This document shows positions 1-42,409 of a DNA stretch of 42,409 nt, piece by piece. The stretch comes from Verrucomicrobiota bacterium (GTDB lineage: Bacteria > Verrucomicrobiota > Verrucomicrobiia > Limisphaerales > JACDHS01), in the NCBI GenBank assembly GCA_013820875.1, contig JACDHS010000032.1:1-42409 (forward strand), in the 5' to 3' direction. How positions within the stretch are numbered: the stretch's first letter is position 1; each line of letters opens with the position of its first letter. The notes under the pieces were generated by a model that was given only the letters and a program-made list of their open reading frames with translations, did no database searches and was not told the origin of the DNA. The position numbers and the translations under genes are program-made.

Positions 1-240
1 GTGGTCAACACACTGTGTGGTCGTCGTTGCTGCAGTTTCAAAGTGGACAACACACTGTGTGGGCGTCGTTGCTGCAGTTTCAAAGTGGACAACACACTGT
101 GCGGTCGTCGTTGCTGCGGTTTCAAAGTGGGCAACACACTGTGCGGTCGTCGTTGCTGCAGTTTCAAAGTGGGCAACACACTGTGTTGTCGTCGTTGCTG
201 GAGTTTTAGAATGGACAACACACTGTGTCGGCGACGTTTT
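1..240. repeat. 42-bp tandem array, six units (array 1)
   Basis: Six head-to-tail units start at 1, 43, 85, 127, 169 and 211, an exact 42-bp period with no spacers. Each unit begins GTGG(A/T/G)CAACACACTGTG and ends GCAGTTTCAAA. The core CACACTGTGTG is a perfect odd palindrome in the best copies. The last unit is the most diverged. Because 42 is a multiple of three, several frames stay open across it, but nothing suggests translation. It probably continues left of the window. Confidence 0.93.
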
Positions 241-305
241 GGGAACCACAAAGGCAATAAACCCTTATAATCCCCGCTTTTTAGTCCGGAGCACCGTGAT
301 TTTCG

Positions 306-321
306 ATTGCTCGAAAGCAAT
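306..321. other. small hairpin ATTGCT-CGAA-AGCAAT
   Basis: A perfect 6-bp stem closes a CGAA tetraloop and is followed on the plus strand by TTTCCC. It could be a weak terminator for something left of the array. The rest of 241-560 holds no gene I can support; besides this hairpin its only notable feature is the dyad at 395-417. Confidence 0.4.
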
Positions 322-394
322 TTCCCTGAATTTTGGCTGGGAAAATTCTGTTCGCAAAAGGGAGCTTCGTCGTGAGGTCAGGACATTAGATTTA

Positions 395-417
395 ATCATA
401 AGTGATCTACTTATGAT
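395..417. promoter_or_regulatory. operator-like perfect inverted repeat
   Basis: ATCATAAGT and ACTTATGAT form perfect 9-bp arms around GATCT, 143 bp upstream of the ATG at 561. AT-rich arms with a 5-bp spacer look like the site of a dimeric repressor more than a terminator, since no T-run follows. No regulator gene lies nearby, so the cognate protein is unknown. Control of the downstream metal-type genes is inferred from position only. Confidence 0.5.
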
Positions 418-560
418 ACGCGAAATCAACGGGCAAACGGGGAACCCCTGCCCTACGTGGCGCATTCCACTGAGGGAAGCAGCTAAAGGAAAACCTGCCT
501 TCGCAATGCGCCTCACTGCTAATTGTTGCCGAGACTCAGTTTTGCTAATCTGGAGCAGGA

Positions 561-983
561 ATGGGCGCAAGACGACAAAGGGAAACGTTTGTAAAACTCA
601 CCGGTTGGGTCAGTCTATTTGTCTGGTTAATGGCCTTCGTCCATTGCTCCTCGCTCTGCCTTCTCAACTGCGCTCCCTTTGAGCAGGCTCAGCAAGCCGA
701 ATACTCCCATGAAGGTTGCGATGGGCATTCGTCAGATTCCGGCGGCGCCGAAGGATGCAGTGACGCTTTTTGCAATGCGGCTAAATCAGCCTACGTTTCT
801 TTTCCTCAAATCACTTTTCTCAAATTTGTTTCCGCAGCTATCCCGGATTCGGTGATCGGCCAAATGCACGAACTGCCTGCCCGCCTCATTTCACGCCAAC
901 CGCCTGACAGTTTTTTGTTTCTCAGGCCCGTGGTGTATCTTGACGCGGCGAACCAAAGCCACGCACCCCCGCTCTCCTGCTGA
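561..983 (+). CDS. small secreted or membrane-anchored Cys/His-rich protein
   Basis: A 140-residue protein with a basic N-terminus, then a hydrophobic stretch at about residues 14-36 that fits a signal peptide or anchor. A polar segment at about 48-75 is rich in His, Cys, Asp and Ser (HEGCDGHSS, EGCSDAFC). The C-terminus ends QSHAPPLSC, a proline-rich tail that resembles small proteins found beside heavy-metal efflux genes; that resemblance is a recollection, not a search result. The ATG at 561 is preceded by GGAG at 552-555. Metal binding in the envelope is inferred from the Cys/His content and from the copper-storage gene 0.9 kb downstream. No catalytic motif is visible. Confidence 0.6.
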   Translation: MGARRQRETFVKLTGWVSLFVWLMAFVHCSSLCLLNCAPFEQAQQAEYSHEGCDGHSSDSGGAEGCSDAFCNAAKSAYVSFPQITFLKFVSAAIPDSVIGQMHELPARLISRQPPDSFLFLRPVVYLDAANQSHAPPLSC

Positions 984-1016
984 TCGGACTCGTATCTGGT
1001 CACCACTTCTGCTCGC

Positions 1017-1036
1017 ACCTGCGCTTGTGCGCAGGT
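1017..1036. other. perfect 8-bp hairpin after the Cys/His-rich gene
   Basis: ACCTGCGC and GCGCAGGT pair perfectly around TTGT, 34 bp after the preceding stop codon. The stem is strong but is followed by TTCATCC instead of a T-run, so it may be an attenuator or mRNA 3' end and not a classical terminator. Confidence 0.45.
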
Positions 1037-1115
1037 TTCATCCAAAACCTAAATCTCTCAAACAACAAGATCCTGGCGGTTTCTTAACCACTTGCCAGGA
1101 AAAGGAATCAATCTT

Positions 1116-1409
1116 ATGAGCCGTTTAACAGCTTTGGAAATTTCTCTCAGACACGGAGTTTGTTCATCGCCGGGATGCGCCATCTGCGCCGAGCTCCCGA
1201 TGGAGAATGTCGCCGGTTACCTGAATCAGATCGGGTTCCACGTCCGGGATTACAGCGACGACCACAAAACCGCGTTCGGTTTTGTCGAAGTGCTTGAAGA
1301 CGAAGAAACCTGTTCCCGCCTGCTGAAGAATCAGAACTCATCTCCAGAAGGCCGGACACCAGCCCTGAACCCGATGTCAAACACCAAGGAAAGCTGGAGA
1401 TCGCCATGA
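1116..1409 (+). CDS. small Cys-containing protein of unknown function
   Basis: A 97-residue protein I do not recognise. It has a C-x4-C-x2-C cluster near the N-terminus (CSSPGCAIC, residues about 16-24), followed by a predicted alpha/beta segment (VAGYLNQIGFHVRDYSDDHKTAFGFVEV) and a polar tail. The ATG at 1116 is chosen because AGGAA lies about 8 bases upstream; a TTG at 1092 in the same frame would add eight residues. Its stop overlaps the next start as ATGA, so translation is probably coupled. The cysteines and the neighbour at 1920 suggest metal or redox handling, without proof. Confidence 0.6.
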   Translation: MSRLTALEISLRHGVCSSPGCAICAELPMENVAGYLNQIGFHVRDYSDDHKTAFGFVEVLEDEETCSRLLKNQNSSPEGRTPALNPMSNTKESWRSP

Positions 1410-1915
1410 ACGAGGATGAAACGCTGATCATGCACCGGCTGCATCAATTCTCAGATGGATATGCCGCCAGGGATATTCCCGCCGTACTCGCAACGTTCAG
1501 CCGCAACCTGGATGCCACCGTCGTCGTCGGCAGCAGTTCTGACGAACCTCTCCTGGGGTTGGATGCCATTCGTAAGCGGCTTATGCAGGAATTCCGCCAG
1601 CAGGATCATCTGCGGCTACACGCCCGATGGATGAACCTGAACATCGTCGGAACAGTTGCCTGGATCACTGCCTTGTCAGAAGCCATGTCCCCTTTGATTG
1701 AAACGCCGCTGACCAGCCGGCTCACTGCCGTTCTCCTGAAGGAATCGGACGGCTGGTTTATCGCTCATCTCCATTTCTCTTTTCCTTTGCTGCCCGTGGA
1801 AGGGAACAGAGTTCAGCCGATGCCAGAATACACGAGAGCATCCATGGAAAGATCCGCATATGAGGGGAAGTTTCCTCGTCGCCGCATCCATACAACAAAC
1901 CGAATGAAAGGATAA
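1406..1915 (+). CDS. NTF2-like / SnoaL-like domain protein
   Basis: 169 residues. Residues about 5-130 match the pattern of the NTF2/SnoaL/DUF4440 cone fold: an N-terminal helix with GYAARDIPAVLATFS, then DATVVVGSSSDEPLLGLDAIRKRLMQEF, and beta strands ending ESDGWFIAHLHFSFP. A family member may be an enzyme, a binding protein or an ignored ketosteroid-isomerase relative; the active residues do not decide which. The tail after about 140 is basic and may be disordered. It overlaps the previous gene by 4 bp (ATGA) and ends 4 bp before the copper-storage gene, so the three are likely one transcript. Confidence 0.75.
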   Translation: MNEDETLIMHRLHQFSDGYAARDIPAVLATFSRNLDATVVVGSSSDEPLLGLDAIRKRLMQEFRQQDHLRLHARWMNLNIVGTVAWITALSEAMSPLIETPLTSRLTAVLLKESDGWFIAHLHFSFPLLPVEGNRVQPMPEYTRASMERSAYEGKFPRRRIHTTNRMKG

Positions 1916-1919
1916 ACTT

Positions 1920-2261
1920 ATGCCACACGAAAAATACGAAGACTGCATACAAGCCTGCAACGAATGCGCCACCGCCTGCGATCACTGCGCCAGCGCCTGC
2001 CTCACGGAAGACAATGTCAAAATGATGACCCGCTGCATCAGCCTGGACCTGGATTGCGCGGGCATTTGTCGCCTGGCAGCCGGAGTGATGTCACGAGGTT
2101 CTGAACTCGCGCCGGAATTCTGCCGCTTGTGCGCCGAGATCTGCCGCCGTTGCGGTGAAGAATGCCGCAAACATGATCTGGACCACTGCCAGATATGCGC
2201 TGATGCCTGTGATGAATGCGCGGAAGAATGCGAAAAAATGGCAACCGAAGCTGTTCACTGA
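1920..2261 (+). CDS. four-helix-bundle copper-storage protein (DUF326/Csp type)
   Basis: 113 residues with 19 cysteines (9, 13, 16, 20, 23, 27, 39, 46, 50, 68, 71, 75, 78, 82, 90, 93, 97, 100, 104), spaced 3-4 apart so that they line one face of amphipathic helices. This is the signature of Csp proteins, which store many Cu(I) ions inside a four-helix bundle. There is no signal or Tat sequence, so it should be cytosolic, like Csp3, which has a comparable cysteine count. The start has AAAGGAT about 7 bases upstream and lies 4 bp after the NTF2-like gene. Copper binding follows from the family; the role of the upstream partners is inferred. Confidence 0.92.
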   Translation: MPHEKYEDCIQACNECATACDHCASACLTEDNVKMMTRCISLDLDCAGICRLAAGVMSRGSELAPEFCRLCAEICRRCGEECRKHDLDHCQICADACDECAEECEKMATEAVH

Positions 2262-2276
2262 AAAGTTTAATGCCAC

Positions 2277-2319
2277 ATCAGCCTTGGGTTTGAGGTGACT
2301 CAGCCTCAACCGGGCTGAT
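2277..2319. terminator. nested stem-loop between convergent genes
   Basis: Outer arms ATCAGCC (2277-2283) and GGCTGAT (2313-2319) enclose inner arms TTGAGG (2290-2295) and CCTCAA (2304-2309). It lies between the copper-storage stop and the end of the minus-strand histidine kinase, the right place for a bidirectional terminator. T-runs are poor (AAAAGTTTAA before, GGCAGTTTG after). Confidence 0.55.
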
Positions 2320-2336
2320 TGGCAGTTTGTTGCGAA

Positions 2337-4313
2337 TCAGGAGACAGCACCCGGAAGTTCAATCCAAAAGGAACTGCCGTGACCGGCTTTGGATTCCACA
2401 CCGATCGTGCCACTCATTCGTTCCACTCCCTTTTTCACGAGGGCGAGGCCAATGCCGGTTCCGGAATATTCGCTGCGATGCAATTGCTGAAAGATTTCGA
2501 AGATCTTCTCCTGGTGTTCTAAAGCGATGCCGATTCCATTGTCTTCAAACCAAAGTCGCACCCTGTCGCCAATCCGTTCGGATCGGATTCTGACTGTGGG
2601 TGTAGTCCCGTCCGCGACAAACTTAAAAGCGTTGGAGACCAGGTTAAGGAGAACCTGGTTAAGAACGCTGGCATTGGCGACAACGGGTGGAAGCGGTTCC
2701 TGCACTTGAATGGTCGCCTCACTTTTTTGCATCTCACTGTGGAGGTCGGCCAATACTTTGGAGAGGACTTCTTCCACGTTGACCGTTTCCAATGGAATTT
2801 CCTGTTGGGCCAGCCGGCCGTAATCCAAAATATCGCTGACCAGGCGATCCATGCGCACTGCACTCCTCCGGATGCGTTCCAGGTATTCCACCCCCTCGTC
2901 ATCCAGTTTACTTTTGTAATCCTGCAACACGGCCTCGGAAAAGCCGCTCATCGCCCGCAAAGGCGCGCGAAGATCATGGGCAATACTGTAGTTGAAAGTT
3001 TCCAGTGAATGGATCGTTTGCTGAAGTGCAGCGGTGCGTTCGACGACAGTATGCTCAAGCTTTTCCGCCCAGCGTTTCTGTTCATCCATATCTGTGCAGG
3101 TGCCAAACCAGCGAACAACTTCCCCTTGCTCATCTTTGATCGGCAACGCGCGGATCATATACCAGCGGTAGTCACCGCGCTCTCGATCGGGAAATCGGCA
3201 TTCAAACTCAAATGGTTCATCCGTGCTGACGGAATGCTTCCATGCCTTGATGCACTTTGGATTATCTTCCGGATGCAGCAGCGGAATCCAGCCTTCCGGC
3301 GCAGAGCTTTGATTCAAACCGGTCAGTTCGAACCAGCGCTTGTTGTAATAATCCACGCGCCCATCCGCTCGCGCCGACCAAACGACTTGCGGCATGGCAT
3401 CGGCGAGTTCCCGGAAACGTGATTCGCTTTCAAGCAAAGCCAGTTCCGCGCGTTTGCGTTCCGTTATATTGTGAGTCACTCCGGCAAGGTGCAATGGGGC
3501 GCCGGCTTCGGAGTAGGCAACTCTGCCGTTGGAATTGATCCAGCGAATCTCTCCATTCGGAATCGTGATGCGATATTCGGCGTGATAATCGGTTCCGCTT
3601 TTGATCGAACGATTCATGGAACGCACCATCCGATCCCTGTCCTCGGGATGGATCATCTTCATCAGGACATCGAAAGTGATTTCATCTTTCGGCTGCAATC
3701 CAAAGTTCGCTTTACATGTATCAGACCAGACGACCACTTTTGTCCTCAAATCCATTTGCCATGTCCCCAGGCCACCAGCTTTCAAGACAAACTCCAGGTG
3801 CTGCTTGCTTTCGCGGCTTTCCTGCAACAAATCGCGAACCATGTACTGGCGTTGACGGAACCGCAGGACGACTTCCAACGTGCTGATCAATGTGCTGGGA
3901 CGAAAAGGACGTTCGATCAACGTGACGTTCCCGCTGGGACCGAAGACACTCAACTGGCGCAAATGCGTCTGGCTCGCCTCTCCGCCACTGGTGATGATCG
4001 CCACCGGAATATCGGACCAGGAAGGTTGATTGCCCAGTGTTTGAACCAGCACAGCCACTGACGCGCTTCCGATGGCTTCTTCAGCCAGGAGAACCGCTCC
4101 ACAACCCTGATTCACCCGGTGGCAGAGATCGTACATGTCACAGCACACTTCAGCGTGCAAACTGGCTTGCCTCAGGAAGCCCACGGTCAGGGCTGCATCA
4201 TTCGCAGTAGGCGCGAGAACCAGAATTCGTTTTTCGCCTTCGACGTTGAACGCCGCTGCGATACCCGGACGACGGATATCGGAGGTCTTGGAAATGCTCA
4301 ACCTTTCGATCAT
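2337..4313 (-). CDS. PAS-PAS sensor histidine kinase with N-terminal pseudo-receiver
   Basis: 658 residues from the ATG at 4313; a GTG at 4319 is also possible. Order: receiver-like domain (about 25-155) whose beta-3 strand reads GAVLLAEEAI, lacking the usual phospho-acceptor Asp; coiled linker; PAS/PAC 1 (about 165-285, ending NITERKRAE); PAS/PAC 2 (about 295-415); HisKA with AHDLRAPLR (His about 446); HATPase with N box (LNLVSNAFKF) and G boxes (DNGIGI, GTGIGLAL). No transmembrane segment is evident, so it is cytosolic. The start overlaps the upstream KaiC-like stop as TGATG, so the two are coupled. The pseudo-receiver probably binds a partner and is not phosphorylated. No response regulator is adjacent. 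Confidence 0.92.
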   Translation of the reverse strand: MIERLSISKTSDIRRPGIAAAFNVEGEKRILVLAPTANDAALTVGFLRQASLHAEVCCDMYDLCHRVNQGCGAVLLAEEAIGSASVAVLVQTLGNQPSWSDIPVAIITSGGEASQTHLRQLSVFGPSGNVTLIERPFRPSTLISTLEVVLRFRQRQYMVRDLLQESRESKQHLEFVLKAGGLGTWQMDLRTKVVVWSDTCKANFGLQPKDEITFDVLMKMIHPEDRDRMVRSMNRSIKSGTDYHAEYRITIPNGEIRWINSNGRVAYSEAGAPLHLAGVTHNITERKRAELALLESESRFRELADAMPQVVWSARADGRVDYYNKRWFELTGLNQSSAPEGWIPLLHPEDNPKCIKAWKHSVSTDEPFEFECRFPDRERGDYRWYMIRALPIKDEQGEVVRWFGTCTDMDEQKRWAEKLEHTVVERTAALQQTIHSLETFNYSIAHDLRAPLRAMSGFSEAVLQDYKSKLDDEGVEYLERIRRSAVRMDRLVSDILDYGRLAQQEIPLETVNVEEVLSKVLADLHSEMQKSEATIQVQEPLPPVVANASVLNQVLLNLVSNAFKFVADGTTPTVRIRSERIGDRVRLWFEDNGIGIALEHQEKIFEIFQQLHRSEYSGTGIGLALVKKGVERMSGTIGVESKAGHGSSFWIELPGAVS

Positions 4314-5800
4314 CAACACCTTTGTTTTGCTTCGGACTCGGCTTCAACAAGAGGCACGCCGGTAAGCACTCCTTGAAAATCGATCAAAGGCTGGCCGACA
4401 TGAATGCCGTCGTCCGCGATAGTCATTTCACGAATGGTGCGTTCGTGGTTGCCACTCCTCTTTTTGATCATTGAAATCGCCTGCCTGACCGATCCTTTCG
4501 ACTCGAAGAATCGGAATAGCAACACCGTGTCTGCAAGATAGGTGAGGTCAACCGCGGATTCCATGGAACCTATAACTCCGCGTTGCGCGAGCACCATCAG
4601 TGTCACAATCCCCTGTTGGTTCAAGAAGGAGAGTAATTCGTGCAATTGAAGATTAAGAAATCGTTCCCCAGGCATTGCATTGAGATACCCATTGATACTG
4701 TCCAGGATCACCATGCGGGTCTCTTCGGAAGCGGCCTTGCGAATTCGATGCGCCATTTCACCCGGGGATATTTCCGCGGGATCGATTTGCTGGATTCGAA
4801 TCAACCCGCTTTTAATATGCGGCCTCAAATCCATCCCCAACTGGGATGCGCGGTGCAGAAGCGTTCCCATTGTCTCATCGAAAATGAAAAAAAGCGTTTT
4901 TTCACCACGTTCAGCAGCCGCAAATGCGAATTTCATGGTTAAGGTCGATTTACCTGTCCCAGGCGGCCCCATGAACATATTGCTGGTGCCGCGATCCAAC
5001 CCGCCGCCCAACAAAGCGTCGAGTTCAGAAATGCCACTCGAAAACACCTCCCGCTTGAAGTCGGCATGATGTTCAGCAGCAACCAGGCGCGGGAAAACAA
5101 CCATCCCCCCTCTCTTGATGGCGAAGTCGTGATTCCCCTCGCGGAAGTGCAGTCCCCGGACCTTGACGACATTCAACTGCCGCCGCGAGACACCGTAATC
5201 CGGAGTGGAGCGCAGCAGCGTGATAACACCATGCGCGATGCTTTCCAACGGACTGTCCTGTGCGCTTGCGGTCCGGTCATCGAGAAAGAGCACCGTGCAT
5301 TGATGGGCGGCGAAATATTGTTTGAATTGCAGAATCTGTTTTCGATACCGGAGCGATGTCTCGGCCAGCAACCGCATCTCGGAAAGCGAATCGAAAACCA
5401 GTCGTTGCGGTTTGATTCGTTCCACCTCATCGAGCAACACCTGGGTGCGCCGGTTTAACTCGACGTCCGATGGATGGAAAAAGGTCGTGTTAGTGTCTTC
5501 GTTGATCGTTGCTTCAAGGGCGGAAAGTTCAAACAGGTGAAGTTTATCCAGGCTCCAGCCGTGTGACTTTGCCACCTCCAGCAATTCCTCTTTCGTTTCA
5601 GAAAACGTGATATACAGGCCGGTTTCATTGTTTTTTACTCCTTCGAGTAAAAATTGCAGCGCCAAAGTGGTCTTGCCGACGCCTGGGTTTCCCAAGATCA
5701 GATAGAGTCTGTTCCGAGGCAATCCACCGCAGAGAACGTCGTCCAATCCCTCCACTCCTGTCGCGCAAGCTGACTGATTTAATGTAGCTCCGTTACTCAT
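4313..5800 (-). CDS. KaiC-like double RecA-domain ATPase
   Basis: 495 residues with two tandem KaiC/RecA domains. Domain 1 has Walker A GNPGVGKTT (37-45), catalytic region FSET (66-69) and Walker B RLVFDS (133-138). Domain 2 has Walker A GPPGTGKST (278-286), FDET (307-310) and Walker B MVILDS (363-368). By my alignment the Ser-Thr phosphorylation pair of cyanobacterial KaiC falls on Thr420-Tyr421, so the classical two-site cycle may not apply. No kaiA or kaiB is present. It overlaps the histidine-kinase gene, a pairing that suggests an ATPase switch giving input to a kinase and not a circadian clock. The ATG at 5800 has no clear Shine-Dalgarno sequence. Confidence 0.93.
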   Translation of the reverse strand: MSNGATLNQSACATGVEGLDDVLCGGLPRNRLYLILGNPGVGKTTLALQFLLEGVKNNETGLYITFSETKEELLEVAKSHGWSLDKLHLFELSALEATINEDTNTTFFHPSDVELNRRTQVLLDEVERIKPQRLVFDSLSEMRLLAETSLRYRKQILQFKQYFAAHQCTVLFLDDRTASAQDSPLESIAHGVITLLRSTPDYGVSRRQLNVVKVRGLHFREGNHDFAIKRGGMVVFPRLVAAEHHADFKREVFSSGISELDALLGGGLDRGTSNMFMGPPGTGKSTLTMKFAFAAAERGEKTLFFIFDETMGTLLHRASQLGMDLRPHIKSGLIRIQQIDPAEISPGEMAHRIRKAASEETRMVILDSINGYLNAMPGERFLNLQLHELLSFLNQQGIVTLMVLAQRGVIGSMESAVDLTYLADTVLLFRFFESKGSVRQAISMIKKRSGNHERTIREMTIADDGIHVGQPLIDFQGVLTGVPLVEAESEAKQRC

Positions 5801-6178
5801 TTTGAATCTTCGTTAGAACGCGTTTTAATATGTCTTACAAACAGGCAACGCGCCAATGGAACGGAGTGGATCACCCTTACGTTTCCATCCGAATCTCGCC
5901 CTGTAGCAAGACTCAAAACCGACTTGCAAAAACTATTGGGTTGTTTACAGGCTGTCCATAGGGCACCGCATAGGGGCATTGCTGAATATGAATCAAGTGT
6001 CTGCCTCAGGAAGAATGAACCAGAAGGCGACAGGAGGAAAATTTCAGCAGTACCCAAATGAATGGCTGAAGGCGGGAAATTAGTAGTAGCCCGCCGCCAC
6101 GGGCTGGAAAAACAGAACTATAGAGTCGATTTGCCGCTTTGCGGAAGGGCCCGTGTCCACCCATTTTCAGACAGGCTC
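5801..6178. other. 378-bp intergenic region, no supported gene
   Basis: Lies between the KaiC-like start and the end of the ABC permease, both minus strand, so it should hold the kaiC-like promoter and the permease 3' end. A perfect hairpin AGCCCG-CCGCCA-CGGGCT occupies 6088-6105, and CCGC-TTT-GCGG lies near 6132-6142. An 86-codon open frame on the minus strand (5797-6057) has no recognisable content. I cannot name promoter boxes with confidence. Confidence 0.5.
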
Positions 6179-7870
6179 TTAGATCTGCTGCGGCAACTGC
6201 ATCAAATCGAATCTTCCACGATTGAACGCCCAGCCATAAGTCCGATGGAACCCCAACGAAATGACTCCTGCCGCTAAAATACAGAGTGCTGCATACCCGT
6301 CGTTCTCAAGGAAGAGGGAGGCACCGGCGAGCCCGAGAAAGACGATTACCGCAAATGCGAACCCCAAGACACCAAGCATAGACAGGTAACCAGACCGACT
6401 TGTGTCGTTGGTGCCAGAGCTGAAGAAAAAAACGGCTATTGCGGGTTGTGCGACAAATAGCAGGCACAACGCTTTTGCAGTTATCTCTGCACCCTGGTGC
6501 CAACCATAATTGTATAAGACAGCCGTCGCGATTCCATAGACAAAAACAAGTGGCGCAAAGGCCAGCAACCGGATGCAGTTCAGCTTGATAATGATTTGGG
6601 AAAGCTCGTGATAGCTCAGCGGAAACCCACTGTACCACGGCACGTTGGTTCCACTGAAGAACGAGGGAGTGAACGCTCGACCCAAAGGATTCGTGAGCGA
6701 CAGAAAACGCGCGCCAAGGATGTAGGTGCCGACAAAATATAAAATAATGGAAGGTCGCCAGGATGATTCCCGGACAAAAATTGTCGCGATCACGAGAACG
6801 GAAACCAGGATGGCGGCCCCGCGCCATCGTGCTGACCAGGCGGTTTCGTCCATGGCGAACCTGGCAATCATGCGCTGACGCGCATTGAAACCACGCATCA
6901 ATAACCGTTCGAACCACGGGAGTTCATCCGGCGCATCGTCCGTTAAGAAGGTCCGTTGCCGAATATCGTCTAGAATCTCGGTGGGACCGACCGCGTATCC
7001 CGGACCTGCCGCGGCTCTTAGGGGCACCTCGTCGTCATACTCATTTGAGGAATCCGTCGCTTCGGTCGGTTCTGCCAGGCAAAAACCCTGCCGCAAACGG
7101 AGCAGGGCAAAACGCACGGAATAAGAGAAGGCCGCGACCAATCCAAATGCGCCAAGCGCAATCAAATAGTTTTTTGAGTGAAAACTTTCGATTACCAGCG
7201 TGAGCCATCCCGGAGGTATTATCCAATAAGGAGTGTCAGCTAATTTCAAAACGAAGCCGATGACGGCAGGACTCAAGAACTCATGTGTGATCATTATCAC
7301 GAACAAACCCAGGCCACCCGAGACCACCACTGCCCCGTAGGGAAGACGAGGGAAACGGGTGCACATCCACACCGCAGTGATAAGGCAGACCCACCATTGC
7401 CCGATGATCAAAAACAATAACCCCAGCCAGCCCCAGAGGTCGTAACCGTTCGAGAACCCGACAGATCCAAACATGATCAGGAAAGCAAACATGAACCCTG
7501 AGGATTTCCGAACGAACAGCATCCACTGCCGCTCGAAGACATCGGCATCCAAAATTGGCAGATGGAAAAAAGCCTCCAGGGCCGGAGACGAATAGAGCGT
7601 GTTCATGAGATGGCTTGCCATCCAGAACACCAGGAACAGCGACAAAAGCGTCACACATACCAGTTGCGCCTGCAAACCACCTTCTTTCCAAAGAGAATCC
7701 ATCCCACTCAACACAAGCATCGTCCCGAAGAACCAAAAGAGAACCATCGGCGGCATCGAATACCTTCTTTGAATCCGTTTGGATTCGCGTTTTAGTTCCG
7801 GTGAACGCTTTATCTCGCTCCTGACGCGTCGTCGCAGTTCACGCTCCAGTTTTGTCGAATGCAACTTCAC
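6179..7870 (-). CDS. ABC exporter permease, polytopic membrane protein
   Basis: 563 residues with roughly a dozen hydrophobic segments (for example MVLFWFFGTMLVLSGM near 43, SGFMFAFLIMFGSVGF near 128, a cluster from about 345 to 555). The N-terminus is highly basic and the middle (about 265-320) is acidic and cytosolic. It starts with GTG at 7870, overlapping the ATPase stop as GTGA, so subunits are translationally coupled. The pair fits an ABC-2-type exporter; the substrate cannot be told from sequence. No extracytoplasmic binding protein is nearby, consistent with export. Confidence 0.8.
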   Translation of the reverse strand: MKLHSTKLERELRRRVRSEIKRSPELKRESKRIQRRYSMPPMVLFWFFGTMLVLSGMDSLWKEGGLQAQLVCVTLLSLFLVFWMASHLMNTLYSSPALEAFFHLPILDADVFERQWMLFVRKSSGFMFAFLIMFGSVGFSNGYDLWGWLGLLFLIIGQWWVCLITAVWMCTRFPRLPYGAVVVSGGLGLFVIMITHEFLSPAVIGFVLKLADTPYWIIPPGWLTLVIESFHSKNYLIALGAFGLVAAFSYSVRFALLRLRQGFCLAEPTEATDSSNEYDDEVPLRAAAGPGYAVGPTEILDDIRQRTFLTDDAPDELPWFERLLMRGFNARQRMIARFAMDETAWSARWRGAAILVSVLVIATIFVRESSWRPSIILYFVGTYILGARFLSLTNPLGRAFTPSFFSGTNVPWYSGFPLSYHELSQIIIKLNCIRLLAFAPLVFVYGIATAVLYNYGWHQGAEITAKALCLLFVAQPAIAVFFFSSGTNDTSRSGYLSMLGVLGFAFAVIVFLGLAGASLFLENDGYAALCILAAGVISLGFHRTYGWAFNRGRFDLMQLPQQI

Positions 7871-8601
7871 GACTTCTCCTGGCGCAGTTGCCGGAAGAGT
7901 TCTTCCAACACATTTTCTTTATCGGCAGCCCGGTCGCGCAACGTTTCAAATCGGTCGAATGCACGCACTTCTCCCTGGTGAATTACGCAGATTTTGTCTG
8001 AAAAACGTTCTGCAACATCCAGGATCTGCGTGGAATAAATAATAGTGCGACCATCGTTAGCAGCGGCGCGCGCCTGTTGTTTGAACAGATTGATACCATG
8101 CGGGTCCATGCCTGATGCGAATGGTTCGTCCAACAGCCAGACTTCCGGGTTCACTGCCAGCATGGACGTGAGACCCGCTTTATAAGCCTGTCCGCGGGAA
8201 AGAGTTTGGACTGAGGTTCGGGCCAATGCCAAAAGGTCGAATTCCCGCAGCAGGTCGATTATTCTTTCTTCAATGCCCGGGTGTTCTGCCTCATAGAGCC
8301 GGAGCGCAATCGCGATGTTGCGCAACACCGTCTCGTCCCAGAACAGAAATGGGAAGTCCGGCAGAAACATCAACCGTTTCCGCAAGTCGAGGCGGTCACG
8401 GCGCAACAGTTGTTCGTCGCAGTAAATCTCTCCTTTATCCACGCCGGCAACCGTGGAAAGACAGCGCAGCAAGGAAGTTTTCCCCGCGCCGTTCGCTCCG
8501 AGGAGCGCAATGATTTGGCCGGGAGCAATGTCTAAAGAAACTTTATCGAGCGCGCGAACACGCTTGTAGTGCTTGGAAATCCCACGCAGTTCGATCTTCA
8601 T
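7867..8601 (-). CDS. ABC transporter ATP-binding subunit
   Basis: 244 residues from the ATG at 8601 (MKIELRGISKHYKRV); the open frame extends upstream without ABC homology. Walker A GANGAGKT (35-42), signature LSRGQ (134-138), Walker B VWLLDEP (154-160) and D-loop region SGMDP are present. The H-loop reads IIYSTQILDVAERF: Gln192 stands where the switch histidine is expected. The gene is coupled to the permease by a GTGA overlap. It matches the short two-component exporters in which one ATPase homodimer drives one permease pair. Confidence 0.93.
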   Translation of the reverse strand: MKIELRGISKHYKRVRALDKVSLDIAPGQIIALLGANGAGKTSLLRCLSTVAGVDKGEIYCDEQLLRRDRLDLRKRLMFLPDFPFLFWDETVLRNIAIALRLYEAEHPGIEERIIDLLREFDLLALARTSVQTLSRGQAYKAGLTSMLAVNPEVWLLDEPFASGMDPHGINLFKQQARAAANDGRTIIYSTQILDVAERFSDKICVIHQGEVRAFDRFETLRDRAADKENVLEELFRQLRQEKS

Positions 8602-8784
8602 TGCACGACTAGAAAGGAGAGACTGGCAGATAAAGTCAAACAAACAGCACAAGTGCCAACCATCCGCGCAAGGGAGGTCTGCGAGAATCTATTTACGAAA
8701 TCTTCCGGTTACCATCCACTGACAGAATTCCAATTGGGTCTGAACCGGAACGACTTCTCGGCGACAGTGTCTGGGAAAGGAACC

Positions 8785-9897
8785 TTAGGCTCTTGGATTC
8801 AGTTGGGCTTGCAATTCCTTGCGATCAGACGGATTGCGGACCTTGGTCCGCTCGTCACGTTTCGCTCGCCGATCAATTGTGATTTGCCGCTTCTTCCGGC
8901 GGGATCGCAGGCTTTCAATTTCAGCATCCAACTTGAGAAAACCCTCAAGACGCCCAGAGTCGAAAGAGCCGTTTTCCATTCCCTGACGAATGGCACAACC
9001 CGCATCCGACCGATGCTTGCAATCGTCATATTTGCATTCTTTCGCCAGTTGCTCGAGATCGGCGAATCCTTCACGCAACGTTTTTTCATCGGTCCACATC
9101 TGCACCTCCCGGATCCCGGGGTTATCAATGAGCATGCCACCGAACCTGGGCAGGAACAGAAGTTCACGAGCAGTGGTCGTATGCCGACCCTTGCCTGTGA
9201 CTTCGTTTACAGTGTCGGTCCATTGCCATTCATCGCCCAGCAGCAGGTTGATCAAGGCAGATTTTCCAACACCGCTGGAACCGACGAAAGCCACTGTGAC
9301 ACCCCGTTTGAAACAGCTCTTCAGTTCCGTTAACCCACTCTTTTGAATCGCACTGGTCACATACACCTGCGCATCCGGGTTAAGGGCGCGAATCGCCCGG
9401 GCTGCTTCCTGGTTTTGAGCGTCTGGAAAAAGATCGGATTTATTGACCAGCACGACAGCCTGGGAGCCACTGCGGCTAATGAGAGTAAAATAACGTTCCA
9501 TGCGCCGGGGATTGAAATCCTGCCCGGCATCCGTCACGACCACCACCATGTTGATGTTGGCAGCGATGACCTGTTCTTCAGCACTGTGGCCGGCGGCCCT
9601 GCGGGAAAAGCAACTCTGCCGTGTGAGCCTCGCCTGGATGACAGTCTCCTCTCCATCCCCGCCCAACTCCAAAGCCACCCAATCGCCCACGGCAGGGAGG
9701 TCGGCATCGGTTTCCGCGTCGTGATAAACCTTGCCACTCATAGTCACTTCCAATTCCTGCCCGCCACCTTCTGCGAGAAGCGCGCCGTAAGTGATGCGGT
9801 TATCGCGGATCAGACGCGCTGGTTTCCACCCTTTTGCATAATAAGGGGCAAACTCGCTTTCAAAGGCTGCGTTCCAGCCGAGATCTTCCAACGTCAT
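8785..9897 (-). CDS. rsgA: ribosome small-subunit-dependent GTPase A
   Basis: 370 residues from the ATG at 9897 (MTLEDLGWNAAF). Order: OB-fold (about 35-100), circularly permuted GTPase with G4 NKSD before G1 GSSGVGKS and G3 DNPG, then a zinc motif CKYDDCKHRSDAGC with a basic C-terminal tail. This is the RsgA/YjeQ architecture, which checks late 30S maturation using ribosome-stimulated GTP hydrolysis. An upstream ATG at 9939 would add 14 residues that look non-homologous. The gene stands alone: the ABC genes follow after 183 bp that hold no supported gene, only an imperfectly placed TCCGGTT/AACCGGA dyad. Confidence 0.96.
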   Translation of the reverse strand: MTLEDLGWNAAFESEFAPYYAKGWKPARLIRDNRITYGALLAEGGGQELEVTMSGKVYHDAETDADLPAVGDWVALELGGDGEETVIQARLTRQSCFSRRAAGHSAEEQVIAANINMVVVVTDAGQDFNPRRMERYFTLISRSGSQAVVLVNKSDLFPDAQNQEAARAIRALNPDAQVYVTSAIQKSGLTELKSCFKRGVTVAFVGSSGVGKSALINLLLGDEWQWTDTVNEVTGKGRHTTTARELLFLPRFGGMLIDNPGIREVQMWTDEKTLREGFADLEQLAKECKYDDCKHRSDAGCAIRQGMENGSFDSGRLEGFLKLDAEIESLRSRRKKRQITIDRRAKRDERTKVRNPSDRKELQAQLNPRA

Positions 9898-10161
9898 TCG
9901 CCTTATCTTACGTTGGAAAACGTAAATGCCAATCGACAAAAAGGACCGGGGAGATCGCCGAATTTTCTAAAAACGGAAATTGGAACAGCCGCGAAAGAAC
10001 GCAAAAGAGAATTCACACTGTCTTGATACTCACATTTACCAGCAGGGGCTTGGGATTATCTGTGCGGCCGCAGCTTGTTGACGTGTAACAACTCTTTTAT
10101 GGGCAATTCTGCTGTCCGGACCACCATCTTTCTTTACGAGAAAAACCTGTAGGCGCATCTT

Positions 10162-10179
10162 TGTCGGAAGCGTCCGACA
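10162..10179. promoter_or_regulatory. perfect hairpin in the leader of a prepilin-like gene
   Basis: TGTCGGA-AGCG-TCCGACA forms a perfect 7-bp stem with a 4-base loop ending 7 bases before the ATG at 10187, where a ribosome-binding site would be. It could control translation or be an operator. Nothing else in 9898-10161 is recognisable; that stretch should hold divergent promoters for rsgA and this gene. Confidence 0.5.
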
Positions 10180-10186
10180 CGGGTTT

Positions 10187-10873
10187 ATGAAAAAACATTT
10201 TCTTCCTTTCGGTGTTCTCACAAGGCACGCCTTTACATTGATCGAACTGCTGGTGGTGATTGCCATCATCGCAATTCTGGCTGGAATGCTTCTACCGGCA
10301 TTGGCCAAAGCGAAAGCGAAAGCTCACCAGACACAATGCATCTCCAATCTCAAGCAGACCGCCCTGGCCATCCAGATGTACGTCCACGATCATGATGATT
10401 CGTTGCCGGGGCCAAACTGGAATGGACAATACATAGCGTATAACACTTCCAGAAAGGCCTACCTGGTGAATTACCTGCACCGCTACATGGGCTTGAAAGC
10501 GCCCACGGCAGCATTTCAATTCGCCAAACCGATGGCATGTCCGAGTTTTATGAAGTTCGCCGAGACACAGGATTGGACGAACATTGTGGCTTACGTCACG
10601 GCTGAACAAGTCAGGGTGGGGACAGTTAACTATCCGCCACTCGGATATCCTGCGTCCGGGACGACCGCAGAAAAGCCGCCGCTACGGCTTGCAATTATTC
10701 CCAGTCCCTCAACCAACTGGTTCATGAAGGATGCCGACAAGATGAATTGCCGGATCAATCCGTGGTGGGTCAATCTCCCTTTGAATCCAGTTCACGGAAA
10801 ACTGCGAGTCCACGGTTATTTTGATGGTCATGTCGCGGTTACGAAAGGATTTCAGTATCCAAATCCGCCGTAA
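10187..10873 (+). CDS. prepilin-like protein with H-X9-DG motif
   Basis: 228 residues. A short basic leader ends at [19 protein letters not shown], a type IV prepilin/pseudopilin N-terminus with the Glu at +5 of the mature chain; cleavage after Ala in place of Gly is acceptable for the peptidase. Residues after about 45 form a globular domain with one likely disulfide pair. Near the end [12 protein letters not shown] fits H-X9-DG, typical of the large prepilin-like families of Planctomycetes and Verrucomicrobia. No other secretion or pilus gene is adjacent, so it probably uses a shared machine elsewhere. Confidence 0.9.
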
Positions 10874-10967
10874 CCGTAATCCAGTGAGTGCTTGAAACAG
10901 CAGTAATGGCGATTGCCAAAAGAGGCTCTGTTTTGGAACGCTTTACTGCCCGTCCCACCTGGGAAGA

Positions 10968-11930
10968 CTAGTCCACCTGCTTGATACGGTAGAAACGTTT
11001 GGCTTCGCTGGAGTTTTCGGCGAATTCCTCAGTGCCACTGCCATCCGCCACAATAACCCCGCCGAGATCTGTCCAAACGTCTGCGAGATCGTTTTTATAT
11101 TGGACCTGGTAAGACTTGCCAGCGGTGGTGGGCCAATTGATTTTGATTAGATTCCCCTCGATGCCCACTGTGACTACAACCGGTGTTGCTGCAGGTGTCA
11201 CATGAGCTCCTTCGAGCACTTTAATGTCGTCGATATCCATAGTGATGCTGGAAGTGCTGTCCGCGCTGATGCTGATACCGTGAATAGAACCTTCGCCGAT
11301 GCCAACTGTCCGGGCAAAAATATAATTGGTGACGACCTGCACCCCGTTGATCCAAACCGAAGCGTTAGTTGCCATCAATGTGGAGGCGCCATCGTTATAG
11401 GTAACAGGCGAAGCACTGTTATTCATGACCACTTCCCAATTGAGGACCACGTCGTTGCTGCCATAGTTGCCGGTAGCACCCCGGATTTGACGATTAACAA
11501 TGCTTTGGGAAAGCACATGTGCGCGGTTGTTGTTATTGAGCAGGGTGCCATCTCCTCCGTAGAAATTCCACAGAGACCAACGAGTGTCGCCGCTGTTAAC
11601 ATGCCCGATATATCGAAAGCTGAGTGTGACCACTTCAGAGGGCGAAGAAAGCCTGCTGATCAGGTCGAAGTGCTTGGCGCTGACAATCCGAAGAAATTTA
11701 TTCGGCGAATTGCCAAATGTTTCAGAATCCTCCGCCACAAAAACGCTGTCTGCGACGTAACTGCTGTTGCGTAAAAACGAGGTCCAAACGCCGCCATCTG
11801 CAATGACTGTTGGACTTCCGCCCGCCGTATCGTTCTCGAAGTTTGTTTCAAAAAGAACGTTGGTGACCTGGGCGGTCGCAACTGTGGAAACGAATGCGGC
11901 AATGGCGATTAAAGCGAGTTTACTTTTCAT
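10968..11930 (-). CDS. secreted beta-sandwich-like protein
   Basis: 320 residues from the ATG at 11930, with a clear signal peptide (MKSKLALIAIAAFVSTVATA). Residues about 25-225 are rich in beta-strand patterns (FETNFENDTAGG, VVTLSFRYIGHV, ITMDIDDIKVLEG) like LamG/concanavalin-type jelly rolls that bind or coat glycans. The C-terminal 75 residues (SYQVQYKNDLADVWTDLGG through RFYRIKQ) match a short tail domain common in secreted verrucomicrobial proteins. No catalytic residues are evident. It follows the sulfatase on the same strand after 127 bp, so joint work on polysaccharide is plausible but inferred. Confidence 0.75.
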   Translation of the reverse strand: MKSKLALIAIAAFVSTVATAQVTNVLFETNFENDTAGGSPTVIADGGVWTSFLRNSSYVADSVFVAEDSETFGNSPNKFLRIVSAKHFDLISRLSSPSEVVTLSFRYIGHVNSGDTRWSLWNFYGGDGTLLNNNNRAHVLSQSIVNRQIRGATGNYGSNDVVLNWEVVMNNSASPVTYNDGASTLMATNASVWINGVQVVTNYIFARTVGIGEGSIHGISISADSTSSITMDIDDIKVLEGAHVTPAATPVVVTVGIEGNLIKINWPTTAGKSYQVQYKNDLADVWTDLGGVIVADGSGTEEFAENSSEAKRFYRIKQVD

Positions 11931-12018
11931 ACAGGACTGAAGTGTCCTGCGAGTATTGATGTTTCCCCCATCAGAAGTCAAACGCACCCAACAACACCGA
12001 ACTGATAATCGTATATAA

Positions 12019-12052
12019 GCGAACGGTGAACTGTTCTGAATACTGAAAACTG
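12019..12052. repeat. single word-repeat arm (TTCAGTATT family)
   Basis: Consists of GAAC..TGAACTG, TTCTGAATACTGAAAACTG: degenerate repeats of the same word used by the in-frame element at 16394-16463. No convincing second arm is nearby. It ends a few bases before the sulfatase stop, in the 127-bp junction between two minus-strand genes. Confidence 0.55.
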
Positions 12053-12057
12053 CCCCC

Positions 12058-13557
12058 TTACCGCCCACTAACCAGGCGCGGTTCAGGCAACAGATCAACG
12101 AACGAACCTCCCCTGGCGGCGAATCCTTTCACTGTCTTCAGCCGTAATTCCGCCAGAAGGGAATGGTGCTCTTTTCGAACCGCCAGGTTCTGCAGTTCAT
12201 TCGGATCCGTCTCCAGGTCGTATAACTCCTCGATGTAATCCGGGTACATGTAACGGATGTATTTGTATTTACCTTCGCGCAACAGCATCCAGGCACGAAT
12301 TCCGGTCGCCTCGTAAACGATCAGCTTTTCCCAGTTGCCAGTTTTCTTCGCCTGTTGCAGCGCGGCAGTGATCGCCGCGTTGCCGTAGAAGTTGCCAGTA
12401 TAAGTCTGGAGCATCGGTTCAGCATTCCAATCCCGGCGCTGCGGCTCTTTGAGCAACGTGGAAAAATCGCGGCCATCCAGGGGGATGCCTGGTTTCAATC
12501 CTGTCAGGGTATGGAATGTCGCGATGATGTCCGCGCCATTCACCGGGTGCTGCGACACTGCGCCGCGCGGAAAGCGTTGAGGATTCGAAACAATCAACGG
12601 AGCGAGCAGACTGGCATCGTAGGGAGCGATTTTGTCCCGCAACCCGTGTTGTCCCCAGGCGAAGCCTTGATCGGAAGTAAACACCACAATCGTATTGTCC
12701 AACTGGCCAGTTTCCTTGAGAGATTCCATGATGCGACCCACTCCTTCATCAATCGCTTTTACGGCCTGGTTATATTGTTTCACCCACGAATCATGAGAAC
12801 GACTTTTCCAAATGGGCTGGTTCTTCTTGTCTTTGCCCCATCGCGTGAGATCCACCATGTGCTCCGGTTTATCCGGACGCGGCCCAAACACATCGACCGG
12901 AATCTTTGTAGGCGGCGCATCCTCGTAATCTTTCAAATGGCGATCCGCCGGAATGTAAGGTCCATGCACGGCCCCATAGCAGACCCAGAAATACCAGGGA
13001 CGATCTTTCTCTTTCGCGCGCTCTTTCAAAAATTGGACGGTGTAATCGGTGTAACGATCTGTGCTGTAGCCACCCAGTGGAATCCGTTTCGCACCGTTCA
13101 CACTGACAAATTGGTTGGTATAGTAACCACCCGCGACGGCATCCCCGAGGTGATGTTCCCAAACGACCGACCAATCCCAGGCATCGCCATGACGCGGCAC
13201 ATTCCAATGCCATTTGCCAACCATCCCGGTGTAGTAACCATGCTCGCGCAATGCGCTGGTCCAATACGGTGTTTCCTTCGAGTAGTTGAATTGCAATTGA
13301 CCGGTCAAAGCGCTTCCGCGGGAAGGTGTGCATTTCGCGCCAGTGTAGCTGGAGGCAAAGCGCACCCCATCTTTCGCGAGACGATCAATGTTCGGCGTTT
13401 TCACCCACGGATGCGCCTGCGGATAACTGCTGACCGAGCGAACGCTTTGGTCGTCCGTGAAGATGTAAAGAATGTTAGGCTTGCGTTGCGCCGATTCCGA
13501 AGCGGAAAGGGTGAAAACCGACAGAACTGAACACAGGACAAGAGGGATAAACTTCAT
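12058..13557 (-). CDS. secreted sulfatase, type I formylglycine family
   Basis: 499 residues with a signal peptide (about 1-20). The sulfatase signature is CTPSRGSALTG with Cys76 as the residue converted to formylglycine by a maturation enzyme not found in this window. NILYIFTDDQS (28-38) carries the metal-binding Asp pair and FTSDQGFAWGQHG the second metal site. Length and the C-terminal YDLETDPNELQNL match arylsulfatase-A-like enzymes of subfamily S1, which remove sulfate from polysaccharides. Substrate is unknown. The start codon has CCTGCT ahead of it, not a Shine-Dalgarno. Confidence 0.95.
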   Translation of the reverse strand: MKFIPLVLCSVLSVFTLSASESAQRKPNILYIFTDDQSVRSVSSYPQAHPWVKTPNIDRLAKDGVRFASSYTGAKCTPSRGSALTGQLQFNYSKETPYWTSALREHGYYTGMVGKWHWNVPRHGDAWDWSVVWEHHLGDAVAGGYYTNQFVSVNGAKRIPLGGYSTDRYTDYTVQFLKERAKEKDRPWYFWVCYGAVHGPYIPADRHLKDYEDAPPTKIPVDVFGPRPDKPEHMVDLTRWGKDKKNQPIWKSRSHDSWVKQYNQAVKAIDEGVGRIMESLKETGQLDNTIVVFTSDQGFAWGQHGLRDKIAPYDASLLAPLIVSNPQRFPRGAVSQHPVNGADIIATFHTLTGLKPGIPLDGRDFSTLLKEPQRRDWNAEPMLQTYTGNFYGNAAITAALQQAKKTGNWEKLIVYEATGIRAWMLLREGKYKYIRYMYPDYIEELYDLETDPNELQNLAVRKEHHSLLAELRLKTVKGFAARGGSFVDLLPEPRLVSGR

Positions 13558-13891
13558 AGCAGGTAAACATTTGGAGTCCGGGCCTCTGCACTTGAAACAG
13601 AATTGAGTTGGGGTCGCGTCATGAAGCGGCGAAACATTCTCTCTCCCGGCACTCCCGGCAGGAGAGATTCCACATCCGGACCACGTTTCTCAGGTGGAAT
13701 CCGGAGGCGTCTCCTGGAAGGAAATGCCAAACCCGGGTAAATGACAAGCGTTAGAGTGAGGAGAACGCTAACAAAAACAGAAGGCGCCAGAGATCCCAAC
13801 GTTTTCACCCTCACCACTTACGCGGTCGTGACGCTATCATTCTCGCTTCTTACGAAATGTCGATCCTGGCGGACAGCAAAGTGGCTGATAA
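13558..13891. other. 334-bp intergenic region, no supported gene
   Basis: Lies between the sulfatase start and the end of a prepilin-like gene, both minus strand, so it should contain the sulfatase promoter. It has a GATTCCAC/GTGGAATC dyad with a 20-base loop (near 13668-13704) and AGCGTT/AACGCT near 13749-13771. An 87-codon minus-strand frame (13554-13817) is low-complexity and not convincing. Confidence 0.5.
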
Positions 13892-14647
13892 CTAATCCTT
13901 TTTTGATTCGACGTGCCAGTCGAGGAAAAGGTAGTTGCGACGGACTCCATGCACGCGATCATCAGGCAGAAACTGTCCGTAGTTGGCTCCGCCGGAAACC
14001 GCAGCAATACTGGAAAGCGAATTCTTTTTATCTACATCAACCATTGCCCAATTGGCAGAAGGGTGTTTGACGCGAGTCGTTTTCATGCCGGGATAGTCAA
14101 ATGACGAATCCCCGCAAATGGATACACCTTGCGACTTCGATGGATATCCGAACGGCAGTCGATCACTTACTGGAGCATCGCAGATGGTTACGGGTGGATT
14201 ATTGAAGTCGTTGGTGACGAAACGCGCAACCTGGTAGCTGACGTTAGTTGCAAGTATGTGAGCGCCTGATGGTGGAATCGGACGACGGCGGACAGCACCT
14301 GGACAATCTGCCACCTTTGTATATTGAACCGCAGGTTTTGGTTTAGGTGCCCCTATGTACTGAGCGATAAGATTGATCAGCCCCCACCTGGTCTGGTCTG
14401 TGCTGGAGTAATGTCCGTAAATTCCAGTCCAGGATGGCCCAGGTAAAGTATCCCGGTTGTCAGCAGCGTACATTCCGTTCGCATAAGAATACTGCTTCAT
14501 GTTGCTCATGCACGCTGCCATGTCGGCTTTTTGCTTCGCCTTGGCCAGCGCCGGCAAAAGCATGCCCGCCAAAATAGCGATGATCGCGATCACGACCAAC
14601 AGTTCGATCAGGGTGAACGCTTCGAAATTCCGTCTAGGGTTCTTCAT
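13892..14647 (-). CDS. prepilin-like protein with H-X9-DW motif
   Basis: 251 residues from the ATG at 14647 ([15 protein letters not shown]). The leader is basic and cleavage is expected before [18 protein letters not shown]. The following helix ([22 protein letters not shown]) is shared almost word for word with the protein at 10187. The C-terminus has [12 protein letters not shown], an H-X9-D variant with Trp in place of Gly. It has no partner genes nearby. A longer frame upstream (to 14734) adds non-homologous residues and is rejected. The 171 bp beyond the start show no other feature. Confidence 0.9.
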
Positions 14648-14818
14648 ACAGCTATGTTTATTATGGCAGGTTGATCTTGTAAAATCATCTGTGCGTTTGT
14701 CGGCACAGAGCGTTTTTCGAGTTAATTCGCCCACTCAAGCCGATGCACTATTGCCTCTTGCAACGGAGCGAACTTCCACTTGGAATACAGGAAAATCGTA
14801 AACAACGTCAATTCTTAA

Positions 14819-15703
14819 TCATTCCACGTTATCGAGTCGCTGAATCTCGGCGCTGTAGCCTTGTCGAAAGGTTGGGTATCTAAACTGGTATCCCATCTCC
14901 ATCTTCAGTCGGCGATTGGAGACCTTCTTCTGCGTGAGACCCCGTTTGCGTTGCGCGCTCTCTTCTTCGGTCGCATACGGCGGCATCTCCTTCCCCAGGG
15001 TTTCCGAGAGCCAGCGAAAGAAATGAATCTGCGCGACCGGTTCATCATCCACCGCATTGTAAACCTCCCCTGCCCGTCCGCTCTTCAGGGCGGCTAAGAT
15101 GGCGCCCACCACATCGTCGCGATGGATCATGTTGATGAGTCGTTCCCCTTTGCCGGCGATTGTTGCTTCATCGCGCAGGTATTGTTTAAAAAGATGCCCC
15201 CGATCGGGCCCGTAAATCCCTGCGACACGCAAGATCACGGTCGGCAATTTGTTTTGTTGCGCGGCTTCGAGCAACAGTTTCTCCGTTTCGACGAGAACTT
15301 TGCCCGTGTCAGTTTGTGGCTCTGTCGGAGAACTCTCCTTCACGGCGGATGCATCTGTCTGGCCGTAAACACTGGTGCTGCTGGTGTAGACAAACTTTTT
15401 CGGAGGATTTGCTGAAAGCCAATCGATCAGGTTGCGCGTGCCTTCAAGGTAAACGGCTTTGTATTCCTCCACACCGCCCTGGGTGGACGAGACCGTGTTC
15501 ACCACCCAATCGAACGGCAACGGTATTTTGTCCAGGTCAGCCCGGTTTGTAATATCGGTCGTGATCGGCTGAATACCCACCGCTTTCATTTCGCTTTCCC
15601 CCTCGAAGGATCGGCGCACTCCGAAAACCTCGTGCCCGAGCCGAAGAAGTTCGATTCCGAGTGGGATACCAACGTAACCGCATCCGATGATTAAAACGCG
15701 CAT
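14819..15703 (-). CDS. NAD-dependent epimerase/dehydratase-like SDR
   Basis: 294 residues from the ATG at 15703 (MRVLIIGCGYVGIPLG). The glycine-rich GCGYVG dinucleotide loop opens a Rossmann fold, and TSSTSVYGQ marks the extended-SDR active-site strand. The usual YxxxK lysine is not in the expected place after SVYG, as in the atypical YeeZ-like subgroup, so catalysis is uncertain. It stands alone, divergent from the U32 gene. The open frame continues upstream into a word-repeat, which is why the internal ATG is chosen. Confidence 0.85.
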   Translation of the reverse strand: MRVLIIGCGYVGIPLGIELLRLGHEVFGVRRSFEGESEMKAVGIQPITTDITNRADLDKIPLPFDWVVNTVSSTQGGVEEYKAVYLEGTRNLIDWLSANPPKKFVYTSSTSVYGQTDASAVKESSPTEPQTDTGKVLVETEKLLLEAAQQNKLPTVILRVAGIYGPDRGHLFKQYLRDEATIAGKGERLINMIHRDDVVGAILAALKSGRAGEVYNAVDDEPVAQIHFFRWLSETLGKEMPPYATEEESAQRKRGLTQKKVSNRRLKMEMGYQFRYPTFRQGYSAEIQRLDNVE

Positions 15704-15715
15704 AGAAGGAACGTG

Positions 15716-15776
15716 GAGTTTAAGGTTCAAGGTTTAAAGTTTAAAGTTGGTTCCAAATCAACGTGAAGCTTAAACC
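15716..15776. repeat. word-repeat inverted element (GTTTAAAG family)
   Basis: GGAGTTTAAGGTTCAAGGTTTAAAGTT.. runs into AAATCAACGTGAAGCTTAAACC. The arms GGTTTAA...GTTGGTT and AAATCAAC...TTAAACC pair imperfectly. It lies between the divergent starts of the SDR and the U32 gene. Similar words recur at 31273 and 32759. Confidence 0.6.
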
Positions 15777-15883
15777 TGCTTCTTTTTGTGTCTTTTGCGT
15801 TTTTTCGCGGCTAATTCAGTTCATTGTTTGGTCAATTCTCAATTTGTCTCTTGGGCTGCGGATGTTACGTTTGCGGTTCGTAA

Positions 15884-18574
15884 ATGGCCGAAATGAAGAC
15901 AGTTGAAGTCCCTGCTCCGCATTCCGGAATCCGCATTCCAGAGTTGCTCGCCCCTGCCGGTGATTGGGAATGCGCCAAAGCCGCCGTCGAAAACGGAGCG
16001 GACGCCATTTACTTCGGACTCGAAAGATTCAATGCCCGCATGCGGGCGCACAATTTTACGGCAGCCGATTTGCCGAAACTCATGGAGTTCCTGCACCGGC
16101 GCGGGGTACGCGGTTACGTCACTTTCAACACCCTCGTTTTCACGAACGAACTCGCGGATGCTGAAGAGTATCTTCGCTCGATCATTTCTGCCGGGGTGGA
16201 TGCCGCCATCGTCCAGGATGTCGGCGTTGCGCGTCTCATCCGCAAGTTGTCACCCGACTTTCCGATCCACGCCTCCACCCAAATGACAGTCACGAGCGCT
16301 GCCGGTGTTGAGTTCGCCAAAGAACTCGGCTGCAACCTGGTCGTGCTGGCGCGAGAATGTTCGATTGCGGAAATTGAGAAGATCCGGGGGGATAGTGTTC
16401 AGTCTTCAGTATCCAGTGTTCAGTCGGGCAATCTGGATACTGACGCACTGAAAACTGAACACTCTCTTCCGATCGAAGTTTTTGTTCATGGGGCGCTTTG
16501 CGTAGCTTACTCAGGTCAATGCCTCACCAGTGAATCGCTCGGTGGACGCTCGGCCAACCGCGGGGAATGCGCGCAGGCTTGCCGCATGCCTTACGAACTG
16601 ATTTCAGATGGCAAAACTGTTCCGCTCGGCGACAAACGTTATTTGCTAAGTCCGCAGGATCTCGCGGGTTTGGAAGTGCTTCCGGGTCTCGTTGGCTCTG
16701 GTGTTTCGTCGCTGAAGATCGAAGGACGTCTGAAGACCCCAGAGTATGTGGCTAACATCACTCGTGTTTATCGACAAGCGTTGGAAGAATTACGATTTGC
16801 GAATGACGATTTACGAGCGGATAAGACAGCAATCTCGACTCCCGCAGACACAGCATCTCGTCAATCGTCAATCGCCAATCGTAAATACAACCTCGAGATG
16901 GGCTTCTCGCGCGGGCTCTACACCGGTTGGTTCCGCGGCATCAACAACCAGGAACTTGCGCATGCACGCTTCGGCAAAAAGCGCGGTGTTTACCTCGGTG
17001 AAGTGAGACGGGTTCAAAACGAATCGATTTACATCAACCTGGAAGCGCCACTTAAACCCGGTGATGGCGTAGTGTTCGATGCGGGGCATCCGGATCAGAA
17101 GGAAGAAGGGGGACGGGTTTACGAAGTGAAGCCGGTTGCCGATAGCGCTTCTACACGAAATTTCCAGCGAGACGCCGGAAGCACGTTGACTGGCCAAACC
17201 ATTCTTCGATTTGGCTACGGCGATTTGGATTTCTCCCGGATTAAAGTCGGGGACAAGATCTGGAAAACGGATGATCCAGAATTAAACAAACGGTTGCGCC
17301 AAACCTTCGCTGGCGACAAACCACAATTTCACCGCCCTGTTTCTCTCGAAGTACACGGTCTGCTCGGCAAACCGCTGACACTCATTGTACGCGATGAACA
17401 AGGAAACGTTGTTCAAGTCGCATCCGAAATGCCTTTGGAAAAAGCCGAGAAACAACCACTCACCACGGAACGTTTGCGCGATCAACTCGGACGTCTCGGT
17501 GGCACGCCTTTCAAGCTGGGGGAATTCAACAACCAACTCGAGGGCGAAGTCATTCTGCCGATGAGCGAACTGAATCGCATGCGCCGCGATGCCGTCGAGC
17601 AACTCGATGCATTGCGAGCACAACCGAAGAGATGGACGCTGACAGAAGCAGGCCCGGAGGTTTCCACGACGGTTCAACGCAACTCGGCACCGCAGGTTGA
17701 GCCAGGCAGTTCGAACTTAATCGTTCTTGTCCGGAATCTTACTCAACTCGATGCCGCACTTCTCTGCGGTGTGGAAACGATCTACTGCGAGTTCGAAGAT
17801 CCGAAGAAGTATCGGGAAGCAGTCACAACTTTTCATACGGCGCGAGGGTGCTCTCAACCATCACACAGCAGTTCGAAACCAGGTATCTTCGTCGCTCCTC
17901 CGCGCATTTTTAAAATGGGCGAGGAATGGATTCTCAACCAGGTTCGCTCTTCGAACGCGGATGGCTATCTCGTCCGCAACTACGATCACCTTTCGTTTTT
18001 TGCGGATTGCCGTCGCGTCGGTGATTTTTCCTTGAACGTTGCCAACCCGCTCACTGCAGAATATTTCAAAAACAAGTTCGACCTCGAGCGTGTGACGGCA
18101 TCGTACGATTTAAACAACACGCAACTGGATGCGTTGTTGAAAGCGGCACCGCCGGAATGGTTCGAAATCACGATCCACCAGCACATGCCGATGTTTCATA
18201 TGGAGCATTGTGTGTTTTGCGCATTTCTCTCGAAGGGCACCGATTACAAAAACTGTGGCCGTCCTTGTGACAAACACGAAGTGAAGCTGCGCGACCGGGT
18301 TGGAATGGAACATCCGCTGAAAGCAGACGTCGGCTGTCGCAATACCGTCTTCAATGCACGCGCCCAGACTGGCGCGGAGTTTGTATCCGAACTGATGGCG
18401 CTTGGTGTCCGGAATTTCCGAATCGAGTTCGTCAACGAAACACCAGAAGAAGTCACTCGCACCATCACGCAATATCGCCAACTGTTGCGCGGCGAAATTA
18501 CCGGCGCCCAACTCTGGCGTGATCTGAAATTAATCAACCAACTCGGCGTCACCCGCGGGCAGATGGAGAAGTAA
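15884..18574 (+). CDS. U32 peptidase / RlhA-type large protein
   Basis: 896 residues. The N-terminal U32 domain opens PELLAPAGDWECAKAAVENGADAIYFG and contains the cysteine cluster CLTSESLGGRSANRGECAQACR. A second Cys cluster (HCVFCAF, NCGRPCDKHEVKLRDR) lies near 765-795. Such clusters bind an iron-sulfur centre in RlhA, TrhP and UbiU/V relatives, which hydroxylate RNA or quinone precursors; many are annotated as collagenase-like proteases. The C-terminal repeat supports an RlhA/YhbU-like double-barrel form. Two palindromic elements are translated in frame (about residues 170-194 and 303-334), where I would expect short loops. A terminator-like hairpin follows. Confidence 0.93.
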   Translation: MAEMKTVEVPAPHSGIRIPELLAPAGDWECAKAAVENGADAIYFGLERFNARMRAHNFTAADLPKLMEFLHRRGVRGYVTFNTLVFTNELADAEEYLRSIISAGVDAAIVQDVGVARLIRKLSPDFPIHASTQMTVTSAAGVEFAKELGCNLVVLARECSIAEIEKIRGDSVQSSVSSVQSGNLDTDALKTEHSLPIEVFVHGALCVAYSGQCLTSESLGGRSANRGECAQACRMPYELISDGKTVPLGDKRYLLSPQDLAGLEVLPGLVGSGVSSLKIEGRLKTPEYVANITRVYRQALEELRFANDDLRADKTAISTPADTASRQSSIANRKYNLEMGFSRGLYTGWFRGINNQELAHARFGKKRGVYLGEVRRVQNESIYINLEAPLKPGDGVVFDAGHPDQKEEGGRVYEVKPVADSASTRNFQRDAGSTLTGQTILRFGYGDLDFSRIKVGDKIWKTDDPELNKRLRQTFAGDKPQFHRPVSLEVHGLLGKPLTLIVRDEQGNVVQVASEMPLEKAEKQPLTTERLRDQLGRLGGTPFKLGEFNNQLEGEVILPMSELNRMRRDAVEQLDALRAQPKRWTLTEAGPEVSTTVQRNSAPQVEPGSSNLIVLVRNLTQLDAALLCGVETIYCEFEDPKKYREAVTTFHTARGCSQPSHSSSKPGIFVAPPRIFKMGEEWILNQVRSSNADGYLVRNYDHLSFFADCRRVGDFSLNVANPLTAEYFKNKFDLERVTASYDLNNTQLDALLKAAPPEWFEITIHQHMPMFHMEHCVFCAFLSKGTDYKNCGRPCDKHEVKLRDRVGMEHPLKADVGCRNTVFNARAQTGAEFVSELMALGVRNFRIEFVNETPEEVTRTITQYRQLLRGEITGAQLWRDLKLINQLGVTRGQMEK
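16394..16463 (+). repeat. in-frame palindromic element 1 inside the U32 gene
   Basis: The left arm (16394-16416) reads AGTGTTCAGT then CTTCAGTATCCAG. The right arm (16433-16463), reverse-complemented, reads AGTGTTCAGT, then TTTCAGTGCG, then TCAGTATCCAG. Apart from an 8-base indel the arms match almost fully. It is translated as a Ser/Gln-rich insert of about 24 residues between the strand EIEKIRG and the strand IEVFVHGALC. It keeps frame and adds no stop. Confidence 0.88.
16790..16884 (+). repeat. in-frame palindromic element 2 inside the U32 gene
   Basis: The left arm 16790-16816 and the right arm 16858-16884 are each 27 bases and pair at 24 of 27 positions. Words are GATTTGCGAATGACG-like and CGTCAATCGCCAATCG-like. 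The spacer is 41 bases. It is translated as about 30 polar residues between YRQALEEL and YNLEMGFSRGLYTGW. Its words are unrelated to those of element 1. Confidence 0.88.
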
Positions 18575-18581
18575 GGATAGG

Positions 18582-18613
18582 GGTAGGAGCGAAGAATAAA
18601 ACCTGCTCCTACC
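18582..18613 (+). terminator. hairpin after the U32 gene
   Basis: GGTAGGAGC and GCTCCTACC make a perfect 9-bp stem around a 14-base loop, starting 8 bases after the stop. The following bases TCCAAACC are not a T-run, so rho-independent ending is uncertain. Apart from this, the rest of 18575-18726 is empty. Confidence 0.5.
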
Positions 18614-18726
18614 TCCAAACCGGAGGGGTTGATTTCCCGCATCCGGCTTTCCAGTCAGTGGGCCTCATTTCTGAGCGTTGACCGCTTTCGCAGATAAACA
18701 ATCAAGCCGTTTTTGACAGGAGAAAC

Positions 18727-19047
18727 TCAGTTTTTTCGAGCACCTCTTTCACATGCAGCTTTCAGCTTCAAAAAAAGCCAATAGGAAGCAAACGTTAGGC
18801 CGATCCAAGTTAGCCCTATTGCAATAAAGAGCCAAAACTCAACAAAAGAATCGGTGATTAAATCTCCATTTGAGACAGTGTACGGCCGCCCCCTTGGCAT
18901 TGCACTTATATAGATGCCCTCCTGCCATACTCGCTTGCCATAAAGGAAAAGCAGGACCGGATACTGCGCTAGGTAGCGTGCTGCAACGAAGGAAAGTAGG
19001 ATGCAACTCCAAAGTCCTAAGCCGTTTTTCGTTTCTTCGCTCGGCAT
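18727..19047 (-). CDS. small two-span membrane protein, unknown
   Basis: 106 residues with two hydrophobic segments, about 11-35 (LGLWSCILLSFVAARYLAQYPVLLF) and 68-93 (FVEFWLFIAIGLTWIGLTFASYWLFL). A basic tail (KLKAACERGARKN) suggests the C-terminus is inside. AGGAG lies 6 bases before the ATG at 19047, one of the few clear Shine-Dalgarno sites here, which supports a real gene. I do not recognise a family. Confidence 0.6.
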   Translation of the reverse strand: MPSEETKNGLGLWSCILLSFVAARYLAQYPVLLFLYGKRVWQEGIYISAMPRGRPYTVSNGDLITDSFVEFWLFIAIGLTWIGLTFASYWLFLKLKAACERGARKN

Positions 19048-19183
19048 TGCATACTCCTATTCAAAGACGGTAATGACTGTGCCAAAAAGCTGAAGATTCA
19101 ACGCTCATGAACAGTTGATACTTTGGAGTGGAGGGTTCCTGCAATTACAATACCGCCCGCAAATTGTAAATTTCACCTTCGCA

Positions 19184-20023
19184 TTAACGCAACTGAATGT
19201 TCGGCGGCTGCGCTACGTAATCAGCCACCGTTAAATAAGCTTCCGGATGAGTGCGGATAAATGATGCCGGACAGTGCGCGGTAATCGGCCCGTGCAAAAC
19301 ACGTCGCACGACCGCGCTCTGCCACGGGCGATTGCAGTAGAAACGCAACCGCCGCGATTCCAGGATCTCTTTCATTCCAACCGTCACACAACGCCATGGA
19401 ATCACGGAAATTTCGCCACCAACTGTAACGGAATTAATCGTGCGCGTTTCGCGGGTCAGTGAGAGAACGCGCGTCGGCAATTTCGCAAATGCCTCGTTGC
19501 TGATTTTCTCGGCACTTTCAGGCGGTTCGTTAAAAGCCATGTGACCGTTGATTCCAATTCCACCGAAGGTGCAATCCACCCCACCCCGAGCATTGATCAG
19601 ATCCTGAATCTCATCGCAATTCTGTGGATGCGGAAATATGCGGTTTTCCTTCTTCGGCGCGAGCGATGGTTCCAATAAATCGTAAAACAAACGATCCATG
19701 TATCCCACGAAACTCAAGGGATGGTCTGCCGGGATCCACTGATCGTCGTCTGTCAGGTACTCGTCCATGTTGATGAGGACCACGTCGCGCAGGGAAATTT
19801 TCTCCTGGTTCAATCGTTTAGCCAGGATCGGATACTGGTCCACTGGCCCAACTGGAACAATCAATGTAGCCTCACGACCCTCATCCTTGGCGCGCAGAAT
19901 TTCGGCCAGCATGGCATCCGCGACCGCCTGCGCGATCGAAGGCATGTCGGTTTTCACCGAAACTTGGACCTTCGTGCCGATGCCTAACTCGGCAGCGGAA
20001 ACTTTGAGATAATCAGGAAGCAT
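19184..20023 (-). CDS. NagB-like glucosamine-6-phosphate deaminase/isomerase family protein
   Basis: 279 residues of the NagB/6-phosphogluconolactonase fold. NMDEYL places the ring-opening Asp at 87 and GGIGINGHMAFNEP the His161 and Glu166 equivalents of E. coli H143 and E148. The E. coli Asp141 equivalent is Asn159, so proton relay may differ and a related sugar phosphate may be the substrate. Family enzymes convert glucosamine-6-phosphate to fructose-6-phosphate and ammonia. It ends a run of minus-strand sugar genes. Confidence 0.85.
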   Translation of the reverse strand: MLPDYLKVSAAELGIGTKVQVSVKTDMPSIAQAVADAMLAEILRAKDEGREATLIVPVGPVDQYPILAKRLNQEKISLRDVVLINMDEYLTDDDQWIPADHPLSFVGYMDRLFYDLLEPSLAPKKENRIFPHPQNCDEIQDLINARGGVDCTFGGIGINGHMAFNEPPESAEKISNEAFAKLPTRVLSLTRETRTINSVTVGGEISVIPWRCVTVGMKEILESRRLRFYCNRPWQSAVVRRVLHGPITAHCPASFIRTHPEAYLTVADYVAQPPNIQLR

Positions 20024-20040
20024 GGGGGGAGGTCATGGGA

Positions 20041-20073
20041 TGTTGGAGTAATGGAGTGTTGGAGTATTGAAAT
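20041..20073. repeat. single arm of GGAGTGTT-type words
   Basis: TGTTGGAGTAATGGAGTG then TTGGAGTATTGAAAT: three to four 8-bp words GGAGT(GT/AA/AT)T. The only possible partner is a run of C before the glycosidase stop that could pair with the G-run at the NagB start. It lies in the 74-bp junction between two minus-strand genes. Confidence 0.7.
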
Positions 20074-20097
20074 AAGCAAATGCATCCCCCCAGCCGT

Positions 20098-21111
20098 TTA
20101 ACCGAAAATCTGCGGCGCATATTTTGACAGGTCGAACTCGCCGTTTTCTGTGAACGGCAGATCGTTCACTTCCACCACGCGCAAATCGTGCGCACCATCT
20201 TCACGGGCGAATTCATAAAATATGTGAATCTGGCCACCCATGGATTGGGCATCAATATAGCGAAGCGAAGTGGAAGAGTGTGGGCTTGTGTAAGCCGGGG
20301 CGGCTTGCGTCAGGCTTTTCCATGTTTTCAAATCGTTCGAAACCGCGATGCCCGTTTTTTCCTCATAGTTCTCCAGGTGACTTGCACTGCCATCGTAGAA
20401 CGCGAAGTAACGGCCACCCACTGGAACGATGCTATTGATTCGCCGACAATAACAATCCCAGTTCGACCCTTCCGGCTTGAAAATGATTCCCTGCCATTCC
20501 CAATTGTCGAGATCGGTTGAGGTCGCAAGGCCCGTGGCCGAAACGCATTCGCCCGTGTTGAAAATATCGAGCGTGGTATGAGCTTCTTCAGACGTCTTCG
20601 GGGTCTGGATGGCGACGCTCAAGATCATGTAGTAGGTGCCGTCTTTCTCGAAAATCCATGGATCTTTGACACCTTCCAACCGGAGAGATTCGGCGGTGAA
20701 AAGAACCTCACGTTTCTCAGGTTCGAACAGTTTCGGGTCGGTCGCCTTAAGCACCGACACACACCAGCGGCCATCACTCGGATGAACGTAGCTTGTGAAG
20801 TAGCGCCAGATTCCGTCCGTACCTTTGCGGATCGCACTTCGCTCAATGGAAGCGGATTCGTATTTGTCCTTCGTCACTGTCCAGATGTCCTGCCAGTTTT
20901 GCAGATCGGTCGAGCGGGCAATGCGGGCCTCGCCACCGCGATCCGGCTCAACACCGCGCGGACGCCGAATGCGATAAGTCATATACCACGCGAATTCGTC
21001 TTCGGCATAGAAAGCCCCGGGCGCGCCGACCCAGTAACCTTTTTCATCACCGACAGGCTTTTGAATGACATGGCCATTGGCCAACAATTGAGAAGTGAGT
21101 TTGATTTTCAT
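20098..21111 (-). CDS. five-bladed beta-propeller glycosidase (GH43/32/117/130-like)
   Basis: 337 residues, no signal peptide, so cytosolic. Blades show repeated patterns such as WYMTYRIRRPRG, IARSTDLQNWQDIW, GVKDPWIFEKDGTYYMILS and GIAVSNDLKTWKSL, typical of the five-bladed propeller clans. The blade with KDPWIF is the usual place of a catalytic or pKa-modulating Asp. The exact family and activity (hydrolase or phosphorylase) cannot be set by eye. Neighbours handle sugar phosphates and aldehydes, so it probably acts on an imported oligosaccharide. Confidence 0.82.
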   Translation of the reverse strand: MKIKLTSQLLANGHVIQKPVGDEKGYWVGAPGAFYAEDEFAWYMTYRIRRPRGVEPDRGGEARIARSTDLQNWQDIWTVTKDKYESASIERSAIRKGTDGIWRYFTSYVHPSDGRWCVSVLKATDPKLFEPEKREVLFTAESLRLEGVKDPWIFEKDGTYYMILSVAIQTPKTSEEAHTTLDIFNTGECVSATGLATSTDLDNWEWQGIIFKPEGSNWDCYCRRINSIVPVGGRYFAFYDGSASHLENYEEKTGIAVSNDLKTWKSLTQAAPAYTSPHSSTSLRYIDAQSMGGQIHIFYEFAREDGAHDLRVVEVNDLPFTENGEFDLSKYAPQIFG

Positions 21112-21157
21112 CAGCTGAATCGCTTTATTACGTCGTTAGTTTATCCACGTTCCCAGT

Positions 21158-21286
21158 GGAGTTTGGAGTTTGGAGTTTGGAGTTTGGAGTTTGGAGTTTG
21201 GAGTTTGGAGTTTGGAGTTTGGAGTTTGGAGTTTGGAGTTTGGAGTTTGGGATCCGGCGCTACGCGCCGGATCACTCCATCACTCC
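21158..21286. repeat. 7-bp tandem arm with central GC palindrome
   Basis: About thirteen copies of GGAGTTT occupy 21158-21249. A perfect palindrome follows at 21251-21273: arms GATCCGGCG and CGCCGGATC around CTACG. A short right arm ACTCCATCACTCC (21274-21286) can pair with GGAGT in the left arm. It fills the junction between the aldehyde dehydrogenase stop (21299) and the glycosidase start (21111), and the strong central stem could end transcription. Confidence 0.92.
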
Positions 21287-21298
21287 GCTTCCCGCTCT

Positions 21299-22720
21299 CT
21301 AGAGCGCAATTGATATGTGTTTGGTTTCAAGAAAAGCGTCAAGACCCTCCGCCCCAAGCTCGCGTCCCCAACCGCTCATTTTCATGCCGCCGAAAGGGGC
21401 GTTACTCGTGGTCGGCAATCCGTCATTAATTCCGATCATTCCGGCTTCGATTGATTCCATGAGACGGAAGGTGCGACTGAGATCACGCGTAAATACATAA
21501 GCGCTCAAACCAAATGGAGCCGAGTTCGCCAATTCGATGCCTTCAGCCTCGGTTTCGAATGAGGTGATTGCCGCAACTGGAGCAAAGGTTTCTTCTTTCA
21601 TGCAAAGAACATCTTTAGGCACATCAACCAAAACGGTTGGTTCGAAAAAATACCCGGGCCGATCGGCCCGCTTACCGCCGCACAGCAACTTTGCACCCCG
21701 TTTCACCGCATCCTCAACATGCTCAATCGCTTTCTTAAGCCCGGCTTCATCAATCAACGCGCCGATCTGCACATCCGGCTCCAAACCGTCACCCAGTTTC
21801 TGAGCCTTGGCCTTTTCAACGAAACGTTGGACGAACCGGTCGTAGATACCGCGCTGAACGTAAATGCGATTGGCTGCGATGCAGGATTGGCCTGTGTTGC
21901 GGAATTTCGCGAGCATCGCTCCTTCGACAGCTTTCTCAAGATCTGCGTCATCGAAAACCAGAAGTGGAGCCAGGCCCCCAAGTTCCAGTGAAAGCGGTTT
22001 GATGTATTTAGCGGCTCCTTCGATCAACTTCTGGCCAACTTCGGTTGAACCGGTAAAGGTGATTTTGCGAACGAGCGGGTTCTCCAGAAATTCCGCCGCG
22101 ATTTCCGAGGCTGAACCGCACACCAATTGAAACACGCCGCGCGGCAACTTCACGGCATCACATGCTTCTGCAAACATCAGGGCGCAAAGTGGAGTGGCGC
22201 TGGCGGGCTTCAAGATCACCGGGCAACCGGCGGCCAGCGCGGGAGCGATCTTTCGAACGGCGAGAACAAGCGGAAAATTCCAAGGGCTGATCGCGGCGAC
22301 GACGCCAATCGGCGTTTTCACCACAAGGTTTCTCTTTCCATCCGCCTGGTGCGGAATGACCCGCCCATAAGCGCGACGCCCTTCTTCCGCAAACCAGTGC
22401 AGGTGATCAATCGTCAATGCCAACTCACCGGAACTTTGTTGCAGTGGTTTGCCTGCTTCCATCGTGATCGTGCGTGCGATTTCATCACGGCGCATTTCAA
22501 GTTCGTCCGCGATCTTATGGAGGAATTCACCGCGAACTTTGGCGGTAAGCGCACGCCAACCGGCGAATGCCGCATGTGCATCTGCAACAGCCCGCGCCAC
22601 CCTCGTGCGATCCACGGTGGATACCTTGGCGAACACCTCGCCCGTTGCCGGATTCGTCACCGACAATGTTTTCTCCGTCGGAACAAATTCGCCGTTTAAA
22701 TAAATTGGGTAGGTTTTCAC
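21299..22720 (-). CDS. NAD(P)-dependent aldehyde dehydrogenase, succinate-semialdehyde type
   Basis: 473 residues of the ALDH superfamily. SPWNFP (Asn148 region), LELGG with Glu246, and TGQSC with catalytic Cys280 are all present, so it should be active. Overall pattern (MEAGKP, GFTGSTEVG-like TFTGSTEVGQ, ETFAPVAAI) is closest to GabD-type succinate-semialdehyde dehydrogenases, but other small aldehydes are possible given the sugar context. It starts with GTG at 22720 that overlaps the oxidoreductase stop as GTGA, so the two are co-translated. Confidence 0.92.
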   Translation of the reverse strand: MKTYPIYLNGEFVPTEKTLSVTNPATGEVFAKVSTVDRTRVARAVADAHAAFAGWRALTAKVRGEFLHKIADELEMRRDEIARTITMEAGKPLQQSSGELALTIDHLHWFAEEGRRAYGRVIPHQADGKRNLVVKTPIGVVAAISPWNFPLVLAVRKIAPALAAGCPVILKPASATPLCALMFAEACDAVKLPRGVFQLVCGSASEIAAEFLENPLVRKITFTGSTEVGQKLIEGAAKYIKPLSLELGGLAPLLVFDDADLEKAVEGAMLAKFRNTGQSCIAANRIYVQRGIYDRFVQRFVEKAKAQKLGDGLEPDVQIGALIDEAGLKKAIEHVEDAVKRGAKLLCGGKRADRPGYFFEPTVLVDVPKDVLCMKEETFAPVAAITSFETEAEGIELANSAPFGLSAYVFTRDLSRTFRLMESIEAGMIGINDGLPTTSNAPFGGMKMSGWGRELGAEGLDAFLETKHISIAL

Positions 22721-23754
22721 AATTCCACAATCTTCCCGCTCTTGATCGATTCCTCACCGGCAATTGCCAGCAATGTTCCGTGGATACAATTCCGCACTGA
22801 GGTCAAAGGTTGGCGTCGCTCCATGATGCATTTCACAAATTCGATGTGAATCTCGTCGAAACCCAAATGATTGCCCCAGCCTTCGCCGAAATTCGCGGCG
22901 ACTTTGTGGACGATGGGCTCTTTTTGGCCGGTGCCACGTTTCCATTGCAGGATTTCAATTTGCGAAATGCGCGTCTGAAGAACGCCGCTGTCGCCGACGA
23001 TTCCCATCTCCAGTTCTTCGTTTGGAAAATCAAGCGCGAACATCGACAACTGATGCGTGCCCCGCACACCATTCTCGTATTCGAACGTCATGGTGACGTG
23101 ATCATTGACGTGGTGCGGTCCTTCGAAAATCCGGTTCATTGCCAGTCCGCCGAATGCAGCAACCCGTTTGGGTTTGGAATCCACCCACCAATTCATCAGA
23201 TCGAAATGATGACAATTTTTATCCACCAACGTGCCACCGGAACGGCGTTCGTCCTGAATCCAGTCTTGTGACTTCTTCTGGAACGGACCTCGGAATTCCT
23301 TGCACCAAACCATGCGCGGGGCGCCGATTTCACCGGCGTCCACCAATTCTTTTATCTTTTGGAAGAACGGAGAGTAACGAAGTTCGTGACCAATCATCAG
23401 GATGCGATCGCTCTTATCCGAAGCTTCGAGCAACTTGCGACATTCCAGCCGACTGATACCGCATGGTTTTTCGAGAAACAGATGTTTTCCTTCGCGAAGA
23501 ATTTCCTGTGCCAGTTGGACATGAGTGAAGTTCGGTGTGGAGACAACAATGGCATCAAGCGGCGACGCAATGAGTTCACTTTCACTTTTAAAAACACGCA
23601 CCTCGGGATCGAGTTCGCGCACCTTCTTAATGTTCTCTTCGTTTGCGGAACAGATCGCGGCGATCTCCACGTTGTCACCGCACAGCTTGGCAAAGGAGTT
23701 CACATGACTGAACCCCATCGCGCCAAGACCAAGAAAACCAAATCGGAGTTTCAT
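22717..23754 (-). CDS. Gfo/Idh/MocA family oxidoreductase
   Basis: 345 residues from the ATG at 23754 (MKLRFGFLGLGAMGFSHV). The GLGAMG loop binds NAD(P), FLEKPCG carries the conserved catalytic-region Lys, and GGTLVDKNCHHFDLMNWW fits the active-site DxxxH region of the C-terminal domain. Members oxidise or reduce hydroxyls of sugars and inositols. The frame opens further upstream through a word-repeat arm (residues such as EIPKSHYSNTPLLQ), which is judged noncoding. Coupled to the aldehyde dehydrogenase by GTGA. Confidence 0.93.
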   Translation of the reverse strand: MKLRFGFLGLGAMGFSHVNSFAKLCGDNVEIAAICSANEENIKKVRELDPEVRVFKSESELIASPLDAIVVSTPNFTHVQLAQEILREGKHLFLEKPCGISRLECRKLLEASDKSDRILMIGHELRYSPFFQKIKELVDAGEIGAPRMVWCKEFRGPFQKKSQDWIQDERRSGGTLVDKNCHHFDLMNWWVDSKPKRVAAFGGLAMNRIFEGPHHVNDHVTMTFEYENGVRGTHQLSMFALDFPNEELEMGIVGDSGVLQTRISQIEILQWKRGTGQKEPIVHKVAANFGEGWGNHLGFDEIHIEFVKCIMERRQPLTSVRNCIHGTLLAIAGEESIKSGKIVEL

Positions 23755-23756
23755 AA

Positions 23757-23846
23757 GGGGGGATTGGGATGGTTGGAGTAATGGAGTGTTGGAGTAATGG
23801 GATTTTGGAATCTCAACACTCCAATACTCCACCACTCCAATCCCCC
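23757..23846. repeat. word-repeat inverted element ending at a start codon
   Basis: Left arm 23757-23802 (GGGGATTGG, then GGAGTAAT and GGAGTGTT words) pairs with right arm 23813-23846 (CAACACTCCAATACTCC.., ..CCAATCCCC). It lies between the transaldolase stop and the oxidoreductase ATG at 23754, 2 bases away. On the minus-strand mRNA the hairpin would cover the ribosome landing site. Confidence 0.9.
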
Positions 23847-23862
23847 ACCGCTCCCTTTGTCT

Positions 23863-24510
23863 TCAAGCCTTCGGCACTTTTGCCCAGTCTTTGTTGAATA
23901 TGTCGATCGCGATGTCGGTGAGCGGATGATGGTAGAGTTGTTCCAACACATCGTAGCCCAGGGTGCAGCAATCCGATCCAGCAAGCGCTGCTTCGAGGAC
24001 GTGCAACGGATGCCGCACTGCTGCGCTGAGAATCTGCGTTTCGTAGCCGTAATTATCGTAGATCTCACGAATCTGACGGACGCAATCCATCCCGATATGC
24101 CCCACCGCATCCAGACGGCCGATAAACGGACTGATGTAAGTGGCGCCACATTTCGCGGCGAGCAGCGCTTGCAACGGCGAAAACGTAACGGTGACGTTCG
24201 TCCTGATGCCTTCTTCGCTCAGCGCCTTTACCGCCTTCAAACCTTCTTTTGTATTTACGACCTTCACCACGACGTTCTGGTGAATTTTGGCCAGTTGCCT
24301 GCCTTCCTCGATCATTTCCTTTGCATTCGGGCTGACGGTTTCCAGGCTGATCGGACCATCCACGATGTCGCAGATTTCTTTATATACCTCGAGATGTTTG
24401 CGTCCCGTTTTGGCGACGTGCGATGGATTTGTCGTCACGCCATCGATGATGCCCCAGGAATAGGCTTCCTTAATTTTGTCGATGTCCGCGCTATCAATGA
24501 ATAATTGCAT
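23863..24510 (-). CDS. fructose-6-phosphate aldolase / short transaldolase (FSA/TalC type)
   Basis: 215 residues, the usual length of the short transaldolase group. MQLFIDSADI, GVTTNPS, NVVVKV with Schiff-base Lys83 (Lys85 in E. coli FSA), TFSPLQALLAAKCGATYISPFIGRLD and the C-terminal barrel strands are intact. It cleaves or exchanges dihydroxyacetone units of sugar phosphates in the cytosol. First gene of the minus-strand sugar group; its promoter should lie in 24511-24720. Confidence 0.95.
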   Translation of the reverse strand: MQLFIDSADIDKIKEAYSWGIIDGVTTNPSHVAKTGRKHLEVYKEICDIVDGPISLETVSPNAKEMIEEGRQLAKIHQNVVVKVVNTKEGLKAVKALSEEGIRTNVTVTFSPLQALLAAKCGATYISPFIGRLDAVGHIGMDCVRQIREIYDNYGYETQILSAAVRHPLHVLEAALAGSDCCTLGYDVLEQLYHHPLTDIAIDIFNKDWAKVPKA

Positions 24511-24681
24511 AATGAATATCGCTGTTTAAGAGAGTTTTGTTTTTGGTGAAAATTACCTAAAAAGAGAAACGCCGCCCCGCCGCAAAGTCAAAGGGCAAAA
24601 TGCGATTCCTTACTTAGTTCCAAACAGGTAATTGCATCAATGGATAGATACGGTCCAGAAGAGAACGGCTCCACTGTAGCG

Positions 24682-24721
24682 TAACCGTCCCGGTTGCGAG
24701 TTTGCTGGGCGTCTCGCCCAG
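24682..24721. other. two consecutive short hairpins beside array 2
   Basis: GTAACCG-TCC-CGGTTGC (about 24681-24698) and CTGGGCG-TCT-CGCCCAG (24705-24721) are near-perfect stems with 3-base loops centred on GTCYCG. The array units next to them contain a similar pattern (AGGCTGTCCGGCCT). They may be worn members of the same repeat class. The region 24511-24680 before them has no gene and a run of AT-rich sequence. Confidence 0.6.
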
Positions 24722-24744
24722 TGTTCCTCATCGCTCGTCCCCTG

Positions 24745-25000
24745 ACAAGGCCAGGCTGTCCGGCCTCATCTGTACGGGAAAAACGTCCCCGGACAGGCTG
24801 TCCAGCCTCATCTGTACGGAAAAAACGTCTCCGGACAGGCTGTCCGGCCTCATCTGTACGGAAAAAACGTCTCCGGACAGGCTGTCCAGCCTCATCTGTA
24901 CGGAAAAAACGTCCCCGGACAGGCTGTCCGGCCTCATCTGTACGGAAAAAACGTCCCCGGACAGGCTGTTAGATTACGTTTTGTACGGAAAAACGGGGAT
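24745..25000. repeat. 42-bp tandem array, five units plus a worn sixth (array 2)
   Basis: CAGGCTGTC recurs at 24752, 24794, 24836, 24878, 24920 and, as CAGGCTGTT, at 24962: an exact 42-bp period. Each unit has a dyad CCGGACAGGCTGTCCGG and an A-tract GGAAAAAACGTC. The base after CTGTCC alternates (CGG, CAG, CGG, CAG, CGG), which suggests growth by 84-bp doublets. It sits between the divergent transaldolase and sigma-factor genes. The remaining 25001-25137 shows only an imperfect ACAGATG word repeat. Confidence 0.95.
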
Positions 25001-25137
25001 AAAACTAGAAACGGCAGTTGAAACCACAGATGGAAACAGATGAACACAGATTTCTTTCAGTTCACGGGAACCATCCTGCCCATTTTCCACTCTTATCTGT
25101 GAGTGTATTCCTGTATGAATGCACAGAGACCTGATTC

Positions 25138-25662
25138 ATGCGTGCCGATCCGGAATTCGAAAAGCTGGTAGATCTGCACTATGCGCCCCTTTACCGCTTT
25201 GCTTTCACTTTGACCCGGCGCGAGGATGACGCCTGCGATCTCACTCAGCAAACGTTCTGGATTTGGGCCGACAAAGGCCACCAATTGCGGGATCGAACGA
25301 AAGTGAAAAGCTGGTTGTTCACCACCTTGCATCGGGAATTCCTGGCCCGACATCGAAAAATCATCAAGATGCCGGAAGTCGAGTGGGGGGATGAACCATA
25401 CGATCTGCCGGAGAATGCGCCTTTGCCCTTTGAATGTGCCGATCACCCCGCAGTGGTCGGAGCCGTGGCACAGATTGACGAACCATTTCAAGCGGTCATC
25501 GCACTATTTTACCTGGAGGACTACACCCAACAGGAGATCGCGGATATTTTGAAAGTGCCGCTGGGAACTGTTAAATCGCGCATTTCACGCGGCATCGTTC
25601 AGTTGCAACAATTATTAGTGAAGTGCGACCGGGTCACCACCCGAAAGGAGATTTGTGGATAA
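25138..25662 (+). CDS. ECF-type RNA polymerase sigma factor
   Basis: 174 residues. Region 2 runs LVDLHYAPLYRFAFTLTRREDDACDLTQQTFWIW, and region 4 runs QAVIALFYLEDYTQQEIADILKVPLGTVKSRISRG, a helix-turn-helix that reads the -35 element. Region 3 is missing, as in ECF sigmas. Its stop overlaps the next start by 8 bp, the usual sigma/anti-sigma layout. A start at 25138 is chosen as the first ATG that gives a complete region 2; no strong Shine-Dalgarno is seen. Confidence 0.95.
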   Translation: MRADPEFEKLVDLHYAPLYRFAFTLTRREDDACDLTQQTFWIWADKGHQLRDRTKVKSWLFTTLHREFLARHRKIIKMPEVEWGDEPYDLPENAPLPFECADHPAVVGAVAQIDEPFQAVIALFYLEDYTQQEIADILKVPLGTVKSRISRGIVQLQQLLVKCDRVTTRKEICG

Positions 25663-26407
25663 CCACCAGGCCAAACAACTGTTAATAGATTACCGCCCAG
25701 GCCTTGCCGAACCCACCCGCGAAATGACAGAAGCGCTGGCACTTGCGGAACGTGACCCAAACCTGAACGAGTGGTTCACCGGGCAACAGCGATTTCACGG
25801 ATCCATTCGAAGTCAGCTTCGTGCCATCGAAGTACCTGCCGATCTCAAGTCGCAGATCCTGGCAGGGAGGAAAACGACTCCACTTTGGCGCAAACATCTC
25901 ATGCTCTATGCGGCAGCGGCCGCTTTAATTCTGTTCATTGGCCTGGAGACGATGTGGCTTGAACAAACGCGTGAAGAGATCAGCTTTGCGGGATACCAGA
26001 ACCGGATGATTGGATTTGCCGTGCGCGAATATCGGATGGACTTGCTGAGTGAAGATCCGAAGGAGATTCGCAACTTTCTCGCAGAACGCGGGGCGCCGAC
26101 GGATTACGTTTTGCCATCCGCGGTGGAAAGTTTGCCTGCAATGGGAGGCGCAAGATTATCCTGGCAAGGCAAGCCCGTCTCGATGCTCTGCTACAAACTG
26201 AAAGCCAACGAAATCGCTTATCTGTTCGTGCTGAACGAAACAGCTCTGCCCAGTGGCGAAGTGTTGTCTTCGATGCCGGAGTTCGCCACGATCAAAGGAT
26301 TGAATACTGCTAGATGGAAGCGCGGTTCGAACGTTTACCTGCTTGCTGCGCCGTTGCCGGAAAATGAACTGAGAGGATTGGTTCAGGATTTCTCCGCATC
26401 ATTGTAG
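25655..26407 (+). CDS. membrane anti-sigma candidate
   Basis: 250 residues, starting at GTG 25655 with AAAGGAG ending 4 bases before it, inside the sigma-factor 3' end. The N-terminal 80 residues are cytosolic and helical (MDNHQAKQLLIDYRPG), a transmembrane helix lies at about 83-103 (HLMLYAAAAALILFIGLETMWL), and about 145 residues lie outside. No HxxxCxxC zinc anti-sigma motif is present, so assignment rests on topology and coupling to the sigma gene. It would hold the sigma factor at the membrane until an outside signal. Confidence 0.75.
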   Translation: MDNHQAKQLLIDYRPGLAEPTREMTEALALAERDPNLNEWFTGQQRFHGSIRSQLRAIEVPADLKSQILAGRKTTPLWRKHLMLYAAAAALILFIGLETMWLEQTREEISFAGYQNRMIGFAVREYRMDLLSEDPKEIRNFLAERGAPTDYVLPSAVESLPAMGGARLSWQGKPVSMLCYKLKANEIAYLFVLNETALPSGEVLSSMPEFATIKGLNTARWKRGSNVYLLAAPLPENELRGLVQDFSASL

Positions 26408-26447
26408 GAAATGCGTCGGATAACGTGGGATCCCTACTTTATCGCCT

Positions 26448-27326
26448 TCAATACGAATATCCCGTCGAAGCTTCGATGATACTTGTGCGCTGGATGATCC
26501 ACTTGAAATCGGCTGAGTCAGCATAGCTCAACGTCAGTGGAAGGTTCGCGCCGTCGGGTTGCGCGGGTCTGCGAGTGATGTCATTGATCCAGCGCCGACT
26601 TTCCGTATGCCCATCGGCAAAGGTCAGGTTCGCGGAACCGTTGTGCCATGACGCGGGAAGATCGTGCCATTCCAGCTTGTTCGCTCGATTCAGGAAATAG
26701 CCATCGTTTATGCTGTCCGGATGTTCCTCGATAAAAACAAAAATGCTGGAGGTCGATTTGAATTCGCTGAGTTTAAGGAATTGATGGTAGTAAGGATTGT
26801 TCACGTTCGCGCCGCCCTGCGTGAACTCACCCGCATCGCCCACCATTGCGTTCATCGAATAGCTGCGGGAACGTTCTGTCCAACCAGCGCTACGTTGAAG
26901 TGAACTCACCACGCGATCGCTTGGACATTTGAAGAGCCGCGGGCTGCCTCCGAGATAACGGCCAAGAGCGGCTTCGGTGTTCAGCGCGAGATTTGTGTTT
27001 CCGAAATCCAATTCCCAATTCAGCACGCTGTCCGCCCAATTCCCTTTTTCGCCCTGCGCAACGCGTTGAAGAATTTCTGTCGCGCCGAAGTTGGAAACGA
27101 GTCGATCGGCATTTTCATCCGCGTACATGATCCAGGCGAGACCCAACTGTCGGGCATTGCCGAAGCAGGAAATTTGTTCTCCCCTGTTTTTGGCGCGGGA
27201 CAAAGCGGGAAAAAGCAACGAGGCGAGAATGACGATTACCGCGATAACAAGGAGGAGTTCAATGAGAGTAAACCCTTTGCAACCGTGGTTCGGCCCCCTG
27301 CGAACAAAATCTCGGCTCGTCTCCAT
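26448..27326 (-). CDS. prepilin-like protein with H-X9-DG motif
   Basis: 292 residues. A basic leader (MkETSRDFVRRGPNHGCKG without the k) ends in G before FTLIELLLVIAVIVILASLLFPALSRAK, a textbook prepilin cleavage site. The globular part has CPSDRVV and SYSMNAMVGD as in the large DUF1559-like families, and HNGSANLTFADG matches H-X9-DG. It is the third solitary member in this window. The start ATG at 27326 follows Gmd on the same strand across an 80-bp junction with a word-repeat arm. Confidence 0.9.
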   Translation of the reverse strand: METSRDFVRRGPNHGCKGFTLIELLLVIAVIVILASLLFPALSRAKNRGEQISCFGNARQLGLAWIMYADENADRLVSNFGATEILQRVAQGEKGNWADSVLNWELDFGNTNLALNTEAALGRYLGGSPRLFKCPSDRVVSSLQRSAGWTERSRSYSMNAMVGDAGEFTQGGANVNNPYYHQFLKLSEFKSTSSIFVFIEEHPDSINDGYFLNRANKLEWHDLPASWHNGSANLTFADGHTESRRWINDITRRPAQPDGANLPLTLSYADSADFKWIIQRTSIIEASTGYSY

Positions 27327-27365
27327 TGCAAAAACGATTGTAACCGGGCTTCGTTAACTTGCAAA

Positions 27366-27400
27366 TATGTAACGATGCAACGATTCAACCATTCACCCCA
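27366..27400. repeat. single arm of GAATGGTTGAATCGTTGC-type words
   Basis: TATGTAACGATGCAACG then ATTCAACCATTCACCCC, the reverse complement of the words at 32020, 36176 and 38871. No second arm is evident. It lies between the Gmd stop and a prepilin-like gene start on the minus strand. Confidence 0.65.
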
Positions 27401-27406
27401 CCAAAT

Positions 27407-28420
27407 CTACCCCGTCATCTTAATCCGTCCCTCGCGATGATCCTTCAGCAGTTTGAGATCTGCATCCACCATCAGCTTCACCAGTTCGTTGAATTTCGTT
27501 TTGGGTTCCCAACCGAGTTGCCTCTTTGCTTTGGAAGAATCGCCAATCAACAATTCGACTTCGGCGGGACGATAGTAGCGCGGATCAATTTCGACGTATT
27601 TCTTCCAATCGAGTCCGACGTGATCGAAGGCGACATCAAGAAATTCGCGGATGGAATGCGTTTCATTCGTGGCGATGACGTAATCGTCGGGCTTCTCCTG
27701 CTGCAACATGAGCCACATGGCTTCCACGTATTCTTTGGCGTAACCCCAATCGCGTTTTGCATCGAGGTTGCCGAGGTAAAGCTTCTCCTGCAAACCAGCC
27801 TGGATATGGGCGAGGGCCCGGGTGATCTTGCGGGTGACAAATGTCTCACCACGACGCGGCGATTCGTGATTGAATAAAATGCCGTTGCTCGCGTGCAGTC
27901 CGTAGGACTCACGGTAGTTCACCGTGATCCAATGAGAATAAACCTTGGCGCATCCGTACGGACTGCGTGGATAGAACGGGGTCTTTTCCGTTTGCGGCAC
28001 TTCCTGGACGAGCCCGAACATTTCACTGGAAGACGCCTGGTAAAAGCGCGGTTTGAGTCCGGCCTCACGAATGGCCTCGAGCAAACGAATCGTGCCGGTG
28101 GCGGTGATGTCAGTGGTGTATTCCGGGCAATCGAAACTCACACGGACATGGCTCTGTGCCGCAAGGTTATACACTTCATCCGGCTTCAGTTTGTCAAGGA
28201 GGCGCGCAAGCGCACTGCCATCGCTCAAATCGCCGTAATGAAGAAATAGCCGGGTGTGGCTCGCGTGCGGATCAGAATAAATTCCATCGAGACGCCCCGT
28301 GTTGAAGGTGCTGGCGCGACGAATGATGCCATGCACTTCGTAGCCTTTGGATAAAAGCAACTCGGCCAGATACGATCCATCCTGACCAGTGATACCGGTG
28401 ATAAGAGCTTTCTTCGCCAT
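27407..28420 (-). CDS. gmd: GDP-mannose 4,6-dehydratase
   Basis: 337 residues from the ATG at 28420 ([20 protein letters not shown]). TGITGQDG binds NADP, SSSEMFG supplies the catalytic Ser/Thr region, and [15 protein letters not shown] has the Tyr-x3-Lys pair. [15 protein letters not shown] and [16 protein letters not shown] are Gmd hallmarks. It makes GDP-4-keto-6-deoxymannose, the precursor of GDP-fucose, GDP-rhamnose and related sugars for surface glycans. The next enzyme of the pathway is not adjacent. Upstream residues in the open frame are not homologous. Confidence 0.96.
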
Positions 28421-28536
28421 AAAATGAAGGCCAAAACGTAGCGCAACCGGCACAAACAACAAGAAGTTTGGAGGTTTCCCTGTCTTGTTGAAAATGACCG
28501 AAACGCCCTTTCAAGCTCAGACAGGGAGAAGCTTTG

Positions 28537-28575
28537 AATGCAAAAAGGAACGGCTGCCGGATCAGGCAGCCGTTC
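28537..28575 (-). terminator. rho-independent terminator of the BON gene
   Basis: On the minus strand GAACGGCTGCC and GGCAGCCGTTC form a perfect 11-bp stem with a 6-base loop (28548-28575), followed by CTTTTTGCATTC. It lies 34 bp past the BON-protein stop. Confidence 0.88.
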
Positions 28576-28608
28576 AGGTGTTTCGACCGGGATTAGTTGC
28601 GTTGGTTG

Positions 28609-29202
28609 TTAGCGGTAAGTGCCGTTGGTTCCATTCTGTCGGAGAGTTCCATTCTGTTGGAGAGTTCCATTCTGTTGGAGAGTTCCATTCTGTTGCATTT
28701 GGCCTTGGGCCTCAGCGCCGGATGGTTCCTGGAATTCACTACGGGGCCCATAGATGTTGTAACTGCCGCGTTGCCAACCGGAACCGGTTTCGCCTTGCTG
28801 GAAGTCACTACGGAATTGCTGGGGCTGCGCTCCCGCGGGCTCGCCAATGGTGCCTTGTTGCATAGCACGCATGCTGGGAAGGTCGCTTTGCACAATGATG
28901 TCGTTCTTGAAGTATTGAACGCCATCCACACGACTGGCGATCTGACTGGCTTGTTGTTTTTGAATAGGATGTTGCACAAAACCGGTCAGGTGAACATTGC
29001 CGCGAAATGAATCCACTTTGATGTTCGTCCCATCGGTCAGGGAGTCTCTGTTGAGAGAGGCTCTGACATTCCTCTCGACGGTTTTGTCATCGATGTATTG
29101 GCCGGTACTGCGGCCATGACGAGTTGGGGTGGTGCAGCCCACAAGCGCGAAGGTTGTAGCCGCAAGAACAAGGCAGGTGATTTGTTTCATGGTTATTTTC
29201 AT
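28609..29202 (-). CDS. BON-domain lipoprotein with C-terminal repeats
   Basis: 197 residues. The signal sequence ends at the lipobox LVGC (Cys about 23), so it is a lipoprotein. One BON domain follows (about 38-108: VERNVRASLNRDSLTDGTNIKVDSFRGNVHLTGFV), as in OsmY-like proteins thought to bind phospholipid. The C-terminus is low-complexity, Gln/Gly-rich, and ends in four copies of QNGTLQ encoded by an 18-bp repeat. AAGGAT lies about 10 bases before the ATG at 29202; an ATG at 29190 is less likely. A terminator follows. Confidence 0.9.
   Translation of the reverse strand: MKITMKQITCLVLAATTFALVGCTTPTRHGRSTGQYIDDKTVERNVRASLNRDSLTDGTNIKVDSFRGNVHLTGFVQHPIQKQQASQIASRVDGVQYFKNDIIVQSDLPSMRAMQQGTIGEPAGAQPQQFRSDFQQGETGSGWQRGSYNIYGPRSEFQEPSGAEAQGQMQQNGTLQQNGTLQQNGTLRQNGTNGTYR
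28628..28695 (-). repeat. 18-bp coding repeat, 3.8 copies
   Basis: GTTCCATTCTGTTGGAGA recurs at 28628, 28646, 28664 and 28682 with one substitution in the first copy. It encodes QNGTLQ in the BON lipoprotein. Near-identical copies suggest recent slippage. Confidence 0.95.
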
Positions 29203-29363
29203 AGAGTGAATCCTTTGTAATCACCGTAAGACACAACCTTTTTGCTTCAAGTAGTGTGAAACCTGTTTACGTTGACGCAAATTTCCCTGATCCAGAAAAG
29301 AACGCCCTGCCACCGCTATGTCGGAAAATCTAATCCGCTTGCCGTCGGGATTGTTCGGTGCGC

Positions 29364-29409
29364 TCGGTGTATTTAACGTCCAGCGGATTGAAAATCCGCG
29401 ATACACCGA
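29364..29409. other. nested double dyad upstream of the BON gene
   Basis: Outer arms TCGGTGTAT (29364-29372) and ATACACCGA (29401-29409) are perfect over 9 bp. Inside them GCGGATT-GAA-AATCCGC is a second perfect 7-bp stem. The rest of 29203-29463 has no gene I can support. It could be a worn repeat or a folded leader; no promoter is assigned. Confidence 0.6.
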
Positions 29410-29463
29410 CGTTGCGAAGCCGAATCCGCCGCGCTTATGAAAAAGCGGCTTACTACGACAATC

Positions 29464-30333
29464 TTAATAGAGCGCCAGGGACCAGGTGAGAATAACGAAA
29501 ACCGGAACTGCTATCAGACAAAGCCGGTCAACCGGGGATGCTCCCGGGGTGCGCGGCACCAGGTTCAGCATCGCGCCGAACAACGCGCCAAAAATAAATC
29601 CTCCTCCGTGAGCAATGATGTCGGTGCCCGGCGCCGTTCCCATCAACACGAGCATGAGCAGTCCGGCGAACAATCCGCGAAAAACAATCTGCGCAGCGAT
29701 GAATTTGCCCGTTCGAAAAATGAATGGTTGAATGGTCAACAACCCCAGCGCTCCCATTACCATTCCGGATGCTCCCAGACCGCGATGTGTCTGGTCATAC
29801 AACCAGTAACCCAGGAGGTTGCCACCGGCTCCAGCGAGATACGCGGCCAACAAACCAAACCCCACGCCGTATCGCGCCATCGCAAGCCCCAGCAAAATAA
29901 ATCCAGTGGTGACATTCGCCGCAAGGTGGGCGAGATCGCCATGCATTGTGATGGCAGTAAACAATCGCCACCATTCCCCTTCGGAAACAGCTTTGTTGTT
30001 CATCAACCCGGCTGCTTCCCTACTCCCTGCGCTCCACAAATAAAGCCAGATGATGGCGACCGCCCAAAAGGAACTGCCCCAATGAAACAACAAATCGGAT
30101 CCGGGAAGTTTTTGACGCCATTTCCATCCACGATTTTCCGCGCGATACAATTTTATACTTTGCAGCGCGCGATCGTGGTCTGATTCGGCCACTGCCAATT
30201 GCCAACCATCTTCCTCGTTGAGAATATGCGTTTCGATTCCCTGGCTGGCCAGCACCAGGCTCCAATCCATGACCTGCCGTTTCGAACGCGCGGAAATGCG
30301 TTTGAGCGTCGGTTCAAGGTTGTCAGGTTGCAT
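29464..30333 (-). CDS. rhomboid-family intramembrane serine protease with N-terminal DUF2007-like domain
   Basis: 289 residues. Residues about 18-66 (RQVMDWSLVLASQGIETHILNEEDGWQLAV) resemble the small DUF2007 domain. Six or so membrane spans follow. HGDLAHLAAN (131-140) is the TM2 His-x4-His-x3-Asn motif, GLGASG carries nucleophile Ser189, and AHGGGFIFG supplies His242, so the dyad is intact. It should cleave membrane proteins within the bilayer. The soluble domain may sense a ligand or recruit substrate. It follows no obvious partner gene. Confidence 0.93.
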   Translation of the reverse strand: MQPDNLEPTLKRISARSKRQVMDWSLVLASQGIETHILNEEDGWQLAVAESDHDRALQSIKLYRAENRGWKWRQKLPGSDLLFHWGSSFWAVAIIWLYLWSAGSREAAGLMNNKAVSEGEWWRLFTAITMHGDLAHLAANVTTGFILLGLAMARYGVGFGLLAAYLAGAGGNLLGYWLYDQTHRGLGASGMVMGALGLLTIQPFIFRTGKFIAAQIVFRGLFAGLLMLVLMGTAPGTDIIAHGGGFIFGALFGAMLNLVPRTPGASPVDRLCLIAVPVFVILTWSLALY

Positions 30334-30462
30334 GGCGGTTGTTATATTTCAGGCGTCAGCCTGAGAGAAGCATGTGTTGCAGAATTCCATTTGTAAATGC
30401 GTTGCGATGTTCATCACCAGGCATCGGGCGCATCCGCCAGGGAGAAGGAATCAAGGAGCAAA

Positions 30463-30483
30463 CGTTTCGCACGGCGCGAAACG
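30463..30483. other. perfect 8-bp hairpin in a leader region
   Basis: CGTTTCGC-ACGGC-GCGAAACG lies 63 bp before the ATG at 30547 and is followed by CTTTTGGG. It may be an attenuator or an operator for the unrecognised gene, or a terminator of a short leader RNA. Confidence 0.45.
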
Positions 30484-30546
30484 CTTTTGGGAAGGTTGCT
30501 GGGAACCGCAACAGAAACCACAAAACCCGAAGTTCACAAGATACCT

Positions 30547-31272
30547 ATGAAACTTATCCAACCCAACTGCCGTATTCAATTTACGGCTGAAGACATTGAC
30601 TTCATTGTCGCGGTTCTCGGTCCCACAACCGGTAATGCGCCGACATTAACCGGCCTACTCGCCGATCCCGAAACGCGAGATTTGATTCTCGACGACGATA
30701 TGCTCTTCCGGGCATTACTCGAGCAACGGGGTTGCCTGAGCGTCTCGCATCATTTTTATTTTTACGTTTTGGTGCGTCATGTCTTGCGGGGGGTGGGCAT
30801 TGAAGATCGGTCGGTGGCGGATTACGTCGCTGAGGTGCTGACGGAATTTTCCCGGGCGGAGAATGTGCGTTGTGTCATTCCCGGCAAACCGCATCCGCTC
30901 GATTATTTTTTCGAAATGCTTGCGGCGTTACAAACGGCGGATGAGCCGACGTGTTTTTACATTCGCACCCACATTGGAAATCAATCGCTGTTTTTCTCCG
31001 GCGTCTTTCCCGAACACATCCGGCAACGGGCGGAGCGCCGCGGTTTCCCGAACCTGAGCTACTATGCAGCGCTGGGGAAATCCAACTACCGAGTGGCGCG
31101 CGATCATCGGTTGGCGCGGAAGTATGATTTATCAGAAGTGTATGACGTGCTATCGGACCAGTTCGAACCGGCGCGCAAAGCATTAAACGATCTCGCTGAC
31201 CGCATCTTCACGTTCACTGATCAACAACAATCGATCGAACGGATTCTACAGAAGACGATGGGACAGGGGTGA
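30547..31272 (+). CDS. unrecognised conserved-looking protein
   Basis: 241 residues from the ATG at 30547 (MKLIQPNCRIQFTAEDIDFI). I do not recognise a family. It is soluble, mostly helical, with an N-terminal half rich in Asp/Leu (LLADPETRDLILDDDMLFRALLEQ) and a central HHFYFYVLVRHVLRGVGI. The segment PGKPHPLDYFFEMLAALQTADEPTCFYIRTHIGNQSLFFSGVFPEHIRQRAERRGFP looks like a compact core. It ends in a helix with KKAL-like pattern. The frame opens 50 codons earlier, but that part spans the hairpin and is unlike the rest. No operon partner. Confidence 0.75.
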   Translation: MKLIQPNCRIQFTAEDIDFIVAVLGPTTGNAPTLTGLLADPETRDLILDDDMLFRALLEQRGCLSVSHHFYFYVLVRHVLRGVGIEDRSVADYVAEVLTEFSRAENVRCVIPGKPHPLDYFFEMLAALQTADEPTCFYIRTHIGNQSLFFSGVFPEHIRQRAERRGFPNLSYYAALGKSNYRVARDHRLARKYDLSEVYDVLSDQFEPARKALNDLADRIFTFTDQQQSIERILQKTMGQG

Positions 31273-31376
31273 GGTGGTTCAAGGTTTGAAGTTTAAGGTT
31301 CAAAGTTGATGGCGCGCGTCGCCTCAAACCTCAAACCTCAAACCTCAAACCTCAAACCTCAAACCTCAAACCTCCC
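31273..31376. repeat. word-repeat inverted element with 7-bp right arm
   Basis: Left arm 31273-31309 uses AAGGTTTGAAGTTTAAGG-like words. A small GC stem GGCG-CGCGT-CGCC lies at 31311-31323. The right arm 31324-31372 is seven exact copies of TCAAACC. The arms pair as GGTTTGA with TCAAACC. It separates two convergent genes, and the right arm overlaps the 3' end of the HAD gene. Confidence 0.93.
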
Positions 31377-31987
31377 CCAGCGGGTAAGCCGAGAGCTTTG
31401 GCTCTCTGCAAAGTCGTTTCCGGTGACAGGTGGTGGATCGTTTGCCATCCCCGTTTTGCGCCAGCTTCGATATTCTCCAGGCGATCATCAATGTAGAGAA
31501 TGGCGTCGCCATGTTTGCCGCAGACCCGTTCCACGACTTCGTAGATCTTTGCGTCGGGCTTCATGGAGCGGTGTTCATACGAGAAAACGAAATCTGTGAA
31601 GTTCTGGAAGAACGGAAATCGCTCGCGGATGCTCGCAATGGCGAGTTCGTTGGTATTGGAAAAAATGTAAGTCGGAATGTCGCGCGCACGGAGCGCCTCG
31701 TTGAACGCCACCATGGAATCGATCATCGTAAAGATGTTCCCGAACAAAGGTCCAAATTCCGCCACATCCCCAAGAAAACCCGACGCATCCCGCACCTCGG
31801 CAAAAAAGCCTTCCGTCGTCAGCAAACCTGTTTCGTAGCGGATCAACAAATCCGATTGATCAATTAGTTTCTTAAGATCACAACCGCGCCCATCGCAACG
31901 CGCCATGATACTGGTCGCTGCAATGCCATAATCAAAATCCACCAGCACCTTGCCCAAATCAAAGACGACTGCTTCAAGAGTTTTCAT
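31352..31987 (-). CDS. HAD-superfamily phosphatase (YihX-like)
   Basis: 211 residues. Motif I is FDLGKVLVDFD with the nucleophile Asp and Gly in the place of the second Asp, as in the epoxide-hydrolase/YihX branch. Motif II IFSNTNE, motif III Lys in SMKPDAKIY and motif IV YIDDRLENIE are present. It probably dephosphorylates a small sugar or nucleotide phosphate. The last residues GGGLRFEV and the TGA are read from the 7-bp repeat of the neighbouring element, so the natural C-terminus may have been replaced. Confidence 0.93.
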   Translation of the reverse strand: MKTLEAVVFDLGKVLVDFDYGIAATSIMARCDGRGCDLKKLIDQSDLLIRYETGLLTTEGFFAEVRDASGFLGDVAEFGPLFGNIFTMIDSMVAFNEALRARDIPTYIFSNTNELAIASIRERFPFFQNFTDFVFSYEHRSMKPDAKIYEVVERVCGKHGDAILYIDDRLENIEAGAKRGWQTIHHLSPETTLQRAKALGLPAGGGLRFEV

Positions 31988-32019
31988 TTTCTTTTAAGCA
32001 CGAATGGAGGAGAGGAGGA

Positions 32020-32136
32020 GTTGCATGGATGAATGGTTAAATCGTTGCATAGTTGGGAAGCGCCTGCAGCCGGAACACCAAAATAGAAACCGGAGCCTTT
32101 TCACCATGTAACAATAAAACCATTCATCCATGTAAC
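32020..32136. repeat. 31-bp inverted repeat of GAATGGTT-type words
   Basis: Left arm 32020-32050 and right arm 32106-32136 pair at 26 of 31 positions over a 55-base loop. Words are GCATGGATGAATGGTT and variants. It lies between the recR stop and the HAD start on the minus strand. Confidence 0.92.
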
Positions 32137-32141
32137 TTCCA

Positions 32142-32744
32142 CTACGTCATCTCACGGCGACCTTCGAGCGCGCGGCTCAATGTAATTTCGTCCGCAAATT
32201 CCAAACCGCTCCCTGCCGGCAAACCGTGGGCAATGCGGGAGATTTGCACGCCTTTGCCCGACAAACGTTTGGCGAGATAAAAACCGGTGGCGTCTCCTTC
32301 GACATCGGTCCCTAGTGCAATAATGATTTCGCGAACCGGTTCTTCGGTGAGACGTTTCTCAAGTTCGACGATACGCAGGTCTTCGGGTTCCACGCCATTG
32401 AGTGGAGAAATTTTTCCGCCGAGCACATGGAACTTGCCGCGAAAGCTGCCCGATTTTTCGATGCTCAAAATATCGGTTGGCCGTTCCACGAGGCAAATCA
32501 AGGACGCATCACGCCGGTCATCAGCACAGATCCCGCACGGATCCCTCTCGGTCAAGCCGCCACAGACAGAACACAATTTGATCTTTTCTCGGGCATGAAG
32601 AATGGATTGCGCCAGTTGCTGAACGGCTCCGGTTTCGCTTTGGACAATGTACAGCGCAATCCGCTCCGCGGAACGAGGACCGATTCCCGGCAATCTGCCA
32701 AGGGCAGCGATGAGAGCGATGATCGGTTCAGGAAGGGAGGCCAT
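32142..32744 (-). CDS. recR: recombination mediator RecR
   Basis: 200 residues from the ATG at 32744, the normal RecR length. Helix-hairpin-helix LGRLPGIGPRSAERIALYI, zinc motif CSVCGGLTERDPCGIC, and Toprim domain EIIIALGTDVEGDATGFYL are complete. It works with RecO/RecF to load RecA on gapped DNA. It is the last gene of a dnaX-ybaB-recR run, separated from ybaB by a word-repeat element. An upstream ATG (32765) would add seven residues taken from the repeat. Confidence 0.97.
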   Translation of the reverse strand: MASLPEPIIALIAALGRLPGIGPRSAERIALYIVQSETGAVQQLAQSILHAREKIKLCSVCGGLTERDPCGICADDRRDASLICLVERPTDILSIEKSGSFRGKFHVLGGKISPLNGVEPEDLRIVELEKRLTEEPVREIIIALGTDVEGDATGFYLAKRLSGKGVQISRIAHGLPAGSGLEFADEITLSRALEGRREMT

Positions 32745-32758
32745 GAAGTGGGTGACTT

Positions 32759-32853
32759 GGTTCAAGGTTCAAAGTTTAAGGTTCAAAGTTGATCAAGCGT
32801 CAAACCGTCATTGCGCCTCAACTTTAAACTTTGAACTTCAAACCTTAAACTTC
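32759..32853. repeat. word-repeat inverted element (GTTCAAAG family) between ybaB and recR
   Basis: Left arm 32759-32792 (GGTTCAAGGTTCAAAG, TTTAAGGTTCAAAGTTGA) pairs with right arm 32817-32853 (TCAACTTTAAACTTTGAAC, TTCAAACCTTAAAC). The loop is 24 bases with no GC stem. It ends 14 bases upstream of the recR ATG and would lie in the dnaX-ybaB-recR mRNA. Confidence 0.92.
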
Positions 32854-32888
32854 GCGCTAAAGATTGGGATTAAGAGCGGAAACAGAAC

Positions 32889-33200
32889 TCACATCAAACC
32901 CGGGATATTAAATCCCTGGGTGACTTTCCCCATTTCCGCAGTGTTGATTTCTTTCGCCTGGCTCAGGGCCTGGTTGGCGGCTGTCAGAATCATGTCTTCG
33001 ACGATCTGGGCGTCATCCGGTGTCAAGGCTTGCGGATCGATTTTGATGGAAGCAATGGAACCGTCGCAACGCGCGACAACTTTCACCGCACCACCGCCGC
33101 TCGTGGCCTCGACAGTGCGGGCAGCGAGTTCGGCTTGGATTTGTTCCATCTGCTGCTGCATCCGAGCAGCTTGTTTCATTAGTTTTCCAATATTTGACAT
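32889..33200 (-). CDS. YbaB/EbfC nucleoid-associated protein
   Basis: 103 residues, the typical size. N-terminal helix IGKLMKQAARMQQQMEQIQAELA, core GGGAVKVVARCDGSIASIKIDP, C-terminal helix with NQALSQAKEI. The family forms tweezer-like dimers that bind DNA and is almost always encoded between dnaX and recR, as here. Confidence 0.96.
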   Translation of the reverse strand: MSNIGKLMKQAARMQQQMEQIQAELAARTVEATSGGGAVKVVARCDGSIASIKIDPQALTPDDAQIVEDMILTAANQALSQAKEINTAEMGKVTQGFNIPGLM

Positions 33201-33241
33201 AGGTGAAATTTCAAATTGTGACTCTTAAATTGCAAACCTAA

Positions 33242-35053
33242 TCAGGAACGGATTTCCACGATCTGCCCCCTGAAAGTTTCCAGTGCCGCTTTGATCAACG
33301 GATCGTTCTTGAACTCTTCTTTGTCAAAGCTTCCAGCAGCAGCAGGGGCGCCTTTTGGCTTGGCTACTTCCGGCGCCGAGACTTTCGGTGCTGGAGCAAA
33401 CGCCGTCGCTGGTGTCGGTGCAGCCGCAGCAGGCGCAGGAGAAACATCCGAATCATTCAATCGCACCCAATGTGCCGGCGCTTCTGATTGGATGAATTTC
33501 ACATGGCACTTGCCGTAACCCAGCTCCTGCAGTTTACCCTGGATGATCGCGTGATTACGCGAGTTATCCACCAGTCCGATGTGATCCGCAAACGCGGAAT
33601 CGAAACCGATGGTCAGTAGATTCTTTTCAAACGAAACCGGGTGCGCCTCAATCAGGTAAGTTTTGGTAAAAGGACTAACGCGCGCGATTCCTTCCATCAA
33701 TTGCTGCCAGAGTTGCGGCAGATCAACACTGCCATCAGCGGCAGTCACCGCAACCGGAGCGGCAACCGGAGGCGCCGCTGGTTTGGAAACCGCCGGTGCT
33801 TGCTCACGTAAAACAAATGGCGCAGGGGCTGGGGCGGCTGCCACTGCCTTCACTGCCGGACGCGGTGCTTGGGCTGTCGTTGTTGCGGGGGCCGTGGACT
33901 GTCCACCACCACCTTCGGACCGCAATTGCTGAAGCTGCTTTAAAACCGCATCAATGCTCACTGCATTCCGCGCTTCGATCGCTTTCAACAAACTGACTTC
34001 GACCAGAATCTTTTTCGAAGCGGTATCACGCAAACGCGATTCAGCATCGGTGAGAACATCCATGATACGCGTCAGCGTCTCCGCGGAAACGACGGGCGCC
34101 TGCTTGCCGATAATCGCAGCTTCCGCCTCCGAGACTTCCAACAACTTCATGTCACCTTTGGAAACTTGAAACAACAGCAGGTTGCGAAAGTGAGAGAGCA
34201 AATCGGAAAGCAACCGGCCAAGATCCTTGCCGTTTTTCGCGAGATCATTCAATTCACGCAAGGCACGTTCAGCATCGGCGTTCAAAACCGCATCCGTGAG
34301 ATCGAGGATCTGGCTTTGGGCAGTGAGACCAAACATCGAGAGAACATCCGGCTCTTTTATATCATTGCCGCAAAAGCTGATTAACTGGTCCAAAGTCGAT
34401 TCCGCATCGCGCATTCCGCCTTCTGCCCCACGCGCAATCGCATAGAGGGCAGCGTCCTCGATTTTCACACCCTCCTGTTTTGCGATGTGCCCGAGATGCT
34501 CCACAATCAGAGCCGTCGGAATCCGACGCAGATCAAACCGCTGACAACGCGACAAAATCGTGGGGAGAACTTTTTCCGGATCCGTCGTCGCAAAAAGAAA
34601 TTTCACATGCGCTGGCGGTTCTTCCAACGTTTTCAACAGCGCATTGAACGCCTGGGTCGAAAGCATGTGGACTTCATCAATGATGTAGATCTTGAACTTC
34701 GAAGTGGCGGGAGCGTATTTGCAGGTTTCGCGCAGTTCCCGGACTTGTTCCACACCGTTGTTGCTCGCACCGTCGATTTCGATCACATCGAGCGCGCGAC
34801 CTTCCGTGATTTCCTGCACGCGTGTGTCATTGTCGTCGAATTCCGCTTTCGGTCCGTCAGTACAGTTGAGAGCTTTGGCGAAAATGCGGGCGATGGTTGT
34901 CTTGCCGGTGCCGCGCGGACCGCAGAAAAGATAAGCATGGGCGATCCGACTTTGGTTCACCGCGTTGGCGAGCGTATTGGTGACGTGTTCCTGCCCGACC
35001 ACGTCGGAAAAACGTTGCGGCCGATATTTTCGAGCGATGACCTGGTAACTCAT
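33242..35053 (-). CDS. dnaX: DNA polymerase III subunit gamma/tau
   Basis: 603 residues from the ATG at 35053 (MSYQVIARKYRPQRFSDVVGQ). Walker A GPRGTGKT (45-52), DEVH, sensor-1 and the arginine motif LSRCQRFDLRRI are present, then the oligomerisation domain, an Ala/Pro linker (about 395-450, 530-570) and a C-terminal part that binds the polymerase in tau. The zinc module is broken: of its four cysteines only Cys64 remains, with Asp73, Asp76 and Val79 at the other positions and the loop length kept. It loads the sliding clamp. SRP RNA lies just upstream. Confidence 0.96.
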   Translation of the reverse strand: MSYQVIARKYRPQRFSDVVGQEHVTNTLANAVNQSRIAHAYLFCGPRGTGKTTIARIFAKALNCTDGPKAEFDDNDTRVQEITEGRALDVIEIDGASNNGVEQVRELRETCKYAPATSKFKIYIIDEVHMLSTQAFNALLKTLEEPPAHVKFLFATTDPEKVLPTILSRCQRFDLRRIPTALIVEHLGHIAKQEGVKIEDAALYAIARGAEGGMRDAESTLDQLISFCGNDIKEPDVLSMFGLTAQSQILDLTDAVLNADAERALRELNDLAKNGKDLGRLLSDLLSHFRNLLLFQVSKGDMKLLEVSEAEAAIIGKQAPVVSAETLTRIMDVLTDAESRLRDTASKKILVEVSLLKAIEARNAVSIDAVLKQLQQLRSEGGGGQSTAPATTTAQAPRPAVKAVAAAPAPAPFVLREQAPAVSKPAAPPVAAPVAVTAADGSVDLPQLWQQLMEGIARVSPFTKTYLIEAHPVSFEKNLLTIGFDSAFADHIGLVDNSRNHAIIQGKLQELGYGKCHVKFIQSEAPAHWVRLNDSDVSPAPAAAAPTPATAFAPAPKVSAPEVAKPKGAPAAAGSFDKEEFKNDPLIKAALETFRGQIVEIRS

Positions 35054-35057
35054 GTAA

Positions 35058-35119
35058 GTGCGAAGTGTGAAATGCGGAGCGCGGAAATGCAAACAACCTT
35101 CCGCATTCCCGCATTCTGG
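35058..35119. repeat. word-repeat inverted element (AATGCGGAA family)
   Basis: Left arm (GTGCGAAGTGTGAAATGCGG, AGCGCGGAAATGC) and right arm 35099-35119 (TTCCGCATTCCCGCATTCTGG) pair imperfectly through AATGCGG words. It lies between the dnaX ATG and the 3' end of the SRP RNA. Confidence 0.7.
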
Positions 35120-35133
35120 ATACGGAAACTAAA

Positions 35134-35228
35134 ATACCAGGGTGACCACGGCTGATGCGGAGCAAACTGCCGTTGCTGCATTCCTGCCCTGGCGGGGTTC
35201 GTAAGTCCACACTCCATGGGCCCTGGCG
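35134..35228 (-). ncRNA. ffs: bacterial signal recognition particle RNA (small type)
   Basis: On the minus strand the domain IV hairpin reads CCAGG-GCA-GGAA-TGC-AGCA: a GGAA tetraloop (35181-35184 complement), a 3-bp stem and the CAGG/AGCA symmetric loop that binds Ffh. The ends close as CCAGGG with CCCTGG, and CCATGG/CCGTGG and GTGTGGA/TCCGCAT extend the rod. Length is about 95 bases without an Alu domain. TATTTTAGTTT follows as a terminator run. Location upstream of dnaX, ybaB and recR matches Bacillus. Confidence 0.93.
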
Positions 35229-35300
35229 AGAGGGAATGTGCAGCAGGTTCGGGGTGGCTTCAAGTGGATTCATAGGAACAGAATCGGAGGGGGTGCATCT

Positions 35301-35556
35301 AAGCCTTTTTTGACGTTCCGGGCGTGCGGAAGCCTCATAAAAGATATTTTTCGACGTTCCGGGCGCGCGGAAGCCTCGTAAAAGATATTTTTCGACGTTC
35401 CGGGCGCACGGAAGCCTCGTAAAAGATATTTTTCGACGTTCCGGGCGCGCGGAAGCCTCGTAAAAGATATTTTTCGACGTTCCGGGCGCGCGGAAGCCTC
35501 ATAAAAGATATTTTTCGACGTTCCTCGCGTGCGGAAGCCTCGTAAAAGACTTTTTC
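35301..35556. repeat. 41-bp tandem array, six units (array 3)
   Basis: CGACGTTCC recurs at 35352, 35393, 35434, 35475 and 35516, with a worn first copy at 35312: an exact 41-bp period. Each unit has the dyad TTCCGGGCGCGCGGAA and the segment AAAAGATATTTTT. Since 41 is not a multiple of three, translation changes frame every unit, so it is not coding. It lies in the divergent gap between the SRP/dnaX unit and the DUF2007 gene. Nothing else is seen in 35229-35300 or 35557-35705. Confidence 0.95.
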
Positions 35557-35705
35557 AATGGTTATCCGGGTGGAGGGACACGCTTCCGTCATAAGTTTTC
35601 CAATTGTGACCATCCAGCTATGGAGTGGCTTTTTAAAATTCCGTCAGGGGTTCCACTCACATCCTACTCCAGTTGTTTTTAGCCAAAGCGGGCGTACATT
35701 TTGGG

Positions 35706-36179
35706 ATGAAAATGAGCGTCGCCAGCTTTGAGGACAAACCAAAGGCCGAGGAAGTCAGAAATCGACTCGAGCAAGCGGGGATTCACGCTGAAGTGTATGA
35801 CGAATCCAAAATCCAGAAGTATTGGTTTTTGTCTGAACCGCATGCCTCCGAAAAGGTCCGGGTCAATGAAGAGGATTTCGAAAAAGCGCGAGAGGTGTTA
35901 AAAGCATTCGATGGCAACGACACACCTTGCGGAGGGGCGGTGCGTTGTCCGGAGTGCAGTTCGTGCCGGGTGGAATATCCACAGTTCACACGAAAGTTCA
36001 TTACTCCCACTTTAATAGAAATCTTCACGGTAATGGCTCCGGGCATGAAACGCCGTTTCTATTGCGAAGATTGCCATGCCACCTGGGCTCGCGAACCCGA
36101 AGCACCAACGGAAGCATGGGGCGGCGATGAAATTGATCCGCTAGGATGGCCGCGAAAGAAAGAGCAACAAGTAAAGTGA
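35706..36179 (+). CDS. DUF2007 domain protein with C-terminal zinc ribbon
   Basis: 157 residues from the ATG at 35706; the next ATG at 35712 is equally possible. Residues about 3-68 (VASFEDKPKAEEVRNRLEQAGIHAEVYDESK through FEKAREVLKAF) match DUF2007, a small ferredoxin-like fold called putative signal transducer. CPECSSC and CEDCH form a C-x2-C-x2-C ... C-x2-C zinc ribbon. The tail is acidic, then basic. The TGA stop lies in the first word of the neighbouring palindromic element. Partner unknown. Confidence 0.85.
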   Translation: MKMSVASFEDKPKAEEVRNRLEQAGIHAEVYDESKIQKYWFLSEPHASEKVRVNEEDFEKAREVLKAFDGNDTPCGGAVRCPECSSCRVEYPQFTRKFITPTLIEIFTVMAPGMKRRFYCEDCHATWAREPEAPTEAWGGDEIDPLGWPRKKEQQVK

Positions 36180-36255
36180 ATGGTTGAATAGTTGCATTGT
36201 TTGCATGGGGCAGTGGATGCGACCCATGCAACCGTTCAACGATTCACGATTCAAC
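36176..36255. repeat. word-repeat inverted element (GAATGGTTG family) at a stop codon
   Basis: Left arm 36176-36209 (GTGAATGGTTGAATAG, TTGCATTGTTTGCATGGG) pairs with right arm 36223-36255 (CCCATGCAACCGTTC, AACGATTCACGATTCAAC) around a 13-base loop. It fills the gap between two convergent genes and begins within the codon before the DUF2007 stop. Confidence 0.92.
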
Positions 36256-36258
36256 GAC

Positions 36259-38805
36259 TTACTCCGGCCGCACAACCGCCGTCACAACGCGATCGCGACT
36301 GAGATACTTTTGCGCTGCCGCTTTTATCTGTTCCAGCGTGACCTTCTCCAGTTGCTGATCTTCCTTCTCGGAAAAATCGAATCCCAGGCCATAAAGCTCA
36401 TCCAGCGCGGCACCCGTCGCGAGGGCGCCGAGATCCTGACGTCCGATTTTCTTTTGCCCCAACATTTTTGCCTTGGAACGTTTCAACTCTTCCTCCGTCA
36501 AACCTTCTTCCCGTAACAGTTCGGCCTCCTTGAAAAACTCTTCTTCCACCTGTTCAACTTTTTCCGGGGCGGTGCCGCAATAGAAGGCAAAATAACCGGG
36601 CTGCAATCCCATGAATTGTTGAGCGCCCACATAGTAGGCGAGCCCCATCTTTTCGCGCACCCGCATGAAGAGGCGGGAACCGAGGTCACTGCAAGACTCC
36701 TGCAACAATTCCAATGTGAAACGATCCGGACTGTGCAAATCCACTCCCGGAAAGCCAACCAACACGACCGCTTGTTTCTTGTCGCGAGTTTCCACCACGC
36801 GCTTCGGTGCATTCAAATCGAAGGAAAACGCCTTCGCTTTCGGCACCTCGCGTTTTTGCCAATCGCCAAACATCTGTTCCACCGACGCTTTCACCTGCGC
36901 CACATTCACATCGCCGAAGATCGCGAGAACACAATTGTTCGGAGCTGCGAATTGGGAATGAAACTCTCTCACATCTTTGGTTTGGATGCCGGAAACGCTT
37001 TCATCGCTGCCAAGGGCATCCAGTCCATAAGCTGTTTCGCCGAAGAGACCGCGACGCATCGCGCGCCCGCCGCTTTGAAGCATGTGATCGCGTTGCGCGC
37101 GAATGTGGGCGAGCTGAATTTCTTTCTCACGTTCCAGCGCATCCGCCGGAAATGTGGGATTCAACAAAACATCGCAGATCAATGTGAGGCCGATTTCAAA
37201 ATCACTGCTGAGAAGTTCCGAGGTTAACCCAAAACTGTTATTCCCGCCGAACGTATCAATGCTGCCGCCGAGCGATTCTATCTCGGTGACAATCTGTTCA
37301 GCCGAACGTTTTTCCGTCCCTTTCAACAGCATCTTGGCAGCAAGCTGGGTGATGCCGTTGTTGCGAGGCTCTTCCAGAACGACGCCGCCCTTGAACACCG
37401 CGCGATATTCAACAAATGGCAATCGATGATCTTCCTTCACGAGCAGACACAAGCCATTGGGCAGTTCGAATTTCTGGATTCCCTCAACAACACTTACTTC
37501 CGTTTCAGCGGTGATTTGTGCAGCGGTGCCTTCGGGCATGAGCGCGTAAAGGGTGCGGTTTTCGGGCGTAAGATAGTGTTTGGCGACTCGCTGCAGATCC
37601 GCGGAGGTGACTCGTTTTACGGCGTTCAAGAACCGTTCCGAAAAATTCAGATCATCTGCGCCAATCCAGCTTCCACCCAGATCCTGCGCCTGGCCTTGCA
37701 TTGTTTTGCGGCTGGAAAGTGTTCCGGCGATGAATTGCTTGATCACCTTTGAAAGTTCTTCGGCTGGAACCAACTCGTTTTTCAGCCGTTCAATTTCCTC
37801 CAGCATCGCGACGCGCGCGTCCGGAACTTTATCGGCTTCGGCGGTGGCGCTCATGCCAAACAAACCGGGATTTCCAGGACTATACGTCCAGGCGTCAATG
37901 GAGGTCACCAACGCCTTCCGTTCACGGATATTCTGGAACAAACGCGAACTGCGGCCGTTGCCAAGTAAAGTCGAGAGAACCTCCAGGACCGGCATATCCG
38001 AATGGCGAAGGTCGGGGATATGCCATGAAAAATGAAAGTGGGCGAGTTCAATGGCAGCTTCTTCGATGATCTCGCGCGGGGCGGCCTGTTGAAGTTCGCC
38101 GGGTAGAACGACCGGCGGCAGCGGCTTGGCTTTGTTCTGTGCGAAAGCCGTTTTGATCTGTTCGAGGACTTCGCCGGTTTTGATGTTTCCAACCACCACG
38201 AAGAACATGTTGTTCGGCGCATATTTCTCGCGGTAATAGGTTTTGATATCCTCCGGTTGCAACCGATCAAATACATCGCGGTAGCCGATCACAGTGTAAC
38301 GATACGGACTGCGCATGTAAGCCGTCTCGAAAAGTCGCCGACTCGCGCGCCGCCCCGGATCGTCCTGGTTCATGTCCATCTCGCGCCGGATGACATCCAG
38401 CTCTTTCGCAAGGTCATCCGCGGGCAAACTCGCGTTCTGCATGATGTCGCAAAGAATATCGACCGCGATGGTCGCGCCGGTGTTGGGCACATTGATCCAA
38501 TAAACCGTGCGATCAAATGACGTGTAGGCATTCATGTAACCGCCCGCTTCCTGTATCTCCTGGTCGATGCGGCTGCCGGGGCGGGTCGTCGTTCCTTTGA
38601 ACAACATGTGTTCCAGCACGTGGGATAAACCGGCGCCGATCCAGGGGCCTTCATTGATGCTTCCGGTTTTGCACCAGGCCTGCACCGATACGACCGGCGC
38701 GCTGTGATCTTCCCGCACGATGATCGTGAGTCCGTTGTCTAAAGTGCAAAGTTTTACGCCCCGTGGAATGGCCGGCAGTTCCTCGTTCAAGTTCGAATGT
38801 GTCAT
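36259..38805 (-). CDS. M16 family zinc metallopeptidase, two fused domains
   Basis: 848 residues from the ATG at 38805; an ATG at 38826 would add seven. The inverted zinc site HVLEH (His62, Glu65, His66) with Glu142 (REMD) is intact in the first half. The second half repeats the fold (about 445-840) without the zinc site, as in pitrilysin-like and PqqL-type proteins. There is no signal peptide, so it should degrade peptides in the cytosol. It stands alone between two palindromic elements, divergent from the cytochrome gene. Confidence 0.94.
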   Translation of the reverse strand: MTHSNLNEELPAIPRGVKLCTLDNGLTIIVREDHSAPVVSVQAWCKTGSINEGPWIGAGLSHVLEHMLFKGTTTRPGSRIDQEIQEAGGYMNAYTSFDRTVYWINVPNTGATIAVDILCDIMQNASLPADDLAKELDVIRREMDMNQDDPGRRASRRLFETAYMRSPYRYTVIGYRDVFDRLQPEDIKTYYREKYAPNNMFFVVVGNIKTGEVLEQIKTAFAQNKAKPLPPVVLPGELQQAAPREIIEEAAIELAHFHFSWHIPDLRHSDMPVLEVLSTLLGNGRSSRLFQNIRERKALVTSIDAWTYSPGNPGLFGMSATAEADKVPDARVAMLEEIERLKNELVPAEELSKVIKQFIAGTLSSRKTMQGQAQDLGGSWIGADDLNFSERFLNAVKRVTSADLQRVAKHYLTPENRTLYALMPEGTAAQITAETEVSVVEGIQKFELPNGLCLLVKEDHRLPFVEYRAVFKGGVVLEEPRNNGITQLAAKMLLKGTEKRSAEQIVTEIESLGGSIDTFGGNNSFGLTSELLSSDFEIGLTLICDVLLNPTFPADALEREKEIQLAHIRAQRDHMLQSGGRAMRRGLFGETAYGLDALGSDESVSGIQTKDVREFHSQFAAPNNCVLAIFGDVNVAQVKASVEQMFGDWQKREVPKAKAFSFDLNAPKRVVETRDKKQAVVLVGFPGVDLHSPDRFTLELLQESCSDLGSRLFMRVREKMGLAYYVGAQQFMGLQPGYFAFYCGTAPEKVEQVEEEFFKEAELLREEGLTEEELKRSKAKMLGQKKIGRQDLGALATGAALDELYGLGFDFSEKEDQQLEKVTLEQIKAAAQKYLSRDRVVTAVVRPE

Positions 38806-38870
38806 GCTGTTAATTGCGTGAAGCATAGTTCGTGAACACACTTGGGCAAATGAAATTGGAGGGATGCGCT

Positions 38871-38955
38871 GTGAATCGTTGCGCCGTTAAATGGTTGCAT
38901 GGGTAGGGCTCCGCGCTTCCGTCCAATGCAACCATTCAACAATTCAACCATTCAC
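38871..38955. repeat. 33-bp inverted repeat of GAATGGTTG-type words
   Basis: Left arm 38871-38903 and right arm 38923-38955 pair at 26 of 33 positions over a 19-base loop. Words are GTGAATGGTTGAATTG and GGTTGCATGG. It lies in the divergent gap between the M16 protease and the cytochrome gene, in the latter's leader. Confidence 0.92.
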
Positions 38956-39016
38956 CATCCCTAATTTCCCAATTGCAGCGCCGTCTGCTTTGGCGCAACA
39001 CTATGCGACGAACACC

Positions 39017-42000
39017 ATGAAATACGGAATTATCTGTTTCCTGCTCCTCGGCTTCTTGAATGGCGGAACCGCATTTGGCCAGGGCAAACAACTCACGGGC
39101 CAACACGCTCCAACGCAAACCCCGGCGCTTTCACCTGCCGAAGCGCAGAAGCGCTTCGTCCTGCACGACGGCTTTGAAGCGCGCCTGTTCGCGGCGGAAC
39201 CAGACGTTATTAATCCCGTGGCGATGACGTGGGATGATCGTGGACGCTTGTGGGTGGTGGAACTTTACGAATATCCGCACGGCGCTGCCGAAGGACAAAA
39301 GCCGCGCGATCGCATCAAGATCCTGGAAGACACAAACAATGATGGGCGCGCCGATAAGATCACCGTGTTCGCGGATGGATTGAACCTCGCGACAGCCATT
39401 CTCTTTGGGGACGGCGGTGTTTACGTGGGGCAAGCGCCTCACCTTTTGTTTTTAAAAGATACCAACGGGGATGACGTGGCAGATGAACGCACGGAGCTTT
39501 TAACCGGGTTCGGTTTGCAGGACCGGCACGAGCTTCTCAATGGTTTCACCTGGGGACCGGACGGCTGGCTTTACATGACCCATGGTGTGTTCACGCATTC
39601 CAAAGTACGCATCCCGGAAGCAACCGATGACGGCGTCGTGATGGATGCGGCGGTGGCGCGGTTTAATCCCCGCACGAAGAAATTTGAAATCTACGCCGAT
39701 GGCACCAGCAATCCCTGGGGTGTGGATTTCGACAGATACGGCAACGCTTTCGTCAGCGCGTGCGTGATTGATCATTTGTATCACATGGCGCCGGGCGGCA
39801 TTTACGAACGCCAGGGCGGCACACCCGGAAACCCATACGCTTACGAATTGCTCCCCTCCATCGTGGATCACAAACATCACATGGCGGCGTATTGCGGCAT
39901 CAATGTTTACCAGGGCGACAATTTCCCGAAGGAATACAGCGGTCGCGTGTTCATGGGGAACATTCATCAAAACGCCATCAACCACGATCGTTTGATCCCG
40001 AACGGTTCCAGTTTCAAAGCAGTTGCCGAAAAAGATTTCTTAACGACCGATGACGGATGGTTTCGTCCCGTCGTGCAAAACGTTGGACCCGACGGCGCGC
40101 TTTGGATTGCTGATTGGTATGACAAGTATCCTTGCTATCAAAACGCCAAGGCCGATCCGGAAGGGGTTGATCGGGAACACGGCAGAATCTGGCGCGTGGT
40201 TTACACCGGTAAAGCAGGACAGGCTTCCAGCCCGTCCAAACCGATCGGAAGCCGTCCCGATAAGGCTATGGATTTAGGAAAACTCAAAAGCACGGAGTTG
40301 GTGAAAGTGCTCGAGCATCCGAACGCCTGGCAAAGGAAAGTCGCGCAAAGGATTTTGATGGAACGCAGACGCCAACCGGACAGGGCAGCTTACGAACTCT
40401 TCACCGCACTCGAGAATCTCTGCGAGAACAGCAAAACTCTCGAAAGCCATTTGGCTGCACTGTCCATTCTAAACGCAGACCGCCCATCATGGGAATATAC
40501 CTCCCCCGCTGATGTCATTACCGACCCGCCCGGAGTTTTTAAGAACACTCCCGACATGCAAATGTCAAAGAGCCTACAAGCTGCCTTCGAGTCCAAAGAT
40601 CCAAACATCCGCGCCTGGGTTGCGAGAAATAAAGCAACTGAGCTTAAGTGGCTGCTGGCTGAGCAACGCCATGATGTATGGAGAAAACCAGCAATCGAAG
40701 GTTTCGATCATTCACTCTCTCAACTAGAACGGTTAGCTTCTGATCCAGACCCTCGAGTCCGTATCGCCGTCGCAAACTCAGTTCGCCAACTGGTCTCCAG
40801 TTCGCTCACCGTCAACACAGATATTAACACCAATGCCCCGGTCGCAAAGATCTTGAGCGCACTGATCAAGTCTTCTTCCGATGCGAAAGATCCCTTGCTC
40901 CCATTCATGATTTGGATGGCGAACGAACCCCTTCTCGCCGCGAACCCAGCGCCCACCTTGAAATGGCTCGCTGAGAATGGCGCGGACACCATGCCACTCA
41001 GTGGCATCCTTGCGCGCAAAGCAATGCGCCGTATTTGCGACACCAGCGATACGCAGAAGATAAATACTGCAGTGCAGTTCTTAACCGCAATCGCCCATCA
41101 GGATGCATTGGCATTGGCGACACTCGAAGGATTGATCGAAGGCCAACGCGCCAAGCCGCTGCCGCCGACCACGGATACCAAAGCGCTGTTCGAAAAGTTA
41201 AGCAACAGTACCAACGCCCAGGTAAAAGAGCGCGCCCAACAACTCGGCGCAATCTGGGGTGACGCCGCCGCGATCCAGAAAACTCTCGCCACGATCAATA
41301 ATGCAAATGCCCCGGTTCAGGATCGGACCCAGGCAATCGAGGCCTCCAAACAATTCAAGAATGATGCGGCTCGCGAAGCCCTGCTGAAACTGATCAGCCA
41401 AAAGAATCCCGAGGCACTCGTCATTGCTGGCTTGCGTTCCCTGAGTACCCTCGGCGGCGATTCCGTTGGAAATACCATCGTGAAAAACTGGCAGCAGTTC
41501 ACTCCCCTCACCCGCAACGCGGCGGTGGAAGTTCTCGTGACGCGATTCCAATGGACCGAAGCGCTTTTGAACGGCGTGCAGGAAGGCATCATTCAAACTG
41601 GCGAAGTTTCCGCAACGGCGCGCCGTGGCATTGCCAAATACAACGATCCCAATTTTGCCGCGCGCTCAGAACGGTTGCTCGGTAAATTCCGCGAAGCCGA
41701 TGCCGACAAAGTTCACCTCATCAGAGAGAAAAGAAAAGTCGTTCTTCAAGGCAAACCCGACATGAGCCGCGGCCGGGAAATTGCAGCGTCGAGTTGTTTC
41801 GTTTGCCACAAACTAAACGGCGAAGGCGCGGACGTGGGGCCAGATCTCACCGGCGTGGGCCGCTCCACTCTGGATGCATTGCTCGCCCACGTCATTGATC
41901 CAAACCAGATCATCGGCAAAGGCTACGAAAATGTGTTCGTTGAAACCAAAGATGAACGTTCGGTAAGCGGCCGCCTGGTCGAAGATACCGACACACACGT

Positions 42001-42205
42001 CAAACTCCTGTCCGCCGGTCCCATCGAAAATGTGGTGGCAAAATCCGATATTGAGTCCATGCGTGTTAGTGAATTGTCGGTGATGCCCGAGGGATTGGAA
42101 CAATTATCGGATGAAGATTTCCGCGATATGATCTGGTTCATCCTCGCGCCGCCCGAAGAAGGGCCGCTCACACCGGAGAAACGCAAGGCGTTGATTGGAC
42201 GGTAA
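39017..42205 (+). CDS. PVC-type membrane-bound dehydrogenase with C-terminal heme domain
   Basis: 1062 residues from the ATG at 39017. A signal peptide (MKYGIICFLLLGFLNGGTAFG) is followed by a beta-propeller dehydrogenase-like domain (about 45-400: GFEARLFAAEPDVINPVAMTWDDRGRLWVVE, NPWGVDFDRYGNAFVSA, VGPDGALWIADWYD). HEAT-like helical repeats fill about 430-890. The end is a c-type cytochrome with CFVCH (Cys927-His931) and PDLTGVG. This layout is typical of Planctomycetes and Verrucomicrobia and is thought to oxidise sugars or alcohols in the periplasm and pass electrons to heme. An upstream open frame to 38891 crosses a repeat and is rejected. Confidence 0.95.
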   Translation: MKYGIICFLLLGFLNGGTAFGQGKQLTGQHAPTQTPALSPAEAQKRFVLHDGFEARLFAAEPDVINPVAMTWDDRGRLWVVELYEYPHGAAEGQKPRDRIKILEDTNNDGRADKITVFADGLNLATAILFGDGGVYVGQAPHLLFLKDTNGDDVADERTELLTGFGLQDRHELLNGFTWGPDGWLYMTHGVFTHSKVRIPEATDDGVVMDAAVARFNPRTKKFEIYADGTSNPWGVDFDRYGNAFVSACVIDHLYHMAPGGIYERQGGTPGNPYAYELLPSIVDHKHHMAAYCGINVYQGDNFPKEYSGRVFMGNIHQNAINHDRLIPNGSSFKAVAEKDFLTTDDGWFRPVVQNVGPDGALWIADWYDKYPCYQNAKADPEGVDREHGRIWRVVYTGKAGQASSPSKPIGSRPDKAMDLGKLKSTELVKVLEHPNAWQRKVAQRILMERRRQPDRAAYELFTALENLCENSKTLESHLAALSILNADRPSWEYTSPADVITDPPGVFKNTPDMQMSKSLQAAFESKDPNIRAWVARNKATELKWLLAEQRHDVWRKPAIEGFDHSLSQLERLASDPDPRVRIAVANSVRQLVSSSLTVNTDINTNAPVAKILSALIKSSSDAKDPLLPFMIWMANEPLLAANPAPTLKWLAENGADTMPLSGILARKAMRRICDTSDTQKINTAVQFLTAIAHQDALALATLEGLIEGQRAKPLPPTTDTKALFEKLSNSTNAQVKERAQQLGAIWGDAAAIQKTLATINNANAPVQDRTQAIEASKQFKNDAAREALLKLISQKNPEALVIAGLRSLSTLGGDSVGNTIVKNWQQFTPLTRNAAVEVLVTRFQWTEALLNGVQEGIIQTGEVSATARRGIAKYNDPNFAARSERLLGKFREADADKVHLIREKRKVVLQGKPDMSRGREIAASSCFVCHKLNGEGADVGPDLTGVGRSTLDALLAHVIDPNQIIGKGYENVFVETKDERSVSGRLVEDTDTHVKLLSAGPIENVVAKSDIESMRVSELSVMPEGLEQLSDEDFRDMIWFILAPPEEGPLTPEKRKALIGR

Positions 42206-42226
42206 CGGGGGGGCGTCGGGGGGGGC

Positions 42227-42409
42227 GGAGTGTTGGAGTAATGGAGTAATGGAGTGTTGGAGTGTTGGAGTGTTGGAGTGTTGGAGTGTTGGGATGAAAT
42301 TCGGCGCGTTGCGCCGCTCACTCCATCACTCCATCACTCCATCACTCCATCACTCCATCACTCCATCACTCCATCACTCCATCACTCCATCACTCCATCA
42401 CTCCAGCCC
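42227..42409. repeat. large word-repeat inverted element at the window edge
   Basis: Left arm: eight 8-bp words GGAGTGTT or GGAGTAAT (42227-42290). Centre: perfect stem CGGCGC-GTT-GCGCCG (42302-42316). Right arm: ten exact copies of ACTCCATC from 42320, running to the last base. The arms can pair throughout. It begins 21 bp after the cytochrome stop and may act as its terminator. Confidence 0.95.

Follow-up and report, generated by a model that had tools for sequence, protein, structure and literature searches.

Can the small genes that are tightly coupled to a copper storage protein (Csp) gene be regarded as its partners in copper handling? This question is raised by a three-gene cluster at positions 1116–2261 of a 42,409-base stretch of DNA (hereafter, the window) from a Verrucomicrobiota bacterium, which represents an entire contig (C19) of a draft genome of 5.7 Mb in 239 contigs. 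A first-pass annotation made from the letters alone suggested that the two genes preceding the Csp gene may load, sense or use the stored metal. To our knowledge, the ways by which copper enters and leaves Csp3 in cells are not settled. We analysed the arrangement of the cluster, the families of its genes and their occurrence at other Csp loci.

Organisation of the gene cluster

All three genes are located on the forward strand: gene 1 (1116–1409) encodes an orphan protein of 97 residues, gene 2 (1406–1915) a SnoaL_3/NTF2-like protein of 169 residues, and gene 3 (1920–2261) a Csp of 113 residues. The reported coupling is correct, since genes 1 and 2 overlap by 4 bp and genes 2 and 3 are separated by 4 bp. 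The purine-rich stretches AAAAGGA, CTGGAG and AAAGGA, found 5′ of the starts of genes 1, 2 and 3, respectively, fit ribosome-binding sites.

Scored in their annotated frames with the codon usage taken from 24 other open reading frames (ORFs) of the window, genes 1, 2 and 3 reach 0.09, 0.16 and 0.21 bits per codon, and all three are well above their composition shuffles (mean about −0.47, standard deviation 0.12–0.17). The value for gene 1 is the lowest of the trio, still about three standard deviations over its shuffles and the top of its six frames. A promoter and terminator scan of positions 230–2400 called nothing. Tight coupling of this kind usually reflects selection for joint expression, and the partners may matter to the Csp in their own lineage.

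Several further features of the window may be described here. A 42-bp tandem repeat (5.4 copies) occupies positions 1–228, at the contig start; its 28-base pattern, with up to three mismatches allowed, gave 69 matches on 23 contigs (that of the window and 22 others), often at contig ends, and the same pattern read backwards gave none. This repeat is a dispersed minisatellite of the genome, and its presence on 23 contigs makes it uninformative as a link to an adjoining efflux locus. Two minus-strand ORFs with a 7-bp overlap, which by eye are PAS/histidine-kinase-like (2337–4319) and KaiC-like (4313–5800), converge on the Csp gene. The single match in an Rfam scan, a bacterial small SRP RNA (RF00169, 35132–35228, minus strand, 67.9 bits), is located far from the trio.

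The copper storage protein

Gene 3 can be assigned to the classical cytosolic Csp3 proteins. It matches PF03860 (DUF326) with 66.8 bits (cut-off 20.4), and in a phmmer search of PDB chains its top match is 5fig (E 2.2e-25) followed by 5arm (E 5.6e-19), which are the Csp3 proteins of B. subtilis (BsCsp3) and M. trichosporium (MtCsp3), respectively. The alignment with BsCsp3 is gapless, with 53 of 103 residues identical; H22, H85 and H89 are common to both proteins, and all 19 cysteines coincide. The description of the third gene as a Csp with 19 cysteines is thereby borne out, and because each of them aligns with one of the 19 in BsCsp3, this number is standard for Csp3 and does not represent a peculiarity. 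The full set of 19 is kept in six of nine aligned relatives of gene 3.

The protein begins with MPHEKYEDC, is alignable with BsCsp3 from residue 6 and shows by eye no signal peptide, the Tat type included. An assignment to the exported Csp1 was rejected, the score against NCBIfam TIGR04401 being 38.8 bits compared with a cut-off of 100. According to a published account, MtCsp3 has 18 and BsCsp3 19 cysteines, both proteins bind Cu(I), and a Csp3 tetramer holds about 80 Cu(I) and gives protection against copper (PMC5171941). As far as can be told from the sequence, gene 3 differs from BsCsp3 and MtCsp3 only by its operon partners.

The same genome encodes a second, divergent Csp (C114:8003-8314, locus L014) with 14 cysteines, 13 of which occupy standard Csp3 positions; possibly, this protein is a variant that offers fewer sites for copper.

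The two companion genes

The NTF2-like character ascribed to gene 2 is supported by its match to PF13474 (SnoaL_3) with E 5.2e-16 and 59.5 bits (gathering cut-off 22), which covers profile positions 2–120 of 121. Gene 2 thus matches the domain over its full length, and what is unusual for a SnoaL_3 protein is its adjacency to a Csp. Searches for its relatives returned one of 196 genomes of the order (gene 2 itself) and four of 387 genomes of the phylum, itself included; none was found among plasmids. A literature search for copper storage together with SnoaL yielded no paper.

Gene 1 has cysteines at positions 16, 21, 24 and 66, and the C-x4-C-x2-C cluster noticed previously is indeed present as C16-x4-C21-x2-C24. 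Searches for its relatives returned only the gene itself in its order (1/196 genomes) and in its family (1/2 genomes), and none in the plasmid and phage collections. Pattern searches gave 66 stretches in genome contigs and six in viral contigs, none of them a relative. No Pfam or NCBIfam family matches the protein with E up to 5, and no PDB sequence does. Prediction from the single sequence gave a poor model (pLDDT 48.9), in which the elements are ordered as helix, strand, helix, strand, strand, helix, and a fold search with this model gave nothing with E < 0.1, the best match (a KH domain, E 0.14) not being useful.

The companion genes at other Csp loci

To find how often the arrangement recurs, we compared 105 other Csp loci, including 19 from the order and phylum, 80 from genome contigs and six from plasmids. 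The genome-contig loci are the best 80 of 551 and are biased to close relatives, and at least one pair in the collection (L047 and L048) looks like one DNA under two names. Flanking DNA was analysed over 1.5 kb at 11 of the 19 order and phylum genes, and over at most 4 kb, or less where a contig ended sooner, at the 80 contig loci; neighbour genes were defined as mechanical ORFs, some of which are antisense or spurious. One neighbour listing, which assumed a fixed match span for most loci, is approximate, and no count given here is based on it.

No relative of gene 1 was detected by an unfiltered phmmer search among the ORFs of these loci (0/105); its best non-self match (E 2.8) lies inside the window. 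A SnoaL_3 gene adjoins Csp at one locus of the 105 (L095, from a Bacteroidetes metagenome-assembled genome), where it starts about 45 bases past the Csp stop and matches Pfam SnoaL_3 with E 3.4e-18 and gene 2 by phmmer with E 0.14. We discounted this locus as support for a Csp–SnoaL_3 link, since the gene order is reversed, the N-terminus is lipoprotein-like and it is a single case among 105. A small SnoaL_3 profile run against 4614 reading frames recovered the same gene; its only other match, a weak one at L022 (E 0.0042), is about 5 kb away from the Csp of that locus. The trio, when sought in other genomes, therefore does not recur as a gene order, and the partners largely appear not to accompany Csp elsewhere. 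As regards conservation of the trio, close relatives are scarce, with a single further genome of the family in the sample.

The genes found next to Csp at other loci point to a copper setting. A Pfam scan of ten chosen neighbours assigned eight, namely an HMA protein, DUF305 (three loci), CusF, a copper oxidase, a response regulator and a universal stress protein, and left two without a family. Among the six plasmid records, a copper oxidase and CopB adjoin Csp in two, but not in the other four. The two are the Pseudomonas luteola plasmid NZ_CP044084, with a Csp at 67.0% to gene 3 over the aligned part, and the Massilia sp. H6 plasmid NZ_CP103372, with a Csp at 61.5% over the aligned part. Both clusters are devoid of SnoaL_3 and 97-residue genes, whereas the trio of the window has no adjoining copper oxidase or pump.

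These data bear on the possibility that genes 1 and 2 are true copper accessories, the protein with C16, C21, C24 and C66 carrying Cu(I) to or from Csp3 or sensing it, and the SnoaL_3 protein helping to unload or use it. The tight coupling of the trio, the four cysteines in 97 residues and the small metal-related neighbours of Csp elsewhere (HMA protein, CusF, DUF305) are in its favour, and the idea of metal partners is reasonable in kind; for genes 1 and 2, however, it is unsupported. Gene 1 has no relative beside any of the 105 other Csp genes, a SnoaL_3 gene adjoins Csp at one of them, where its product is apparently secreted, and gene 1 as an HMA metallochaperone was rejected, because it has no Pfam HMA match and ranks 3650 among 5000 shuffles and itself with an HMA profile that is weak (three sequences, one of them a fragment). 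We consider the accessory role unlikely. In the earlier interpretation, the Csp3 identity, the NTF2-like label and the copper setting are supported, while the loading, sensing or use of metal by the partners finds no support in the comparison of loci.

Other readings of gene 1

Gene 1 might alternatively be a very divergent RRM protein acting on RNA under stress, its cysteine cluster then lying in the first strand without being a metal site. Its stretch KTAFGFVEV resembles by eye the RNP1 motif of RRM proteins, with FGFVE in common, and the predicted elements, in a model of low pLDDT (49), include the succession strand, helix, strand, strand, helix. An RRM profile based on 29 domains, which were motif-picked from 33 loci, ranks gene 1 sixth of 5001 when compared with its own shuffles, and 193 of the 196 genomes of the order encode RRM proteins, short ones being near-universal. 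However, the profile score is 5.1 bits (E about 6), which places gene 1 at rank 8 of 3273 reading frames with others higher; a PF00076 (RRM_1) search of its genome does not pick it up at E values as high as 10, and the general Pfam scan likewise gives no match. The fold search, with nothing at E < 0.1, also speaks against this reading, and the idea was formed post hoc, when the sequence had already been seen. The RRM reading represents a weak lead, and we hold it to be improbable.

That gene 1 is a chance ORF or a decaying gene, useful translation being limited to the SnoaL_3–Csp3 pair, would agree with its orphan status in every collection searched and with a coding score below those of genes 2 and 3, but this score relative to the shuffles and the other frames, the good ribosome-binding site and the ATGA overlap with gene 2 make such a view very hard to sustain.

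The upstream gene and the copper setting

The Cys/His-rich protein claimed to be encoded upstream is present: the forward-strand ORF at 561–983, ending 132 bp before gene 1, encodes a small, predicted secreted or membrane-anchored protein of 140 residues with seven cysteines, five histidines and a hydrophobic N-terminus. This protein has no match in Pfam or NCBIfam, and its gene was not found in plasmids. Among 195 other genomes of the order, four carry a relative, with E values from 4.8e-8 to 5.8e-4, and all four relatives are located beside metal-resistance genes. At L129, the gene is directly followed by OEP, a CusB-like HlyD_D23 protein and ACR_tran; at L130, by OEP, with a copper oxidase further on; and at L132, by OEP and a copper oxidase. 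At L131, a heavy-metal ATPase with HMBD and YHS domains is a few kb off, and a CusA-like ORF was recognised by eye.

The protein and its relatives have in common a hydrophobic stretch at the N-terminus, a C-S pair and the C-terminal pattern R-x-P ... P-x-V ... A-x-x-S-x-A-P-P. Together with L125–L128, it would make up a hitherto undescribed family, with small secreted Cys/His proteins as members and S-x-A-P-P at their C-terminal end, which is associated with the copper/heavy-metal efflux loci of the order. Since all the relatives occur at metal loci, a copper or silver setting is supported for the locus of the window, and its copper setting looks real. The heavy-metal RND pumps of the same genome are located elsewhere, on C36, C192 and C134; small Cys- or His-rich ORFs were also seen by eye near the pump clusters of C36 and C192.

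The interval between the upstream gene and gene 1 contains two candidate signals. A stem search detected, at 1017–1036, a perfect 8-bp hairpin that has a loop of 4 nt and a short T run after it, and an 8-bp stem was reached in 18 of 2000 shuffles of positions 984–1115. This hairpin, for which the terminator scan made no call, may end the transcript of the upstream gene; it suggests that the trio and this gene may be transcribed separately, and the argument for copper that is based on the upstream gene is weakened accordingly. A 7-bp inverted repeat, TCCTGGC-N16-GCCAGGA (1071–1100), is located just 5′ of the gene 1 ribosome-binding site and could be an operator or a leader hairpin. None of 200 shuffles of the leader folds as well as the leader itself (z = −3.5).

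Implications for copper tolerance

The presented analysis suggests, with a probability of about 0.72, that the cluster is a small copper-tolerance operon, in which the classical Csp3 is the working part and genes 1 and 2 are co-transcribed, lineage-specific companions unneeded for storage as such. The Csp3 would act in the cytosol as a four-helix bundle lined with thiolates, presumably forming a tetramer, that takes up Cu(I) and renders it harmless. Genes 1 and 2 would most likely serve the same stress response in ways of their own and not load copper. Under this reading, gene 3 is expected to bind copper, the operon to be inducible and the partners to be dispensable.

A bolder proposal, which we regard as a long shot, is that gene 1 encodes a new Cu(I) shuttle or a copper-responsive regulator dedicated to Csp3, perhaps ferredoxin-like or RRM-like with the cysteines in the first strand, and that the SnoaL_3 protein handles a loading or releasing ligand. 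If true, a Csp3 would here have a partner devoted to releasing or loading its copper. Such a partner would be useful, and the evidence from the trio does not supply it, since the companions are not common to other Csp loci.

Alongside the proposed copper-tolerance operon built around Csp3, the association of the protein encoded at 561–983 with copper/heavy-metal efflux loci of the order may offer a modest new lead on a family that has no name as yet.
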